Assembly (NCBI RefSeq): GCF_034044635.1
Contig: NZ_JAXCLX010000002.1
Location: 496,001 to 560,000 of the forward strand
DNA length: 64,000 nt
Source of the DNA: Dongia rigui
Lineage (GTDB): Bacteria; Pseudomonadota; Alphaproteobacteria; Dongiales; Dongiaceae
Reading direction: 5' to 3'
In this document: positions 1 to 64,000 of the stretch, piece by piece
How the letters are laid out: the number at the start of each line of letters is the position of its first letter
Numbering within the stretch: position 1 is the stretch's first letter
The notes under the pieces: model-generated
Databases searched by the model: none
What the model was told of the DNA's origin: nothing
The model's input: the letters and a program-made list of their open reading frames with translations, nothing else
Program-made: the position numbers and the translations under genes

Positions 1-1
1 G

Positions 2-79
2 AAGCGTCGTGAGCAGCAGAAGGCCGAGCGGGCACACCGTGAGGCGGTGTTGGCGGAACGGCAGGAAGCCGTCGTCTGA
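2..79 (+). CDS. C-terminal end of an unidentified protein (partial)
   Basis: An open frame runs in from the left edge and stops with TGA at 77-79, four bases before the next ATG. Only 25 residues are visible. They are highly charged (KRREQQKAERAHREA...) and look like a helical cytoplasmic tail, such as the end of a membrane transporter. The tight spacing to the GMC gene suggests an operon. In known isethionate clusters a transporter often sits next to the dehydrogenase, so a transporter is a guess from context; the fragment is too short for a family call. Confidence 0.5.
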   Translation, partial: KRREQQKAERAHREAVLAERQEAVV

Positions 80-82
80 CGC

Positions 83-1693
83 ATGGAGCCGGCGTTCGAC
101 TACATCATTGTCGGCGGCGGTTCCGCCGGCTGTGCCGTCGCTGGCCGCCTTGCCGAGAGCGGGAAATACCGCGTCGCGCTGCTTGAAGCAGGCCCAAGCG
201 GCCATGGCCTGTGGACGCGCATGCCGATCGGCTATGGCAAGACCTTCTACGAACCGCGCGTCAACTGGATGTACCAGACGGCGCCGGTGCCGGGATTGGG
301 TGGCCGCACCAGCTATTGGCCGCGTGGCAAGGTGCTGGGTGGTTCCTCCACCATCAATGCCATGGTCTATTCGCGCGGGCAGGCCGCCGATTTCGAGGAA
401 TGGGCGGCGCTCGGCAATGTCGGCTGGGGCTGGTCGGATGTCCTTGCCGCCTATCGCCGGATGGAGGACCACGATCTGGGGGCCGGGCCGTGGCATGGTG
501 CCGGCGGGCCGCTCCATGTCAGCACGATCGACCAGGACGCACATCCGCTGACGGCCATTTTTCTGCAGGCTGCGGCGGAGATGGGTCTTCCCTTCAGCCC
601 AGATCTCAATGGCGAGACGATCGAGGGCGCCGGCCATTACCAGATCACGACCCGCAAGGGTCTGCGCGAATCGGCTGCCACCGCCTATCTGAAGCCCCGC
701 CCGAATTTGTACATTTCCACCGAGACCCAGGCGACGCGCCTGTTGCTCGACGGACGTCGCGTGAGTGGCGTTGCCACAATGGAGAAGGGGCGTCAGCGCG
801 ACTTCTTTGCGGCCAAGGAGGTCATCGTCGCTGCCGGCAGCATCGGTTCGCCGCATCTTCTGCAGCTTTCCGGTATCGGCCCGGCGGGCTTGCTCAAGAG
901 GGTCGGCATAGAGGTTGCGCTGGATGTGCCCGCGGTCGGGCAGAATCTCCAGGACCACCTCTGTTACGATCACGTCTACAAATCGCGGCGTCCCAGCCTC
1001 AATGACGCGCTGGGGCCCTGGATGGGGAAGCTGAGGGTTGGGCTGCAATATCTGTTGTTCCGCAAGGGCCCGCTGGCGCTGAGCCTCAATCAGGGCGGGG
1101 GATATTATCGCTCAAGGCCCGGTCTTGCGGCACCCGACATCCAGCTCTATTTCTCACCGCTCTCATACGAACGGGCGCAAACACCGCGCGTCCGTGCGTT
1201 GATGAGCCCCGATCCTTTTCCGGGATTCAGTACTAGCGTCTCGCCGTGCAAGCCGAAGAGTGCCGGGCACCTCGCCATCACGTCGCCGGATTGGCGGGTG
1301 GCGCCGGAAATCCATCCCAACTATCTCAGCGATCCCTTCGACGTTGCGCAATTGCTCGATGGTGCCCGCTATCTCCGTCGCCTTGCGGCAACGCCGAGCT
1401 TTGCTGCCGTGATCGAGGCCGAAATGAAGCCGGGCGGGGCGGCACAATCGGACGCGGACCTCATCGCCGATATCCAGGCGCGCTGCTATTCGGTCTTCCA
1501 TCCCGTCGGCACCTGCCGCATGGGGCCGGATCCGGCCAATTCGGTGGTTGACCCGCAACTTCGCCTGCATGGTCTCGCCGGATTGCGGGTGGCGGACGCC
1601 TCGATTTTCCCGGTGATTACCTCCGGCAACACCAATGCGCCGGCGATCATGGTGGGTGAGCGTGCGGCCGAATTCGTCCTCGGCGCCCCATAA
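83..1693 (+). CDS. GMC-family FAD oxidoreductase, candidate isethionate dehydrogenase
   Basis: Glucose-methanol-choline family flavoprotein of 536 residues, the usual length. The N-terminal dinucleotide motif is VGGGSAG near residue 10. GMC signature 1 is GKVLGGSSTINAMVYSRG near residue 90, and signature 2 is GSIGSPHLLQLSGIGPA near residue 255. The catalytic pair is His473 (FHPVGTCRMG) and Asn518 (GNTNAP). These enzymes oxidise an alcohol to an aldehyde and pass electrons to FAD and then to oxygen or a respiratory acceptor. Automatic annotation would say choline dehydrogenase. Its neighbours, a TauR-like regulator and xsc, instead suggest the alcohol is isethionate, giving sulfoacetaldehyde, as for IseJ-type GMC enzymes. 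The substrate is inferred from context only. Confidence 0.88.
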   Translation: MEPAFDYIIVGGGSAGCAVAGRLAESGKYRVALLEAGPSGHGLWTRMPIGYGKTFYEPRVNWMYQTAPVPGLGGRTSYWPRGKVLGGSSTINAMVYSRGQAADFEEWAALGNVGWGWSDVLAAYRRMEDHDLGAGPWHGAGGPLHVSTIDQDAHPLTAIFLQAAAEMGLPFSPDLNGETIEGAGHYQITTRKGLRESAATAYLKPRPNLYISTETQATRLLLDGRRVSGVATMEKGRQRDFFAAKEVIVAAGSIGSPHLLQLSGIGPAGLLKRVGIEVALDVPAVGQNLQDHLCYDHVYKSRRPSLNDALGPWMGKLRVGLQYLLFRKGPLALSLNQGGGYYRSRPGLAAPDIQLYFSPLSYERAQTPRVRALMSPDPFPGFSTSVSPCKPKSAGHLAITSPDWRVAPEIHPNYLSDPFDVAQLLDGARYLRRLAATPSFAAVIEAEMKPGGAAQSDADLIADIQARCYSVFHPVGTCRMGPDPANSVVDPQLRLHGLAGLRVADASIFPVITSGNTNAPAIMVGERAAEFVLGAP

Positions 1694-1720
1694 GCCGTTG
1701 CCAGAGCCCCTGGCTTATGG
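1688..1720. repeat. 9-bp inverted repeat between GMC gene and regulator
   Basis: CCATAAGCC at 1688-1696 is matched by GGCTTATGG at 1712-1720, with an inner GCCAG/CTGGC pair inside. It spans the end of the GMC gene and the first possible ATG of the regulator. It may be an operator or a weak terminator hairpin. It has no T-run. It argues that the ATG at 1717 is not the regulator's true start. Confidence 0.4.
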
Positions 1721-1776
1721 TGACGTGGTGCCAGAACAAGCCAGATCCGGCGGATGGGACCAGCGGGGGCAAGCCA

Positions 1777-3261
1777 GTGGGCCACGACAGTCGAGCAATT
1801 TTGTTTCACTTGGAGCATGACCGGACGACGACGCTGCAGGCGCAGCTCCGGCGCATGCTGGTTTCCGCCATCCTCGACGGGCAGATTCCGGCTGGCAGCC
1901 CCTTGCCCTCCTGCAGGGCATTGGCCCAGTCGCTGAAGATTGCCCGCAACACAGTGGTGCTCGCCTACCAGGATCTCACCGAGGAAGGCTTCCTCATCGC
2001 CAAGGAGCGCAGCGGCTTCTTCGTCAACCCGGACGTGCTGTCGGCGCGCCCCAAGGAAGCCGTCAAGGGCGGCGAGGGGCCGGCCAGTGCCGATGAGCCC
2101 GACTGGGTCACCCGCTTCAAATGCCGGCCGACGGCACAGCGCAATATCGTGAAGCCGGCCAACTGGCAGGACTATCCCTATCCGTTCATTTACGGCCAGA
2201 TCGACCAGACGCTCTTTCCGCTGGCCGCCTGGCGTGAGTGTTCGCGCCAAGCGCTGAGCGTCAATTCGGTCAAGGAATGGGCCAATGACCGCTTTGCCGA
2301 GGACGATCCGCTTTTGATCGAGCAGATCCGCACGCGATTGCTGCCACGGCGCGGCGTGCGGGTCAGCGCCGACGAAATCCTGGTGACGGTGGGGGCGCAG
2401 CAGGCCCTCTATCTGTTGTCCACCTTGCTATTCGATCACAAGACCACCTTCGGCCTGGAGGATCCCGGCTATACCGACGCCCGCAACATTGCGGGACTGC
2501 GTAACTGCCGGCTGGTTTCGCTGCCCGTCGACGAACACGGGCTGATTCTGGGGCCGCATCTCGATGGTTGCGACTACGTCTATGTGACACCCAGTCACCA
2601 GTTTCCCACCACGGTCACCATGTCGCTTGAGCGGCGCCACGCCTTGCTGGAACGTGCGGCGGAGAAAGACTTCCTGCTGATCGAGGACGATTACGAGAGC
2701 GAGCTGACCCATGCCGGATCGCCGCAGCCGGCGCTGAAATCGCTTGACCGGCACGGCCGCGTTATCTTCATTTCCAGCCTTTCAAAGACTTTGGCGCCGG
2801 GCCTGCGCATGGGTTTCCTGGTGGCGCCCAAGGCGTTGGTTGCCGAGCTGCGCGCCCTGCGCCGGCTGATGATCCGCCATCCGGCCGCCAACAACCAGCG
2901 CACGGTGGCGCTGTTCCTGGCCGATGGCCACCACGACACGCTGCTGCGGCGTCTCTGCAATGTCTATCGCGAACGCTTGGCCGCCGCGGTGACCGCCATT
3001 GCCAGACATCTGCCCGAGTTCACGGTGAACCTCACGGCGGGCGGCACGGCGCTGTGGATCAAGGGGCCGAAGGATTGCGACATGGCGGCGATTGCTGCTG
3101 CGGCGGAAAAGCGCGGTGTCGTCATCGAGCCTGGCGCTGTCCACTTCCTGAACCAGCCGGGCCCAGCCAATTTCTGCCGTCTCGGCGTCTCGTCGATCCA
3201 GACCGAGCGCATCGAACCCGGCATCCGGCTGCTGGCCGAGGCGGTTCGGGAGGTGGCGTAA
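1777..3261 (+). CDS. tauR: TauR-like MocR regulator (wHTH plus aminotransferase-fold domain)
   Basis: MocR/GntR-type transcription factor of about 494 residues. A GntR winged helix comes first (PLPSCRALAQSLKIARNTVV, then YQDLTEEGFLIAKERSGFFV). It is followed by a class-I aminotransferase-like domain carrying the PLP lysine in SSLSKTLAPGLRMGF. MocR proteins bind PLP and use it to sense an amine effector. In Rhodobacter the member next to the taurine genes is TauR, and the adjacency to xsc supports that subtype. GTG at 1777 is preferred because a GGGGG run lies just upstream and homologous sequence begins here. ATG 1717 would add 20 unconserved residues and fall inside an inverted repeat. Confidence 0.75.
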   Translation: MGHDSRAILFHLEHDRTTTLQAQLRRMLVSAILDGQIPAGSPLPSCRALAQSLKIARNTVVLAYQDLTEEGFLIAKERSGFFVNPDVLSARPKEAVKGGEGPASADEPDWVTRFKCRPTAQRNIVKPANWQDYPYPFIYGQIDQTLFPLAAWRECSRQALSVNSVKEWANDRFAEDDPLLIEQIRTRLLPRRGVRVSADEILVTVGAQQALYLLSTLLFDHKTTFGLEDPGYTDARNIAGLRNCRLVSLPVDEHGLILGPHLDGCDYVYVTPSHQFPTTVTMSLERRHALLERAAEKDFLLIEDDYESELTHAGSPQPALKSLDRHGRVIFISSLSKTLAPGLRMGFLVAPKALVAELRALRRLMIRHPAANNQRTVALFLADGHHDTLLRRLCNVYRERLAAAVTAIARHLPEFTVNLTAGGTALWIKGPKDCDMAAIAAAAEKRGVVIEPGAVHFLNQPGPANFCRLGVSSIQTERIEPGIRLLAEAVREVA

Positions 3262-3278
3262 AGCCGCCGGTCCGCTCG

Positions 3279-3311
3279 CTGGCCCAAATCTGTGCCCATG
3301 GCTGGGCCTAT
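3279..3311 (+). promoter_or_regulatory. candidate MocR/TauR operator: direct repeat upstream of xsc
   Basis: CTGGCCCAAA at 3279-3288 and CTGGGCCTAT at 3302-3311 form a same-orientation repeat, 23 bp start to start, about two helical turns. MocR dimers typically bind such direct repeats, and TauR sites are described as CTGGAC-like. The repeat lies about 70 bp before the xsc start. This rests on pattern matching alone. Confidence 0.35.
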
Positions 3312-3382
3312 GACGGGGCCAGAGGCCTGCTATCGTGGCAGCAATTCGACTTCCACCCATTGAATAGAACGGACGCACGACC

Positions 3383-5158
3383 ATGAAAATGACCACGGAA
3401 GAGGCCTTCGTAAAGGTCATGCAGATGCACGGCATCGAGCATGTCTTCGGCATCATCGGTTCGGCCTTCATGCCGATCTCGGATCTCTTCCCCAAGGCTG
3501 GCATCAAGTTTTGGGACGTGGCCCATGAATGCAATGGCGGCTACATCGCCGACGGCTACACCCGTTCGACAGGCAAGATCGCGATGTGCATCGCCCAGAA
3601 CGGCCCGGGCATCACGAACTTCGTCACCTGCATCAAGACCGCCTATTGGAACCATACGCCGATGCTGCTGGTGACGCCGCAGGCCGCCAACAAGACCATC
3701 GGGCAGGGCGGTTTCCAGGAAGTCGAGCAGATGGCCCTCTTCAAGGACATGGTCTGCTACCAGGAAGAAGTGCGCGATGCCAGCCGCATGGCCGAGGTCC
3801 TCAACCGCGTCATCCTGAAGGCGCTGCGCAATTCCGCCCCGGCGCAGATCAACGTGCCGCGTGACCTCTTCACCCAGGTCATCGATATCGACCTGCCGCA
3901 GATCTATCCGATCGAAAAGCCGGCCGGCGGTGCCGAAGCGATCTCGAACGCCGCGAAGCTCCTTTCCAGCGCCAAGTTCCCGGTGATCCTGTCGGGCGCC
4001 GGTGTCGTCCTCGGCGGCGCCATCCCGGAATGCCAAGCCTTGGCCGAGCGTCTCGATGCGCCGGTCTGCTCCTCCTATCAACACAATGACAGCTTCCCGG
4101 GCTCACATCCGCTGGCCGCCGGCCCCTTGGGCTATAACGGCTCGAAGGCGGCGATGGAGCTGATCTCCAAGGCCGATGTTGTGTTGGCGCTTGGAACGCG
4201 CCTCAATCCGTTCTCGACCTTGCCGGGTTACGGCATCGATTATTGGCCCAAGAACGCCAGCATCATCCAGGTCGACATCAACCCCGACCGTATTGGCCTT
4301 ACCAAGAAGGTGAGCGTCGCCATTGCCGGTGACGCCAAGCAGGTTGCGGTCGCCATCCTCAAGCAGCTTTCCGCCGATGCCGGCAATGCCGGCCGCACCG
4401 AGCGAAAGGCGCTCATTCACCAGACGAAATCTGCCTGGCTGCAGACGCTTTCCAGCATGGACCATGAGGATGACGATGTCGGCACCTCCTGGAACCACGA
4501 CGCCCGCACACGCCAGCCGGAGCGCCTCAGCCCCCGCATGGCCTGGCGCGCCATCCAGGCGGGCCTGCCGAAGGACGCCATCATCTCCAGCGATATCGGC
4601 AACAATTGCGCCATCGGCAATGCCTATCCGACCTTCGAGAAGGGCCGTAAATATCTGGCGCCGGGCCTGTTCGGCCCCTGCGGCTACGGCTTCCCGTCGA
4701 TCATCGGTGCCAAGATCGGCTGCCCCGATACCCCGGTCGTGGGCTTTGCCGGCGACGGCGCCTTCGGTATCAGCATGAACGAGATGACCTCGGTCGGCCG
4801 CAAGGAATGGCCGGGCATCACCATGGTCGTATTCCGCAACTACCAATGGGGTGCGGAGAAGCGCAACACGACGCTTTGGTACGACAACAACTTCGTCGGT
4901 ACCGAACTCGATCCGGAACTTTCATACGCCAAGCTTGCCGAGGCCTGCGGCTTGAAGGGTGTGCAAGCGCGCACCCAGGCCGAACTCACGGCCGCGTTGA
5001 AGGAATCCTGCGAGGCGCAGAAGAAGGGCGTCACCACCTTCATCGAGGTGATTCTCAATCAGGAACTCGGCGAACCATTCCGCCGCGATGCCATGAAGAA
5101 GCCGGTCGTCATTGCCGGCATCGACCCCAAGGACATGCGCCCGCAAAAAGGTGCTTGA
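3383..5158 (+). CDS. xsc: sulfoacetaldehyde acetyltransferase
   Basis: TPP-dependent enzyme of 591 residues that converts sulfoacetaldehyde and phosphate into acetyl phosphate and sulfite, the C-S cleavage step shared by taurine and isethionate degradation. The start MKMTTEEAFVKVMQMHGIEH and the block FGIIGSAFMPISDLFPKAG are characteristic of Xsc rather than of acetolactate synthase. The C-terminal TPP/Mg motif is FAGDGAFGISMNEM, followed by FRNYQWGAEKRNTT. The enzyme is cytoplasmic. It lies 121 bp after the TauR-like gene and ends at a strong terminator. A phosphate acetyltransferase gene, often adjacent, is not in the window. The TauE-like exporter at 8.5-9.3 kb could remove the sulfite. 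Confidence 0.96.
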   Translation: MKMTTEEAFVKVMQMHGIEHVFGIIGSAFMPISDLFPKAGIKFWDVAHECNGGYIADGYTRSTGKIAMCIAQNGPGITNFVTCIKTAYWNHTPMLLVTPQAANKTIGQGGFQEVEQMALFKDMVCYQEEVRDASRMAEVLNRVILKALRNSAPAQINVPRDLFTQVIDIDLPQIYPIEKPAGGAEAISNAAKLLSSAKFPVILSGAGVVLGGAIPECQALAERLDAPVCSSYQHNDSFPGSHPLAAGPLGYNGSKAAMELISKADVVLALGTRLNPFSTLPGYGIDYWPKNASIIQVDINPDRIGLTKKVSVAIAGDAKQVAVAILKQLSADAGNAGRTERKALIHQTKSAWLQTLSSMDHEDDDVGTSWNHDARTRQPERLSPRMAWRAIQAGLPKDAIISSDIGNNCAIGNAYPTFEKGRKYLAPGLFGPCGYGFPSIIGAKIGCPDTPVVGFAGDGAFGISMNEMTSVGRKEWPGITMVVFRNYQWGAEKRNTTLWYDNNFVGTELDPELSYAKLAEACGLKGVQARTQAELTAALKESCEAQKKGVTTFIEVILNQELGEPFRRDAMKKPVVIAGIDPKDMRPQKGA

Positions 5159-5171
5159 TCCGGACCCTAAC

Positions 5172-5206
5172 AAAAAGGCGCGGAGAGCGATCTCCGCGCC
5201 TTTTTT
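5172..5206. terminator. bidirectional Rho-independent terminator between xsc and the LLM gene
   Basis: A perfect 10-bp stem (GGCGCGGAGA at 5177-5186 with TCTCCGCGCC at 5191-5200) and a 4-base loop are flanked by five A on the left and six T on the right. It can end transcripts from xsc on the plus strand and from the LLM gene on the minus strand. Confidence 0.93.
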
Positions 5207-5212
5207 CGTTTT

Positions 5213-6535
5213 TCAATGCTGAAGCAGGTTCTCCCGTAAGGTCGGTCCTGCATATTCAGTGCGGAACCGGCCACGTCGCTGCAACTCCGGGACGACCAGA
5301 TCGGCGAATTCCTCGAAGCAGCCTGGCGTGTAGGTTGCAGCCAGCATGAAGCCGTCCGCACCTCCCTCGTCGAGGAAATGCTCGAGCTGGTCGGCGATAT
5401 CCTTTGGGGTACCGATGAGGCGCGGCATGCCCATTCCTTCGGCATAGATCAGCGCCGCTTCCTTGACTGTCACCGGCGCGCCGCCCTTGGCGTAGATGAT
5501 GGAATCAAAGAGGCCCTGAATGCCCGGAATCTCGATGTTCTGCACGATGTCATCGAGCTTGTATTTCGAGAAGTCCGGCCCGAAATGGCCTGAGATCCAG
5601 GCAAGCGCCCCCTCCAGCGGGATGCATTCGCGGATGCGCTCGTATTTTTCCTGTGCCTCCGACCGCGTCAAGCCGACGACGGTCTGTACGCCATAGATCT
5701 TTTTGACGCTGCCGGGCTTGCGGTTGAAGCGGGTCTCCAAGCGGTTGGTGAGATCGTCGGAATACTCCCGCATGCGGTCGACATTGGGATGCACGGCAAA
5801 GATCGCCTCGGCATGCTTGGCCGCAAAATCGCGCCCGCGATCGGATGATCCGGCCTGCCACAGCACCGGCCGGCCCTGCGGCGAGGGTGCCACGAAGGAC
5901 CGCCCATGGCTGCGGAAGAACTCGCCGTCGAAATGCACCTCTTTCACCTTGGAGATGTCGGCGTAGATGCCGCTCTCTCGGTCGGCAATGATGGCATCCG
6001 GCGACCAGGAATCCCACAGCTGGTAGCAAAGCTCCATATACTCTTCCATCCGCTCATAACGGCCGGACCGCGCCGTCATGTCGGCGCCGTAAGCATCCCA
6101 CTCGCTTTTGGAATAGGAACTGACGACGTTCCAGGCGACGCGGCCGCTGGAGAGGTGGTCGAGACTGGAAAGACGACGCACCATGGAATAGGGGTGCTCG
6201 AATGCGGTCGACAAGGTGACGCCGACGCCAAGATGCTTCGTGGCCGTGGTGATGATCGGCACGATGGTCGATGGTTCATGCACCGGGCATTGCACGGCGT
6301 ACTTTACCGTGGCGTCGGAACTGCCTTCCCAATTGTTATAGGGTGCCAGTTCGTCGGCGATGAACATGGCGTCGAACAGGCCGCGTTCCATGGTGCGTGC
6401 CATGTGCTGCCAATAGGCCGGCTTGGTCCAATCCCAGTTGATCTTGTCCTTGGGGTGGCGCCACATGCCGGTTGCATGGCTGTTGACGCCATGTTGCACG
6501 AAACCCAGCAGATGGGCCTTCTTCTTGGCTGTCAT
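5213..6535 (-). CDS. LLM-class flavin-dependent monooxygenase (NtaA/SnaA/DszA type)
   Basis: Luciferase-like monooxygenase of 440 residues, the length of the NtaA/SnaA/DszA/DmoA branch. The start AHLLGFVQHGVNSHATGMWR, the block STAFEHPYSMVRRLSSLDHL, and SGRVAWNVVSSYS are the family's FMN-binding and barrel segments. Such enzymes use FMNH2 from a separate reductase and oxygen to oxidise polyaminocarboxylates, dimethyl sulfide, sulfones and similar substrates. No reductase gene is visible nearby. The gene lies 5 bp after a small membrane protein and behind a sodium symporter, so the three are probably one operon importing and oxidising one compound. The sulfur neighbourhood hints at an organosulfur substrate, but the sequence does not establish it. 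Confidence 0.88.
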   Translation of the reverse strand: MTAKKKAHLLGFVQHGVNSHATGMWRHPKDKINWDWTKPAYWQHMARTMERGLFDAMFIADELAPYNNWEGSSDATVKYAVQCPVHEPSTIVPIITTATKHLGVGVTLSTAFEHPYSMVRRLSSLDHLSSGRVAWNVVSSYSKSEWDAYGADMTARSGRYERMEEYMELCYQLWDSWSPDAIIADRESGIYADISKVKEVHFDGEFFRSHGRSFVAPSPQGRPVLWQAGSSDRGRDFAAKHAEAIFAVHPNVDRMREYSDDLTNRLETRFNRKPGSVKKIYGVQTVVGLTRSEAQEKYERIRECIPLEGALAWISGHFGPDFSKYKLDDIVQNIEIPGIQGLFDSIIYAKGGAPVTVKEAALIYAEGMGMPRLIGTPKDIADQLEHFLDEGGADGFMLAATYTPGCFEEFADLVVPELQRRGRFRTEYAGPTLRENLLQH

Positions 6536-6540
6536 CTGGG

Positions 6541-6828
6541 TCAGCGCTCGACGAAGAAGGCGACACCGACGGCCGCTGCCGTGAAGATGGCGAGGAACGG
6601 GCCGATATAGATCGCACTCGGCACGACACCGACCAGGGCGATGACGACGGCCGAGGCAATGACGGCAAAGATCGCGGTGCCGAGATGCCCGGCTTCATCC
6701 GGTGCCTCGGTGCTGCTGGGGTCGTTCCGGGCGGCAATGGCGCGGTTTACACCGCGCGAGAAGCCAGCCAGGAACAACAGTGTCGCGGCAAGGCCGCTCA
6801 CAAGAATGACGAGACTGATGGTCGACAT
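6541..6828 (-). CDS. small integral membrane protein, possible symporter accessory subunit
   Basis: A 95-residue protein with about three hydrophobic segments: ISLVILVSGLAATLLFLAGF near the N-terminus, then TAIFAVIASAVVIALVGVV, then IGPFLAIFTAAAVGVAFFV. A charged stretch (RGVNRAIAARNDPSSTEAP) follows the first. I start it at 6828, where a GGAAGGGA ribosome site precedes MSTIS; the frame upstream has no membrane or conserved character. It sits 16 bp after the symporter gene and 5 bp before the monooxygenase. Some SSS transporters have small membrane partners (DUF485, DUF4212), and this may be an analogue. I do not recognise the family. Confidence 0.75.
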   Translation of the reverse strand: MSTISLVILVSGLAATLLFLAGFSRGVNRAIAARNDPSSTEAPDEAGHLGTAIFAVIASAVVIALVGVVPSAIYIGPFLAIFTAAAVGVAFFVER

Positions 6829-6844
6829 GATTGTTCCCTTCCTG

Positions 6845-8320
6845 TTAGGCGATGTCTTGAGCGGCTTTGAGCGACGTGATGTCGAAACGCGTCGGTCGAA
6901 TGTAAGCGCCGAGCACGACGACAGCTCCACTGATGGCCAAGATCGACAACGTGCCGACCAGTTCCCCGTAATAGGAGCGCAAGGTCATGCCGATCAGGAT
7001 CGACAGCACGATACCCCCCACGAAACCCAGCGTGTTGGTGCGCGGCCACAGAATAGCCAGCACCAGCGGCAGCAGTATCGAGGTCTTGAGCGCATAGGTC
7101 GTCAGCACCAGAGTGGTGAAATCGATACCGCTCAGCACGATCAGCAAGGCAACCGCACCGCCCACCAGGACCGAGATCTTGGTGACGATGAACAGCGCCC
7201 GTTCCGAGGTGTTGGGGAAGTACCGCTTGACGATGTCGACGGCGACGACCGAAGAGAGCGCAGCGCTGGCCCCGTCGATGGTCGAATAGCAGGCGGCTAG
7301 GATCACCAACACATAGATGAGGACGACCGACACCGGCAGGCCCAGATGCGAGACGATATAGGGGCCGACCGCGGCGATGTCGCCACCGATATCCGTGGTG
7401 GTCAGGCCATAGGCGATGCCGACCAGGCCCAGCATGCCAAGCGCGATCGGGATCGGATAGAACAGGCCACCGGCCCAGAGGAAGGTGCGGCTCACATCCT
7501 TGGACTTCAGCGACCAGACTTTCTGCCAGAACGTTTGGTCGGCGACCGTGGCGGCAAGAAGACCGAAGGCCAGCGTGATGCCGAAGCCAGCAGCCGCATC
7601 GGGACGCAAGACCGACAGATTCCGAGCATCGGCGGCGCCTACCGCCGCAAACACACCTTCAACGCCCCCCGGCACCTTGTCGTAGACCAGGGCAATGACG
7701 ATGGCCGCCGGCACGGTGATCATCAGTGTGTTGAGTGTCGCCGTCATGACGCTGGTCCACAGCCCGCCGAAGTAAGAGTAGGCGAGGACCGCCAGGATGC
7801 CGACGATGGCCGCGATCTGCCAATCGATCCCGAAGATCGAGGAGATGACGATCGAGGTGCCTTTGAGGTTGATGAGGATTTCCAGCACGATGCCGAAAAT
7901 CATCGTCGCCGTGACGATCCCGGTCGCGACATGGGACTTGTTGAAGCGGTAGCTGGTGAATTCCGATATGGTGTAGCCATTGGGCATGTTCCGGCGCAGC
8001 ACGCGCGCGAAGGGGATCATGGCGATGACGGCAAGGCCGTTTGGCACCACGAACCAGAACAGCCCCGATAGCCCCCATTGATAGGTCATCGCGGCACTCA
8101 TCATCACGGCCATGGCCCAGGTCCAGACGGCAATCACCGAACCGACACCGAAGCCAAATCCGACCTTGCGGTCGGAGATGATGAAGTCATGCGTGTTCCG
8201 CACCAGGTATGAGCGGATGATGACTGCCAGAATGAGCGAAAAGACGCCGAGGCCGATCAATACAGTGTAGCCCAGGGCTGGTGTCAGTCCGGGCGTGAGT
8301 ACCAGTGTTGTCTTGTCCAT
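6845..8320 (-). CDS. sodium:solute symporter family transporter
   Basis: SSS-family inner-membrane transporter, 491 residues with about 13 hydrophobic helices. Recognisable segments include VWTWAMAVMMSAAMTYQWG, YTISEFTSYRFNK and LAACYSTIDGASAALSSVV, resembling the pantothenate/proline symporter core. It would bring in an organic solute with Na+. I start at 8320 (MDKTTLVLTPGL), because the upstream 20 residues of the frame are arginine-rich and unlike a transporter N-terminus. It is the first gene of the set leading to the small membrane protein and the LLM monooxygenase, so its solute is probably the monooxygenase substrate or a precursor. Confidence 0.9.
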   Translation of the reverse strand: MDKTTLVLTPGLTPALGYTVLIGLGVFSLILAVIIRSYLVRNTHDFIISDRKVGFGFGVGSVIAVWTWAMAVMMSAAMTYQWGLSGLFWFVVPNGLAVIAMIPFARVLRRNMPNGYTISEFTSYRFNKSHVATGIVTATMIFGIVLEILINLKGTSIVISSIFGIDWQIAAIVGILAVLAYSYFGGLWTSVMTATLNTLMITVPAAIVIALVYDKVPGGVEGVFAAVGAADARNLSVLRPDAAAGFGITLAFGLLAATVADQTFWQKVWSLKSKDVSRTFLWAGGLFYPIPIALGMLGLVGIAYGLTTTDIGGDIAAVGPYIVSHLGLPVSVVLIYVLVILAACYSTIDGASAALSSVVAVDIVKRYFPNTSERALFIVTKISVLVGGAVALLIVLSGIDFTTLVLTTYALKTSILLPLVLAILWPRTNTLGFVGGIVLSILIGMTLRSYYGELVGTLSILAISGAVVVLGAYIRPTRFDITSLKAAQDIA

Positions 8321-8483
8321 GAATCCCCACTTTGGCCGCACGCAAGCGCGCGGCCGATTGCGCGATAAAATCCGGGGCAATTTGATGTGAGGTGGGGCCC
8401 AAGTCGCAAACGAGCTTTGCTGTCGGCGGCCGCGAGCTATGCTTGCGCGCTGTTTGGTGGCAATGGCATCGTGATTTGCCCGC

Positions 8484-9254
8484 CTAGATCAGATCGTGGA
8501 TCGCCTTGGCAAAGGTCAAAATCGCGAGCGCGACCAGGATCCAAAGTACAATCCGGCGGAACAAGGCCTGGTCGATGCGACGGAATCCATGGGCCCCGAC
8601 CCATACCCCGATCAGGAGCGTCGGCAGCCAGGCGAGGAACTGTGCAAAACTCTGCGCCGTGATGAGGCCAAGATGCGCCTGCCAGCCAAGGCCCAGGATG
8701 TCTGTCGACAGGAAGAAGGTGATAACCGAGGCCCGCCCGACGGCGGCCGCAGCGGGTGTCGAGAAGAAGAACAGCACCACGGGCGGACCGCCGATGCCGA
8801 AAGCGCCATTGAAGATGCCGGAGGCGGCACCCGTTGCCGTCGTCGCGACCGGTGCGGGCGGCTTCTGCAGGCGGAACCCGCGCAGCATCATGATCGTCGT
8901 CGCCAGCACAAAGACCGACATGGCCAGCTGCATCGGCGGTTCCGGCAGCAGCGCCAAGGCATAGACGCCAAAGGGCAGAGCAACGACATAGCCGAGCAGC
9001 AGCCAGCGCAGGGAGCGCCAGTCGATTTCGCGCCAGATGCTGGGGATGAGGTTGATGGACGCGGCTACTTCCAGCAGGAAGATCGATGGCACGATTTCAC
9101 GCGGCGGCAGGATGAGCGATATGGCCGTGATGCTCAGCAACGAGAAACCGAAACCGGAAAAGCCGCGAACCACCGCCGCCAGGAAAATGGCGGCGCTGCT
9201 GATGGCAAGTGACTGCCAATTGTCGATGGCGTAACCAAGCAGTGCGTCGATCAT
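8484..9254 (-). CDS. TauE/SafE (TSUP) family exporter
   Basis: A 256-residue polytopic protein with two related halves: FLAAVVRGFSGFGFSLLSI near residue 25 and ASGIFNGAFGIGGPPVVLFF near residue 145. Both carry the glycine-rich G-x-G-G/F-G pattern of the TSUP family. Members export sulfite, sulfoacetate or related organic anions. Since Xsc 3.3 kb away releases sulfite, a detoxifying sulfite export role is plausible. The gene is on the opposite strand from xsc and 163 bp upstream of the symporter gene, so co-regulation is not shown. Confidence 0.88.
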   Translation of the reverse strand: MIDALLGYAIDNWQSLAISSAAIFLAAVVRGFSGFGFSLLSITAISLILPPREIVPSIFLLEVAASINLIPSIWREIDWRSLRWLLLGYVVALPFGVYALALLPEPPMQLAMSVFVLATTIMMLRGFRLQKPPAPVATTATGAASGIFNGAFGIGGPPVVLFFFSTPAAAAVGRASVITFFLSTDILGLGWQAHLGLITAQSFAQFLAWLPTLLIGVWVGAHGFRRIDQALFRRIVLWILVALAILTFAKAIHDLI

Positions 9255-9324
9255 GTCAAACGCAGCTTAACCGTCCGGGAACCGGCCCGAAAGTCCAGTG
9301 TCGCAGTTTAGATGGGGGCAATGC

Positions 9325-10620
9325 CTAGGGCAGCTGATTGAGGGCCGAGGCGGCGTCGATGCGACCGGCGCCGAATTCCGGGTCGCGCGCGGGTGGTCCG
9401 AGATCGACGGCCGATACTTCGACAGCCTTTCGCAATTGCGTCACACTGAGATTCTTGTCGCGCGATATGAGCAGGGCGGCGACGCCGGTCACATAGCCGG
9501 TCGCCATCGAGGTTCCGCTGAAGAAGTCGTAAGACCCGCCAGGCTTGGCACCCAGAATGTCGACACCTGGCGCCGCCACGGAGATGTAGTCGCCATGATT
9601 GGCCTGCTTATAGAGGCGGTCATTGACATCGGTTGCCGTCACCGCGATGACGCCGTCTTGCGCCCCTGGATAAGCCGGCCGCGCCTTGGGCCCATCATTC
9701 CCGGCCGCAGCGATGATACCCACTTTGTGAAGCAACGCTTCGTTGATCATCTGCGAGACCAGCTTGTCCTGCGGTCCGGTGAGGCTGAGATTGATGACCT
9801 GGGCGCCATTGCGAACCGCCGTGTCGATGCCGAGCGAGAGCAGAAAGGACGAGCTTTCGGCGGCGCCCAGCTTCGGATCGACCTCGCGGAAAGCGCGGAC
9901 AGCCACCAGATTGGCCGCGGGCGCCACGCCATGCAGTGGACCTTGCCCGACCAGGATGCTGGCGATTACCGTGCCATGGGTCTCGCCCAGCACGGGCTGA
10001 TTGTCGACGACGTCGATGCCTTTGATATGCGCGCCGCGCAGGGATTCATGGTTGAGATCGACGCCGCTGTCCACCAATCCGATGGTGACGCCGGCGCCAC
10101 CAGAGGCTGCCGCGGAGGCCGCATCGGCGTGGATCTGCTGCAGGGCGTATTGCTGTCCCGCATCGCCGACGCTGCTGCGGAAAACCCCGTTCTTCTGAAC
10201 CCAGAGCGGTCGGTCGTCAGCCGAGGCCCGCTCGAACACCTTGTCGATATCGGCACCGTCGGCGATCCGCATCAGGTGGACGCGCAGCCCCAATCCGCTC
10301 ATGATGAAATTGCGCGTCGGCTCCAGGTCGAAGTCGCCGGCAAAGCGTTGTGGCACGCCCTCATCCGTCGATGGCGCGAAGATCACGCAAATCTCGTTCG
10401 GGATACTTTCGCCGCCGTCGGGCTTCTTGCGCTTGTCGCTTTCTTCGTCCGGCGGACCGTTGAGGATATCCGGAACGGCGGCATCCGGACCCTGACTGGG
10501 CAGATTGATCGTCGGTGGGGTGTTGTTGCGCGGTCCCGGTGCCATTTGGGCAACGGCGGACGCCGCGCCGATGAACAGGGTCAGACACAGAACGGCAAGA
10601 TGAAGCGCCGCGCGCATCAT
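9325..10620 (-). CDS. secreted subtilisin-like (S8) serine protease
   Basis: A 431-residue protease with an N-terminal signal peptide (hydrophobic core AVLCLTLFIGAASAVAQ, residues 9-25), then a proline-rich linker and a propeptide-like segment to about residue 150. The catalytic domain carries Asp184 (GLVDSGVDLNH), His215 (ETHGTVIASI), oxyanion Asn308 (AAAGNDG) and Ser371 (SGTSMATG), so the triad is intact. It should act in the periplasm or outside the cell. The start is MM at 10620, where the signal peptide begins; a longer in-frame extension would overlap the anti-sigma gene and is arginine- and cysteine-rich. It lies 2 bp after the anti-sigma gene, which strongly suggests one operon. Confidence 0.9.
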   Translation of the reverse strand: MMRAALHLAVLCLTLFIGAASAVAQMAPGPRNNTPPTINLPSQGPDAAVPDILNGPPDEESDKRKKPDGGESIPNEICVIFAPSTDEGVPQRFAGDFDLEPTRNFIMSGLGLRVHLMRIADGADIDKVFERASADDRPLWVQKNGVFRSSVGDAGQQYALQQIHADAASAAASGGAGVTIGLVDSGVDLNHESLRGAHIKGIDVVDNQPVLGETHGTVIASILVGQGPLHGVAPAANLVAVRAFREVDPKLGAAESSSFLLSLGIDTAVRNGAQVINLSLTGPQDKLVSQMINEALLHKVGIIAAAGNDGPKARPAYPGAQDGVIAVTATDVNDRLYKQANHGDYISVAAPGVDILGAKPGGSYDFFSGTSMATGYVTGVAALLISRDKNLSVTQLRKAVEVSAVDLGPPARDPEFGAGRIDAASALNQLP

Positions 10621-10622
10621 GC

Positions 10623-11303
10623 TCAGCGGCGCTGGGCCGAGGCGACCAAATCCGGCCGCGATTGCAGCTTGGCAATGGCCGCGTCGGCAGCAGCGGCATC
10701 GGCAAGCCCCAGAACGAAGGTCTGGCCAGGCTTCGGTCCATCGATGACCGTGGCGTCGATTTCGCCCAGCATCTGGGTCAGCTGCGCCGCCGTCACCTCG
10801 GGGCGGAATGACACGATCAGGCTGGCAGCCGCAATCGCCGGCTGTGTGCCGTCGCTGGCCGTTGCATAGCTGGCGCCATCCGCTTTGGGCGAAAAGGCAC
10901 CAAGCTGATAGAGGAAGGCGCCCTGCGCAATGATGAGGGCGCAAGCGGCGGCAAGGGCGAATTGCAGCGCAGGCCGGGGCGCCGCCCAAGACCCCAGCAA
11001 TCGCTCGAAGAAGCCGGGTTCACCGGCGACCACATAGCGCCGCTGCTTGGTGGTCTCGATCTGCTGCAGCAGCTTGGTCAGATTGGCCGCCGACGGACCG
11101 CCGATGTTATCGTTGCTCTCCAGCACGGCGGCCTGTTGAGACTGCGCCGTCTGTAGCTGGTCGCGGAGATCCGCCGAGCCCTTCAGCATGTCGTCGATGG
11201 CATCGTTTTCAGCGCGGCCGAGCTTGCCCGTCAAATACCAGGGCAGCAGCTCCTGGGCATCTTCCAGGCTGAGCGGGCGAGTGTCGTCTTTGCGGGCTGT
11301 CAT
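10623..11303 (-). CDS. membrane anti-sigma factor with propeptide-like C-terminal domain
   Basis: A 226-residue protein whose start overlaps the sigma factor's stop (ATGA). The N-terminal cytoplasmic part begins LSLEDAQELLPWYLTGKLG, typical of ECF anti-sigma domains, but without the zinc-binding His-Cys-Cys set. One transmembrane helix follows (about 112-132, ALAAACALIIAQGAFLYQLG). The periplasmic part (about 160-226) starts ASLIVSFRPEVTAAQLTQML and ends LQSRPDLVASAQ, a pattern resembling the I9/fervidolysin-type propeptide of subtilases. It probably holds the sigma factor inactive until an envelope signal arrives. The next gene encodes a subtilase, so a direct interaction with the protease is an attractive inference. 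Confidence 0.85.
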   Translation of the reverse strand: MTARKDDTRPLSLEDAQELLPWYLTGKLGRAENDAIDDMLKGSADLRDQLQTAQSQQAAVLESNDNIGGPSAANLTKLLQQIETTKQRRYVVAGEPGFFERLLGSWAAPRPALQFALAAACALIIAQGAFLYQLGAFSPKADGASYATASDGTQPAIAAASLIVSFRPEVTAAQLTQMLGEIDATVIDGPKPGQTFVLGLADAAAADAAIAKLQSRPDLVASAQRR

Positions 11304-11875
11304 GCCACCGCTCCTTTCACTCCGGCTTGCTCCAGCAGCGCCTTGAGGCGCTGCCTTGCGTAGAACATGCGCGTCTTGACCGTGTTCTCCGGCAGGTCCA
11401 GCACTTCGGCGATCTCCTGGACCGAAAACTCCTGGTAATAAGCCAATTGCAGGATCTCGCGATGATCCAGCGACAGGCATTCGATGAGCCGCGCCAGCAG
11501 GCGCGACATGTCCTTGTCCGAGGCCTGCATGTCCGGCGTGGGACCGCTATCCTCGATATTGGCGGCCACCTCTTCATCCAGCGCCACTTCGCGCATGCGG
11601 CGCAGGCGACTGACGGCCTTGTGATGGCCGATCGAGAAAAGCCAGGTCGTCACCGACGATTTGCCCTCGAATCGTCCAGCCTGGCGCCAGACGTCGAGCA
11701 TGGTTTCGCTGAGGACTTCTTCCGCCAGCTCGCGGTCGCGCACCATTTTGACCAGAAAGGCGAACAGGGACCGATTGTGCCGCTGATAGAATTCGGTGAA
11801 AGCGACCCGATCACCCTTGGCGATGCCGTCAAGAAGCTTTCCGTCGGGAATGGCACTGCCCGCGTCCAGTTTCAT
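11300..11875 (-). CDS. ECF-type RNA polymerase sigma factor
   Basis: A 191-residue sigma-70 family protein with only regions 2 and 4, as in ECF sigma factors. Region 2 spans about 25-95 (FYQRHNRSLFAFLVKMVRD, then SVTTWLFSIGHHKAVSRLRR). Region 4 spans about 125-180 (SLDHREILQLAYYQEFSVQE, then LDLPENTVKTRMFYARQRL). It would direct RNA polymerase to a stress regulon, probably including its own operon. It is the first gene of a three-gene set (sigma, anti-sigma, S8 protease) joined by a 4-bp overlap and a 2-bp gap. Confidence 0.95.
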   Translation of the reverse strand: MKLDAGSAIPDGKLLDGIAKGDRVAFTEFYQRHNRSLFAFLVKMVRDRELAEEVLSETMLDVWRQAGRFEGKSSVTTWLFSIGHHKAVSRLRRMREVALDEEVAANIEDSGPTPDMQASDKDMSRLLARLIECLSLDHREILQLAYYQEFSVQEIAEVLDLPENTVKTRMFYARQRLKALLEQAGVKGAVA

Positions 11876-11899
11876 GAAGCGTCTGCCATGGTCATCAGT

Positions 11900-11928
11900 C
11901 CGTCGTCCGATCAGGTCAAAAGGTTCAC
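11900..11928 (-). promoter_or_regulatory. candidate ECF-type promoter of the sigma operon
   Basis: Read on the minus strand, TGAACC (11927-11922) is followed after 16 bases by CGACGG (11905-11900). The ATG lies about 25 bases further on. The first block resembles the GAAC -35 motif typical of ECF promoters and the second is a weak CG-type -10. Autoregulation is usual for such operons. Confidence 0.3.
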
Positions 11929-12098
11929 ATAAAAGGTGGCGCCCAAATGTGGCAGTTGGGGCCGTCAGCTCGCGTGGGAAGGTAATCTGCCCGACCGACC
12001 TTGTATAGGCCGCTTGCCACGAGCGGATGGGTGGGATAATCGGGTCGAAAGGGGCGTGACATGCACCCCGTTCTGGCCTCTTTCCGGAGCAATCAAAG

Positions 12099-13070
12099 AT
12101 GGGTCGTGTTGTCGATTGCGCAATTTACGAGGGTGGCCAACGGCTTAGGAGCCTGGACATCAATGATGCAGACCAGATGCGGGTCCAGCCAGGACGGGTG
12201 ATCTGGATCGGCCTTTATGAGCCGAGCCAGGAGGAACTGGCCAAGCTCCAGGCCTATTTCGGCCTTCACGAGTTGGCTGTCGAAGACGCCTACCGCGCCC
12301 ATCAGCGGCCCAAACTCGAACTCTATGGCGAGACCATGTTCGTGGTCATGAAGACCGCGCAGATGGACGGCACGCATGTCGCCATGGGCGAGACCAGCTT
12401 CTTCATCGGCCGCGGCTATGTGATCACAGTGCGGCACGGTCCGTCGGTGAGTTATGCCGATGTGCGTTCGCGCTGTGAGAATTCGCCCGAGAACTTCAAG
12501 AAGGGCGAAGACTTCATCCTTTACGCGCTGATGGATTTCATCGTCGACCGCTATTTCCCGATTGTCGAGAGCATCGAAGACGATATTGAACGGCTTGAGG
12601 AAGCCGTGCTCGATGGCCGCAGTACACTGGATGTACTGGAAGAGATCGTGATCCTGCGCCGCGACCTGCTGCACATGCGCCATGCCGTAGCGCCGCTGCC
12701 GGAAATCTGCCAGCGGCTGATGCGATATGACATGGCCCTCATTGACCGTAACACGCATCCCTATTTCCGCGACGTGTTCGATCACAGCACGATCCTGCTC
12801 GACCGCATCGAAAACCTTCGCGAACTCATCAAGACGGTGGTCGACACCAAGATGCTGATGAGCGCCATGAAGCAGAACGAAGTCATGCGGCAACTCGCGG
12901 CCTGGGCCGCCATGCTTGCGGTGCCGACGGCCGTCGCCGGCATCTACGGCATGAACTTCGACAACATGCCGGAATTGAAGTGGGAATACGGCTATTTCGG
13001 CGTTATCGCCTTCATCGTCGTCATCTGCGGCCTGTTGTTCTGGCGCTTCAAGCGTTCCGGCTGGCTATAG
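12099..13070 (+). CDS. corA: CorA-family magnesium/divalent cation channel
   Basis: A 323-residue protein with the CorA layout: a long soluble helical N-terminal part (YFGLHELAVEDAYRAHQRPK near residue 47), then two C-terminal transmembrane helices with the signature YGMN between them (AGIYGMNFDNMP near residue 283). The end, FWRFKRSGWL, is the typical basic cytoplasmic tail. It mediates passive Mg2+ or Co2+ flux across the inner membrane. Its last six bases overlap the end of the convergent pspF gene. Confidence 0.94.
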   Translation: MGRVVDCAIYEGGQRLRSLDINDADQMRVQPGRVIWIGLYEPSQEELAKLQAYFGLHELAVEDAYRAHQRPKLELYGETMFVVMKTAQMDGTHVAMGETSFFIGRGYVITVRHGPSVSYADVRSRCENSPENFKKGEDFILYALMDFIVDRYFPIVESIEDDIERLEEAVLDGRSTLDVLEEIVILRRDLLHMRHAVAPLPEICQRLMRYDMALIDRNTHPYFRDVFDHSTILLDRIENLRELIKTVVDTKMLMSAMKQNEVMRQLAAWAAMLAVPTAVAGIYGMNFDNMPELKWEYGYFGVIAFIVVICGLLFWRFKRSGWL

Positions 13071-14060
13071 GCCGTATTTCTTCAGCAGGCGGCGTAACTG
13101 GTGATAGCTCAGTTTGAGCTGCTGCGCCGCGTTGGTCTGGCTGCCGTTGTTCGCCGCGAGCGCGCGCTTCAGCAAGTCTTTTTCAAAGCGAGCAACGCTG
13201 GCAGAGAAGTCGTCGCTGGGGGGCATGCTGGGTGCATCGATCTTTGCCGGATTGCCCGGGCGCCAGGGACTTTCGAACGGATCGATCTGGATCATATCGA
13301 TGGGCGTCTCGCTGGGGCCGGCGCGATAGACCGCACGCTCGATGACATTGCGCAACTCCCGGACATTGCCAGGCCAGCCATGACCCAGCAGCATTTGCCG
13401 GCAAGCGCTGGTGAAGCCGGGAAAGAGCGGGTGGCCCAAGGTCTTGGCCATGCGGATGCCGAAGGCGTCGCTGAGTTCCAGGATGTCGGTCGGCCGCGCA
13501 CGGAGCGGCGGCAGGGTGACGACATCGAAGGATAGCCGGTCGAGAAGATCGGCGCGGAACCTGCCTGCGGCGACGCATTCCGGCAGATCGACATTGGTGG
13601 CGCCGACGACGCGGACATTCACTTTCAAAGTCTGCTCACCGCCCACACGCTCGAACTCGCCATACTCGATGACGCGCAAGATCTGCTCCTGCAGGCGCGA
13701 TGAGGCGGTGGCAATCTCGTCGAGGAAGAGGGTGCCGCCGTCGGCGCGTTCGAACCGCCCGCGCCGCCTTTGCCTTGCGCCGGTAAACGCACCGGCTTCA
13801 TGCCCGAAAAGCTCGCTCTCCAGCAGCGTCTCGGTAAGTGCCGCGCAATTCACCTTGGCGAAGGGTCCGTCCCAACGCGGCGACAGGTAATGCAGGCGCT
13901 CGGCCATCAATTCCTTTCCCGTCCCCCGTTCGCCGATGACCAGTGCCGGGCGATCGAGCTGGGCGAGGCGCGAGACATGCTCCAACGCCTCCAGGAAAGT
14001 CGGATCGGAGCCGAGAAGCGGTGTCGTGCCGGCGGCATCGGGATTGGTGATGATCTCCAT
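13065..14060 (-). CDS. pspF: psp operon sigma-54 activator PspF
   Basis: A 331-residue bacterial enhancer-binding protein without a receiver domain, as for PspF. The AAA+ domain has Walker A GERGTGKE (about residues 43-50), the sigma-54 contact loop GAFTGA, and Walker B GGTLFLDE. A Fis-type helix-turn-helix ends the protein (NAAQQLKLSYHQLRRLLKKY). It is divergent from the psp genes with 149 bp between starts. In the known system PspA binds PspF and restrains it until envelope stress. The inverted repeats just upstream of its own start suggest negative autoregulation. Confidence 0.95.
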   Translation of the reverse strand: MEIITNPDAAGTTPLLGSDPTFLEALEHVSRLAQLDRPALVIGERGTGKELMAERLHYLSPRWDGPFAKVNCAALTETLLESELFGHEAGAFTGARQRRRGRFERADGGTLFLDEIATASSRLQEQILRVIEYGEFERVGGEQTLKVNVRVVGATNVDLPECVAAGRFRADLLDRLSFDVVTLPPLRARPTDILELSDAFGIRMAKTLGHPLFPGFTSACRQMLLGHGWPGNVRELRNVIERAVYRAGPSETPIDMIQIDPFESPWRPGNPAKIDAPSMPPSDDFSASVARFEKDLLKRALAANNGSQTNAAQQLKLSYHQLRRLLKKYGL

Positions 14061-14061
14061 A

Positions 14062-14108
14062 TAGCGATAATAGCCATATATGGTGAAAATGACTAGCGAT
14101 TATCGCTA
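14062..14108. promoter_or_regulatory. PspF upstream activating sites
   Basis: TAGCGATTATCGCTA at 14094-14108 is a perfect 7+1+7 palindrome. A related half-conserved copy, TAGCGATAATAGC, begins at 14062. Two adjacent sites between pspF and a sigma-54 promoter match the arrangement of PspF enhancer sites. The left copy lies directly against the pspF start codon, so binding there should repress pspF. Confidence 0.65.
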
Positions 14109-14159
14109 AATCGAATGGGCGCCTTTATCTAACTAATTGAAATACAATGATATCTATCT

Positions 14160-14175
14160 TGGCACGGCACATGCT
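14160..14175 (+). promoter_or_regulatory. sigma-54 promoter of the psp operon
   Basis: TGGCACG at 14160-14166, four bases, then ATGCT at 14171-14175 matches the -24/-12 consensus TGGCACG-N4-TTGCT at nearly every key base, including GG and GC with exact 10-bp spacing. It faces the psp genes and lies about 50-65 bp downstream of the palindromic sites. Transcription should begin near 14186, leaving a short leader before the 54-residue gene. Confidence 0.88.
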
Positions 14176-14209
14176 GTTAGAGGGCATCTTCATCTAGAGG
14201 AGTTGCCAA

Positions 14210-14374
14210 ATGACCGACGACATCCATTCCAATCCTGGCCCGAGTTTTCGCCGTGGTATCGCCGCGGATCTTGATCGGGCGATGGATTGGATCCGCAGCT
14301 ACCTCCGGAGCCGCACGGCGTCCGACTGGGTGTTCTTTGGCTGCGGCGTCGCCCTCGGCCATTTCCTCTTCTGA
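14210..14374 (+). CDS. 54-residue protein, first gene of the psp operon, family unknown
   Basis: A short frame encoding MTDDIHSNPGPSFRRGIAAD..., preceded by a good ribosome site (AGAGGAG) eight bases before the ATG and lying right behind the sigma-54 promoter. The middle (GIAADLDRAMDWIRSYLRSR, residues 16-35) can form an amphipathic helix, and the end (DWVFFGCGVALGHFLF) is hydrophobic enough to insert in a membrane. It comes 48 bp before pspA in the same direction. Position implies a role in envelope stress, perhaps membrane or PspA contact. It is not PspB, PspC, PspD or PspG by length and sequence, and I do not recognise it. Confidence 0.7.
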   Translation: MTDDIHSNPGPSFRRGIAADLDRAMDWIRSYLRSRTASDWVFFGCGVALGHFLF

Positions 14375-14422
14375 TCCAGCTTCTCTCCCACATTCGCAGA
14401 ATTCGATAAAAGGACTAGCACC

Positions 14423-15094
14423 ATGGGTATTTTCTCGCGCCTCAGCGATATCGTGAACGCCAACCTCAATGCGCTTCTGGACCGGGCCGAAGATCCGGAA
14501 AAGATGGCGAAGCTGATGATCCAGGAGATGGAGGACACGCTGGTCGAGGTGCGTTCGGCGGCGGTGAAGAACATCTCGGAAAAGAAGGAAATCCAGCGCC
14601 GGTTGGAGCAACTGGCGACAGCCGAGGCCGATTGGGCGCAGAAGGCGGAATTCGCCATCTCCAAGGGCCGCGACGACCTCGCCAAGGGGGCCTTGCTGGC
14701 CAAGCGGAAACTCGGCGAAAGCGCCACGGCTTTGCAGGGTGAATTGAAGGCCGTGGAAGAAGCGCTGGCGCGCCATGACGAAGACCTCGCGCGCCTGCAA
14801 TCTAAGCTGCAGGAAGCCAAGGCCAAGCAGAAGGCGCTCCTCATCCGCCTCAACGCTGCCCAGAAGCGGGTCCAGGTCCGCCGGACGCTGGCGGATGGTC
14901 GGGTCGACGATGCACTGGCGCGGTATGAAACCCTGCACCAGAAGATCGATGAGCTTGAAGGCCGGGCCGAGGTTTACGATATGGGGCAGGGTAAGACCCT
15001 GGAGCAGGAGTTCGCCAATCTTGAAGCCGAGACCGGCCTTGATGCAGAGTTGGCGGCGCTCAAGGAAAAGCTCCGCGCCGAGCACAAGGGCTGA
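14423..15094 (+). CDS. pspA: phage shock protein A
   Basis: A 223-residue PspA/IM30 protein. It begins MGIFSRLSDIVNANLNALLD, the conserved amphipathic membrane-binding helix, followed by EDPEKMAKLMIQEMEDTLVE and long coiled-coil helices (roughly 25-190). PspA is a peripheral inner-membrane ESCRT-III-like protein that stabilises damaged membranes and inhibits PspF. Length and N-terminus are standard. It follows the 54-residue protein and precedes pspB by 57 bp. Confidence 0.96.
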   Translation: MGIFSRLSDIVNANLNALLDRAEDPEKMAKLMIQEMEDTLVEVRSAAVKNISEKKEIQRRLEQLATAEADWAQKAEFAISKGRDDLAKGALLAKRKLGESATALQGELKAVEEALARHDEDLARLQSKLQEAKAKQKALLIRLNAAQKRVQVRRTLADGRVDDALARYETLHQKIDELEGRAEVYDMGQGKTLEQEFANLEAETGLDAELAALKEKLRAEHKG

Positions 15095-15151
15095 GGCCCA
15101 TGTTTTGCTTGAGTGTTCTGACCACCGCCCATCGGCCCAAAGGGATCGTTT

Positions 15152-15388
15152 ATGAGTTTCCTCGAGTTCATGTCCGTGCCAGCCATCCTTTTCATGGTGA
15201 TCGTGGCACCACTGTGGCTGATCTTCCACTACAAGACCCGGTGGAAGGACCAGAACACCGGCGGCAGCGGCGACGAGAAGACGAAGAAGGAATTGTGGGC
15301 GGCGGCACAGCGGCTTGAGAGCCGGGTCGCCAATCTGGAAAAATTGCTCGACGCCGAGGCGCCGGGCTGGCGGGAGACGCAACGATGA
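15152..15388 (+). CDS. pspB: phage shock protein B
   Basis: A 78-residue protein with one N-terminal membrane helix (FMSVPAILFMVIVAPLWLIF) and a cytoplasmic charged helix (LWAAAQRLESRVANLEKLLD), the PspB plan. With PspC it anchors or relieves PspA at the membrane. Its stop overlaps the pspC start (ATGA), so the two are translationally coupled. Confidence 0.93.
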   Translation: MSFLEFMSVPAILFMVIVAPLWLIFHYKTRWKDQNTGGSGDEKTKKELWAAAQRLESRVANLEKLLDAEAPGWRETQR

Positions 15389-15810
15389 ATTGGGATGAGC
15401 ATACAGGGAGCGGGCGCGCCTTCTGGGCCTTTCAAGGCCTGCGCCGAATTCCCGACAAAGGAAAAGTGAGCGGTATCTGTGCCGGTATCGCTCAGCATTG
15501 GGGCGTGCGCCTGAAATTGGTACGCGTGGCGGCAGTGCTTGGCCTGATCTTCGCGCCGATGTTCACACTGATCGCTTATGGCCTCGGCACTTTCTTTCTG
15601 AAACCGGCCGACCAGGCGCGGGCTGAGCCAACGAAGGCGGCTCAGTCGCAAGATGATTGGGCGACGGGTGGTCTGCCGCCAGACCTTTCCTTTCCCAATC
15701 TGCGCGCAAAGTTCAAGGATCTGGAAGAGCGGGCAGGGGCGATGGAGAACCAGGTGACCTCCCGTGAATTCCAACTGCGCCGCGATTTTCGCCAGATGGG
15801 CAGTGCCTAA
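15385..15810 (+). CDS. pspC: phage shock protein C
   Basis: A 141-residue PspC-domain protein. The PspC domain (about residues 18-75) reads GLRRIPDKGKVSGICAGIAQ, then HWGVRLKLVRVAAVLGLIF, with one or two membrane helices. The C-terminal tail (DLSFPNLRAKFKDLEERAGA onward) is a coiled-coil segment. It is the last gene of the psp operon and is followed by a palindromic repeat before the convergent DUF1491 gene. Confidence 0.93.
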   Translation: MNWDEHTGSGRAFWAFQGLRRIPDKGKVSGICAGIAQHWGVRLKLVRVAAVLGLIFAPMFTLIAYGLGTFFLKPADQARAEPTKAAQSQDDWATGGLPPDLSFPNLRAKFKDLEERAGAMENQVTSREFQLRRDFRQMGSA

Positions 15811-15823
15811 GGCGTTTCCCCGC

Positions 15824-15904
15824 GTCATGCCCGGGTGAAGAGCGGGCATCCACTTCCCTCCCCCGATTGCGGTGGATCCCCGGGGTTAGCACCCCGGGGA
15901 TGAT
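15824..15904. repeat. palindromic intergenic repeat, copy 1
   Basis: GTCATGCCCGGGTGAAG (from 15824) and a partner arm from 15872 (GTGGATCCCCGGGG...) share the GTCAT-CCCGGG-ATCCAC vocabulary of the elements at 35580 and 50020. Each arm is itself a small CCCGGG palindrome. It lies between the convergent pspC and DUF1491 genes. Confidence 0.7.
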
Positions 15905-15916
15905 GCGTTTGGGGTC

Positions 15917-16252
15917 TTAGAGGATTTTTCCGGGAAACGGATTGGTGCCGCTGCGGTCTTCGATCTCGACGACCCAGAGGTCCGGATCTCGGTTCACGGC
16001 CTTGGCAATGTAGTCGTCGGCCTCGTGTTCGGAAAGAAGCGTGCCCGCCTGCACCGGCAGCCAGGCGATTTCGCCATCGGCATCGCGGGTCTGGTTGAGC
16101 AGGCGACAGCCAGGCCCCAGCAGATTGAGTTTCACCAGAATGGCGCCACCCCAGTCGTCGCCCTTATGGGCGACGATGGCAGTGAGACCCTTGGCAAAAC
16201 ACTGCCGTATATGCGCCTTGACGTAGAGCTCGGTGGCGAGCCGTTCCGTCAC
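15917..16252 (-). CDS. DUF1491 family protein
   Basis: A 111-residue conserved alphaproteobacterial protein: the start RLATELYVKAHIRQCFAKGL, the middle HKGDDWGGAILVKLNLL, and the end DPDLWVVEIEDRSGTNPF match the DUF1491 pattern as I remember it. It has no signal peptide, membrane segment or evident catalytic motif. Its start overlaps the stop of the TPP-enzyme gene by four bases, so it is probably translated with it. Function unknown. Confidence 0.85.
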   Translation of the reverse strand: MTERLATELYVKAHIRQCFAKGLTAIVAHKGDDWGGAILVKLNLLGPGCRLLNQTRDADGEIAWLPVQAGTLLSEHEADDYIAKAVNRDPDLWVVEIEDRSGTNPFPGKIL

Positions 16253-17937
16253 GCCTTTTGAGCCTTCAGCGCAGCATTGCGGAGATCGCTGAGCGAGGCC
16301 TTGGGCGTGATTGCTTCCGGATCAAGGCGCAACTCAAGCAGTGCCGGTTTGCCAGCGGCAAGGGCGCGCTCAAAAGCCGGCGCGAATTCCGCTGTCTTCT
16401 CGACAAGCTCGGCATGCGCGCCATAGGCCTTGCCCAGTGCCACGAAATCGGGATTGTGCAGTTCGGTTCCGCTGACGCGGCCTGGATAGGTCTTTTCCTG
16501 GTGCATGCGGATCGTGCCGTACATGCCGTTGTTGATAACCAGGAACACGACATTGGCGCCATACTGCACGGCCGTTGCCAATTCCTGGCCATTCATCATG
16601 AAGCAGCCGTCACCATTGAAGGAGACGACAACGCGGTCAGGGGCAGCGAGCTTGGCGGCAACTGCTGCCGGCACGCCATATCCCATCGAGCCATTGGTGG
16701 GGCCGAGCTGGGTGCGGAACTTGCGATACTGATAGAAGCGGTGGCTCCATGTCGCGTAATTACCGGCACCATTGGTGAGGATTGCGTCTTCGGGCAGGCG
16801 GTGGCGCAGCCAGGCCATGATGTCGCCCATCTGCAAATCGCCAGGGACCGGGCTGTGCTTGATGTTCTCGATATAATCGGCGTGGGCGCCCGACGTCCAG
16901 GAAGCCCAGGCTTTGTGATCGACCGGCGCCATCTTGCGCAGCGCCCGCGCGAAAGCACCCATGCCGCTGTTGATCGGCAGAGTGGCCTGATAGACGCGAC
17001 CCAATTCCTCGACACTGGCATGCACATGAACGAGCTTCTGTGCCGGGACCGGAATGTCGATGAGGGTGTAGCCGGATGTGGTCATTTCGCCGAGGCGCGG
17101 TCCGATGGCGATGAGGAGATCGCTCTCCTTGATGCGCTGCGCGAGCTTCGGGTTGATGCCGATGCCCACGTCGCCGACATAATTCGGCAGCGTGTTGTCG
17201 AACAGATCCTGGCAGCGGAAGGAGCAGCCGACGGGTAGGTTGTTGGCTTCGGCAAAGGCGCGGATGTCGGCCACGGCCTCGGCATCCCAGCCACCACCAC
17301 CCAGGATGACGAGCGGGCGCTGTGCCTTGGTGAGCAGGGCTCGGAAGTCTGCCACCTGTTCCTCACCCGGATGCGCGCGGCTGACCTTGTAATGCATGGC
17401 ATCGCCCACCTCGGCAATGTCGGTCAGCATGTCCTCGGGGAGCGCCAGCACGACCGGGCCGGGGCGGCCGTTGACGGCCCGGTGGAAGGCCTGGCTCACC
17501 AATTCGGGAATGCGCGCCGCATCCTCGATCTCGGCCACCCATTTCACCATTGGGCCATACATGCGGCGGAAGTCGATTTCCTGGAATGCCTCACGCTCGA
17601 CCTGGTCGCGGGCGACCTGGCCGATGAAGAGGATCATCGGCGTCGAATCCTGGAAGGCGGTGTGGACGCCGACCGAGGCGTTGGTGGCGCCGGGACCGCG
17701 CGTGACGAAACAGATGCCGGGCCTGCCGGTCAGCTTGCCATAGGCTTCGGCCATATAGGCGGCACCGCCTTCCTGGCGGCAGACGACCAGCTTGATCTTG
17801 TCCTGCGAATCGTGGAGCGCATCGAGCGCTGCCAGATAGCTTTCGCCCGGCACGCAGAAGGCCATGTCGACGCCATGCCCGATCAGCGCATCGATCAGGA
17901 TCCGGCCACCGTTGCGCGGCTTCACATTCTTGCTCAT
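16249..17937 (-). CDS. TPP-dependent acetolactate synthase-like enzyme
   Basis: A 562-residue protein with the three-domain TPP fold. The N-terminal domain has the catalytic glutamate in CRQEGGAAYMAEAYGKLTG (near residue 55) and FVTRGPGATNASVGVHTAFQ. The C-terminal Mg-TPP motif is FNGDGCFMMNGQELATAV, followed by INNGMYGTIRMHQEKTYPGR. This is the acetolactate-synthase-like subgroup, but no small regulatory subunit gene follows, so a catabolic decarboxylase or lyase is as likely as IlvB. It sits downstream of an amidase and an ABC importer on the same strand, with 87 bp to the amidase stop. Substrate unknown. Confidence 0.88.
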   Translation of the reverse strand: MSKNVKPRNGGRILIDALIGHGVDMAFCVPGESYLAALDALHDSQDKIKLVVCRQEGGAAYMAEAYGKLTGRPGICFVTRGPGATNASVGVHTAFQDSTPMILFIGQVARDQVEREAFQEIDFRRMYGPMVKWVAEIEDAARIPELVSQAFHRAVNGRPGPVVLALPEDMLTDIAEVGDAMHYKVSRAHPGEEQVADFRALLTKAQRPLVILGGGGWDAEAVADIRAFAEANNLPVGCSFRCQDLFDNTLPNYVGDVGIGINPKLAQRIKESDLLIAIGPRLGEMTTSGYTLIDIPVPAQKLVHVHASVEELGRVYQATLPINSGMGAFARALRKMAPVDHKAWASWTSGAHADYIENIKHSPVPGDLQMGDIMAWLRHRLPEDAILTNGAGNYATWSHRFYQYRKFRTQLGPTNGSMGYGVPAAVAAKLAAPDRVVVSFNGDGCFMMNGQELATAVQYGANVVFLVINNGMYGTIRMHQEKTYPGRVSGTELHNPDFVALGKAYGAHAELVEKTAEFAPAFERALAAGKPALLELRLDPEAITPKASLSDLRNAALKAQKA

Positions 17938-18024
17938 GGACGGGCACCCAGGAATAAAAGGTCAGGACGAAAATGCGGGGCTAGGGCTAGCGCTTTTTGC
18001 CCTGTTTTGGCAAGGGGCGGGGCC

Positions 18025-19437
18025 TCAGAGCGGTGGGCGCTGGTGCCACCACGGCTGCAGCTTTTCCAGGGCGCTGCCAAGGCCGAGGACGCCAAGATCA
18101 TCATGGCGTCGGCCGATGATCTGCAGGCCGATCGGCAATTTGTCTGACGTAAGGCCCGCCGGGACCGACAAGGCCGGGCAGGGGCTGACGAAATTCCAGA
18201 CCGATGTGAAATCGAGGGCGCGGTAACCCCCGTCAGCGTCGAGTTGCCAGTACTCGGCATCGTTGCGACCAACCTTGGCCGCTGGTTGGCACATGGTGCC
18301 AGTCAGCATGGCCTCGTTGCGGGCGAGGATTGGCTGGATCTCGCCCCACATGCGGGTGCGGACGATCTCGATCTTCTTGAACTCGACAGCGTTCATCGCC
18401 AGGCCGTTCTCGATCAGGCGCACGACATTGGGGTCCATCTTGGCCCGGTAGTCTTTCAGCACATGGCCGAAAAAGGTGGCGAGATAGACGCCCCAATGCG
18501 CCGACCACAATTCGTCCTCGTCCTTGCCCCAGGGCAGCGAGACTTCCTCGATGATGGCACCGGCCCTGGCCAAGGTGTCGGCGGCCCGGCGGACGGCAGC
18601 TTCGACTTCCGGATGCCAGACGTGGTTACCCACCTTCAGAAGCAAGGCGAGACGCCTGCCCTTGAGGTCGTCGGGCAATGGCCCGGTAAAGTCGAGCGGC
18701 GTGGTTAGCGATTGAATGTCGCGGTCATCGGGCCCTTGCGTGATCTCTAGGAACAGGCAGGCGTCGCCGATGGTGCGGGCCAGCGGACCAAAATGCGACA
18801 GCTGGTCGAATTGGCTGGGGAGGATCGTGAAGGGGATGCGACCGAAACTCGGCTTCAGCCCGACGATACCGCAGAAGCTGGCCGGAATGCGCACCGACCC
18901 GCCCATATCCGAGCCCTCGGCAAAGGGCACACAACCGCTTGCGACAGCAGCGCCGGAACCACCGGACGAACCGCCGGCAGTGCGTTCGGTGTTCCATGGA
19001 TTGCGCGTGATGCCCCAGAGCGGGCTCTCGGTGAAGCTCGAATAGGCAAATTCAGGTGTCGTCGTCTTACCGATGAGAATGCCGCCGGCACCGGCGAGCG
19101 CCTCGGCAATCGGCGCGTCGTGATCGGGCACCCAATGTTCATAGGCGTAGGAGCCGAGCGTTGTGCGCTTGCCCTTGGTCGGTGTCAGATCCTTCAAGGC
19201 GTAGGGCACACCATGCAAGGGACCACGGAAATGGCCGGCCTTGGCCTCTGCCTCCATTTGCTTGGCTTGATCGCGCGCTTCTTCTGCGTAGACAAAGCAG
19301 AAGCAATTGAGCGCCGGGTTGACCTCGGCGATGCGCTTCAGCGCATTCTCTATGATGGTGACCGGCGACAGGCTGCCGGCACGGATGCGGGCGGCGAGTT
19401 CGGTGGCGGGCGTGAAGCAAAGATCGAGATCGGTCAC
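18025..19437 (-). CDS. amidase (amidase signature family)
   Basis: A 470-residue amidase-signature hydrolase with the Ser-cisSer-Lys triad visible: lysine in PYALKDLTPTKGKRTT, the glycine/serine signature GGSSGGSGAAVASG, and the nucleophile block EGSDMGGSVRIPASFCGIVG. These enzymes hydrolyse amides or act on related C-N bonds in the cytoplasm. The start codon is GTG. It follows the ABC permease gene by 15 bp on the same strand, so the ABC system may import its substrate, but neither is specific enough to name it. Confidence 0.92.
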   Translation of the reverse strand: MTDLDLCFTPATELAARIRAGSLSPVTIIENALKRIAEVNPALNCFCFVYAEEARDQAKQMEAEAKAGHFRGPLHGVPYALKDLTPTKGKRTTLGSYAYEHWVPDHDAPIAEALAGAGGILIGKTTTPEFAYSSFTESPLWGITRNPWNTERTAGGSSGGSGAAVASGCVPFAEGSDMGGSVRIPASFCGIVGLKPSFGRIPFTILPSQFDQLSHFGPLARTIGDACLFLEITQGPDDRDIQSLTTPLDFTGPLPDDLKGRRLALLLKVGNHVWHPEVEAAVRRAADTLARAGAIIEEVSLPWGKDEDELWSAHWGVYLATFFGHVLKDYRAKMDPNVVRLIENGLAMNAVEFKKIEIVRTRMWGEIQPILARNEAMLTGTMCQPAAKVGRNDAEYWQLDADGGYRALDFTSVWNFVSPCPALSVPAGLTSDKLPIGLQIIGRRHDDLGVLGLGSALEKLQPWWHQRPPL

Positions 19438-19452
19438 GTTGGAAGTCCAATC

Positions 19453-20253
19453 TTAAGCTGGGGTCAGTCGCTTGAGGCTGCGGGTGACGAAGATGAAGAG
19501 CGCGAAATCGACCAGGATCATCAAGGCCACCAGCGCATGATAAAGCGGCGAGGCGTTCTGGGCGACCCCTGAGAGGATCGCGCCGGGCAGCAGCACGGCG
19601 TCGCCGGAAAGACTGTTGCCGAGATAGAAATCGCCCAGTGACAGGATGAAGGCGATGAGGGCGCCGAAGGTCATGTAGGGCCGCAGGACTGGCCAGGTGA
19701 GGCGATGGAAAATCGTGATTTCATCGGCGCCGGCTTCAAGCGCCGTGGCGCGCCAGGCCGGATCGACGCGCTGCCAGCCCAGGCAAAGGATCGCTGCCAC
19801 CAAGGGGGCCGCGACCGCGGCCTGGCTCAGCGCCACCAGGCCAAGGCCCAACGCATTGCCGCCCCATTGCGCAAGCTTGAGGCAGGCCAGCAGGAACAGC
19901 GCGCCAAGGCCGAAGCGCGGCAACAGGAAGGGGAGGGCGGAGCCGAGCAAAGGCAGCCAATGGCGCTCCCTGATCCAGCGACGCCAAAGAAGTGACAGGG
20001 CCAAGCCCCAGATGCCCGCCAGGATCGTGACGGCAATGGCGATGAGGGGTGTTTCGCCAAGCGCCGGAGCGATGCCGGCTTCCTTGGCAAGGGCCGCCAT
20101 CATCTGGCCGGTATCGGCAACCAGGAATATCCCCAGCGCGTAATAGAGCCCTAGGCCAAAAATGGCGCCGACCGGCAGCAGCAGGAACAAGACCAACAGC
20201 CAGGCGGCAAGATGCAGCAACAATCCGGGCAGACGGCTGACACGGCGGATCAT
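19453..20253 (-). CDS. ABC transporter permease (PotC-like)
   Basis: A 266-residue inner-membrane permease with about six helices. The cytoplasmic EAA loop reads ALEAGADEITIFHRLTWPVL, the contact site for an ABC ATPase. I start at 20253, where ATGA overlaps the stop of the other permease gene. The pair resembles the spermidine/putrescine permease type. The third cluster subunit (next entries) has lost ATPase motifs, so how this permease is energised is an open question. Confidence 0.88.
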   Translation of the reverse strand: MIRRVSRLPGLLLHLAAWLLVLFLLLPVGAIFGLGLYYALGIFLVADTGQMMAALAKEAGIAPALGETPLIAIAVTILAGIWGLALSLLWRRWIRERHWLPLLGSALPFLLPRFGLGALFLLACLKLAQWGGNALGLGLVALSQAAVAAPLVAAILCLGWQRVDPAWRATALEAGADEITIFHRLTWPVLRPYMTFGALIAFILSLGDFYLGNSLSGDAVLLPGAILSGVAQNASPLYHALVALMILVDFALFIFVTRSLKRLTPA

Positions 20254-21080
20254 GTGGGCACCTTGCGCTGATTGAGCACCGCCAGGAGGACGAGAGGTGC
20301 AGCGGCAAATGCCAGCAACAGGATCAGCATCGCCGCGGCATAGGGCCAACCGGTCTCGCTTTCCAACGCGCGTTGCAGCCACTCGCTGGCCTGTTCAAAT
20401 TCGCCGGTGCCGAGCAGCCGCGGCTCCAGGAAGCTGCCGATGGCGCCGCTGAAAGTTATGGCTGCGGAAAGTGCCGCAGCAGATCGGCAGAGCGGCCACA
20501 GGATGCGGGTGAGGAGTGTTGCGCTGTCGGCACCGCATTCCCGTGCCGCGCGCAGCAGATGCGGATCGACGCGGCGAAAAGCCAGTGCAAGAACCAGAAT
20601 GCTAAGCGGCAGCCAGGCGTGAATACCGGCGATCAGTTCTGCCGAGAAGCCGCTGAGCATCGACAATGGCAGGATGTCCAGGAGTGCGAGGTCCTTGAAG
20701 GCCTGCATCCAGCCCAGGATGCGCATGCCGGGATCGAAAAACCACAGCAGGATGACGAAGCCGAGCAGGACGCGCCCAAGGCGCCGACCGCGAATGGCGA
20801 TCAAGTAGGCGATCGGCCAGCTGAGGCAGGTCGCACCGAGCGCGGTCAGTGCTGCGAGCAGAATGCTGCTGAAGAGCGCTTCGCGGGCCTCTGGTGAAGC
20901 GAGCAGACTGGTCCAGCCCGTGAGCGACAGGTCGCCGGATTGATTGGCCGTGGCCAGCAGGCTGAGCCAGAGGACGAGTGCAAGGGGGGCGGCAAAGATC
21001 GCGATTTGCAATCCCAGCGACGTCCAGGCGAGGCCGGCGAGGGGGCCGCGCAACGCCAAGGAGCTGCCGCCGGCCGCCAT
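20250..21080 (-). CDS. ABC transporter permease (PotB-like)
   Basis: A 276-residue permease with an N-terminal membrane helix near 20-42 and an EAA loop LRAARECGADSATLLTRILW near residue 185. TGATG and ATGA overlaps tie it to the ATPase-like gene before it and the second permease after it. No periplasmic binding-protein gene is adjacent, which is unusual for an importer operon of this type. Confidence 0.88.
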   Translation of the reverse strand: MAAGGSSLALRGPLAGLAWTSLGLQIAIFAAPLALVLWLSLLATANQSGDLSLTGWTSLLASPEAREALFSSILLAALTALGATCLSWPIAYLIAIRGRRLGRVLLGFVILLWFFDPGMRILGWMQAFKDLALLDILPLSMLSGFSAELIAGIHAWLPLSILVLALAFRRVDPHLLRAARECGADSATLLTRILWPLCRSAAALSAAITFSGAIGSFLEPRLLGTGEFEQASEWLQRALESETGWPYAAAMLILLLAFAAAPLVLLAVLNQRKVPT

Positions 21081-22180
21081 CAGGTCACCGGCAGCAGATA
21101 GGAATCGGCCCGGTTCCAGCCCAGCGTGACGCGCCTGCCGCTTTCCAGCGGAAAGGGGGCGGGTGCCGGAATCTCGGCGATCACGCCGGGCGCGAAGCCT
21201 TCGATGGCGACACGGATGCGCGTGTTGGTGCCGCGTGGCATGACATCGGCGATGATACCATCGGTCAGCAGGTCGAAGCGGCGGATGCCGAGAAAGGGCC
21301 GCACGACTTCGGGGCGCACCAGCAGCAGGGCCGGACCGCTCGCCAGCCGAGGGTGGCAGCGCTCGCGCCCCAAATCGCCGCCGCCAGATTGTAGCAAGGC
21401 CGAGCGCAAGACGACCTTGGCGTCGAGCATTTCGACGTCGACGGGCAGCAGATTGCAGGGGCCGGCCAATTGGGCGACCGTGGCGCTCGCCGGGCGGCCG
21501 AACAATTCCTCGGCCTTGCCCAATTGCACTTCTCGGCCACCGACGACGACCGAGATGATGTCCGCCAGCGCCATCGCTTCAGCGAGGTCGTCGGTGGCAA
21601 ACAGCGTGGTGAGGTTGAACTGCCGGTGCAGCCGCTTCAGTTCCGGCAGGAAAGCATGGCGTGCCGCACCTGGCAGTACCTGCAGCGGCCGCTCGAGGAG
21701 CAGAATCTCAGGCTCCCCGGCCATGGCGCGGGCGAGGGCCGTGCGCAATTGTTGCTCCGCCGTGAGGGACGCGGGCAGCCGGTCCAATAGATCGGCGGCG
21801 ATGCCGCATTCCTCGACCACACGTTCCAGGCGGGTTGCGATTTCGGCTCTGTCATGACCGCGCTGTTGCAGTGGAAAGGCGATGTTGGCGCGCAAGGTTA
21901 GGTGCGGGAAGAGGGCGAGATGCGCGCGCACCGTCATGACACCACGCTCGCCCGGCACCCGCAGGCCGAGATCCTTGTTGTCGATCAGGATGCGGCCATG
22001 CCGCGGCCGCGCGAATCCGGCGATGAGGTCGATGGCGGTGGTCAGCAGTTCGGGTGCCGGGGCCACCAGCGCGAAGAAGGCGCCACGCGGCAGCTGCGCG
22101 GAAAAGCCGTCAAGTGCCGCGGCACCTTCCCCGGCCGTCAGATCGCGCAGCTCGAGATGGCCCGGCCCGGACATGCTCAC
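21080..22180 (-). CDS. ABC ATPase-like subunit with degenerate catalytic motifs, TOBE-type C-terminus
   Basis: A 366-residue protein with the length and layout of a PotA/FbpC-type ATPase, including RYDL-like flanks and a C-terminal TOBE-like region (ALLLVRPEVVRPF near 285). Every nucleotide-handling motif is altered. Walker A is VAPAPELLTT (39-48) with no GKT/S. The Q-loop position reads VRAHLALFPHLT. The signature is LTAEQQLR instead of LSGGQQQR. Walker B is ILLLERPL instead of LLLLDEPL. The switch histidine is aspartate (ATDDLAEA). The frame is intact and overlaps the permease gene. Either it is a non-catalytic regulatory subunit, or the transporter borrows another ATPase. GTG 22180 or ATG 22174 could start it. 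Confidence 0.85.
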   Translation of the reverse strand: MSMSGPGHLELRDLTAGEGAAALDGFSAQLPRGAFFALVAPAPELLTTAIDLIAGFARPRHGRILIDNKDLGLRVPGERGVMTVRAHLALFPHLTLRANIAFPLQQRGHDRAEIATRLERVVEECGIAADLLDRLPASLTAEQQLRTALARAMAGEPEILLLERPLQVLPGAARHAFLPELKRLHRQFNLTTLFATDDLAEAMALADIISVVVGGREVQLGKAEELFGRPASATVAQLAGPCNLLPVDVEMLDAKVVLRSALLQSGGGDLGRERCHPRLASGPALLLVRPEVVRPFLGIRRFDLLTDGIIADVMPRGTNTRIRVAIEGFAPGVIAEIPAPAPFPLESGRRVTLGWNRADSYLLPVT

Positions 22181-22210
22181 CGCCCAGCCATGCTGATCAC
22201 CGGGACACGC

Positions 22211-22558
22211 TCAATGGTGATGTGCTTCGTGCAGCATCGCCTGGCGCATGCCCGTATCATAGGCGTGCCCTTCGGGCGTCAGGATGCAAGCGCGGGGGAA
22301 CGCGGATTTGATGAGGCCCTTGCGCTCCAGCGCCTTCCACGCCGCCTCGTTGCCGAGGCCCGTGGCATCTGCCGCCGAGAGCACCCACGGCCCCAGGTGA
22401 AAATGGTCGCCATGGGCGTGTGGCAGGCGCTGGATGAGCGTGTGGCCCGCCTCTTCGGCCGGCACCGCATAGCCTTCGAGCCCCGAGAGCGCCTGAAACA
22501 GGGTCAGGGTCTTCAATTGCAGCGTGTTGAGGTTGAGCGGGTTCTTCTTCGGCGGCAT
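22211..22558 (-). CDS. conserved-looking hypothetical protein with His-rich end
   Basis: A 115-residue soluble protein, MPPKKNPLNLNTLQLKTLTL..., with the central segment RLPHAHGDHFHLGPWVLSAA and the end AMLHEAHHH. Eight or more histidines in two clusters could bind metal. A helix-turn-helix-like stretch (NEAAWKALERKGLIKSAFPR) is possible. It lies between a GNAT gene (9 bp) and the degenerate ABC subunit (30 bp) on the same strand. I do not recognise a named family. Confidence 0.75.
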   Translation of the reverse strand: MPPKKNPLNLNTLQLKTLTLFQALSGLEGYAVPAEEAGHTLIQRLPHAHGDHFHLGPWVLSAADATGLGNEAAWKALERKGLIKSAFPRACILTPEGHAYDTGMRQAMLHEAHHH

Positions 22559-22567
22559 GTCGCTATC

Positions 22568-23035
22568 CTATGCGTCCAGGGTCTTTTCCATGTAGAGCGA
22601 ATGTGGGTCGAGCTGATAGGCCCCGAAGGGGGCGATCTCGCGATATCCAGACTTAACATATAGCGCGATCGCCTCCGGCTGCCGGACGCCGGTCTCGAGC
22701 CGCAGGCAGGTGATGCCCACGGCACGGGCATCGGCCTCGAGTGCCGCCAGCAGGCGGCTGCCGAGCTTCAGGCCGCGCGCCTTGGGGTCGACATACATGC
22801 GCTTGATCTCGCCATAGCTCTGCTGGCGCAAGATGGCGCCGATCCCGCGCAACCGGCCGTCGACGCGCGCCACGTAGAAGCTGGTCTGCGGCCCCTGCAA
22901 GGTCGATATGTCGACCAGGTGGTTGCTCTCGGCCGGGTACAGTGTCGCGTAATAGGCATCGCCTTCGGCCAGCATGTCGCGCACATCCGGCTGGTCGGGG
23001 GTTTCGATGCGAATGATGGGCGTCTGCAAGATCAA
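22568..23035 (-). CDS. GNAT-family N-acetyltransferase
   Basis: A 155-residue single-domain GNAT protein. The acetyl-CoA binding motif A is KRMYVDPKARGLKLGSRLLA near residue 90, followed by CLRLETGVRQPEAIALYVKS and GYREIAPFGAY, the usual strand-helix-strand end. It transfers acetyl from acetyl-CoA to an amine; substrate unknown. The first codon here is TTG, only a few bases after the yajQ stop, and another TTG two codons later is an alternative. Tight packing suggests co-transcription with yajQ. Confidence 0.88.
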   Translation of the reverse strand: MILQTPIIRIETPDQPDVRDMLAEGDAYYATLYPAESNHLVDISTLQGPQTSFYVARVDGRLRGIGAILRQQSYGEIKRMYVDPKARGLKLGSRLLAALEADARAVGITCLRLETGVRQPEAIALYVKSGYREIAPFGAYQLDPHSLYMEKTLDA

Positions 23036-23039
23036 TCCC

Positions 23040-23525
23040 TCAATCGCGGAAATTAGTGAACTGCAGCGGCTGTTCGATCTTCAACCCCTTTACGAAGGCG
23101 ATCGCTTCCTGGAGTTCGTCACGCTTCTTGCCAGTGACGCGCAGTTCGTCACCCTGGATCGAAACCTGGACCTTCAGCTTTGCGTCCTTGATGTCCTTGA
23201 CGATCTTCTTGCCCAGCGTCTGCTCGATGCCCTGCTTCACCACGACTTCCTGGCGGCGCGAATTGCCGGTGGCCTTCTGCTCGTCCTTGAATTCGAGGCA
23301 GCCGGGATCCAGTTTCCGCCGCGTGATATGCACCTTGAGCAGTTCCTGCATCTGCTTCAGCTTCAGATCGTCATCGGCATTGATGGTGATGACGGCTTCC
23401 TTGCGCTCGATCGTGCAATGCGACCCCTTGAAATCGAAGCGCGTGCCGACCTCTCGGACGACGCCCTGGATGGCATTCTCGACCTCGGCCAGTTCAGTCT
23501 TAGAAATGATGTCAAATGACGGCAT
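23040..23525 (-). CDS. yajQ: YajQ-family nucleotide/c-di-GMP binding protein
   Basis: A 161-residue YajQ/UPF0234 protein with the conserved start MPSFDIISKTELAEVENAIQ, the middle RFDFKGSHCTIERKEAVITI and the end FVKGLKIEQPLQFTNFRD. The family has two ferredoxin-like folds, and members bind cyclic di-GMP or nucleotides and act as cofactors of transcription. Full length, good start. It lies 42 bp after the MATE gene on the same strand. Confidence 0.96.
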   Translation of the reverse strand: MPSFDIISKTELAEVENAIQGVVREVGTRFDFKGSHCTIERKEAVITINADDDLKLKQMQELLKVHITRRKLDPGCLEFKDEQKATGNSRRQEVVVKQGIEQTLGKKIVKDIKDAKLKVQVSIQGDELRVTGKKRDELQEAIAFVKGLKIEQPLQFTNFRD

Positions 23526-23567
23526 CGGAACCTCCTCAAACGTCTGCGGAATCTGCCACAGGCGGCA

Positions 23568-24899
23568 TCAATGTGCCAGCGCCCGGGGAATCCGCGGGTA
23601 CCACAGATAAAGCGTTGCCGCTCGCAAGACAAAGAACAGCATCAGCGCGCCCCACAGGCCATGATTGCCGAAGGCCGGAATGGCGAAATATTGCGCGACG
23701 ATCGCCCCGAGCGCCGCAATCACCATGCCGTTGCGCATCTCGCGGCCGCGGGTGGCGCCGATGAAGACGCCGTCGAGGACATAGCACCAAACGGCCACCA
23801 ATGGGGTGGCGGTCAGCCAGGGCAGATAAGGCGCTGCCTCGGCGAGGACCGCGGGGTCGTCGCTGAACAAGCCAATGATGGCACCGCCACCGCATTCGAG
23901 CAGGACGGCAATGCCCAGGGCAAGGACCAACGCCCAGAGGAGCGAGCCACCGACGGCACGGCGCAACTGACCGCGATCGCGCTGGCCGACTGCCTGGCCG
24001 GTCAGTGTCTCGGCCGATTGTGCAAATCCGTCGAGGCTCTGGGCGATGGTGGCGACCAGCGCGAACAGGACTTGGTTCGCGGCCAGCGTGGCGTCGCCCA
24101 TGCGGGCGCCGAGGCCGACGAAATAGACCATCACAAACATCACCGCGAGGGTGCGCAGGAAAATATCGAAATTGACCGACACCAGCACAAAGAGCTTGTC
24201 GAGGTCGATGAGAGAACCCGATTCTTCGCTCAACGGAACGATGCGCAGCAGACGCCGGGCCACCACGAAGCCGACAATGGCGGTCACCGTCTGCGCGACG
24301 GCGGTGGCGATGGCGGCGCCATCAACGCCGAGATGGAGTTGATAGACGAACAGCCAGCAAAGAGCGACGTTGAGGCCATTGAGCAGCACCTGCAAGGCCA
24401 GGGCACGCCCCATGCGCTGCAGCCCGACCAGCCAGCCGAAGATGACATAATTGGTGAAGTCAAACGGCGCACTGAACAGGCGATAATGGAAATAGCGGGC
24501 GGCCAGATCGGCCACCGCCTCGCTGGATCCGAACATCGGCACGGCGACGAAGGCCAGCGGAACCATGACCAGGAGCAGGATGAAACCAAAGATCCAGGCC
24601 AGCGACAGCGCCCGGTTGAGTGTTGCCTTGATTTCGTCGCCATCCTCGGCGCCGTAGGCCTGGGCGGTGAAGCCCGCCGTGCCGAGCCGCAGGAAGGCGA
24701 AAGCCCACAGCACGAAGGTCGACAGCGAGGCCCCGACGGAGATGCCGCCCAGCGCCACGGCGTCGCCGGTCCGGCCGATCAGGGCGGTGTCGACCAGATT
24801 GGGCAGGACCGCCGCGAAATTGGCGAGAATAGCCGGCACGGCCACGGCAAGGATGCGGCGATGGGTAACCCGGGGCGCGGAAATTGGGGTGTCGGTCAT
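23568..24899 (-). CDS. MATE-family efflux transporter (DinF branch)
   Basis: A 443-residue inner-membrane antiporter with about 12 helices in two repeats: RILAVAVPAILANFAAVLPN near residue 15, and GFAQSAETLTGQAVGQRDRG in the second half. MATE proteins expel cationic drugs or metabolites in exchange for Na+ or H+. I start at 24899 (MTDTPISAPRVTHRRIL), since the frame upstream lacks conservation. It is first in the minus-strand run leading to yajQ and GNAT. Confidence 0.92.
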   Translation of the reverse strand: MTDTPISAPRVTHRRILAVAVPAILANFAAVLPNLVDTALIGRTGDAVALGGISVGASLSTFVLWAFAFLRLGTAGFTAQAYGAEDGDEIKATLNRALSLAWIFGFILLLVMVPLAFVAVPMFGSSEAVADLAARYFHYRLFSAPFDFTNYVIFGWLVGLQRMGRALALQVLLNGLNVALCWLFVYQLHLGVDGAAIATAVAQTVTAIVGFVVARRLLRIVPLSEESGSLIDLDKLFVLVSVNFDIFLRTLAVMFVMVYFVGLGARMGDATLAANQVLFALVATIAQSLDGFAQSAETLTGQAVGQRDRGQLRRAVGGSLLWALVLALGIAVLLECGGGAIIGLFSDDPAVLAEAAPYLPWLTATPLVAVWCYVLDGVFIGATRGREMRNGMVIAALGAIVAQYFAIPAFGNHGLWGALMLFFVLRAATLYLWYPRIPRALAH

Positions 24900-25163
24900 G
24901 TGCTGCAGACTGATGGGCGGCGCAATATAGGCAGGGCGGGTGCGAACTGGCAAGCAACGGCAGCTGGCGAAACTCGCACATTCCTGCCAATTTTTCCCAC
25001 TATTTCATACCTCTAGGCCAATGGTAAGATATCCTTAATCAATTCACTCTAGTTAACGAGGACTATTTTCGCGATTGAATATGGTCGCCTGGGGCAGTGA
25101 CTATGTTCATGGCACTTGTCTCGCGGGTACCCATGATCCCCGCGGCCGAGATTGGTTGGCACG

Positions 25164-27233
25164 ATGCTGGATGGTCACATCCTTTGTCTCCTCGATGATG
25201 ACGTCGAACGTGCTTGCGTTCGGCAGGCCTTTGGCGTCGGCGGATATCTGGTCGAGTATGTTGCCGACCGTGCCGAAATCCCACTCGTCAAGGGCGCGGA
25301 CGCGCCAGCGGATCTGCTGCTTCTGCGCGTGCGCAAATCGGACGATGGCGACTTCATTCGCAGCATTCGCACCCTGTTCGGCACCGAACAATTGCCGATC
25401 GTGTTCCTGGTCGATCCCGGTGCGGAAACGCTGGTGGAGCATTGCATCGATTGCGGTGCCGACGATTTCCTGACCGTTCCGATCCACGAAGCCGAGTTGC
25501 TCGCGCGCGTGCGCAGCCAACTAGCGCGTGCGCGCGCCATTGCAGCCAGCCGGCTGGAGCGCGAGCGCTTTGCCCTGGCAGTCGCCGGGTCCAGCGACGG
25601 AATCTGGGACCTCACGCTCGACAACGATGCGCTCTTCATGTCCGCCCGCTGTTTCGATCTGCTGGGCCGCACGGGTGAGGACGGCTTCAAGCTGCTCGAA
25701 GACTGGATCGCGATCATTCATCCGGACGACGTCGATCAGTTCCAGGTCGAATTGCGCAATCATCTGGAAGGCATCACGCTGTCGTTGCAGATGGAATGCC
25801 GCATGCTGCACAAGAACCAGACCTATCGCTGGTTCCTGGTGCGTGGCACCGGTCAGCGCAACGGCGCGGGAAAGGCCATTCGGATCGCCGGATCGCTGAC
25901 CGACATCAGCGAGCGCAAGCTCACCGATGCCATGACCGGTCTGCCGAACCGCATCGTGCTCTATGACCGTCTCAATCAGACCATCGTCAAGAACCGGCGC
26001 AAGCAGAACGCCAATTTCGGCATCATTCTGCTGCAGATAGACCGCTATGAGACCATGCGCGAAGCCTATGGCCAGGTGTTCTGCGACGCGGTGCAGAAGG
26101 TGGTGGCGCAGCGCCTGGTCGGCACCTTGCGCACGACCGACACGCTCACCATCATGGGCGAGAACACGATGTGCATCCTGCTCGATGTCATGCGCGACGA
26201 TACCGATCTGGTGCGCGTCTCCCACCGCGTGCGCGCGGCGGCCGAGGAACCGATCACCCTGGGTGACGAGAGCGTGCTCCTCAGCCTCTCGATCGGCATG
26301 GCGCAGGCACAGGCACATCACCAGAGCGCCGAGGATCTCATTCGTGATGCGACGGCGGCGCTCAACAAAGCCCGCGCCGAGGGTGGCGGGCAGGAAGTCG
26401 TGTTCGATCCCGACATGCAGCGCCGCGCCCGCGATCGCCTGCGGATCGAGGCCGAATTGCATCTGGCCCTGAAGCGCGACGAATTGCGCCTCCTTTACCA
26501 GCCGATCATCGATATGCGCACGGGCCAGCTTGCCGGCTTCGAAGCCCTGGTGCGCTGGCAGCATGCCCAGCGCGGCATGATCCCGCCCATGGAATTCATC
26601 CCGATCGCCGAAGAGACCGGCTTGATCATTCCGATCGGCACTTGGGTCGTCCAGGAAGCCTGTCGCCAGGCGCAGGCCTGGACCGAGCAGAACCTGGTTC
26701 CGGACCTTTTCATCAGCGTCAACGTGTCGTCTCGCCAGCTTGATGGGCCGGCTCTACCGGAGATCGTGCGTCAGGCTTTGCGCCAGACGGGTCTGTCGCC
26801 GGCGCATCTCAAGCTGGAGATCACCGAAAGTGCTGTGATGCGTGATTTCGAGCTGACCATGAAGTTGCTGAAGCGGTTGAAGGAAATCGGCGTCGGGCTG
26901 TCGCTCGATGATTTCGGCACAGGCTATTCCAGTCTCAGCCTGCTCAGGCGCCTGCCGGTTGATACGCTGAAGGTCGATCGCTCCTTTGTGACCGCGATGA
27001 CCGCCGACATCAGCGGTGTGAAGATGGTCGAAGCCATTCTGCAACTGGCGCGCCTGTTCGATCTCAAGGTCGTAGCCGAGGGCATCGAGCACGAGGAAGA
27101 GGAGCGCCTGCTCAAGGAACGCGGTTGCGAGTTCGGGCAGGGATGGCGCTATGGCAAGCCGCTCGCCGTCGATGCCTGCCTTCAATTGATGCAGGCACAA
27201 GGCACCGGCGCCAATAAGCGCGTCGCGCGATAA
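25164..27233 (+). CDS. REC-like/PAS/degenerate GGDEF/EAL signalling protein, likely c-di-GMP phosphodiesterase
   Basis: A 689-residue cytoplasmic protein starting at ATG 25164 (TTG 25152 is an alternative). Residues about 3-124 have a response-regulator fold (ILCLLDDDVERACVRQAF), but the phospho-acceptor position reads LLLLRVR and the usual lysine is valine (LTVPIHEAE), so it is a pseudo-receiver. A PAS domain spans about 136-250. The GGDEF domain (252-416) has GENTM at the active site, so cyclase activity should be lost. The EAL domain (425-680) keeps FEALVRW, KLEITES, LDDFGTGYSS and VVAEGIE, so it should hydrolyse c-di-GMP. The gene stands alone, with convergent pot genes downstream. Confidence 0.93.
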   Translation: MLDGHILCLLDDDVERACVRQAFGVGGYLVEYVADRAEIPLVKGADAPADLLLLRVRKSDDGDFIRSIRTLFGTEQLPIVFLVDPGAETLVEHCIDCGADDFLTVPIHEAELLARVRSQLARARAIAASRLERERFALAVAGSSDGIWDLTLDNDALFMSARCFDLLGRTGEDGFKLLEDWIAIIHPDDVDQFQVELRNHLEGITLSLQMECRMLHKNQTYRWFLVRGTGQRNGAGKAIRIAGSLTDISERKLTDAMTGLPNRIVLYDRLNQTIVKNRRKQNANFGIILLQIDRYETMREAYGQVFCDAVQKVVAQRLVGTLRTTDTLTIMGENTMCILLDVMRDDTDLVRVSHRVRAAAEEPITLGDESVLLSLSIGMAQAQAHHQSAEDLIRDATAALNKARAEGGGQEVVFDPDMQRRARDRLRIEAELHLALKRDELRLLYQPIIDMRTGQLAGFEALVRWQHAQRGMIPPMEFIPIAEETGLIIPIGTWVVQEACRQAQAWTEQNLVPDLFISVNVSSRQLDGPALPEIVRQALRQTGLSPAHLKLEITESAVMRDFELTMKLLKRLKEIGVGLSLDDFGTGYSSLSLLRRLPVDTLKVDRSFVTAMTADISGVKMVEAILQLARLFDLKVVAEGIEHEEEERLLKERGCEFGQGWRYGKPLAVDACLQLMQAQGTGANKRVAR

Positions 27234-27255
27234 GCAATTTTGCTGAAGAGACAGA

Positions 27256-27281
27256 CGGCGCCGCCAGCCCGGGCGGCGCCG
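27256..27281. terminator. GC-rich hairpin between convergent genes
   Basis: CGGCGCCGCC at 27256-27265 pairs perfectly with GGCGGCGCCG at 27272-27281 across a 6-base loop, between the EAL gene's stop and the end of the last pot gene. It lacks a T-run on either strand, so it would be a weak intrinsic terminator or an RNA 3'-end stabiliser. Confidence 0.45.
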
Positions 27282-27286
27282 CTATG

Positions 27287-28129
27287 TCAGTTGTTGGCCT
27301 GCAAGGCCGCCTGGATGTCCCGCTGTCGGCGCTTCTCCTGCCGTGTCATCAGGACATGCGAGGCGATGACGCCGGTTGCGACCACCGTGATGATGATCGT
27401 CGCCAAGGCATTGATCGTGGGGTCCACGCCGCGGCGGACCTTGGAGAAGATCAGCTGCGGCAAGGTGCCTGAACCCGGGCCGTTATTGTAGATCGTGATC
27501 ACCAGATCATCGAGCGAGATGGTGAAGGCAAGCAGCCAGCCGGAAACGACGGCCGGTGCCACGATCGGCAAGGTGATCAACATGAAGGTCTTCAGCGGCT
27601 TGGCGCCGAGATCCAGTGCCGCCTCTTCAAGCGACATGTCGAAGACCGAGAAGCGCGACTGCATCACCACCGTCACATAGGACATGGAGAAGGTGATGTG
27701 GGCGAGGATAACGGTCGAGAAGCCCATCGCCTTCGGCCAGCCGAACCAATAGCCCATCTCCTTGAACAGCAGCAGCATGGACAGGCCGGTGATAACCTCC
27801 GGCATGACCAGCGGTGCCGTCACCATGCCGCTGAAGGCGGTGCGCCCATGGAACTTCCGGTAGCGGGCCAACACATAGCCCGCCATCGTGCCGAGGACCG
27901 TTGCAAAGGTGGCGCTGACCGCCGCCACGATCAGGCTGTTCTTTGCAGCCGTCAGGACGGCCGCATCATTCAGCAGAACCGGGTACCATTTCGTGGAAAA
28001 ACCGCCCCACAGCGTCATCAGCTTGTTGGCATTGAAGGAATAGGTGACGAGCACAACCATCGGCCCATAGAGGAAGATGAAGCCGAAAACGAGCGCTGCG
28101 ATAACAAACCAGGAGAGCCGGTTGGTCAT
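27287..28129 (-). CDS. potI: putrescine-type ABC transporter permease
   Basis: A 280-residue permease with six predicted helices. It begins RLSWFVIAALVFGFIFLYGP, and the EAA loop is LEEAALDLGAKPLKTFMLIT. Sequence type and cluster order (binding protein, ATPase, permease, permease) match PotFGHI. Its start overlaps the stop of the upstream permease gene by four bases. It is the last gene of the operon. Confidence 0.92.
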   Translation of the reverse strand: MTNRLSWFVIAALVFGFIFLYGPMVVLVTYSFNANKLMTLWGGFSTKWYPVLLNDAAVLTAAKNSLIVAAVSATFATVLGTMAGYVLARYRKFHGRTAFSGMVTAPLVMPEVITGLSMLLLFKEMGYWFGWPKAMGFSTVILAHITFSMSYVTVVMQSRFSVFDMSLEEAALDLGAKPLKTFMLITLPIVAPAVVSGWLLAFTISLDDLVITIYNNGPGSGTLPQLIFSKVRRGVDPTINALATIIITVVATGVIASHVLMTRQEKRRQRDIQAALQANN

Positions 28130-29073
28130 TTCGGGGCCTCCTGCGCTTTGCTTTGGAAGTACTGGAACGCCATGATGGGAATGACCAGCGCCAGCAGGAT
28201 GGCAACGGCGACTGCAGATGACATCGGCCAGTCACGGTTTTGCGCGAACTCGTTATAGACGACACGGCCGATCATCAAGGCATCGGGGCCCCCCAGAAGT
28301 TCCGGGATAACATATTCGCCGACTGCTGGAATGAAGACCAGCAGCGAGCCGGCGATGATGCCCGGCAGCGACAACGGGATGGTGATGACGCAGAAGGCCT
28401 TGAACGGCCGGCAACCCAGATCCGCCGCTGCCTCCAGCAACGACATGTCCATCTTCTCGAGATTGGAGTAGAGGGGCAGGATCATGAACGGCAGATAGGC
28501 ATAGACGATGCCGATATACATCGCCGTGGGTGTATAGAGAATCTGCAGCGGCTCGTTGATGACGCCGATCGCCAACAGGAAGTCGTTGAGAACGCCTTCC
28601 TTGCCGAGGATGCTCATCCACGCATAGACGCGGATGAGGAACGAGGTCCAGAACGGCAGGATGATGGCGAGCAGCAACAATGACCGCGTCGACGGCGCGC
28701 AGCGGGCGATGCCGTAAGCCATTGGGTAGCCGATGAGGAGGCACAGCGCGGTCGAAATCGCCGCCAGCTTCAGAGAATTGCCATAAGCGATGATGTAGAG
28801 AAGGTCCTGGCCCAGTCGCTTGAAATTGTCGAACAGCTGCTCATGCGGAATGCTTTCCGGACCGAGCATCGGCGTATAGGGCGGCTGCGCGATCAGGGTT
28901 TGCGCCAGGCTGATCTTCAGGATGATGAAGCAAGGCACGACGAAGAAGATCGTCAGCCATAGATAGGGAACCAGGATGACGGCCGATCGCGGCCGCAAGC
29001 CCAGGGCCGAGAGCAGCCTGTGCAACTGCGTGCCCATCGGCAGCGAGGTTTGATATGGGGTCTCAGATGCCAT
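28126..29073 (-). CDS. potH: putrescine-type ABC transporter permease
   Basis: A 315-residue permease. After a polar start comes the first helix (VILVPYLWLTIFFVVPCFII), and the EAA loop is LLEAAADLGCRPFKAFCVIT near residue 215. The loop YVIPELLGGPDALMIGRVVY is typical of PotB/PotH proteins. It forms the heteromeric channel with PotI and is energised by PotG. It lies 9 bp after potG. Confidence 0.93.
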   Translation of the reverse strand: MASETPYQTSLPMGTQLHRLLSALGLRPRSAVILVPYLWLTIFFVVPCFIILKISLAQTLIAQPPYTPMLGPESIPHEQLFDNFKRLGQDLLYIIAYGNSLKLAAISTALCLLIGYPMAYGIARCAPSTRSLLLLAIILPFWTSFLIRVYAWMSILGKEGVLNDFLLAIGVINEPLQILYTPTAMYIGIVYAYLPFMILPLYSNLEKMDMSLLEAAADLGCRPFKAFCVITIPLSLPGIIAGSLLVFIPAVGEYVIPELLGGPDALMIGRVVYNEFAQNRDWPMSSAVAVAILLALVIPIMAFQYFQSKAQEAPK

Positions 29074-29082
29074 GATACCGCC

Positions 29083-30231
29083 TCAGCTCAACAAGGCGAC
29101 GGGGCTGTTGGCATGCCAGGTCACATAGACCCGGTCATCCCAATCGATGGCGTGTTCGGCGGCGCGCCGCTGATTGGACATCGTCACTTTGACTTCCTTG
29201 CCGCTGTCCAGCTTGATCAGGTAGACAGAAAGGTTGCCCATATACGCGATGCCCTTGACGATGCCAGGCGTCGAATTGCGGCCGTTGTCGTCGGGACGCG
29301 CCTTGGACAGTTCCATCTTCTCCGGTCGAATGGCCACCCAGACCTTGGCGCCCGGTGCCGACGAGATGCCGTGATCGATGTAGATCTCCGTACCTGCTTC
29401 TGGTGACCCGATCAGCACATGGCCCGGCTCGTCCTCGACGATATTCCCTTCAAACAGGTTCACCGAGCCGATGAAGTCGGCGACGAACTTGGTGTTGGGA
29501 TATTCGTAGATCTCCTTGGGTGTGCCCACCTGGACGATCTGGCCGCTGTTCATGACGCCGATGCGTGTCGACAGCGTCATCGCTTCTTCCTGATCGTGCG
29601 TCACGACGATGAAGGTGATGCCGAGCCGGTCCTGGATGTTCATGATCTCGAACTGCGTCGCCTCGCGCAGCTTTTTGTCGAGGGCGCCAAGCGGTTCGTC
29701 GAGCAGCAGCAGCTTCGGTTCCTTCACCAGAGAGCGGGCGAGGGCCACGCGCTGGCGCTGACCGCCGGAAAGTTGGTGCGGCTTGCGGTGGGCGAACTGG
29801 CGCATCTGCACCATGTCGAGGATCGAGCCGACGCGCGTCTTGATCTGGTCCGGCGGCGTCTTGTCCTGCTTCAGGCCAAAGGCAATGTTCTGCTCGACCG
29901 ACATATGCGGGAAGAGGGCGTAGGACTGGAACATCATATTGGTCGGGCGCTCGTAGGGCGGAATATCCGCCATATCGACGTCGTCGATATAGATCTTGCC
30001 CGAAGTTGGCTGCTCGAAGCCAGCAAGCATGCGCAGCAATGTGGTCTTGCCGCAACCCGATCCGCCGAGCAGTGCAAAGAGCTCGCCGCGATAGATGTTC
30101 AGCGAGACATCGTTGACGGCAACGAAATCGCCAAATTTCTTGGTGACGTTCTCGATGCGGATATAGGGCTTGGCGTTGGGATCGTTCCAGATCTGGGTGG
30201 TCGTCTCTGCTCTTGCTCGTTCAGCCGCCAT
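29083..30231 (-). CDS. potG: putrescine-type ABC transporter ATP-binding protein
   Basis: A 382-residue importer ATPase with all motifs intact: Walker A LGGSGCGKTT, Q-loop MMFQSYALFPHMS, signature LSGGQRQRVALAR, Walker B LLLLDEPLGALD and switch VTHDQEEAM, then a C-terminal TOBE domain. These intact motifs contrast with the altered ATPase-like protein at 21.1-22.2 kb. I start at 30231 (MAAERARAETTT). A stem-loop separates it from the binding-protein gene. Confidence 0.94.
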   Translation of the reverse strand: MAAERARAETTTQIWNDPNAKPYIRIENVTKKFGDFVAVNDVSLNIYRGELFALLGGSGCGKTTLLRMLAGFEQPTSGKIYIDDVDMADIPPYERPTNMMFQSYALFPHMSVEQNIAFGLKQDKTPPDQIKTRVGSILDMVQMRQFAHRKPHQLSGGQRQRVALARSLVKEPKLLLLDEPLGALDKKLREATQFEIMNIQDRLGITFIVVTHDQEEAMTLSTRIGVMNSGQIVQVGTPKEIYEYPNTKFVADFIGSVNLFEGNIVEDEPGHVLIGSPEAGTEIYIDHGISSAPGAKVWVAIRPEKMELSKARPDDNGRNSTPGIVKGIAYMGNLSVYLIKLDSGKEVKVTMSNQRRAAEHAIDWDDRVYVTWHANSPVALLS

Positions 30232-30296
30232 GATGCGTCCTGTTATGAATGCCCCGAAGCCAGTGCTCGGGAGCGAGGCCAAATTCCTAAAGAGAA

Positions 30297-30333
30297 GGGG
30301 CAGCACATGGTGGCTGTGCTGCCCCGTTTTTTT
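30297..30333. terminator. stem-loop between binding-protein and ATPase genes of the pot operon
   Basis: GGGGCAGCAC (30297-30306) pairs with GTGCTGCCCC (30316-30325) over a 9-base loop. On the minus strand, where the pot genes lie, it follows the binding-protein stop directly and is followed by a modest U-rich stretch. On the plus strand it has a strong T8 run. It probably makes a partial stop or a protective 3' end, so that binding protein exceeds transporter. Confidence 0.6.
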
Positions 30334-31591
30334 ACTGTCCAGTCTTTACCCGCGTCCATTCGCGGGTGATGACGCGACTGAGTTTGTCGTCGCGCACCAC
30401 CGACGGGAAGCTGCGCTTCATCACCTCCGGCGTGGGATAGACGGCTGGATCCTCCAGGATCTCCTTGTTGACGAACTCCTTCGCCGGCACATTGGCGTTG
30501 GCATAATTGGTGTAGTTCGTGGCGTCGGCGATCACCTTGGGGCGCATCATGTAGTCCAGGAACAGATGCGCGTTCTTGAGATGCGGCGCATCGGCGGGGA
30601 TCAGCATGCCATCGAACCAGACATTGGTTCCTTCCTTGGCGATCGTATAGGCGAGGTTGATCTTGATGCCTGCTTCGGCGGCACGCGCGGCAGCTGTTGC
30701 GTAGTCACCCGACCAGCTCATCGATATGCAGTATTCGCCGTTCGGCAAGGCGGTCAGATATTGCTGCGAGTCGAAGTTCTTGATGAATGGCCGCACCTTC
30801 ATGACCATGTCGGCGGCGGCGACAATATCTTCTTCCTTCTGTGATGTCGGATCCTTGCCCATATAGGCCAGGGCCAGCGGGAAGACGTCTTCAGGAGAGT
30901 CGAGGAAGGTGACGCCGCATTCCTTGAACTTGGAAACGACGTTGGGATCGAAAAGCATGGCCAGACTGTCGAGCGGGGCGTCCGGCATCAGCTTCTTGAT
31001 CAAGTCGACGTTGTAGGCGAAGCCGTTGGTGCCCCACATGTAGGGGATCGCATACTCGTTGCCGGGATCAGCATCCTTGGAAAGGATCGCCATGATCTCG
31101 GGATCCATGTTCTTCAAGTTCGGCAGCAGGGTCTTGTCGAGCTTGTGGAACAGGCCGATCTTGATCTGGCGGGCGAAGAAGGAGGAGGAAGGGAAGACGA
31201 CGTCGTAGCCGGTACCGCCGGTCATCAGTTTGGCTTCGAGTGTTTCGTTGCCGTCGAAGGTGTCGTATTGGACCTTGATGCCGGTTTCTTTCTCAAAGTC
31301 GGCGATGGTGGTTTCGCCGATATAGTCCGACCAGTTGTAGACGTTGAGTTGTTTTGCGTCGTCACCCGTCGTCGGAGCGACTGCTTCCTGTGTTGCCGGT
31401 GCAGCGCTGCTGGTCGCTGCTTGGCTCGTGGCTTGCGACGTTGCCTCGCTGGTGCTCTCCGTCGTTGGCGCTGCGTTGCCGGCCTGCTCGTCCGTCTTCT
31501 TGTCGCCGCAGGCGGTCAGCAGCATGCCAGCCACCAACATCGCCGCACCCATTTGGGTGAAGCTGGTGTATCCGGATTTCAGCACGGTCAT
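30332..31591 (-). CDS. potF: putrescine-type binding lipoprotein, copy 1
   Basis: A 419-residue periplasmic binding protein with a lipoprotein signal (GAAMLVAGMLLTAC, cysteine near residue 28). A Ser/Thr/Ala-rich spacer (about 35-78) precedes the mature domain, which begins LNVYNWSDYIGETTIADFEK. Segments TFDGNETLEAKLMTGGTGYD and MWGTNGFAYNVD are standard PotD/PotF features. It binds a polyamine, probably putrescine-like, and hands it to PotHI. It is the second of two tandem copies, with its own 276-bp upstream region and an AGGGAG ribosome site. Confidence 0.92.
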   Translation of the reverse strand: MTVLKSGYTSFTQMGAAMLVAGMLLTACGDKKTDEQAGNAAPTTESTSEATSQATSQAATSSAAPATQEAVAPTTGDDAKQLNVYNWSDYIGETTIADFEKETGIKVQYDTFDGNETLEAKLMTGGTGYDVVFPSSSFFARQIKIGLFHKLDKTLLPNLKNMDPEIMAILSKDADPGNEYAIPYMWGTNGFAYNVDLIKKLMPDAPLDSLAMLFDPNVVSKFKECGVTFLDSPEDVFPLALAYMGKDPTSQKEEDIVAAADMVMKVRPFIKNFDSQQYLTALPNGEYCISMSWSGDYATAAARAAEAGIKINLAYTIAKEGTNVWFDGMLIPADAPHLKNAHLFLDYMMRPKVIADATNYTNYANANVPAKEFVNKEILEDPAVYPTPEVMKRSFPSVVRDDKLSRVITREWTRVKTGQ

Positions 31592-31792
31592 TACTCCCTA
31601 GTCGTCATGCCCATCTTGCGCCAATGCCAGCGTGTCGCCGGTCTTGTTGTGCGCAATTCATCCCTGCTTATGCGTAGTTAACATTTTTTCATATCTGACC
31701 CCGCCGATGCCTGGGCTGTCAACCCTCGGCGGACGGGGCGACGCGACCTAATGCGTCACATGCATGATTCAAAGCGCCATGGCGAAATAAAA

Positions 31793-31820
31793 GAACCCCG
31801 CGACAGAGGTCGCGGGGTTC
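31793..31820 (-). terminator. Rho-independent terminator after the first binding-protein gene
   Basis: A perfect 12-bp stem (GAACCCCGCGAC at 31793-31804 with GTCGCGGGGTTC at 31809-31820) has a 4-base loop. On the minus strand it is followed by a U-rich run (TTTTATTTC). It lies 48 bp past the stop of the gene at 31868-33100, so the two binding-protein genes probably have separate transcripts. Confidence 0.88.
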
Positions 31821-31867
31821 GAGGTCAAGAATTGATACCGTCTGCTTTATTCAAGACAGCGCCATTA

Positions 31868-33100
31868 TCACTGGCCTGTCTTGATCTTGGTCCAAGTGCG
31901 AGTCCGAAGGCGCTCGACCTCCGGTGTTGCCACCTTGTCCGGGAACAGATGGGCCTGAACTTCTTCCGAAGGATAGATGTTCGGATTGTCCATCAATTCC
32001 TTGTCGATCATCGGCAGGGCCGCCGCGACCGGGCTGCCGTAGGCGACATAATTGGCGTTCGCCGCCGCGACCTTGGGATCGAGGTTGTAGTTGATCCACT
32101 TATAGGCCTGGTCGATGTTGACTGCGTCGGTCGGCATGGCAATCGTATCCATCCAGATGATGGTGCCTTCCTTTGGGATGGAATAGGACACTTCGATATT
32201 GTTCTTGGCTTCCTCAGCGCGCGCAGCGGCGATGCTGAAGTCACCCGACCAGCCGAGCGAGAGGCAGATGCTGCCGCTGGCGATATCGTTGATGTAGCTG
32301 GAACTGTGGAAGTACTTCACATAGGGACGCACACCCAGCAACAGCTTCTCAGCGGCGGCATAATCGTCGGCACTGGCGGTGTAGGGGTCCTTGCCGAGAT
32401 AGTTGAGCGCGATCTGCAGCACTTCGCTGGGCGCATCGAGCATCGAGATGCCGCAGTCGGCGAACTTCTGCGCCAATTCCGGCTTGAAGACGATGTCGAG
32501 GCTGTTCACCGGCGCATCCGGCATGCGCTTCTTGATCTCGGCGACGTTATAGCCGATGCCGGTCGTGCCCCAGAACCATGGCACCGCGTACTTATTGCCG
32601 GGGTCGAAGGCGGCGAGCAGCTTCATGATTTTGGGATCGAGATTCTTGTAATTGGGGATCTTCGCCGGATCGATCGGCTGATAGATGCCAGCCACGATCT
32701 GGCGGCCGAGGAAGGCGCCCGACGGATGCACGAGATCATACCCCGTGCCACCCGCCATCAGCTTGGCTTCCAGCATTTCATTCGAATCATAGACGTCGTA
32801 CTGGACCTTGATGCCGGTTTCTTTTTCGAAATTCGGCACCGTGTCTTCGGCGATGTAGTCCGACCAGTTGTAGATGTTGAGCTTGCCGCCATCTCCGGCC
32901 GGGGCGGCCTCGGACGTGGCGGTGCTGGCTGCTTCCGAGGTTGCCGTGCTCGCTTCAGAGGTTGCGGTGCTGGCCGCTTCCGACGTGGCGGTGGTGGCGG
33001 CGGAAGATTGTTGCTCGGCTTCCTTCTTTTCCTCGCCGCAGCCCGCGAGCAGCAGCGCTGAAATAAAGGCAACTCCAATCAATCTCGATTTTTGCACCAT
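31868..33100 (-). CDS. putrescine-type binding lipoprotein, copy 2
   Basis: A 410-residue paralogue of the neighbouring binding protein. The lipobox is SALLLAGC near residue 21. A repeated spacer (TATSEAAS-type units, about residues 34-66) follows, then the domain beginning KLNIYNWSDYIAEDTVPNFE. Mature-domain segments MLEAKLMAGGTGYDLVHPSG and FWGTTGIGYNVAEIKKRM align with copy 1, and both proteins end in KTGQ. It is the first gene read toward the pot operon but is closed off by its own terminator. A different polyamine specificity is likely but cannot be read from sequence here. Confidence 0.92.
   Translation of the reverse strand: MVQKSRLIGVAFISALLLAGCGEEKKEAEQQSSAATTATSEAASTATSEASTATSEAASTATSEAAPAGDGGKLNIYNWSDYIAEDTVPNFEKETGIKVQYDVYDSNEMLEAKLMAGGTGYDLVHPSGAFLGRQIVAGIYQPIDPAKIPNYKNLDPKIMKLLAAFDPGNKYAVPWFWGTTGIGYNVAEIKKRMPDAPVNSLDIVFKPELAQKFADCGISMLDAPSEVLQIALNYLGKDPYTASADDYAAAEKLLLGVRPYVKYFHSSSYINDIASGSICLSLGWSGDFSIAAARAEEAKNNIEVSYSIPKEGTIIWMDTIAMPTDAVNIDQAYKWINYNLDPKVAAANANYVAYGSPVAAALPMIDKELMDNPNIYPSEEVQAHLFPDKVATPEVERLRTRTWTKIKTGQ
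32907..32999. repeat. four-unit minisatellite inside the lipoprotein spacer
   Basis: Four units of 24, 21, 24 and 24 bases (starting 32907, 32931, 32952, 32976) share the core GC-TTC-GA-GT-GC-GTGCTG on the plus strand. They encode repeated Thr-Ala-Thr-Ser-Glu-Ala segments on the minus strand. Lengths are multiples of three, so unit gain or loss keeps frame. Confidence 0.8.
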
Positions 33101-33193
33101 GGCCTCCTGAGGGCTGTTGATATTTTGATGGCGCGCAGGGCGCGCACCTGGGTGAAATTTGTTAACTGGATTCGCTGACCTAAGAATAACTTA

Positions 33194-33223
33194 ATGTCAC
33201 ACCTTGCCGGGTAGTTTTGTCAA
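33194..33223 (-). promoter_or_regulatory. candidate promoter of the second binding-protein gene
   Basis: On the minus strand TTGACA (33223-33218) is followed after 18 bases by TGACAT (33199-33194), about 95 bp before the ATG. The -35 is perfect; the -10 matches three of six bases. Surrounding DNA is AT-richer than the neighbouring coding regions, which fits a promoter. Confidence 0.3.
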
Positions 33224-33275
33224 CAAATGCCCGTGATCGGCTCATGGAATCGGGCGCTGCCATCGCTCATCCGGT

Positions 33276-34154
33276 TCATTCGCTCCAATTCTGGCCGTCA
33301 AGGGTCATCAGGACGGTATAGAGGTCTGGGCGGCGGTCGCGGAACAGGCCCCACCCAGCACGCTGGCGGCGCAGGGACTCGAAGTCGAAATCGGCCGTCA
33401 GGATCGCCTCTTCTTTGCCGGCCGACGCGATGATTTCGCCGCGGGCACCGGCGATGAAGGATCGGCCATAGAAATCGACGGCGCAGGTCTCCCCGTCCTC
33501 CCTGCCAATGCGATTCGAGGCGACGACTGGAACCATGTTGGCCGCCGCATGACCCTGCATGGTGCGTTGCCAATGATCTGCGCTGCTGTAATCGGGGTCA
33601 TTGGGTTCGTTGCCGATGGCGGTGGGATAGAGCAGCATCTCGGCCCCCATCAGGGCCATGGCGCGGGCGCATTCGGGAAACCACTGATCCCAGCAAATCC
33701 CGCAGCCGATGCGGGCGTAGGCCGTGTCCCAGACTTTGAACCCCGTATCACCGGGGTTGAAGTAGAACTTCTCCTGATACCCCACACCGTCCGGGATGTG
33801 AGATTTCCGGTAAATTCCCAAGATCTCTCCGTCGGCATCGATGAGGGCGAGGGAGTTGTAATAGGCGTTGTTGGCGGCCTCGAAGAAGGAGACGGGCAGC
33901 ACCACCTCCAACTCGCGCGCCAGTTCCTGCATGCGGGCGATCGTCGGATGATCGTCGACGGGCTGGGCGAGGTCGAACAACTCGGCCAATTGGTCCTTGC
34001 AGAAATAGGGCGTCTCGAACAGGGCCTGCAGTTGGATGATCTGCGCCCCGCGCTTGGCCGCCTGGCGAACCAGAGCCTCGGCCCGCGCAACATTCTGCAC
34101 TGGATCCGGTCGGCAGGCGAACTGAGTGGCCGCGACGGTCACTGTCCTGGTCAT
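33276..34154 (-). CDS. aguB: N-carbamoylputrescine amidase
   Basis: A 292-residue nitrilase-superfamily hydrolase with the Glu-Lys-Cys triad in LQALFETPYFC (about Glu45), YRKSHIPDG, and GCGICWDQWFPE. The block CGICWDQWFPECARAMALMG is characteristic of AguB, which converts N-carbamoylputrescine to putrescine, CO2 and ammonia in the agmatine route. I start at 34154 (MTRTVTVAATQF). It lies next to the putrescine-type transporter genes on the same strand, which supports a polyamine role. The agmatine deiminase partner is not in the window. Confidence 0.93.
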   Translation of the reverse strand: MTRTVTVAATQFACRPDPVQNVARAEALVRQAAKRGAQIIQLQALFETPYFCKDQLAELFDLAQPVDDHPTIARMQELARELEVVLPVSFFEAANNAYYNSLALIDADGEILGIYRKSHIPDGVGYQEKFYFNPGDTGFKVWDTAYARIGCGICWDQWFPECARAMALMGAEMLLYPTAIGNEPNDPDYSSADHWQRTMQGHAAANMVPVVASNRIGREDGETCAVDFYGRSFIAGARGEIIASAGKEEAILTADFDFESLRRQRAGWGLFRDRRPDLYTVLMTLDGQNWSE

Positions 34155-35564
<1,410 letters not shown>

Positions 35565-35579
35565 GGCTGTATTGATACC

Positions 35580-35655
35580 GTCATCCCCGGGCCTGACCCG
35601 GGGATCCACGGATTGCCTGAAGGGCGTGGATGCCCGGGTCAGGCCCGGGCATGAC
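35580..35655. repeat. palindromic intergenic repeat, copy 2
   Basis: Two 31-base arms (35580-35610 and 35625-35655) are inverted copies of one another with two mismatches, each containing an internal CCCGGG palindrome, around a 14-base loop. The arm starts GTCATCCCCGGGCCTGACCC. It is the longest of three related elements in the window and lies between convergent TRAP genes. Confidence 0.85.
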
Positions 35656-35672
35656 GAGAACTGGATATCGAG

Positions 35673-35705
35673 ACCGCCGGCCTCGCGAGGGGCCGGCGGT
35701 TTTTC
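35673..35705 (+). terminator. Rho-independent terminator after the TRAP binding-protein gene
   Basis: ACCGCCGGCC (35673-35682) pairs with GGCCGGCGGT (35691-35700) across an 8-base loop, followed by TTTTCTTT. It ends the plus-strand transcript before the convergent dctM stop at 35726. Confidence 0.88.
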
Positions 35706-35725
35706 TTTACCGGCGCATTGAGCGC

Positions 35726-37153
35726 TTATTCGGGTGCCGGAATCTCGATCGGCTGGTCGGTGTAGTCTCCTGGCTCCTCGACGCTCGGCACGTCGATCTG
35801 GATCTTGTCGAGATCGACATTGAGCGGCGCATCCAGCCAATACGTAACCGATTGCGGCCAGACAATGACGATGATGACGAGCAGCAGCTGCAAGCCCAGC
35901 CAGGGCAGGGCACCCCAATAGATCTCGCTCGTCTTGATATCCTTCGGTGCGATGCTGCGCAGATAGAAAAGGGCGAAGCCGAAGGGCGGGTGCATGAATG
36001 AGGTCTGCATGTTGACGCACAGCAACACGCCGAACCAGATGAGGTCGATCCCCAGCGACGTGGCAACCGGCGCCAACAGCGGAACGATGATGAAGGCGAT
36101 CTCGAAGAAATCGAGGAAGAACGCCAGGAAGAAGACGAAGATATTGACGACGATGAGAAAGCCGATGGGGCCGCCGGGCAGGCCGGTCAGCATGTGTTCG
36201 ATCCAGATGCCGCCGTCGACGCCTTGGAAGACCAGGCTGAAGACATTGCTGCCGATCAGGATGAAGACCACCATCGCGGTAATGCGCATGGTTGTGTCCA
36301 TGCCTTCGCGCACCAGCGGCCAGGTGAGGCGGCGATGCATCGCCGCCAGAATGATAGCACCGACGGCGCCCATGGCGCCGGCTTCCGTCGGCGTCGCCAG
36401 GCCCAAAAAGATCGTACCCAGCACCAGGAAGATGAGTGCAATCGACGGTACCATGCCCCAAAGGACGCGCCGGATCAGCGGCCAGCCGGAAAGGGTGCGT
36501 GCCTCTTTCGGAAGCGGCGGCATCTTGTGCGGCTTGACGATCGAGACAACGAAGATGAAGAGCAGAAACAGCAAGGTCTGCAGGATCGATGGGCCGATGG
36601 CGCCCTTGTACATGTCGCCGACCGAACGCCCCAACTGATCGGCCAGGATCACCAGCACCAGGGATGGCGGAATGAGCTGCGTGATGGTGCCGGAGGCAGC
36701 GATGACACCCGTCGCCAGGCGCTTGTCGTAGCCATAGCGCATCATGATCGGCAGCGAGATCATGCCCATGGCAATGACCGAGGCGGCAACGGTGCCGGTG
36801 ATAGCGCCAAGGATTGCGCCGACGATGATCACGGCATAAGCGAGGCCGCCCGGGACCGGGCCGAAGAGCTGGCCAGTCCCTTCCAGCAGATCCTCGGCAA
36901 GTCCGCATCGTTCTAATATCGCGCCCATGAAGGTAAAGAAGGGGATGGCAAGCAACAAGTCGTTCGACATGATGCCGAACAGGCGGAGCGGCAGGTTTTC
37001 CATGAAAACAGGGGCAAAGTACCCGTGCTCGATCGCGATGAAGCCGAAGAAGAGCCCAACGGCAGCAAGCGAGAAGGCAACCGGGAAGCCGAAAAGCATA
37101 AAGACGATGAGGCCGCCGAACATCAGCGGCGCCATGATATCGAGTGGGATCAT
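35726..37153 (-). CDS. dctM: TRAP transporter large permease
   Basis: A 475-residue DctM protein with about 12 helices. It begins with hydrophobic segments around LMFGGLIVFMLFGFPVAFSL. The typical blocks ATGVIAASGTITQLIPPSLV and GLATPTEAGAMGAVGAII are present. It is the Na+-driven membrane subunit that moves the organic acid delivered by the binding protein. Its start overlaps the dctQ stop by four bases. The acidic tail after residue 450 (IQIDVPSVEEPGDYTDQP) is an extension I would not expect in a minimal DctM. Confidence 0.94.
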   Translation of the reverse strand: MIPLDIMAPLMFGGLIVFMLFGFPVAFSLAAVGLFFGFIAIEHGYFAPVFMENLPLRLFGIMSNDLLLAIPFFTFMGAILERCGLAEDLLEGTGQLFGPVPGGLAYAVIIVGAILGAITGTVAASVIAMGMISLPIMMRYGYDKRLATGVIAASGTITQLIPPSLVLVILADQLGRSVGDMYKGAIGPSILQTLLFLLFIFVVSIVKPHKMPPLPKEARTLSGWPLIRRVLWGMVPSIALIFLVLGTIFLGLATPTEAGAMGAVGAIILAAMHRRLTWPLVREGMDTTMRITAMVVFILIGSNVFSLVFQGVDGGIWIEHMLTGLPGGPIGFLIVVNIFVFFLAFFLDFFEIAFIIVPLLAPVATSLGIDLIWFGVLLCVNMQTSFMHPPFGFALFYLRSIAPKDIKTSEIYWGALPWLGLQLLLVIIVIVWPQSVTYWLDAPLNVDLDKIQIDVPSVEEPGDYTDQPIEIPAPE

Positions 37154-37689
37154 TGCAGCGGCCGCTCGTAATGTGTGTCGATATGGATGACCCCGACCAG
37201 CGTGGCGATCCGCTTGATGAGTTCTGAAATGCCCTGCAGGCTGAGCATGCCAAATCCGAACGGCATCAGCAGCTTTACCGGCCAGCGTACAAGGCCGCCG
37301 GCATTGGCCGAAGTTTCATTCTGACCCCAGGACTGCAGGAAGAAATCCCAGCTCATGTAAGTGAGGATGATCGTGGCTGGCAGCATGAAGACCGTGAAGC
37401 CGATGATATCGATCCATAGCCGACCGCGCTCGCCTACCGACATATAGACGATATCCACGCGGACGTGCTCATTGAGCTTCAGTGTCAGGGCAGCCCCCAG
37501 CAGGAAGGATGCCGAGAATAGGTACCATTGGATTTCCAGCAGCGCGTTCGAGCTGTTGCTGAAGAGATAGCGAAAGGTCGCATTGCCGGCGCTGATCAGA
37601 CAGGCCAACAGCACCGCCCAGGCCGCGACCTTGCCGAGCCCTGTGTTCAATCGATCGATGACGCGGCTGAAGATCAGCAATGCGTGCAT
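37150..37689 (-). CDS. dctQ: TRAP transporter small permease
   Basis: A 179-residue four-helix membrane protein. The first helix is VAAWAVLLACLISAGNATFR, and the conserved segment NALLEIQWYLFSASFLLGAA, followed by LNEHVRVDIVY, is the DctQ hallmark. It partners DctM through overlapping genes. The nearest binding-protein gene on the same strand is 0.9 kb upstream, beyond a LysE gene. Confidence 0.93.
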   Translation of the reverse strand: MHALLIFSRVIDRLNTGLGKVAAWAVLLACLISAGNATFRYLFSNSSNALLEIQWYLFSASFLLGAALTLKLNEHVRVDIVYMSVGERGRLWIDIIGFTVFMLPATIILTYMSWDFFLQSWGQNETSANAGGLVRWPVKLLMPFGFGMLSLQGISELIKRIATLVGVIHIDTHYERPLQ

Positions 37690-37870
37690 TGCGACGCCCC
37701 CTCCCTGGAATTACTGCTGCCCTTTGGGCAGGCCGCCGATTTTGGCGGATTTTCGTTAGCCTCCAGGTCAGGCTACCTAAAGCCTTGATGGGGCGCAATC
37801 ATTGCTGATCTGGCGCCATGCCCGACTTTAGTCTGGGGTCAGGTCTGTGGCCATTTTGCCACCCGGCAGC

Positions 37871-38497
37871 CTATCCCTGACTGGCGCGTGCCGTGGCGGT
37901 CAGGATGCCGGCGCCGATCAGCAGCGAACCGCCGACCTTGTTGGCCGTGCCGACAAGGCGCTCGTTCCGGATCGCTTGCCGGGCACGGGAGGCGACCGTC
38001 GCGTAGCCGAGCGCGTTGGCAAAGGCCAGTACCAGGAACGTACTCTCGAAGATGAGCATCTGGGTCAGGAAGTCGCCGTGCGGATCCAGGAACTGCGGCA
38101 GGAAGGCCACGAAGAAGATGATGCTCTTGGGGTTGAGCGCTGTAACCAGCCAGGCGTGCCCCAGCATCCGGATCATCGAGGCCCCATCACTCCGCGGGCT
38201 GGCATTGAGCGATCCGCCGGCGCGCCACAGCTTGATGCCGAGCCAGACCATGTATGCGGCGCCCATCCATTTGAGGATGGTGAAGATGGTGGCAGAGGCG
38301 GCGAGGAGCGCACCGAGGCCAAGCATGGACAATGTCATGGCCGTGAAGTCGCCGAGCGCCACGCCGGTCGCCATCGGTAAGGCTGCCCGCCAGCCCTGGC
38401 CCAGCGCATAGGAGATGACGAGCAGCGTTGTCGGCCCAGGGATGATCATCAGCAAGGCCGAAGCTGCGCTGAAGGCCAGCCACGTTTCCAAAGCCAT
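37871..38497 (-). CDS. LysE-family amino acid/metabolite exporter
   Basis: A 208-residue exporter with five to six helices. It has the family start LAFSAASALLMIIPGPTTLL, then GVALGDFTAMTLSMLGLGAL, and LVTALNPKSIIFFVAFLPQF. I start at 38497 behind a GAGGAG ribosome site. LysE/RhtB proteins export amino acids or similar small molecules. It lies between TRAP genes on the same strand without overlap, so a link to them is only positional. Confidence 0.92.
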   Translation of the reverse strand: MALETWLAFSAASALLMIIPGPTTLLVISYALGQGWRAALPMATGVALGDFTAMTLSMLGLGALLAASATIFTILKWMGAAYMVWLGIKLWRAGGSLNASPRSDGASMIRMLGHAWLVTALNPKSIIFFVAFLPQFLDPHGDFLTQMLIFESTFLVLAFANALGYATVASRARQAIRNERLVGTANKVGGSLLIGAGILTATARASQG

Positions 38498-38597
38498 CTG
38501 CCGTCTCCTCAAACTGTGTCCTGCAGTCAGCAAGCCACAGCCGGCAGGCTGCTGTCCAGCCTGCCGCCGATGGTTTTATCTTATTGATTTAATTAAA

Positions 38598-39710
38598 CTA
38601 ACCGGTCGGATAGTCAAATCCGAGGTCACGGGCGGCGAGATATCCGCCTTCGCTGACACGCGTCCAATTGAGGGTCGTCTTGCGATATTTGAGATAGGAG
38701 GCGACGATCCGCTTGGTCACGTCATCGCCATTGTCGAGGACGGACTTCACCACTTCGCTCGACGCATTGCCAAAGGCGATGAGGATTTCGCGCGAGAATT
38801 TCTTCAGCTGCACGTCGTGCTCGTTGACCAGTGTCGCCAATGCGGCGGGGCTGCGGCCGCTATATTCGGCGGCTGTCAGGCCGTTTTCGGCCATGCAGGC
38901 CGCCGCCACGATCTGCTTTAGATCGTCTGGCAAGCCAGCGAACTTACCCTTGTTGACGATGCATTCCAGGCCCGTGCCGGGTTCCTGGAAGCCGGGCCAG
39001 TAATATAACTTCGTGATCTTGTAGAGGCCGAGCGACAGGTCGTTATAGGGGCCGACCCACTCGGCGCCATCAATGGCGCCGTCCTGCAATTTGGCAAAAA
39101 GCTCGCCGCTTGCCATCGGCTGCACGTCGACGCCCAGTTTCTTCAAGGCTTCGCCGCCATAGCCGGGAATGCTGAATTTTCGGCCCTTGAGATCGGCAAC
39201 CGAGTTCACTTCTTTGAGGAACCAGCCGCCCATTTGCACGCCGGTATTGCCGGCAAGGAATGGCTTCACGCCGGCTGCATCGTAGAGTTCGTCCCACAAT
39301 TCCTGCCCACCGGCGAAATTGATCCAACCATTGAACTCGGTGGGGATAAGGCCGAACGGCACGGCGCTGAAGAAGCCAGCCGCCGGCATCTGGCCGATGT
39401 GATAGAGCGAGAAGTCATGCGCCATCTCGGCCGTGCCTTGTGAGACGGCGGCAAAACCCTGCAACGGGGAAACCAACTCGCCGCCAGCGAAGACCTTCAC
39501 GGTCAGTCGGCCACCCGACAGCTGATTGATGCGCTCCGCCAGTCGCTCGGCGCTCGATCCCAGACCGGGCAGGCCCTTGGGCCACGCCGTCACCATCTTC
39601 CATTCGATGCGATCCTGCGCCAAGGCAGGCTTCGGGAAGGTGCTGGCCAAGGTGGCGGCACCCGCGGCTCCGGCCGTCAGGGCACCGGTCAGAAAGCGAC
39701 GACGTCGCAT
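38598..39710 (-). CDS. TRAP transporter solute-binding protein (TakP-like), copy 2
   Basis: A 370-residue DctP-family protein with a Tat-type signal (MRRRRFLTGALTAGAAGAAT, cut after KPALAQ). Mature blocks IEWKMVTAWPKGLPGLGSSA, VQMGGWFLKEVNSVADLKGR and DGAIDGAEWVGPYNDLSLGL align with copy 1, so the two are paralogues that have clearly diverged. It lies upstream of lysE and dctQM on the same strand and is the better positional partner for that permease pair. Confidence 0.92.
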   Translation of the reverse strand: MRRRRFLTGALTAGAAGAATLASTFPKPALAQDRIEWKMVTAWPKGLPGLGSSAERLAERINQLSGGRLTVKVFAGGELVSPLQGFAAVSQGTAEMAHDFSLYHIGQMPAAGFFSAVPFGLIPTEFNGWINFAGGQELWDELYDAAGVKPFLAGNTGVQMGGWFLKEVNSVADLKGRKFSIPGYGGEALKKLGVDVQPMASGELFAKLQDGAIDGAEWVGPYNDLSLGLYKITKLYYWPGFQEPGTGLECIVNKGKFAGLPDDLKQIVAAACMAENGLTAAEYSGRSPAALATLVNEHDVQLKKFSREILIAFGNASSEVVKSVLDNGDDVTKRIVASYLKYRKTTLNWTRVSEGGYLAARDLGFDYPTG

Positions 39711-39865
39711 AAGGCAATCCTCAATCTGGTCATTTTGGGTGCAGCGCCGGCTCTTTTCGGGGAAATCAGCGCGCGCCCGTCGATCTGTCTCGGGGCGGAA
39801 ACTATCAGGTCACAATCGGCAAGAAAAGCCGCCTCGACCCAATGAATGGCGCGAATAAGGCCGGG

Positions 39866-40594
39866 TCAGGGCTCCAGGCGGAGGGGCTGCCAGCCGTCCG
39901 GACCATACCGCTCCAGCGGCTGGAAGCGTCGCTTGTAATCCATCTTCTGGCTGCCTCTGACCCAATAGCCCAGATAGAGGTAGGGGAGACCCGTCTGCCG
40001 CGCGAGCTCAATCAGGCGCAGGACAACCAGGCTGCCCAGGCTGTTGCTGGCGCGATCGGCGGCAAAGAAGCTGTAAACGGCCGAAATGCCGTCCGAACTC
40101 CAATCGGTGAGGCAGGCTGCAATCAGATTGCGCGCCCCGTCCCGGAACTCGATCATCCGGGTGTCGATCGGGCTGTCGGCGATCATGCTGGCGTAATCCT
40201 GCGGCCCCATGCCGACCATTTCCCCGTCATTATGCCGCAGGTCGAGATAGCGGCTGAACAGCTGGTACTGTTCCTGCGTGGGGTGTGCCGGGCGAATCTC
40301 GGTCACGAGATCGGCATTCCGGGCCAGCACTTTTCGCAACGAACGGGATGGATGGAAATTGGCGATGTCGATGCGTACCGGCACGCAGGCCTGGCAGCCG
40401 GCACAGGCCGGGCGGTAGGCAATCGAGTGGCTGCGACGGAAACCGGCCCGTGAAAGCAGTTCAAAGAGATCGCTCGCCTGGCTGCCGGACAGCTCGGTGA
40501 TGATCTTGCGTTCCATGCGCTCAGGCAGATAGGGGCAGGGGACCTCGGTGGTCACCATGAAGCTGATCGGGAAGCTGCGACTTTGAACGCTCAT
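39866..40594 (-). CDS. bpt: aspartate/glutamate leucyltransferase (arginyltransferase family)
   Basis: A 242-residue protein of the Ate1/Bpt family. The N-terminal block PCPYLPERMERKIITELSG and the cysteine cluster CAGCQACVPVRI are diagnostic, and YWVRGSQKMDYKRRFQPLER ends the domain. It attaches Leu (Bpt) to N-terminal Asp or Glu, feeding proteins to ClpS-ClpAP. Full length. It is 56 bp downstream of the RDD gene on the same strand. Confidence 0.94.
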   Translation of the reverse strand: MSVQSRSFPISFMVTTEVPCPYLPERMERKIITELSGSQASDLFELLSRAGFRRSHSIAYRPACAGCQACVPVRIDIANFHPSRSLRKVLARNADLVTEIRPAHPTQEQYQLFSRYLDLRHNDGEMVGMGPQDYASMIADSPIDTRMIEFRDGARNLIAACLTDWSSDGISAVYSFFAADRASNSLGSLVVLRLIELARQTGLPYLYLGYWVRGSQKMDYKRRFQPLERYGPDGWQPLRLEP

Positions 40595-40650
40595 AGCGGC
40601 ATTTTAGGCCAATTCCGGCCAGGTTGCCAGCATCGCCCGCCTGCGGCCGG

Positions 40651-41184
40651 TCAGCCGGGATTCGAGCGCAGGACGACCGTCCCGACCACGATGTCGTGGA
40701 GCAGGCGAGAGCGTTGGGTAAAGAAGCCGACCGCAAGCGCCGGCAGGAAAATAGGCACGGTCGCGAAGAACATGGCGGTGGTGAGGAACGCCTGCACATG
40801 GTCCATCGGCCGGCCCTCGACGTTAACCACGCGGATACCAAAGGCGCGCATGCCAAAGGTGGCCCCTTGCATGCCCGCCAGAAGGTAGGTGCACATGGCA
40901 AGGTGAATGACCACCGGTGCGAGGACAAACGCCGGCAGGGACACCAATCCCAAGGTGCCCACCGTCGCAACGCAATTGGCCAGCCACAAGACCGTCGAGA
41001 TCACGGCGACGATCATGAAATCGAACAATGCGGCACAGGACCGGCGCAGGAGGATGCCCTCGAAACGCCGGCTGTCGCTGAGATCGATCGCAGGGCGCGG
41101 GGCGAAGTCCGCGTCCGCATGATGCGGGTCACGGGCGCTTTCGAGGCGCGCCAGTTCAATCGAAGGCAGTTTGCGGTCGGTCAC
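40651..41184 (-). CDS. RDD-family membrane protein
   Basis: About 177 residues with the RDD domain: RRFEGILLRRSCAALFDFMI opens the first helix (conserved Arg and Asp), LLAGMQGATFGMRAFGIRVV follows, and RSRLLHDIVVGTVVLRS closes with the conserved His-Asp. Function in the family is poorly defined; some act as transporters. GTG 41184 has GGGAAAG upstream and is preferred over the TTG at 41205. Confidence 0.87.
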   Translation of the reverse strand: MTDRKLPSIELARLESARDPHHADADFAPRPAIDLSDSRRFEGILLRRSCAALFDFMIVAVISTVLWLANCVATVGTLGLVSLPAFVLAPVVIHLAMCTYLLAGMQGATFGMRAFGIRVVNVEGRPMDHVQAFLTTAMFFATVPIFLPALAVGFFTQRSRLLHDIVVGTVVLRSNPG

Positions 41185-41271
41185 AGGCCATCTTTCCCGG
41201 AACAAGTCAGATGGCGATATGTGCTATCGCGTGACCAAGCGCAAGGGCAGGGCACCCGCTTCACGGGATTG

Positions 41272-42285
41272 TCAGTGGCTGGCTTCACCCTCGGCGCCGG
41301 ACGGCGGGATGATCTCGGCTGGCGGTGCCGCGGGTTCGGCGGGCGCTGCGGAGGCCGGTGTCGGCGCCGCATTGCCCTGCTCGCTCGACGCTGGGTGAAC
41401 CTCGCTCAACAGCACGATGGAAATGCGCCTGTTCTGCGGATCGCTGGGGTTTTCCTTGATAAAGGGATCGGTATCGGCGCGACCGACGACATTGCGCACA
41501 TGCGCCGGGTCCACACCGTTCTGGACCAGCACGCGCCGCGCAGCATTGGCGCGATCGGATGACAGTTCCCAGTTGCTGCGGCCATCGGTCCCGACATAAG
41601 GCGTTGCGTCCGTATGACCTGAAATGGCGAGCTTGTTCGGCAAGCCTTTGACGGCCTGGGCGACAAGGCTCAGCAGCTTGCGGCTTTTCTCGGCCATGTC
41701 GGCGCTGCCGGACGAGAACATCGACTCTTTTTCCTTGTCGAGGAGCTGAATGCGCAGACCTTCCGGCGTCTGGTCGATTTGCAGATTGTCCTTGAGGCCA
41801 GAGAGGTCCGGTGACTGGTCGATGACCTGCTTGATCTGCTGCTTCACTTCCTCGAAGCGTTTTGTTTCGGCGGCCTGCAGGGCCTTTTCGGCCTGCTGCT
41901 CGTCGATTGGCTTTTCGCCCTGCGAGGTCGCGCTCGCCGCTTGCTCTTGATCTGAATTGCCGGTGCCGTCGCCGGTCTGGCCGGTTCCGTCCTCTTCGAC
42001 GTCCACTTCGGCAGCCGCACCGCCGGCCGTCGTCTCCATCACCTGCGGCTGACCGTCCATGACGGCAACGGTGGTGGATGACGAGGACATGGCAAGGGTC
42101 GGGCTGAAATAGTTGCCGATCGCCTTTTTCTGCTCGTCGGTCGTGTTGCCAAGCAGCCACAGCAGCAGGAAGAAAGCCATCATCGCGGTCACGAAATCGG
42201 CATAGGCCACTTTCCAGGCGCCGCCATGATGGCCGCCGCCCGACTTCTTGATGCGCTTGATGATGATTGGTCTTTCATCCGCCAT
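41272..42285 (-). CDS. motB: flagellar stator protein MotB
   Basis: A 337-residue stator subunit. The single N-terminal helix includes the proton-binding aspartate and plug-side motif YADFVTAMMAFFLLLWLL (about residues 28-45). A low-complexity acidic spacer and a coiled region follow. The OmpA-like peptidoglycan-binding domain (about 185-300) contains ISGHTDATPY and NWELSSDRANAARRVLV. The last 35 residues are Pro/Ala-rich (PAEPAAPPAEIIPPSG), an unusual tail. It follows motA by 37 bp. Confidence 0.95.
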   Translation of the reverse strand: MADERPIIIKRIKKSGGGHHGGAWKVAYADFVTAMMAFFLLLWLLGNTTDEQKKAIGNYFSPTLAMSSSSTTVAVMDGQPQVMETTAGGAAAEVDVEEDGTGQTGDGTGNSDQEQAASATSQGEKPIDEQQAEKALQAAETKRFEEVKQQIKQVIDQSPDLSGLKDNLQIDQTPEGLRIQLLDKEKESMFSSGSADMAEKSRKLLSLVAQAVKGLPNKLAISGHTDATPYVGTDGRSNWELSSDRANAARRVLVQNGVDPAHVRNVVGRADTDPFIKENPSDPQNRRISIVLLSEVHPASSEQGNAAPTPASAAPAEPAAPPAEIIPPSGAEGEASH

Positions 42286-42322
42286 CTGGCAGACCTTTCA
42301 GCGCGTTTGGGTCGACAACAGG

Positions 42323-43183
42323 TTAGGGCGCCGGCAGGGCGCTGACGGCCTGTTCGACTTCGTAGAAGCTCGGCCGTTCCGTCGACCACAGGACCTTGCG
42401 GGCGAATTCCACCGACACCGCTGGGGGATAACCCTGCATATGCGCCAGCAAACCGGCCTTGATGCATTGGAAATACTTGGCATCGGCGGTGTCCGTCGCG
42501 TTCACGGAACTCGCAATCGGCGCAAAGACGCCGTAGGACATCAGAATACCGAAGAACGTACCCACGAGCGCCGCGCCGATCAGGTGGCCCAGCACTTCCG
42601 GCGGCTCGGTGATCGAACCCATGGTGTGAATGACGCCCAGCACGGCAGCGACGATACCGAGCGCCGGCATGGCATCCGCAGTATTCTGAATCGCGTGCGA
42701 GCCAACATGCAGTTCGGCATGATGGGTTTCGAGTTCTGCGTCGATCAGGGTTTCGACTTCGTTCGGGTTCTCGGTTCCCAGTGTCATCATGCGCAGATAG
42801 TCGCACAGAAATTCGACGGCATGATGATCATGCTGGAATTTCGGAAACTGGGCGAAGAGGGGGCTCTCGTCCGGCTTTTCCACATGCTGTTCCAGGGCCA
42901 GCATGCCCTTGGTCTTGGCAAGACGGAAGATCTGGTAGAGAACCGAGAGCAACTCCAGATAGTCCGGCTTCTTGTAATGCGGCCCTTTAAGGGCGCGTTT
43001 GAAACCCGCACCGACGGCCTTGAGGCCGGTCTTGGTACTGGAAATGATCAGGGCGCCGACCGCGGCGCCCAGGATGATGACGAATTCCGACGGCTGCCAA
43101 AGGACGCCGAGATGGCCGCCATGCACCGCATAGGCGCCAAAGACGCAGCCGAAGACGACGACGATACCTACGATGACCAGCAT
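42323..43183 (-). CDS. motA: flagellar stator protein MotA
   Basis: A 286-residue four-helix stator protein. It begins MLVIVGIVVVFGCVFGAYAV and WQPSEFVIILGAAVGALIIS. The cytoplasmic loop holds the charged rotor-contact helices (around HVEKPDESPLFAQFPKF), and the last helices contain DAMPALGIVAAVLGVIHTMG and GAALVGTFFGILMSYGVFAP. With MotB it forms the ion channel that drives flagellar rotation. Full length. Confidence 0.96.
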   Translation of the reverse strand: MLVIVGIVVVFGCVFGAYAVHGGHLGVLWQPSEFVIILGAAVGALIISSTKTGLKAVGAGFKRALKGPHYKKPDYLELLSVLYQIFRLAKTKGMLALEQHVEKPDESPLFAQFPKFQHDHHAVEFLCDYLRMMTLGTENPNEVETLIDAELETHHAELHVGSHAIQNTADAMPALGIVAAVLGVIHTMGSITEPPEVLGHLIGAALVGTFFGILMSYGVFAPIASSVNATDTADAKYFQCIKAGLLAHMQGYPPAVSVEFARKVLWSTERPSFYEVEQAVSALPAP

Positions 43184-43296
43184 GGAATGCCGAAACCCGC
43201 CCCTCTTGATTCTGGCTCAAGATCGCCGGTTTTAGTTAACACTTGGTTTAAGAGTCGGGGCAAGGGCTTGAATTGCAGTTCAATTCGGCTGCCCGT

Positions 43297-45615
43297 TCAT
43301 GGGGCGGTTGCGGGCTCCAGGACAAGCTGATTGACCCCGCCATCCTTCAGCCCGCGATAGGTGCCGTCGCGCCAATCGGCCAAGCCGTCGGCGAAATGGG
43401 GCGACAATGGATTGCCCGATTGGCCGCCGGCCAGCACGAACAGCGCGCCGTCGGGGTCGGCGAGGTCCATCAGGAACCGCAGGCTGGGGCCATGGACATG
43501 GGGCAGGGCGACGCCGCTGCGGGGCGGCAGCGTGGTGCCGCGATTGACCGAGAAGAAGTCGCCATCGGTCGAGAGATCGGCGGCGAGCCAGTCATTCAGA
43601 ACCGGAATCTGGCTGTAGACGGGGTGCTTGAAGGGTGCGCGATGACTATCGCCCCAATGCCAACGCGCCGGATCGCGGCCATAGGCCGTCGTCAAATCGC
43701 GTCGGGTGTCGTTGAAGGCTGCGCTGAGGACATCCGTGCAGCTTTCCTTGGCCGGGCTATCCACGTTGTCGCAGGCGCGGCCATCGGCCAGCAGAAGCTC
43801 CAACCGGTCGATCTGCCAGAACCACCAATCGGCAAAATGCCCGCGCATCTCGTCGGCAAGGAGCTGCTTGGCGACACGGTCGACCCAGATCGTGGCAATC
43901 AGTGGCGCGGCGGCGTCGCGATCCATCGATCCGTCCCAATCGGCAAGGATGGCGGCCATTTCCGGATCAGCGCTCTTGGCCGCGTCCTGCCAGTGTCGCG
44001 TGAAAGCGAGCAGGGGGGCGGAGTAGTTGTCGAGCTGGATGGCCTTCAGGCGATCCAGGTTCTGTTGCGGCTCGGCGCCCAGCAACGCGCGAATGCGCTT
44101 GGCACGCGCATCGTCGGGCCAATCGGCGGTGATGAAGGGGCGATAGCCCAGGGGCCTTATATCGTTGTTGGCGGTGACGAGGAAATCGCCGCTGTCGCCG
44201 CGGAGTTGCGGCAACGATGACATGGGCAAGGTGCCCAACCAGTCATAGGCGCCGTTCCAGCCTGGTGCCGGCAAGCGGCTGTCCTCGAAAATGGCGCTGC
44301 GCTCCGGCACGCGGCCGGCGGCGATGAAGCCCGTCACCCCTTCGGCGTCGGCATAGACGATATTCTGCTGAGGGGCATGGAAATCGACCAGTGCCACTTC
44401 CAGCGCTGCCGCATCCTGCGCCTTGTTGATGCCCAGGATCGCCTCGGGCGTGCGGTCACCCGGCAGAAGCGCCGTCCAGCTCAGCGCCAGCACCGTGTCC
44501 GGCGTGCCTGGGTCGCCGCCGAGATCGGAGACAACCGGGCCGTGCCGCGTGCTGCGCACGGTGATCTCGACATCCTCGGCGCCTTTGACGCGGATCGTCT
44601 CTTGGCGGGCGGTGAAGGCCTGCGGCCCATCGGGCGTTTCATATTGATCTGCGCGGCCGGCGACCAGCTTCTCTTCGAACAGGTCCTGTGTGTCGCCATG
44701 CGTCGTCGTAAAGGTCCAGGCGACACGGCCATTGGTGCCGATCATGACGAAGGGGAGACCCGGTGCCGTGGCACCGGTCCAGGTCATATCCGGCGTCTCG
44801 ATCCGTGCCAGATACCAGGTCGACGGAAGGGCCAGGCCAAGATGCGGGTCGTTGGCGATGAGCGGCTTGCCACTGGCGCTACGCTGGGCACCCACCACCC
44901 AGCTGTTCGATGCCTCGCTCAGCGGCTGGCGCCATGCTGGAACGCTGCCATCGTCATTGCTGGCGGCCCGGGGCGAGGGTGCGGTTACGAGAAGATCATA
45001 GAGATAAGCCGGCACCCCGCGCTTCAGCGAGCGGTTGCTGACCTCCGCCTGCCAGTTGTTGGAAAGATCGAGGGCCATCAACCGTCCCCAGACCAGGGAA
45101 TCCGCCGGCTGCCAGGGCTCGGGGCGATAGTTCAACAGATAGAATTCCGGCGACCAGGCGCCGCTGTGATCGGTGATGAAGGCATTCACACCTGCGGCAT
45201 AAGCGGTGAGCGCCGCCTTGAGTGCGGGGCTTGCCGCATTGACCTGATCCTCGGCCGAACGGTAGAGGCCAAGCGTACGCATCATCCGGTCGGTTTCCAG
45301 CGTGGTATCGCCAAGGATCTCGGACAGGCGGCCGGCGCCCAGGCGCCGCATGCCATCCATCTGGAACAGGCGATCCTGGGCATGCACGAAGCCCAGGGCG
45401 AAATAGGCGTCGTTGCTGGATTGCGCGCTGATCGTGGGAATGCCGCGGTCGTCGCGGGTGATCGACACGGCGGCCTTGATGCCCTTCAGCGTGATCTCGC
45501 CATCGATCTGCGGCAATCCGCTGCGGAGATAAAGATATCCACCCACCGGCATGACGACGAGCAGGCACAAGATGCCGCCGATGATGCGCAAGGCCCAGCG
45601 CAACGTTTTTGACAT
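43297..45615 (-). CDS. penicillin acylase family (Ntn-hydrolase), possible AHL acylase
   Basis: A 772-residue single-chain precursor. An N-terminal membrane anchor or signal (ALRIIGGILCLLVVMPVGGY) leads to the alpha region (DDRGIPTISAQSSNDAYFAL, then GFVHAQDRLFQMDGMRRLGA). The autocleavage site and beta-chain nucleophile serine are in SEASNSWVVGAQRSASGKPL near residue 238, followed by IANDPHLGLALPSTWY. Family members hydrolyse amide bonds of penicillins, acyl-homoserine lactones or aculeacin, usually in the periplasm. Substrate is not deducible here. Confidence 0.92.
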   Translation of the reverse strand: MSKTLRWALRIIGGILCLLVVMPVGGYLYLRSGLPQIDGEITLKGIKAAVSITRDDRGIPTISAQSSNDAYFALGFVHAQDRLFQMDGMRRLGAGRLSEILGDTTLETDRMMRTLGLYRSAEDQVNAASPALKAALTAYAAGVNAFITDHSGAWSPEFYLLNYRPEPWQPADSLVWGRLMALDLSNNWQAEVSNRSLKRGVPAYLYDLLVTAPSPRAASNDDGSVPAWRQPLSEASNSWVVGAQRSASGKPLIANDPHLGLALPSTWYLARIETPDMTWTGATAPGLPFVMIGTNGRVAWTFTTTHGDTQDLFEEKLVAGRADQYETPDGPQAFTARQETIRVKGAEDVEITVRSTRHGPVVSDLGGDPGTPDTVLALSWTALLPGDRTPEAILGINKAQDAAALEVALVDFHAPQQNIVYADAEGVTGFIAAGRVPERSAIFEDSRLPAPGWNGAYDWLGTLPMSSLPQLRGDSGDFLVTANNDIRPLGYRPFITADWPDDARAKRIRALLGAEPQQNLDRLKAIQLDNYSAPLLAFTRHWQDAAKSADPEMAAILADWDGSMDRDAAAPLIATIWVDRVAKQLLADEMRGHFADWWFWQIDRLELLLADGRACDNVDSPAKESCTDVLSAAFNDTRRDLTTAYGRDPARWHWGDSHRAPFKHPVYSQIPVLNDWLAADLSTDGDFFSVNRGTTLPPRSGVALPHVHGPSLRFLMDLADPDGALFVLAGGQSGNPLSPHFADGLADWRDGTYRGLKDGGVNQLVLEPATAP

Positions 45616-45660
45616 ACTTTCTTTATCCCCATGCGCGATGACGGGGCGACCTTAGCGTCT

Positions 45661-46833
45661 TCAGGGGAAATCGGCCAGGATGCGTGCGCGGTCCTGATCG
45701 AGTTCCGGTGCTGCCGGCCGCGTTGCCGGTGTCGCAAAGCCGGAGAACTTGATCGGCGAGCCAGCCACCGCCAGGGGGGCGACACTTTCATCCGCCACGG
45801 GCAGAACGATCTGCCGGTGCTGAACCTGTGGGTCATGGATCGCCTGCGCCACGTCATTGATCGGCGCCGACGGGATGCCGGTGCGGTTGAACAGCTCCAG
45901 CCAATGCGCCGAGGGCTTTTCGGTCAGGAAGGCCTCGAGTGCCGCCTTCAGCGCCACGACATTCTCCGATCGCTTCGCATTGGTGGCAAAGCGCGGATCG
46001 TCGGCCAGATGCGGATGCTCGATGACCCCGCAAAAGGTGCGGAACAGGGAATCGTTGCCGCAGGCGATGACGACATGGCTGTCCTGCGTACGGTAGGCTT
46101 CGAAGGGGGCAATCGACGGATGGCGGGCGCCCAGGGGTTTGGGCGCCTTGCCGGTCGAGTAATAGCGGGCGATCGCGTTCTCGAGCAGCGCCAACTGGCT
46201 GTCCAGCATCGCCACATCGACAGTGATGCCTTCGCCCGAACGATTGCGGTGATGGAGCGCCGACACGATGCCAAGGGCCGTGAAGAGACCCGCCCCGAGA
46301 TCACCGATCGAGGCGCCGACGCGCGTGGGTTCGCTGCCCTCATGGCCGGTGATGCTCATGATGCCGCCCATGGCCTGGGCGATGATGTCATAGGCTGGGC
46401 GGTCGGCGTAGGGTCCGGTCTGCCCGAAACCGGAGGTGGAGGCGAAGATGAGTTGCGGATAGCGCTTCTTCATTTCCTCCGGCCCGAAGCCGAGGCGCGC
46501 CATGGTGCCTGGGCGGAAATTCTCGATCAGGACGTCGGCGCGCTTCAACAGGCGATGCAGAATGGCCTGGTCGCCTTCGTTTTTGAGGTCGAGCGCAATC
46601 GATTCCTTGCCACGATTCTGGGCGATGAAATACCCCGACTTGCCGTTGATGAAGGGGCCATAGGCACGGGAATCATCCCCGCCCTTGGGATTTTCCACCT
46701 TGATGACACGGGCGCCGAGATCGGCCAGCAGCATGGTGCAAAAAGGGCCGGCCAGCACGCGAGTGAGGTCGACCACAATAATTCCGGCCAGCGGTCCCTC
46801 GACGGGTGCAGCACTTGCGCCACTTTGCGCCAT
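45661..46833 (-). CDS. CaiB/BaiF-family CoA-transferase
   Basis: A 390-residue class III CoA-transferase. It begins PLAGIIVVDLTRVLAGPFCT and LADLGARVIKVENPKGGDDS. The catalytic aspartate lies in DRPAYDIIAQAMGG near residue 150, and GLFTALGIVSALHHRNRSGE follows. It moves CoA between carboxylic acids in the cytoplasm. I start at 46833, with GGGGGAAAGAG just upstream; the 19 residues before it lack conservation. No CoA-ester partner gene is adjacent, so the acid is unknown. Confidence 0.91.
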   Translation of the reverse strand: MAQSGASAAPVEGPLAGIIVVDLTRVLAGPFCTMLLADLGARVIKVENPKGGDDSRAYGPFINGKSGYFIAQNRGKESIALDLKNEGDQAILHRLLKRADVLIENFRPGTMARLGFGPEEMKKRYPQLIFASTSGFGQTGPYADRPAYDIIAQAMGGIMSITGHEGSEPTRVGASIGDLGAGLFTALGIVSALHHRNRSGEGITVDVAMLDSQLALLENAIARYYSTGKAPKPLGARHPSIAPFEAYRTQDSHVVIACGNDSLFRTFCGVIEHPHLADDPRFATNAKRSENVVALKAALEAFLTEKPSAHWLELFNRTGIPSAPINDVAQAIHDPQVQHRQIVLPVADESVAPLAVAGSPIKFSGFATPATRPAAPELDQDRARILADFP

Positions 46834-46979
46834 GTTCTCTTTCCCCCTGATATTCCCAGCTGTCATTAATATGACTTGTTCATTAGGCATTTAGATAGCT
46901 GATCCCAGGGGCGGGTGACAACACCGGGGCTATGGGTTAGAAGCCAGAAAAGTGCGGAATTCAGCCTCGGGAGTGCGTT

Positions 46980-48131
46980 ATGGCCAAGGAATTCGACAGC
47001 GTGCGCAGCATGATCGAGGCGCTCAAACCCAGCTATCCCGTCTATTGCCTGCGGCCGGATATCATCAACCAGGCCGCCGGGCGCTTCCTGGAGCAGTTCC
47101 CGGGGCGCGTGCTCTATGCCGTGAAATGCAACCCGCATCCCGACGTGCTGCGCGCGTTGCACAAGGGCGGCATCCGCCATTTCGATACGGCGTCCTTGCC
47201 AGAGATCGCGCAGGTGCGCGAGAGCTTCCCTGATGCTGCCTGCTATTTCATGCATCCGGTGAAGGGGCGTGCCGTCATCGGCACAGCCGCCAAGGTCTAT
47301 GAGATCGACACCTACATCGTCGACCATCCCAGCGAACTGAATAAGATCTTGCAGGAGCTTGGCGGTGCCGAGGGCCTCACCATCTATGTGCGCCTGAAGA
47401 CGCCGCCGGTCGATGGTGCCTTCTATCACCTGGCCTCCAAGTTCGGTGCCGATGTCGATGACGCCGCGGCGATGCTGCGCGACGCGGCGTCGCGCGGCTG
47501 CCGCGTCGGTCTTGCCTTCCATGTCGGCTCGCAATGCCTGGTGCCCGGCGCCTATGGCGAGGCGTTGAAGATCGTTGGCGATGTCTTGGAGAAAGCCAAG
47601 GTCGATATCGTCGGGCTTGATGTCGGCGGTGGCTTCCCCGCGGAGTATCTCGGCACGAACATGCCGCCTTTCGAAGATTTCATCCGCGAGATCGAAGAGG
47701 GTGTTAAAAAATTGAAGCTGCGCCGCGATTGCGTGCTGATGTGCGAACCCGGCCGTGCGCTGGTCGCCCACGCCATTTCGGTGGTGACGCAGGTGCAGCT
47801 CCGGAAGGATGACCAGCTCTATATCAATGACGGTGTCTATGGTTCGCTGTCCGAAACCGTCGATGCCGGTGTCAAGCTGCCGGCACGCGCGCATCGCCTG
47901 AATGGCGCGCTGACGGGGGCGCCCAAGGATTTCATCCTCAACGGCCCGACCTGCGACTCACTTGATGTGCTGCCCTCGACCTTCTCGCTGCCGTCGGATA
48001 TCGACGAAGGCGATTGGATCGAGATCGACCGTGTCGGCGCTTATTCGAGTGCGCTCGCCACACGCTTCAACGGCTTCACGCCGGAGACATTGGTGGTCGT
48101 CCATGATCAGGCGATCGGGTCCGTGCGCTGA
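46980..48131 (+). CDS. PLP-dependent ornithine/lysine decarboxylase-like (fold type III)
   Basis: A 383-residue alanine-racemase-fold decarboxylase. The PLP lysine is in LYAVKCNPHPDV near residue 50; HVGSQC, VGGGFPAEY, CEPGRALVA and the active-site cysteine in GPTCDSLDVLP are all present. This pattern fits ornithine or lysine decarboxylase (putrescine or cadaverine formation) better than diaminopimelate decarboxylase or arginine decarboxylase. It is the first of three overlapping plus-strand genes, with two alpha/beta hydrolases after it, which is not a standard polyamine operon. Confidence 0.9.
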   Translation: MAKEFDSVRSMIEALKPSYPVYCLRPDIINQAAGRFLEQFPGRVLYAVKCNPHPDVLRALHKGGIRHFDTASLPEIAQVRESFPDAACYFMHPVKGRAVIGTAAKVYEIDTYIVDHPSELNKILQELGGAEGLTIYVRLKTPPVDGAFYHLASKFGADVDDAAAMLRDAASRGCRVGLAFHVGSQCLVPGAYGEALKIVGDVLEKAKVDIVGLDVGGGFPAEYLGTNMPPFEDFIREIEEGVKKLKLRRDCVLMCEPGRALVAHAISVVTQVQLRKDDQLYINDGVYGSLSETVDAGVKLPARAHRLNGALTGAPKDFILNGPTCDSLDVLPSTFSLPSDIDEGDWIEIDRVGAYSSALATRFNGFTPETLVVVHDQAIGSVR

Positions 48132-48979
48132 TGGTGATGCGGCAGAAATCGTTCCTGGGGCTGAGCCCCGCGGGTTTCCACAACATCGCCTACACCGAAT
48201 GGGGCGACCCGACGGCCTCCCGCACGATCGTCTGCTGCCATGGCCTCACGCGGAACGGGCGCGATTTCGATGCGCTGGCGACGCGCCTGGCCAAGCATGC
48301 GCGCGTGATCTGTCCGGATATCGTCGGTCGCGGCCGCAGCGACTGGCTGCGCGACGCGGCGCATTACGCCTATCCGCAATACTGCGCCGACATGAATGCG
48401 CTGATCGCACGCCTCGACATTTCTGAACTCGACTGGGTCGGCACCTCCATGGGCGGTCTCATCGGCATGACCTTGGCGGCGCAAGTGGGAACACCGATCC
48501 GGCGCCTGGTGGTCAATGATGTCGGACCTTTCGTGCCCAAGACCGCACTGCTGCGCATCTCAGACTATGTCGGCCTCGATAATCGGTTCTCATCGCTCAA
48601 GGCAGTCGAGACTCATCTGCGCAAAGTGCTGGCGCCGTTCGGACCTTTGACCGATGCGCAATGGCAGCATCTGGTCGCACACGGCCATCGGCAGCGGTCC
48701 GACGGCACCTTTGGCCTGGCATATGATCCGGCGATCGCCATCAACGTAAAGATGGCTGTCCAGGACTGGGACCTGTGGCCCGTCTGGGACCGTATCAACG
48801 TGCCGACCTTGGTATTGCGTGGGGCGGAGTCCGATCTGCTGCTGCCGCAGACGGCCGAAGAAATGACGCAGCGCGGCCCGCGCGCAAAGCTCGTGACCTG
48901 GCCCGGCATGGGGCACGCGCCGGCGCTGATGGCGCCCGACCAGATAGGCCTGATCGAGGAATGGCTGACGGCGAACTGA
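48131..48979 (+). CDS. alpha/beta hydrolase
   Basis: A 282-residue alpha/beta hydrolase. Oxyanion HG is in IVCCHGLTRNGRDFDALATR. The nucleophile elbow is VGTSMGGLIGM near residue 100. The acid is in LVLRGAESDLLLP and the histidine in WPGMGHAPALMAP near the end. Its ATG overlaps the decarboxylase stop by one base (TGATG), so translation is coupled. Substrate unknown. Confidence 0.9.
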   Translation: MVMRQKSFLGLSPAGFHNIAYTEWGDPTASRTIVCCHGLTRNGRDFDALATRLAKHARVICPDIVGRGRSDWLRDAAHYAYPQYCADMNALIARLDISELDWVGTSMGGLIGMTLAAQVGTPIRRLVVNDVGPFVPKTALLRISDYVGLDNRFSSLKAVETHLRKVLAPFGPLTDAQWQHLVAHGHRQRSDGTFGLAYDPAIAINVKMAVQDWDLWPVWDRINVPTLVLRGAESDLLLPQTAEEMTQRGPRAKLVTWPGMGHAPALMAPDQIGLIEEWLTAN

Positions 48980-49944
48980 GGATATTGCAGAAAATCGAGC
49001 TGCCGCCTTTCCGGCCCTTGCGGCTGTGGCGGGGCGGCGACCTGCAGACATTGCGCAACTGGCTGCGCCCGCCCAAGGACACGCTCGATCAATGGCCGGG
49101 CGAGGGACATATCTTCAACTGCCATGACGGCAGTGGTGATCGTCTCATCGCCAAACTCCACCGACCCGGCCATCCTGGCCGGCGACCCTTGGTGCTGTTG
49201 ATCCACGGCTTGTCGGGCAGCGAGGACAGCTATTACTGCCGCGTCACCGCAGGGCATTTGCTGGCGGCCGGCTATCCGGTGATGCGCCTCAATCTGCGTG
49301 GTGCCGGGCCGGGCCGCGACTTTGCCAAGACGACCTATCACGCCGGGCGCAGCGAAGACATCGCATCGGTCATCCTCGATCTTGACGTGAAGCTGAAGCG
49401 CCACGGCGTTGTCGCCATCGGTTATTCGCTGGGTGGCAATGTCCTGTTGAAATATCTGAGCGAGATTGGCGCCAATGCCGACCTGCTGGGTGCCGTCACG
49501 ATCTCGGCGCCGATCGACCTGCGGGCGACGGCGCACTGCATCACGTCCAAGCGCAACCGGCTCTATCACGCCCATCTCATCGATGGCATGCGCCAGGAGC
49601 GCGGCCACGATGCCAAGGATATCCGCACCATCACCGAATTCGACAACCGCATCGTGGCGCCGGAGGCCGGCTATCGCGACGCGCAGGAATACTATGCCGA
49701 TTGCTCAGCGGCACCGCGTCTCGGCAGCATCCGCGTGCCGACGCTGGTCATTCACGCGTCGGACGATCCGTGGATACCCGTCACCTGCTACGGCCAGGTG
49801 CGCTGGGACGACAACCCCTATCTGCAACTGAAGCTGCCCGTTTCGGGTGGCCATGTGGGCTTCCACGGCATCGGCCTCGATCGCCCCTGGTACGACATGG
49901 CGATCCTGCGCTTCCTCGATGTCCTGCGTCACAAGGCGCATTGA
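48961..49944 (+). CDS. YheT-type alpha/beta hydrolase
   Basis: A 327-residue hydrolase of the YheT/COG0429 type. It begins PPFRPLRLWRGGDLQTLRNW (the typical R-x-x-W-G-H/D-Q-T-L lead), then LVLLIHGLSGSEDSYYCR, the nucleophile GYSLGGNVLLKYL, and the end SGGHVGFHG with the catalytic histidine. I start at 48961, inside the preceding gene by 19 bases, because family homology begins there. It may act with the preceding hydrolase on lipid or ester substrates. Confidence 0.9.
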   Translation: MADGELRILQKIELPPFRPLRLWRGGDLQTLRNWLRPPKDTLDQWPGEGHIFNCHDGSGDRLIAKLHRPGHPGRRPLVLLIHGLSGSEDSYYCRVTAGHLLAAGYPVMRLNLRGAGPGRDFAKTTYHAGRSEDIASVILDLDVKLKRHGVVAIGYSLGGNVLLKYLSEIGANADLLGAVTISAPIDLRATAHCITSKRNRLYHAHLIDGMRQERGHDAKDIRTITEFDNRIVAPEAGYRDAQEYYADCSAAPRLGSIRVPTLVIHASDDPWIPVTCYGQVRWDDNPYLQLKLPVSGGHVGFHGIGLDRPWYDMAILRFLDVLRHKAH

Positions 49945-50019
49945 CATCGCGCGCTTCTCCGAAGGAGGCACTCAAGTGGCACTCGAAGCCAAAAGGGAGA
50001 TGCCCGGCGTCCTGCCTTC

Positions 50020-50048
50020 GTCATCCCCGGGTCAAGCCCGGGCATGAC
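50020..50048. repeat. palindromic intergenic repeat, copy 3
   Basis: A 29-base element, GTCATCCCCGGGTCAAGC... ending GGGCATGAC, forms a near-perfect hairpin. It matches the arms of the 35580 element. It sits between the convergent hydrolase and hemB genes and may serve as their shared 3' end. Confidence 0.8.
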
Positions 50049-50074
50049 GGATATAATATTTGCGCCAGGCGTCA

Positions 50075-51196
<1,122 letters not shown>

Positions 51197-51421
51197 CTAG
51201 GCGCGCTGCAATCGGTCGCGGATGAGTGAGAAGCCGGTCTTGGCGATATCCGCCTCTATCTGCGCCATGGGCTTGCCCAGCGCCACGATCAGGCGCTCAG
51301 GGGCGGCTTCCTTCTGGATCTTCCACTTGTCCCGCCGGGCATCGAAGCTAGTAGGCGGGGTCGATGCGGGAAAGACCATGTATTCGGCGCTCCGCCGGTA
51401 GATGTCGTAAAGCATATTCAC
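51197..51421 (-). CDS. small protein of unknown family, tandem paralogue B
   Basis: A 74-residue soluble protein, MNMLYDIYRRSAEYMVFPAS..., with a good ribosome site (AGGAGTGA) before the ATG. It resembles the gene immediately upstream (M-YDIYRR...MVF... near the start, then KWK..., and GKPMAQIEADIAKTGFSLI at the end against GTKPISQIDREISQNGMTTV). It has no signal peptide, membrane segment or cysteine. Unknown function. Confidence 0.7.
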   Translation of the reverse strand: MNMLYDIYRRSAEYMVFPASTPPTSFDARRDKWKIQKEAAPERLIVALGKPMAQIEADIAKTGFSLIRDRLQRA

Positions 51422-51433
51422 TCCTGCGCCCGA

Positions 51434-51652
51434 TCAGGTCTGGCGGGCGACGTGTTTGACCGGCACCGTCGTCATGCCGTTTTGCGAGATTTCCCGGTCG
51501 ATTTGGCTGATGGGCTTCGTCCCATTGGCCAGAACATCTCCGTTGACCCCGATATGCAGCCTTTTCCAGCTGGTAAGGTTCATTTCGGTCGGTTGTTTGC
51601 CGGTTTCGAACACCAGCATCAGGTTGTCGCGGCGATAGATGTCGTAGCGCAT
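51434..51652 (-). CDS. small protein of unknown family, tandem paralogue A
   Basis: A 72-residue protein beginning MRYDIYRRDNLMLVFETGKQ. The longer in-frame start adds 16 unrelated residues, so 51652 is preferred. It contains WKRLHIGVNGDVLANGTKPI, then SQIDREISQNGM. It pairs with the similar gene 12 bp downstream. Both look like compact globular proteins. I do not recognise the family. Confidence 0.7.
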   Translation of the reverse strand: MRYDIYRRDNLMLVFETGKQPTEMNLTSWKRLHIGVNGDVLANGTKPISQIDREISQNGMTTVPVKHVARQT

Positions 51653-51773
51653 GATCGCACCCCATGGGTTGATCGCGCATATAGGGCCTAAAGCCCGCAA
51701 GTAGCGAGTCTATTCGGTTGGCCTGCAAATGCCTGGACCGGCCAGGAGGCCGGTCCAGGTGCCGACTTTGGGC

Positions 51774-53087
51774 TTATTCGGCCGCCTTCGCTGTGCCGTT
51801 TGCCACGTCGAGGGCCTGGGCGATATCGGCGAGGATGTCGTCGATATGCTCAATGCCGATCGAGAGGCGGACATAGGAATCGGACACACCACTCGAAAGC
51901 TGCTCTTCGGGCGAGAGCTGCGAGTGTGTGGTCGAGGCCGGATGGATCGCCAGGCTCCGCGCATCGCCGATATTGGCGACGTGGTAGAGCAGCTTCAGTG
52001 AGTCGATGAAGCGGCGGCCGGCATCGAGGCCGCCCTTGATCTCGAAGCCGACGAGGGCACCGTAGCCGCCCTTGAGATAGGTGTCGGCGCGGCGCTTGTC
52101 CTCGCCGGTGGCAAGGCTCGGATGGATGACTTTGGTCACCGCCGGATGGCTGTTGAGATAATCCGTCACCGCCTGCGCGTTCTTCACATGCTCGCGCATG
52201 CGCAAGGGCAGGGTCTCCAGCCCTTGAATGAACATGAAGGCATTGAACGGGCTCATCGCCGAGCCAAGATCACGCAGCAAGGTGACGCGCGCCTTGATGA
52301 TATAGGCGATGGGGCCCAAGGGCTTCACGGCCTGGGTCCAGACGGCGCCGTGATAGGAGGGGTCCGGCTGGTTGAGGCCGGGGAAGCGCGCGGCATTGGC
52401 TTCCCAGTCGAAATTGCCGCCATCAATGATGGCGCCGCCGATCGAGGTGCCGTGACCGCCAATATATTTCGTGGTCGAATAGACGACGATGGCCGCACCA
52501 TGATCGAAGGGGCGGCTGAGGATCGGGGCTGCCGTGTTGTCCATAATGAGCGGCACGCCCAGCTTGCGGCCGATATCGGCGACTTCCTTGATGGGGAAGA
52601 CGCGCAGCTTCGGGTTGGGCAGCGTCTCGGCATAATAGGCGCGGGTCTTGGCATCCGTCGCCTTGGCGAAGGCCTCCGGGTCCTTCGGATCGACGAAGCG
52701 CACCTCAATGCCCTGGTCTTTGAGCGTGTTGGCGAAAAGGTTCCAGGTGCCGCCATAGAGATCGGTCGAGGAGACGATGTTGTCGCCGGCTTTGGCGATG
52801 TTCTGGATCGCGAAGGCCGAGGCGGCCTGGCCGGATGAGACTGCGAGTGCTGCGACGCCGCCCTCGAGTGCGGCAAGGCGCTCTTCGAGCACCGCCGTGG
52901 TCGGGTTCATGATGCGGGTATAGATATTGCCGAAGCGCTTGAGGCCGAAGAGGTCGGCTGCATGGGCGCTGTCGTCGAACTGGTAGGATGTCGTCTGATA
53001 GATCGGCACGGCAACCGAGTTGGTCGCCGCGTCGCGGCGATGGCCGGCGTGGAGCACGATCGTTTCAGGGTGTTTGCTGGCGGTCAT
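51774..53087 (-). CDS. metY: O-acetylhomoserine sulfhydrylase
   Basis: A 437-residue Cys/Met-metabolism PLP enzyme. The long form, with start [20 protein letters not shown] and the segment [20 protein letters not shown], is the MetY type. The PLP lysine is in [18 protein letters not shown], and the C-terminal block [20 protein letters not shown] is standard. It makes homocysteine from O-acetylhomoserine and sulfide. It lies 24 bp after an OsmC-like gene, behind two SAM-II-like aptamers, which fits repression when S-adenosylmethionine is plentiful. Confidence 0.95.
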
Positions 53088-53111
53088 TATACTTCTCCCA
53101 AGTGTATTTTT

Positions 53112-53579
53112 TCAGGCGGCGAGTGGATTACTGTCCCGCAGGTTTATGGAAATCTCAAGTCGCGTGGGTGTTGCGTGGCGTAGCAGATCCAGGATCGGAT
53201 CGTGTCTCTCGATCGTGATACGCAGGCGCTCCAGGTCGTAGATGTCTGCGCTGCTGGTCAGGCGTGCTTCCGCACGTACATGACTTGGACCGGCCCGCAC
53301 ACCATCGTCTGCCGCAGCAATACCGTTAAGATCGAGGCCCGCTTCGACCCGGATCTCGACATCGGTGAGGGGGATGTCGAGCGCCGCGGCAAAACGCCGA
53401 TAGGTGGCGGCAAGGCTGCCGGCCAGTGCTTCCAGCACCCGCTGCACGTGGTCGACCTCCGGCCGGGCGGTTTGGGTGGCGGTCCCGGCACGCGCCTTCA
53501 GGGTGATCTGCGCGCGCGCGGGTTCGCGGCGGATCTCGTCCTGCAGGCGGTGACGGGTGGTGTCAGTTTCGGTCGTCAT
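53112..53579 (-). CDS. OsmC-like protein lacking the catalytic cysteines
   Basis: A 155-residue protein with OsmC-like order: DHVQRVLEALAGSLAATYRR (the long central helix), FAAALDIPLTDVEIRVEAGL, then AEARLTSSADIYDLERLRI and ERHDPILDLLRHATPTRLEI. The two peroxidatic positions, usually Gly-x-Cys and a Cys near SPV-x-D-T-L, are not cysteine here; the protein has no cysteine at all. I start at 53579 behind GGAGGG. It is the first gene of the SAM-controlled unit with metY. A peroxidase function is unlikely; a non-catalytic or binding role in sulfur metabolism is a guess. Confidence 0.72.
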   Translation of the reverse strand: MTTETDTTRHRLQDEIRREPARAQITLKARAGTATQTARPEVDHVQRVLEALAGSLAATYRRFAAALDIPLTDVEIRVEAGLDLNGIAAADDGVRAGPSHVRAEARLTSSADIYDLERLRITIERHDPILDLLRHATPTRLEISINLRDSNPLAA

Positions 53580-53629
53580 CGCAATGGTCCCTCCAAGGGT
53601 TACTGTTCCGCCTGGGGCCATGGCATCGA

Positions 53630-53682
53630 AGCGCTTTAGCTTTTGGTGACGCGGTGCAAGCTGCCCCTCAAATGCCGCGGGT
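53630..53682 (-). promoter_or_regulatory. second SAM-II-like riboswitch aptamer
   Basis: On the minus strand the P1 arms CGCGG and CCGCG enclose a loop with CATTTGAGGGGCAGCTTGCA. The tail is GTCACCAAAAGCTAAAGCG. It shares ATTTGA, CAGCTTGC, GCGT and GCTAAAGCGC in order and spacing with the first aptamer 85 bp upstream. It ends about 50 bases before the start codon. No intrinsic terminator follows, so control of translation through the ribosome site GGAGGG is the simpler idea. It might instead be a SAM-V relative. Confidence 0.7.
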
Positions 53683-53702
53683 CCGTTTGCGGTGGACCAA
53701 GC

Positions 53703-53740
53703 CAAAAAAACAAAACCCGCCGCGTCATCGACGGGCGGGC
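53703..53740 (-). terminator. attenuator terminator between the two aptamers
   Basis: On the minus strand GCCCGCC (53740-53734) pairs with GGCGGGT (with a G-U at the base), followed by TTTGTTTTTTT. Just before it, CGTTTTAGCTGC (53750-53739) can instead pair with GCAGCTAAAGCG of the first aptamer (53782-53771). SAM binding to that aptamer would free the terminator. Confidence 0.75.
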
Positions 53741-53767
53741 AGCTAAAACGAGATTTCCTTTACGGAA

Positions 53768-53826
53768 CCGCGCTTTAGCTGCATTTTTAACGCGCCCGCA
53801 AGCTGAGCTTCAAATCGGCGCGGGCG
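53768..53826 (-). promoter_or_regulatory. SAM-II riboswitch aptamer
   Basis: On the minus strand P1 is CGCGCC pairing with GGCGCG. The loop reads GATTTGAAGCTCAGCTTGC, and the 3' part is TTAAAAATGCAGCTAAAGCG. These match the SAM-II (SAM-alpha) pattern as I know it: GATTTGA, GCTTGC, GCGTTAAA and GCTAAAG in this order, forming an H-type pseudoknot. It precedes an operon for homocysteine synthesis, the expected target. A terminator with an alternative antiterminator pairing follows. Confidence 0.88.
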
Positions 53827-53827
53827 G

Positions 53828-53857
53828 AGAATGGTCCTGATCGGGCGTTGATGTCAA
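53828..53857 (-). promoter_or_regulatory. candidate promoter of the SAM-controlled operon
   Basis: On the minus strand TTGACA (53857-53852) is followed by an 18-base spacer and CATTCT (53833-53828), with the first aptamer beginning right after. The -35 is perfect but the -10 matches only three of six bases, and the start of transcription would be very close to the aptamer's first paired base. Confidence 0.35.
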
Positions 53858-53924
53858 GGCGGCTTGACGCCGTCCGCCGCATGTCCGATGAAACCCGCCC
53901 GATCAAATTCCAGGCTTCCCCGCA

Positions 53925-54950
53925 ATGAGCACATTTCAAGACGTCCTCTTTTCCATCGAGAATGGCCATGGCCGCATCGTGCTGAACCGGCCGCAGGCAT
54001 TGAATGCCCTGACGCTGGAGATGATCGATGCCATGACGGCCCAGCTTGCTGCCTGGGAAATGCGGGCCGACATCAAGGCCATCATCATCACCGGCGCCGG
54101 CGACAAGGCGTTCTGTGCCGGCGGCGACGTGAAGGCCGTGCGCGAAGCCAAGCTGCGTGGCGATATGGGCTTGCTCGAGGATTTCTATCGGCGCGAATAC
54201 ACGCTCAACTATCGACTGGCGACCTATAAGAAACCGATCATCGCGGTGATGGATGGGATCGTCATGGGGGGTGGCGCCGGGATCGCCCTCAACTGCTCGC
54301 ACCCAGTCGTGACGCATAAGACCGTCTTTGCCATGCCGGAATGCCGCATCGGCCTTTTTCCCGATGTCGGCGCGGCGCATTTCCTCAACCGCGCTTCACC
54401 GGCGGTGGCTCAGATCCTCGCGCTGATCGGCCTTGCTTTGCGTGGGCCTGGCGTGGTGCGGGTCGGCCTGACCAAGTACTTTATCGGTAGCGGTCGGGTG
54501 GGGGAGATTGCGATCGACAAGCTCGATGACCTACGTCTACCGGTCGAAACCGCCGGTATCGAGCAGATGCTGCCCAATATCGAGGCCGTCTTCGGTTTGA
54601 AGACCCTGGACGAGATCATGACGGTGCTCGGCGCCCGGCGCGATGTCTGGGCGGTCGAAACCCTGAAGGCCCTCAAAAGCCATTCGCCGACCAGCCTGCG
54701 GGTCACTTTCGCCCACATCGCCAATTCGCGCGGCAAGGATTTGGCCGAGGTCTTGAAGACAGACTTCCGCCTGGTGCAGCATTTCATGGTGGCGCCAGAC
54801 TTTTTTGAAGGCGTCCGGGCCCAGTTGGTCGACAAGGACGGGGCGCCGAAATGGCAGCCGGCGGACCTTGGCAGTGTTTCCGCGGCGACCGTAGAGGCCT
54901 ATTTCGACCCCATGCCGGGCGTTAAAGATTGGGTGGCCCCCGGCCGGTGA
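53925..54950 (+). CDS. 3-hydroxyisobutyryl-CoA hydrolase-like enzyme (crotonase fold)
   Basis: A 341-residue crotonase-superfamily protein. The start VLFSIENGHGRIVLNRPQAL, the oxyanion loops AFCAGGDVKAVRE and GIVMGGGAGIALNCSHPV, and the HIBCH-specific block FAMPECRIGLFPDVGAAHFL are present, with the catalytic glutamate in PECRIG. HIBCH proteins release 3-hydroxyisobutyrate in valine breakdown. Slightly shorter than the usual 350-380. It is divergent from the SAM-riboswitch operon. Confidence 0.9.
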   Translation: MSTFQDVLFSIENGHGRIVLNRPQALNALTLEMIDAMTAQLAAWEMRADIKAIIITGAGDKAFCAGGDVKAVREAKLRGDMGLLEDFYRREYTLNYRLATYKKPIIAVMDGIVMGGGAGIALNCSHPVVTHKTVFAMPECRIGLFPDVGAAHFLNRASPAVAQILALIGLALRGPGVVRVGLTKYFIGSGRVGEIAIDKLDDLRLPVETAGIEQMLPNIEAVFGLKTLDEIMTVLGARRDVWAVETLKALKSHSPTSLRVTFAHIANSRGKDLAEVLKTDFRLVQHFMVAPDFFEGVRAQLVDKDGAPKWQPADLGSVSAATVEAYFDPMPGVKDWVAPGR

Positions 54951-55109
54951 AGGCGGGCAGGGCCTACCTAAGCGCCCGGCAGGATGCGAAAATGTATGTA
55001 TAGGGTGTGACCGGACTGGCGTCTGATTAACCATTGCTTTACGATGGGTAGCTAGCTTGAAACCGACTCGCGACCATTGTTGGGCGCGCTGCGCTACTGG
55101 GGATTAGCG

Positions 55110-55565
55110 GTGAAAAAAGCTTATTTGGAAACGATCGCGCTGGTTGAGCGCCTGCATCGCGAATGTCTTGAAGTGATCAAGGCGGATCTTGATCGACAGG
55201 GCATCCGGGATCTCAACAACGTCCAGGCCATGATCCTGTTCAATATCGGCAGCGATGTGCTGTCCGTTGGCGAACTGACCAACCGGGGCTATTACCTGGG
55301 TTCAAACGTCTCCTACAACGTGAAGAAGATGGTCGAGAACGGCTATCTTATTCAGGAGCGTTCGCCCCATGACCGCCGCGCGGTTCATGTGAAATTGTCG
55401 GAAAAGGCCCTGGCCGTCGTGCAGAAGATGCACGAGATGTACGACAAGCACTTGAACGCCCTTAACAGCGAGACTTTCAAGGACGGCGAGTTGGACGGGG
55501 TCAATCTGACCCTGCGCCGCCTCGAGCGTTTCTGGGCCGCCTCGATGGATTACGCGCCGCGCTAA
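55110..55565 (+). CDS. LdtR-like MarR-family regulator
   Basis: About 151 residues. The winged helix reads LNNVQAMILFNIGSDVLSVG, then ELTNRGYYLGSNVSYNVKKM as recognition helix, and ERSPHDRRAVHVKLSEKAL as wing. The block RGYYLGSNVSYN is a hallmark of the LdtR group found in alphaproteobacteria, which in Liberibacter controls an L,D-transpeptidase gene. I choose GTG 55110 (VKKAYLETIALVERLH) with GGGGA upstream; a TTG at 55077 is the longer choice. No cell-wall gene is adjacent, so the target is open. Confidence 0.87.
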   Translation: MKKAYLETIALVERLHRECLEVIKADLDRQGIRDLNNVQAMILFNIGSDVLSVGELTNRGYYLGSNVSYNVKKMVENGYLIQERSPHDRRAVHVKLSEKALAVVQKMHEMYDKHLNALNSETFKDGELDGVNLTLRRLERFWAASMDYAPR

Positions 55566-55590
55566 GCGGCGTTTTACCGGTTCAGGAAGA

Positions 55591-55630
55591 CGGCGCGGCC
55601 ACCCAGGTGGTCCGCGCCGCTTCTGTTTTT
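55591..55630 (+). terminator. terminator between the MarR gene and pseI
   Basis: CGGCGCGG-CCACC (55591-55603) folds back on GGTGG-T-CCGCGCCG (55606-55619), followed by TTCTGTTTTT. The T-run is on the plus-strand side, so it mainly ends the regulator transcript. Confidence 0.82.
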
Positions 55631-55643
55631 GCCAGCGATCGAC

Positions 55644-56699
55644 TCAATTGGCGGCGGCCAGCATCGTCCAGTCGACGGCTGTGCCACGCGTCAGATCGCG
55701 TGCCGCCCGGCGGCCCACCACGTCTGGCAGGTATTTCGGTGCCAAGCCCTTGCCCGGCCGGATCGAGCGGACATGCTCCGGCCCGATCACATCGCCGGCC
55801 TTCACATCCTTCACGATATAGAGCGAGCGGCGCAGGGGCCGGATGCCGGCTTCAGAGGCGGTAGGCCCGTAATGCACCGATCCCATCGCCGCCCAGGCCG
55901 TGTTGATGTCGCTGATCATCTGCGTCAGCTCGGCCGGTTCCAGGCTGAAGGCGGAATCGACGCCGCCATCGGCGCGGGCGAGGGTGAAATGCTTCTCGAC
56001 CAGGGCCGAACCCAAGGCGGTCGCGGCGACCGGAACGGCGGTCCCCATCGTATGATCGGACAGGCCGACGACGCAGTCGAACATGTCGGTGAGGTGCGGA
56101 ATGGTCTTCAAATAGCTTTCGGCCGGTGGGGTCGGATAGCCGCTGGTGCATTTGAGGAGGATCAGTTCCTTGCAGCCGGCGCCACGCGCCGCCGCGACCG
56201 CATCCGCGATTTCGCCCAGCTCCGATGCGCCCGTCGACATGATCATCGGCTTGCCGGTCCTCGCCACATACTGGATGAGCGGAATATCGCATAGTTCGAG
56301 CGACGCAATCTTGTAGGCGGGCGCGCCCAACTGCTCCAGCATGTCGACCGCCGTATGATCGAAGGGCGAACTGAAGACGGCGATGCCAAGCTCGCGTCCC
56401 AGCGCAAAGAGCGGCTCGTGCCAGTCCCACGGCATCGCCGCTTCCTTATAGAGGTCGAACAGGCGGGCGCCGTCCCACAGGCCCCCCTTTACGCGGAAAT
56501 CAGGGCCGTCATGATCGATGGTGATGGTGTCGGCGCGGTAGCTCTGCAGCTTCAAGGCATCGGCACCGGCCTTCTTGGCGGCACGCAGGATCTCCTTGGC
56601 GCGCTCCAGGCTGCCATTATGGTTGGCCGACAGTTCGGCGATGACATAAGGGGGCCGGTCACGAGCGATTTCCCGACCGGCGATGGTAACGCGTTGCAT
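55644..56699 (-). CDS. pseI: pseudaminic acid synthase
   Basis: A 351-residue NeuB/PseI enzyme. The TIM barrel holds AELSANHNGSLERAKEIL, DALKLQSYRADTITID, SSPFDHTAVDMLEQLGAPAY, KIASLE and EKHFTLARADGGVDSAFSLE. The C-terminal SAF/antifreeze-like domain begins LRRSLYIVKDVKAGDVIGPE. The ANHNGS and TITIDHDGPDF types fit PseI rather than NeuB. It joins phosphoenolpyruvate to 2,4-diacetamido-trideoxy-altrose. The start ATG overlaps the fusion-gene stop by one base (TGATG). Confidence 0.93.
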   Translation of the reverse strand: MQRVTIAGREIARDRPPYVIAELSANHNGSLERAKEILRAAKKAGADALKLQSYRADTITIDHDGPDFRVKGGLWDGARLFDLYKEAAMPWDWHEPLFALGRELGIAVFSSPFDHTAVDMLEQLGAPAYKIASLELCDIPLIQYVARTGKPMIMSTGASELGEIADAVAAARGAGCKELILLKCTSGYPTPPAESYLKTIPHLTDMFDCVVGLSDHTMGTAVPVAATALGSALVEKHFTLARADGGVDSAFSLEPAELTQMISDINTAWAAMGSVHYGPTASEAGIRPLRRSLYIVKDVKAGDVIGPEHVRSIRPGKGLAPKYLPDVVGRRAARDLTRGTAVDWTMLAAAN

Positions 56700-58954
56700 C
56701 AAGCCTCCTTGCGCCTTGCGGGATCGGAATGGAAATACCCGTCCGCCGCCAGGACGTAATCTGCGCTGGTGAACAATGCCATTGAGGCGACGTTCTCTGC
56801 CAGCACCTTTGCGTAAAAATGCCCACCGGGCGCCAGGTTGCGTGCTGCCTTCAACAGCGCACTGCCGATACCCTTGCCATAATGCCCGGGCGCGGTCGCG
56901 ATCGAGATCAGATATTGCGGTCGCCCCTTGTCCTCGCCCATCCAATCGAGGCGCACGAAGCCCACGGGCGCGCCAGCGACCTCGCCGATCAAGAACCAGT
57001 CGCGGTCCGAGGCAAGCTTCTTCTGGAGCCAGTCGTGGTGCTCCGCTGGCGTCGGGATCTTGGGAGTGAGGGCGTAGCGGCGCGTCTCCGGTGCTGATTG
57101 CCAGTCAAGCAGAGATTGTTCGTCCGTTGCCTCGGCGAGGCGCAGCTCAAGTGAAAGCCCGTTCTTCAGTTCCTGACGTTGGACGAGGGCGGCGATGACG
57201 CGCTGAACGCCGCGACCATCGCACAAGGTGGCCGCCGCTTCGCCTAGACCGCTCAGCAACGCTGGTTCGGCCATCAAGCGATCGATCTGCCGACCCAGTT
57301 CCTCGGCGACAATGGGGCGTGCCGTGTCGGTCAGGAAACCGGCAATCAATCCCGCCCCCCGCTCTTTCACGATGGCGGCATTGGCGCGCTGGTTGTCCGC
57401 GATGCCGATCAGGATGGAGGGCAAGCCGAGGCTACAGCGCTCCCAGGTCGAGGTGCCAGGCGCGCCGATGACCAGATCTGCCGCGGCAAGGCAACCAGCC
57501 ATGTCGGCCAGATCCGTCAGAACCCGCACGCGGCCCGGATGGGCGGCGGCCAGGTGGGTCACATGGCCGAGATAAGGTGCACCGCTGCCAAGAACCACGG
57601 TGGCCGTCAAAGATGGCCGCGCCATGACGGCTTCCAGCGCAAGGCTGCTGCCATCCAATGGATCGACGCCGCCAAAGGCGATCAGGACCTTGCTGATCGC
57701 CCCGGTCGATGGCTGCGGGCGCTTGGCGCGCGTTGCCAGGAATTGCTGTCGCAGCAAGGCGAAATCCGGGCCCAGCAGGCAACGCGCCATGCCCCGGGTC
57801 AACGGCGCGTATTGCCGGGGCGTGAAGTTCGGCGTGGAATTGATGACGACATCGGCGTCTATCTGCCGGTCGGCGAGATCGTCGATATAGACGATGCGAT
57901 TGGCATAAGGCCGCATCGCTGCGGCAAACGCCACATCGATCCCATAATGATCGATAACCAGCAGGTCGCAGCTGCCCGCCGCAGCCGCAATTTCCCCGGC
58001 GGTCTCCGCGGGACCGACACTATGCAACTCAATCAAGGCGCCTGGTGGCACGCTGGCGGCCAGGAATTGGGCGCTGGCGGAATCGATGGCCCAATAGCAG
58101 CGCCAGCCCAGCGCTTCCAGCCGTGCCTGCAGCGTATTGCAGCGCATGGCATGGCCGCTGCCGATCCTGGCATTGGCTTCAAAACGGAAGACGGCGACCG
58201 GCGCATCGGCATCGCTGGCCATCGGCGAACCGGCACGATGCCGGGCATTGGCCTGCACCAGCTGCGGGTGCTGGCCGAGATAGGACAGCACCGCCTGCCA
58301 ATCCGGCACCGGATCGAGCGGCATCTCGGCAAACAGGTCGGCGAAGAAGGTGAGGTCCTCGGGGAAATCGAGCGTCCAGCGCTGCTGGTTGGCCGGCCAG
58401 CCGGGGCCGGTCAGATTGGCGCGCGTCAGCCCGGGCATGCGGCGCAACCAAGGCGTCACATGCTCGCGGTCGTAAGCGTCGGTTGCCTCGTTGGCGGCGC
58501 GCTCCAAGGCAGCGCGCGTGAAGGCTTCGCAATCGAGGCCGTGCGGGAAGAGCCGCGGCATGTTGTTGGCGGCGTAATCGGCACCGGTCGCGGCACGCAG
58601 CGCCAGAACCGCGTCGCAGATGGCGCTGTCGATCAGCGGACAATCGCTGGTGACCCGCATGACGACGTCGGCATCGACCATGCGCGCCGCGCCGAGGTAA
58701 CGGGCCAAGACATCCGTCTCATCGCCGCGAAAGACGAGGGCGCCGGCCGCCGTGGCGGCGTCGGCGACGACGGTGTCGCTGTCCTTGTCGGTCGTGGCAA
58801 TGACGACCAGATCGGCGCCACGAACGGATTTCAGGCGGGCAATGTCGTGTTCAAGAACCGTGCGGCCGCCGATTTTCTGCAGGATCTTGCCAGGGAGGCG
58901 CGAAGAGCCGAGCCTGGCCTGGACGATGATTGCCGTGACGGGTTTCCTGGGCAT
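56699..58954 (-). CDS. three-domain pseudaminic acid protein: cytidylyltransferase-PseG-PseH
   Basis: About 751 residues with three enzyme domains. Residues about 5-245 are an SpsF/NeuA-type cytidylyltransferase (IIVQARLGSSRLPGKILQKI, RVTSDCPLIDSAICD). About 252-595 are PseG-like, the hydrolase that removes UDP (RIGSGHAMRCNTLQARL, LLVIDHYGID, GAPGTSTWERCSLGLPSI). About 605-745 are a GNAT domain of PseH type (LRLAEATDEQSLLDWQSA, ISIATAPGHYGKGIGSALL). Together with PseI downstream this supplies four of the six steps to CMP-pseudaminate; PseB and PseC are not in the window. ATG 58954 (MPRKPVTAIIVQARLG) is preferred over GTG 58972. Confidence 0.9.
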   Translation of the reverse strand: MPRKPVTAIIVQARLGSSRLPGKILQKIGGRTVLEHDIARLKSVRGADLVVIATTDKDSDTVVADAATAAGALVFRGDETDVLARYLGAARMVDADVVMRVTSDCPLIDSAICDAVLALRAATGADYAANNMPRLFPHGLDCEAFTRAALERAANEATDAYDREHVTPWLRRMPGLTRANLTGPGWPANQQRWTLDFPEDLTFFADLFAEMPLDPVPDWQAVLSYLGQHPQLVQANARHRAGSPMASDADAPVAVFRFEANARIGSGHAMRCNTLQARLEALGWRCYWAIDSASAQFLAASVPPGALIELHSVGPAETAGEIAAAAGSCDLLVIDHYGIDVAFAAAMRPYANRIVYIDDLADRQIDADVVINSTPNFTPRQYAPLTRGMARCLLGPDFALLRQQFLATRAKRPQPSTGAISKVLIAFGGVDPLDGSSLALEAVMARPSLTATVVLGSGAPYLGHVTHLAAAHPGRVRVLTDLADMAGCLAAADLVIGAPGTSTWERCSLGLPSILIGIADNQRANAAIVKERGAGLIAGFLTDTARPIVAEELGRQIDRLMAEPALLSGLGEAAATLCDGRGVQRVIAALVQRQELKNGLSLELRLAEATDEQSLLDWQSAPETRRYALTPKIPTPAEHHDWLQKKLASDRDWFLIGEVAGAPVGFVRLDWMGEDKGRPQYLISIATAPGHYGKGIGSALLKAARNLAPGGHFYAKVLAENVASMALFTSADYVLAADGYFHSDPARRKEA

Positions 58955-58972
58955 GAAGGCGGCGGCGACCAC

Positions 58973-60424
58973 TCAGGCAGTGCGCGTCATGCCGAAGAAG
59001 CGGCGCAGCTTGACATCGATCGGCAGGTCGTGGGCGCTGAGCAGCATCACCTTGCTGCCGCATTCATGGACCTGCGGGCTGATCGACACGCCGATCACCT
59101 TGGCAATGGCTGCTATTCGGCTGGCGACATGATCCTGTTCCAGGCTTGGGAACAAGGCGCCGCGCACATTCTTGTCTTCAAGGTTCCAGGCAAATCCCAT
59201 CTGCGGCCGGAAGCGGCTGCTGCCGGCGCGCTGCTGCGGCATGCCGCGCTCATGGGCCATTTCTTCCAGTTCGTTGAGGACATGCTCGGCACCCAGATGA
59301 TTGTCCTCATAGGACATCGCCTTGCGGAAGGCATCGCGCATGTCGCGGGAATAGAAATTCGCGTTGGCATGCATGGTCCCGGCGGCATCGATCAGGTCCA
59401 GCGTCTCCTCGACCGTGCGCGCCACCGGATTGACCCGGTTGGAGAGGTAGCGGTCGTTGGTTGCCGTCTCGGTCGGCAGGACGCATACGGCTGGCGTATC
59501 GAGCGCCGCGGCTTCGACGCCCGTGGTGCAATTGGTGTGAACCAGCACGTCGGCCGCTAGAATCCACGGGATCGCCGGGCCCTCGCGGATGACGTCGACG
59601 ACGGCATGCCCGTCGACCTGCGAGCGCCACGTATCCAGGCGTTCGCTGGGGTGAGGGCGCAAGACAATGCGTCGGTCCGGGAAACGCTTTGGCAATTCGT
59701 CGATCAACCGCACGATCGTTTCGCGGTTGGCGGATTCCATCGCCAGGATCCCATTCACATAGGCGACATGCTTTGGGTTCGCCATCGACAGCTTGCCGAG
59801 GCGCTCCTGCTCGCTGATGATCTCTTCGGCCGATCCTTTTTCCGAATTCGTGAATCCGAGATTGGTGTTGATGAGGATAAAGGAACCGAACCGGGCACGT
59901 AGCGCCGCCGCTTCCTGCTCATAAAAGTCGCGCAAGCCCGGCCGCAGCAGGTCCCAGCGCGGGTTGAGCGCGCTTATCACGCGCCCTGCGGCTTTCGGGA
60001 AGCGTTGGCGGACCGAGGCGGAATTATGTTCGCCGCTGATGAAGATCCTGTCGGTGACGTCGACCGCGTCATCGGCGATCCAGCGCAGTTCATCGGGCGA
60101 GGTGACCAAGCCCGGCATTTCCTCATCGATCGCAGCGACCACGTAGCCGCGCTCCTTGGCCTGAACCAGCGATTTGGCGTCGCGCTGGGTCAGCGTCTTC
60201 GACAGGTAGATCCCCGGCGGCATGACGTCGACATTGCGCTCGATCAGCCATTTCTGGCCCAGCACCACTTCGAAACCGCGCTTGAGCGCCAGGGCCGCGA
60301 GCAGCAGGCGCGAATCCAGCTCGCGCGAGGCGATCTCCATCGGCAGATAGAGCAGGCGCTGCAGCGGGGCGCGTTTGCCCCTCAACGGCGCGGCGTCTGC
60401 GGATGGTGATGTCGACACGGGCAA
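58973..60424 (-). CDS. surface carbohydrate biosynthesis protein, glycosyltransferase-like
   Basis: A 483-residue protein with GT-B-like features: LYLPMEIASRELDSRLLLAA near the start, VVLRPHPSERLDTW and VHTNCTTGVEAAALDTPAVC in the second half, resembling the phosphate/nucleotide-binding loop of CDP-glycerol-type and bacterial surface-polysaccharide transferases. It resembles the group annotated as surface carbohydrate biosynthesis protein. It is immediately upstream of the Pse fusion gene on the same strand, so a pseudaminic acid transferase or a glycan polymer step is likely. Confidence 0.78.
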   Translation of the reverse strand: MPVSTSPSADAAPLRGKRAPLQRLLYLPMEIASRELDSRLLLAALALKRGFEVVLGQKWLIERNVDVMPPGIYLSKTLTQRDAKSLVQAKERGYVVAAIDEEMPGLVTSPDELRWIADDAVDVTDRIFISGEHNSASVRQRFPKAAGRVISALNPRWDLLRPGLRDFYEQEAAALRARFGSFILINTNLGFTNSEKGSAEEIISEQERLGKLSMANPKHVAYVNGILAMESANRETIVRLIDELPKRFPDRRIVLRPHPSERLDTWRSQVDGHAVVDVIREGPAIPWILAADVLVHTNCTTGVEAAALDTPAVCVLPTETATNDRYLSNRVNPVARTVEETLDLIDAAGTMHANANFYSRDMRDAFRKAMSYEDNHLGAEHVLNELEEMAHERGMPQQRAGSSRFRPQMGFAWNLEDKNVRGALFPSLEQDHVASRIAAIAKVIGVSISPQVHECGSKVMLLSAHDLPIDVKLRRFFGMTRTA

Positions 60425-60656
60425 TTCCTTGGCGAATATCGGGTGAAGTGGGATCGGCGGTCCGTTAGCGGCCTATACCCGATCTCACGCGATGTCGCAT
60501 GCAGCGATGAGTCGGGTGGCGCCATTTAAGGTAAGATTGCTGACAACTGCAATGCGGTGATTTGTCGGCCCCACCGACGATCTTCCAATTAAGCCATTGA
60601 TAAAGTTATAAAAATAGACGATGGCGAGCGGCCGGGCGCAGTTGCGCTGGTAAAGA

Positions 60657-60687
60657 AAACGGGGCGCGACAAAATCGCGCCCCGTTT
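60657..60687 (-). terminator. terminator after gcdH
   Basis: AAACGGGGCGCGA (60657-60669) pairs perfectly over 13 bp with TCGCGCCCCGTTT (60675-60687) around a 5-base loop. On the minus strand it follows the gcdH stop by 20 bases and is followed by TTTCTTTACC. The loop and arms give a strong intrinsic terminator. Confidence 0.85.
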
Positions 60688-60707
60688 CGGTCCGATATCT
60701 CGGGCGT

Positions 60708-61904
60708 TTAGGCGCCGGTAAAGGCCTGCAGACCCGTCTGCGCACGGCCCAGGATCAGGGCATGGATGTCGTGCGTCCCTTCATAGGTGTTCACGGCCTC
60801 GAGATTCATGACATGGCGAATGACGTGGAATTCGTCCGACACGCCGTTGCCGCCGTGCATGTCGCGCGCAACGCGGGCGATATCGAGCGATTTGCCGCAG
60901 GAATTGCGCTTGATCAGCGAAATCGCTTCCGGCGGGCAATTTCCGGCATCCTTCATGCGACCCACCTGCAGACAGGCCTGCAGGCCCAGGGCGATCTCGG
61001 TCTGCATGTCGGCAAGCTTCTTCTGGATCAGCTGGTTCGCGGCCAAGGGACGGCCGAACTGCTTACGGTCCAGCGTGTACTGGCGCGCGGCGTGCCAGCA
61101 GAACTCGGCAGCCCCCAGGGCACCCCAGGCGATGCCATAGCGGGCGTTGTTGAGGCATCCGAACGGACCGCCCAGACCCTTGGCATTGGGCAGCAGATTC
61201 TCATCCGGCACGAAGACGTTATCCATGACGATCTCGCCGGTGACCGAGGCGCGAAGGGAGAACTTCCCCTCGATCTTGGGGGTCGAGAAGCCCTTCATGC
61301 CGCGTTCCAGCACGAAGCCGCGGATGACGTCGTCCTCGGTCTTGCCCCAGACCACCGCGATATCCGCGATCGGCGAATTGGTGATCCACATCTTGGCGCC
61401 GGTCACGCTATAGCCGCCATCGACCTTTTTGGCGCGGGTCTTCATGCTTCCCGGATCGGAACCGTGATCGGGCTCGGTCAAGCCGAAGCAGCCGACCAGT
61501 TCGCCGGTCGCCAGCTTGGGCAGCCATTTCTGCTTCTGCGCTTCGCTGCCATAGGCGTAGATGGGGTGCATGACCAGGCTAGACTGCACCGACATCGCCG
61601 AGCGATAGCCGGAATCGACGCGCTCGACTTCGCGGGCGACGAGGCCATAGGAGACATAATTGGTGCCGGCGCAGCCATAACCATCGATGGTGGAGCCGAG
61701 CAGGCCGAGTTCACCCAGCTCGTTCATGATCTCGCGGTCGAATTTCTCATGCCGGTTGGCGGCAAGGACACGCGGCATCAACTTGTCTTGGGCGTAGCCA
61801 CGCGCCGTGTCGCGCACCAACCGCTCTTCTTCGCTGAGTTGCGAGTCCAGGAGGAGGGGGTCTTCCCATTTGAACTCGGGTTTGGGCGTCCGGGCGGAAC
61901 TCAT
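60708..61904 (-). CDS. gcdH: glutaryl-CoA dehydrogenase
   Basis: A 398-residue acyl-CoA dehydrogenase of GCDH type, which oxidatively decarboxylates glutaryl-CoA to crotonyl-CoA in lysine and tryptophan breakdown. Evidence: [40 protein letters not shown] for FAD, and the catalytic glutamate in [20 protein letters not shown]. Standard length. A terminator follows; no CoA-ligase partner is adjacent. Confidence 0.95.
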
Positions 61905-62080
61905 GGCAGTACTCCGATGGTTTTCTGTCGTTGCTTAACCTTTAGCCGGCGGATGCTATATCATGGTGACCGAGCGTGCGACAGGGCGGGCTGGCGCAGG
62001 GCATGCATGTGCGGCAATGAGTGCTTTGCCGCGCTTGCATGCGAGCTATGCGTCCGCCCCCGCAGGAGAAGAGGCATTCC

Positions 62081-62296
62081 TTGTCCGAAGACCAATACAT
62101 CATCGAGTTTCACCAGCTGGGTGCCTACGTCAAGGTTTCGGCCCTCGATCCGGTGACCCTCACCGAGGTGTCTGTTCCCGTGCCCGCGAATCTCTCGCAG
62201 CGGCAGGCGGCGGAGATGGCGGTCCGCAGGCTGAAATATGTGCTCGCCCGGCGAAATGGCATGGCTGCTGACGGAACGGCTGGCGAACGCAAATAA
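62081..62296 (+). CDS. DUF6898-type small protein
   Basis: A 71-residue conserved-looking soluble protein: DQYIIEFHQLGAYVKVSALD, then LTEVSVPVPANLSQRQAAEM, and VRRLKYVLARRNGM. It matches a short alphaproteobacterial family I recall as DUF6898. TTG 62081 has GAGG six bases upstream and gives the family start (M)SEDQYIIEF; ATG 62048 would add 11 Pro/Arg-rich residues. Unknown function, 256 bp before livH. Confidence 0.72.
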   Translation: MSEDQYIIEFHQLGAYVKVSALDPVTLTEVSVPVPANLSQRQAAEMAVRRLKYVLARRNGMAADGTAGERK

Positions 62297-62552
62297 CACC
62301 TTGTCCCTCCTGAATTGTCGCGATAGGGTCCGCGTCAATGACGAGCTGCACACCGACGGGTCCATCAAAAGACCTGCGAGTTGTGGCCGGAATGGGGGCC
62401 TTTCGTTTGACGTGACGTCGGTGCTACCGGATCGATTCCTATTGGGTTCGATCGCGCGCGCTGGTTTGGGCATTGCCAATCCGACCGCTGACGTAAGGTG
62501 TGCTGCTCAAGGCGGGCCCAAAAGGCCCAGAGCAGAGGAGACTGCGCGCGAG

Positions 62553-63482
62553 ATGGATTGGTTTCCATATTTCCTGCAGCAGCTGATCAACGGGCTCACG
62601 CTCGGATCCATCTACGGTCTCATCGCCATCGGCTACACGATGGTCTACGGCATCATCGGCATGGTCAACTTCGCCCATGGCGACGTCTACATGATCGGCG
62701 CCTTCCAGGCGATGATCGTGTTCCTGCTCTGCGGCACGCTCGGCATTTCATGGGTGCCGCTGCAATTGCTGCTGATGCTCGTGGTCTCCATGATCCTGAC
62801 CGCGGCCTACGGTTGGACAGTCGAACGCATCGCCTATCGACCCTTGCGTGGCGCACCGCGTCTTGCCCCCCTCATCACCGCTATCGGCATGTCGATCTTC
62901 CTGCAGAACTACGTGCAGCTGGTGCAGGGCCCGCGCCCCAAACCGATTGAATCGATCATCAGCGGCGGCGTGCCCTTGATGACCCGCAGCGACGGCAGCT
63001 TTACCGTTCAGCTAGGCTGGATGCAGATCATCATCATCCTGGCCACCGTCGTGCTGATGGCGGGCTTCACGCTCCTCATTACACGCACCTCGCTGGGCCG
63101 TGCGCAGCGTGCTTGCGAGCAGGACATGAAGATGGCCTCGCTCTTGGGCGTCAATGTCGACCGTACCATCTCCATGACCTTTGTCATGGGAGCCGGCCTT
63201 GCCGCCATCGCCGGTACAATGGTGACCCTCTATTACGGCAACAATGATTTCTACATGGGCTTCCTCGCCGGCATCAAAGCCTTCACCGCGGCGGTGCTTG
63301 GCGGCATCGGCTCGCTTCCCGGCGCCATGCTCGGCGGTGTGCTGCTCGGCCTCATCGAGGCGATGTGGTCGGCCTATTTCTTTGCCGAATATAAAGACGT
63401 CGCGGCCTTTGGCGTGCTGGTCCTGGTGCTGATCTTCCGCCCGACCGGCCTCCTTGGGCGACCTGAAGTGGAAAAGGTCTGA
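62553..63482 (+). CDS. livH: branched-chain amino acid ABC transporter permease LivH
   Basis: A 309-residue permease. It begins FLQQLINGLTLGSIYGLIAI and GYTMVYGIIGMVNFAHGDVY, the LivH signature. The EAA-like loop region RAQRACEQDMKMASLLGVNV and GGIGSLPGAMLGGVLLGLIE follow. I start at ATG 62553 behind AGAGGAG; the longer frame upstream is not membrane-like. With LivM it forms the membrane channel for branched-chain or related amino acids. No LivK binding-protein gene is upstream in the window. Confidence 0.94.
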   Translation: MDWFPYFLQQLINGLTLGSIYGLIAIGYTMVYGIIGMVNFAHGDVYMIGAFQAMIVFLLCGTLGISWVPLQLLLMLVVSMILTAAYGWTVERIAYRPLRGAPRLAPLITAIGMSIFLQNYVQLVQGPRPKPIESIISGGVPLMTRSDGSFTVQLGWMQIIIILATVVLMAGFTLLITRTSLGRAQRACEQDMKMASLLGVNVDRTISMTFVMGAGLAAIAGTMVTLYYGNNDFYMGFLAGIKAFTAAVLGGIGSLPGAMLGGVLLGLIEAMWSAYFFAEYKDVAAFGVLVLVLIFRPTGLLGRPEVEKV

Positions 63483-63486
63483 CGCC

Positions 63487-64000
63487 ATGACTGACACGAC
63501 CCTTTCCGCTGGTCCCAAGGCGCCGTCTCCGCTTGTCGAAGCGGCAAAGGATGCGGTCTTCGCCGCCATCCTGGTTTTCCTGCTGAGCTGGCTGATGATC
63601 GGCTATCAGACCCAGGTCCTTCAGGGCCAGCCAATGAGCTATGTCACGCGCTACAGCGATGTGCTGTGGGCCGTGATTCTGATTCCGGCCGGCCGTTTCC
63701 TGATGACGCTGACCCGGTTCGACCGGACTTTGCCGGCCATCGTTGGCGGTGCCCTCGGCTTCATCTACCTCTTCATTCCCGGCGTACTGGGCGTGCTCGA
63801 GTTGCCGGTCTATGGCGAATTCTTCGTCACCGCCGATCCGTTGCAGCCGGATATCCTGCCCTTCGAGCAGCCGATGGTGAACGTGATCTTCGGCATCGGC
63901 GCGTTCTTCGTGCTGGTGGCAGGCGCCCGCGCACGTCGCAAGAAGGCGGTTGGCCTCCACACGCTGGAAGTCCGTGAAGCAGCCGAGGCGCGACAGGCGC
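63487..64000 (+). CDS. livM: branched-chain amino acid ABC transporter permease LivM (5' part)
   Basis: The frame is cut by the right edge after 171 codons. It begins after a four-base gap from livH. The N-terminal part has several hydrophobic segments (AVFAAILVFLLSWLMIGYQT, VLWAVILIPAGRFLMTL) as in the extended N-terminus of high-affinity LivM proteins. The core LivM motifs lie beyond the window, so the call rests on position and topology. Confidence 0.85.
   Translation, partial: MTDTTLSAGPKAPSPLVEAAKDAVFAAILVFLLSWLMIGYQTQVLQGQPMSYVTRYSDVLWAVILIPAGRFLMTLTRFDRTLPAIVGGALGFIYLFIPGVLGVLELPVYGEFFVTADPLQPDILPFEQPMVNVIFGIGAFFVLVAGARARRKKAVGLHTLEVREAAEARQA

Follow-up and report, generated by a model that had tools for sequence, protein, structure and literature searches.

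SAM-II riboswitches (RF00521) combine a P1 stem, an AUUUG third strand, a P2 stem lying between GCUUGC and GCUAAAG, and a distal pairing that runs from the loop to the 3′ side. In the Alphaproteobacteria these aptamers are most often followed by terminators (PMC2258182), and in Sinorhizobium there is a translational SAM-II with the Shine-Dalgarno sequence within the riboswitch (PMC9373788). Among the groups covered by one comparative study, SAM_alpha occurs only in Rhizobiales and Rhodobacterales (PMC4239095), a restricted range that fits a variant missed by the model. The SAM-II long loop (RF01726), like the element described below, is a SAM-II relative outside the main model, from Bacteroidetes and marine sources (PMC2864571). 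SAM-V (RF01826) has a SAM-II-like core with a P3 between P1 and P2, and a short P2a of 2 bp with the Shine-Dalgarno sequence inside it (PMC6061858). Tandem SAM-II/SAM-V arrangements are described in marine bacteria (PMC11508383, PMC6061858, PMC2704228). In one survey, 44 SAM-II pairs in tandem are reported, and in some of them the first aptamer is followed by a terminator and the second controls the ribosome-binding site (PMC9481103). The first-pass annotation of the present locus had called two SAM-II aptamers in series uncommon, which does not hold against this number. The two-level tandem as such is already known, and what is new here is the variant found in second position.

The two aptamers upstream of osmC-metY

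The window is the whole 64,000-nucleotide stretch of Dongia rigui DNA that was analyzed. Two SAM-II-type aptamers, copy 1 and copy 2, lie on its minus strand 5′ of osmC-metY, between osmC and a plus-strand ORF starting at 53925. In addition to the Rfam models, copy 2 is scored with R1, a copy 2 model of 17 sequences all from the window's family, and with R3, which was trained on 40 sequences from outside that family to avoid circularity. The features are as follows.

53828..53857, minus strand: possible promoter by sequence reading (TTGACA 53857-53852, CATTCT 53833-53828, 18-nt spacer)
53756..53831, minus strand: copy 1, SAM-II aptamer (RF00521, 41.5 bits, cut-off 36)
53704..53739, minus strand: intrinsic terminator, hairpin 53739-53716 (-18.8 kcal/mol, locus L069) and T-run 53715-53704, also from a pattern scan
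53680..53698, minus strand: P0 hairpin of copy 2, GGTCC 53698-53694 with GGACC 53684-53680, from covariation in the class
53611..53687, minus strand: copy 2, variant SAM-II-type aptamer (R3 72.1 bits, E=8.6e-19; R1 93.5 bits, non-independent since the window copy is in the R1 training set)
53679-53675 / 53654-53650, minus strand: P1 of copy 2
53673-53669, minus strand: third strand of copy 2, ATTTG
53667-53663, minus strand: L1 of copy 2, GGGGC
53661-53656 / 53640-53633, minus strand: P2 of copy 2
53618-53614, minus strand: X strand of copy 2, GCCCC
53589..53594, minus strand: osmC Shine-Dalgarno sequence GGAGGG, by sequence reading
53112..53579, minus strand: osmC-like gene, first in the presumed operon (PF02566, 28.3 bits, cut-off 27.5)
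51774..53087, minus strand: metY-like gene for a Cys/Met-metabolism PLP enzyme (PF01053, 408 bits)

No other stretch of the window exceeds an Rfam cut-off than copy 1 (E=6e-6), which is classed as an ordinary SAM-II riboswitch. Copy 2 fails RF00521 (19.5 bits against a cut-off of 36) as well as the long-loop model RF01726 (17.3 bits against 44), and gives no match to RF01826 up to E=10 in 451 bases. R3, run on the whole window, gives copy 1 26.1 bits, far from the score of copy 2. Both copies therefore resemble aptamers beyond chance, each under its own model. A weak R3 match at 14717-14799 (15.3 bits) reads as coding sequence and was set aside as chance. The first-pass annotation had read the second aptamer as SAM-II rather than SAM-V: the exclusion of SAM-V stands, the assignment to ordinary SAM-II does not, and of the two copies the Rfam SAM-II and SAM-V models place only the first over a threshold.

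All the motifs named at that stage are located in both copies, in the same order on the minus strand: ATTTGA at 53815-53810 in copy 1 and 53673-53668 in copy 2, CAGCTTGC at 53805-53798 and 53663-53656, GCGT at 53793-53790 and 53652-53649, and GCTAAAGCGC at 53779-53770 and 53640-53631. The two P1 helices are distinct, GCGCC/GGCGC in copy 1 (53821-53817 with 53796-53792) and CGCGG/CCGCG in copy 2. The span first proposed, 53630-53826, clips the elements at both ends, and better limits are 53831-53756 and 53687-53611. Downstream of copy 2 come the osmC Shine-Dalgarno sequence, the ATG, osmC and metY, and Pfam bears out the OsmC-like gene and metY that had been placed there. The PLP enzyme is of the MetY kind by resemblance, and the osmC-like product scores 27.6 bits with NF041052, under its cut-off of 95. 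A consensus promoter scan found none at 53828..53857, and in 21 of the 22 tandem loci described below (the exception is L078) a TTGAC is seen by eye no more than 50 nt 5′ of copy 1. The terminator is detected independently by the pattern scan, with 0.7 expected in shuffles. Elsewhere in the window's genome, ordinary SAM-II is present at two further places, before genes that are metA- and metZ-like by resemblance.

Architecture and range of the copy 2 class

Searching 385 alphaproteobacterial genomes with R1 gives a match at E<=0.01 in 94. The scores fall into two groups, one made up of 86 loci that reach at least 46 bits, and a remainder at 34.7 bits or less that includes copy 1 of the window at 26.0. 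The 86 loci form the variant class, spread over 68 of the 385 sampled genomes and 36 families, and they lie close before sulfur/methionine genes or Cys-rich leader peptides. In a sample of 398 genomes of the phylum, of uncounted class make-up, 15 match R3 at E<=1e-6, all of them alphaproteobacterial. Copy 1 is a member of RF00521, whereas copy 2 and most of its class score below the cut-off. When 20 copy 2 loci are compared with all Rfam models (E<=1), the copy 2 element passes a cut-off in one (L113, 36.8 bits); RF00521, run on 190 genomes, places at least two further class members just over its cut-off (G201:C205, 37.9 bits; G150:C1, 36.8 bits). A pattern scan of named genomes finds at least 119 stretches. 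Among the 80 matches listed, record titles are largely those of Sphingomonadales, Rhizobiales, Azospirillum-type, Roseomonas-type and other alphaproteobacteria, including Novosphingobium, Sphingomonas, Bosea, Microvirga, Azospirillum and Roseomonas. An Actinomycetota MAG contig (L189, PKYG01000095.1) holds two pattern matches about 3.8 kb apart, and is possibly misbinned alphaproteobacterial DNA. In the open-access literature searched, no description was found of the variant or of SAM-plus-Cys leaders.

The SAM-II core (the P1/P2 pseudoknot, AUUUG, GCUUGC and GCUAAAG) is present in copy 2, but the class adds to it a 5′ hairpin, P0, and an inserted hairpin, P4, and its distal pseudoknot is closed across P4. 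R3 is used for detection only, since its RNAalifold structure missed P4 and drew a hairpin inside GCTAAAGC. All cells counted for P1 and P2 (100%) are paired in the 40 sequences from other families, with compensatory changes at two of the five P1 pairs and an invariant P2. P0 sits directly 5′ of P1, and its sequence varies as its pairing is kept (own versus permuted pairs, z=-11.9 over 74 of the 86 loci after deduplication, with permutation as the control). P4 is found between GCUAAAGCG and the X strand. Its base, CCACG/CGTGG, is identical in 59 of the 86 loci, and 14 of the 40 sequences have AU in place of GC as its sixth pair. The number of further pair types in A4 was reached by 121 of 500 shuffles.

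Behind P4, the loop strand L1 pairs with X. Over 64 of the 86 loci, deduplicated by family and L1 and having a recognizable P4 that sets the X window, this pairing gives z=-6.4, against +1.1, +2.0 and +1.0 in control windows. It holds in the 27 loci without the common GGGC strand (z=-4.0), about four of which show none, and examples include GGGAGC with GUUCCC, CGGAA with UUCCG, and GGAUC with GAUCC. Counting pairs at fixed positions is not significant (34 of 64 loci fully paired versus 31.0 expected). The L1-versus-X figure in two-state folding is circular, X being chosen there by its own pairing, and the window set by P4 is used instead. The predicted P0, L1-X, P1 and P4 pairs are thus supported by covariation. 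In copy 2 of the window, P0 (GGTCC/GGACC) and L1-X (GGGGC/GCCCC) are both present, and there is no stable P4 hairpin (0.0 kcal/mol), P4 being lost in the window's genus. At two loci before metY-like genes, L104 (G391) and L131 (G120), X is GATCC and pairs with an L1 of GGATC after a longer insert, not a short P4. On these grounds copy 2 is judged to be a real element and a variant within the SAM-II superfamily, and its class a structural variant of that superfamily so far unrecognized.

A proposed two-stage control and its alternatives

Two aptamers with a terminator between them, a position just before the Shine-Dalgarno sequence, the same order in 11 families and a distinct copy 2 architecture are established at the level of sequence. 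From this layout, steps of transcriptional and translational control may be proposed. SAM binding to copy 1 would favor the intrinsic terminator 3′ of it. Transcripts that escape would carry copy 2, placed between the terminator and the osmC ribosome-binding site, and copy 2, most likely sensing SAM again, would lower translation initiation of osmC-metY. We give a probability of roughly 0.68 to this reading, in which an old and conserved two-stage control joins SAM-II and a terminator to a variant that likely senses SAM and lowers osmC-metY translation. The anatomy fits the two-level switch suggested in the first-pass annotation, whose observation is confirmed and whose interpretation is partly supported. 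The layout is also that of the bi-mechanism tandems (PMC9481103), with the first aptamer before a terminator and the second near the ribosome-binding site; the difference is that the second aptamer here is the P0/P4 variant, and overlap with the 44 pairs reported there is possible.

SAM-induced termination is expected for copy 1 because terminators are usual after SAM-II in the Alphaproteobacteria. In the free ensemble of copy 1, a strand farther downstream pairs with the P2 strand (0.998), and pairing of the window's terminator stem goes from 0.918 when free to 0.999 with the aptamer held bound. The terminator forms either way, and therefore equilibrium folding alone is no demonstration of a copy 1 switch. 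For copy 2, the unchanged binding core and the sulfur gene set point to SAM as the ligand. Repression rather than activation is likelier for the window, because of the gene content and of the terminator-type partner.

An alternative is that copy 2 binds SAM but activates translation, or that it binds another sulfur-related ligand, in which case the two copies would not be serial repressors. Two-state folding leans this way: L1-X overlaps the strands that pair with the Shine-Dalgarno sequence, so that closing the aptamer tends to open it. Of 60 loci with a usable start and Shine-Dalgarno sequence, 27 gain more than 0.1 in Shine-Dalgarno openness when the aptamer is held with L1-X closed, and eight lose, a calculation biased toward opening since bases held unpaired tend to open the rest. 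At the window locus it goes from 0.35 to 0.44, and the window's X is itself able to pair with the Shine-Dalgarno region. This alternative is nevertheless unlikely. It is hard to see why SAM should switch on biosynthetic genes that stand behind a SAM-II and its terminator, the SAM-contacting core of SAM-II is unchanged in copy 2, and the complementarity of X to the Shine-Dalgarno region does not exceed that under permutation (z=-0.9 over 68 loci and z=-0.5 over 53, in each case those with a usable start and Shine-Dalgarno sequence). Start codons in these folding and complementarity counts were picked automatically, and some will be wrong.

X was accordingly rejected as a general anti-Shine-Dalgarno strand, and it is not significant in leader-peptide loci alone (z=-1.5 over 31). 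Significance is reached by the P4 3′ strand, complementary to the Shine-Dalgarno region beyond permutation over the 53 loci (z=-4.4), with z=-4.0 over 22 loci before structural genes and z=-2.0 over 31 before leader peptides; the P1-region and P4-5′ controls lie between -0.7 and +2.0. Loci before structural genes and those before leader peptides differ in how the P4 3′ strand and X are balanced (Mann-Whitney p=0.0019, 22 versus 29 loci), a contrast made on 51 loci after dropping L068, where a wrong start was picked, and L137. Because of this complementarity and of the strand balance by locus kind, the class element looks built to expose or hide the ribosome-binding site.

The age of the two-stage arrangement is read from the tandem loci. 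R2, a model of copy 1 relatives for which 14 of the 17 training sequences come from the same tandem loci, finds a separate SAM-II at 22 of the 86 class loci, in 22 genomes and 11 families. This count covers about 500 nt before each locus, less at contig ends, so farther copies would be missed. In every one of the 22 the SAM-II comes first, on the 5′ side of the variant. Between the copies, 20 of them have a terminator of -14.4 kcal/mol or stronger, while none of the 64 single loci has one of even -10 kcal/mol in the preceding 110 nt. One exception, L084, has the hairpin with a weaker T-tract (by eye). In the other, L081 (G275:C1), a copy 1 about 125 nt upstream has changed core uridines (GTTCGA, GCTCGC, GCCGAAG) and copy 2 is intact, so that this locus appears to be a decayed first stage. 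Core identity, compared in 14 of the 22 tandem loci, is 0.66 between the two copies of one locus and likewise 0.66 between copy 1 and copy 2 of different families, against 0.83 and 0.85 between same-kind copies across families. Because the within-locus value equals the between-family one, the split between copy 1 and copy 2 is judged older than the lineages compared, and the tandem one old arrangement rather than a duplication in this lineage. In the genome G003 (L020/L156 on C135, L008/L157 on C6), two contigs each hold part of the copy 1 aptamer, and TTATAAA stands at both broken ends, as might be left by a mobile element inserted into the riboswitch.

Local duplication had been suggested early on as the origin of the pair. 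That both copies are ordinary SAM-II riboswitches arisen in this way would explain the core motifs common to both in the same order, but it is very improbable: the identity within the locus is that between families, and RF00521 and R3 rank the copies in opposite ways (19.5 and 72.1 bits for copy 2, 41.5 and 26.1 bits for copy 1). A decaying, non-functional relict, to which the low Rfam score of copy 2 and the loss of P4 in the genus could point, has a very small chance of being correct, as 41 columns of copy 2 are invariant over 17 relatives of the window's family and 13 of the order's 17 genomes searched retain both copies intact. The other four comprise one leader split over two contigs, two genomes with copy-1-like matches only, and one with none. 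In the tandem with one decayed copy, L081, the decayed one is copy 1 (by eye). The idea that copy 2 is a SAM-V, as in the marine arrangement, can be set aside with near certainty: it shares with SAM-V a SAM-II-like core, second place in a tandem and a position close to the start codon that makes it translational by position, but besides the lack of an RF01826 match at the locus there is none in the window's genome and none at E<=1 in the 20 copy 2 loci, and where SAM-V has P3 and a P2a enclosing the Shine-Dalgarno sequence (PMC6061858), copy 2 has no stem-loop between P1 and the P2 3′ strand, just a linker of 9 nt after the P1 3′ strand (53649-53641), and an X strand 19 nt upstream of the Shine-Dalgarno sequence. 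Across the 385 alphaproteobacterial genomes, SAM-V matches occur in 11, four of them over the cut-off. At G119:C19:1348-1531, on the minus strand, a sub-threshold SAM-V (34.9 bits, cut-off 41) lies 37 nt after a sub-threshold SAM-II (28.5 bits), a possible SAM-II/SAM-V pair.

Sulfur genes and cysteine leader peptides

A scan of 20 downstream proteins gives Pfam matches for 14 (L152 below its cut-off), most of them of sulfur/methionine metabolism. They include siroheme synthase, nitrite/sulfite reductase, PAPS reductase (twice), a Cys/Met PLP enzyme, a MetX-kind alpha/beta hydrolase, homoserine O-succinyltransferase, MTHFR, an ABC ATPase with a NIL domain, an extracellular solute-binding protein, an NlpA lipoprotein, DUF2849 and a porin. 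For the remaining six there is no Pfam match, and three of these are copies of one small protein.

The first start codon is, at many loci, that of a short leader peptide. Two or more Cys are found in 18 of 29 deduplicated leader ORFs, versus 16% of a background of 6,578 short ORFs at these loci, and CC in 10 of the 29 versus 3% of that background. The window's genome itself has a standalone element of the copy 2 type, G000:C1:60313-60395 (L023, L076; 73.1 bits with R3 at 60313-60394). On its 3′ side is a 21-residue ORF ending in GTCC, and then a protein of 73 residues that matches nothing in Pfam or NCBIfam. The same succession of a standalone element, a Cys-clustered leader ORF and a protein of about 65-80 residues is seen at L077, L080, L095, L101, L108, L118, L140 and others, and the three copies of the small protein that were scanned have no Pfam or NCBIfam match. 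The closest described leader is uORFC-8-2, before cysS in Rhodobacterales, a short ORF that carries neighboring Cys codons toward its end and precedes a sulfur-related gene (PMC8632094). The leaders found here differ in that they come after a SAM-II-type variant.

The strand contrast by locus kind and the Cys enrichment might point to a two-way wiring. That this undescribed class runs much of the sulfur regulon, with the P4 3′ strand as anti-Shine-Dalgarno before structural genes and X taking more of that part before Cys leaders, is a tentative idea to which we give little weight. If it is true, one leader would read both SAM and the supply of cysteinyl-tRNA, and SAM would possibly turn the gene off by turning on translation of the leader peptide. 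The Cys-leader loci make joint control by SAM and cysteine directly testable.

Loci that keep both copies, those with the second only, and the one with a decayed first copy offer a natural test of two-level sensing of one ligand. Because the class falls mostly under the current Rfam cut-offs, regulons and tandem counts drawn from those models are probably incomplete. The main interest of the locus lies in the unrecognized variant and its link to cysteine leader peptides, more than in the tandem. A probable SAM sensor precedes sulfur and methionine genes in many alphaproteobacteria.
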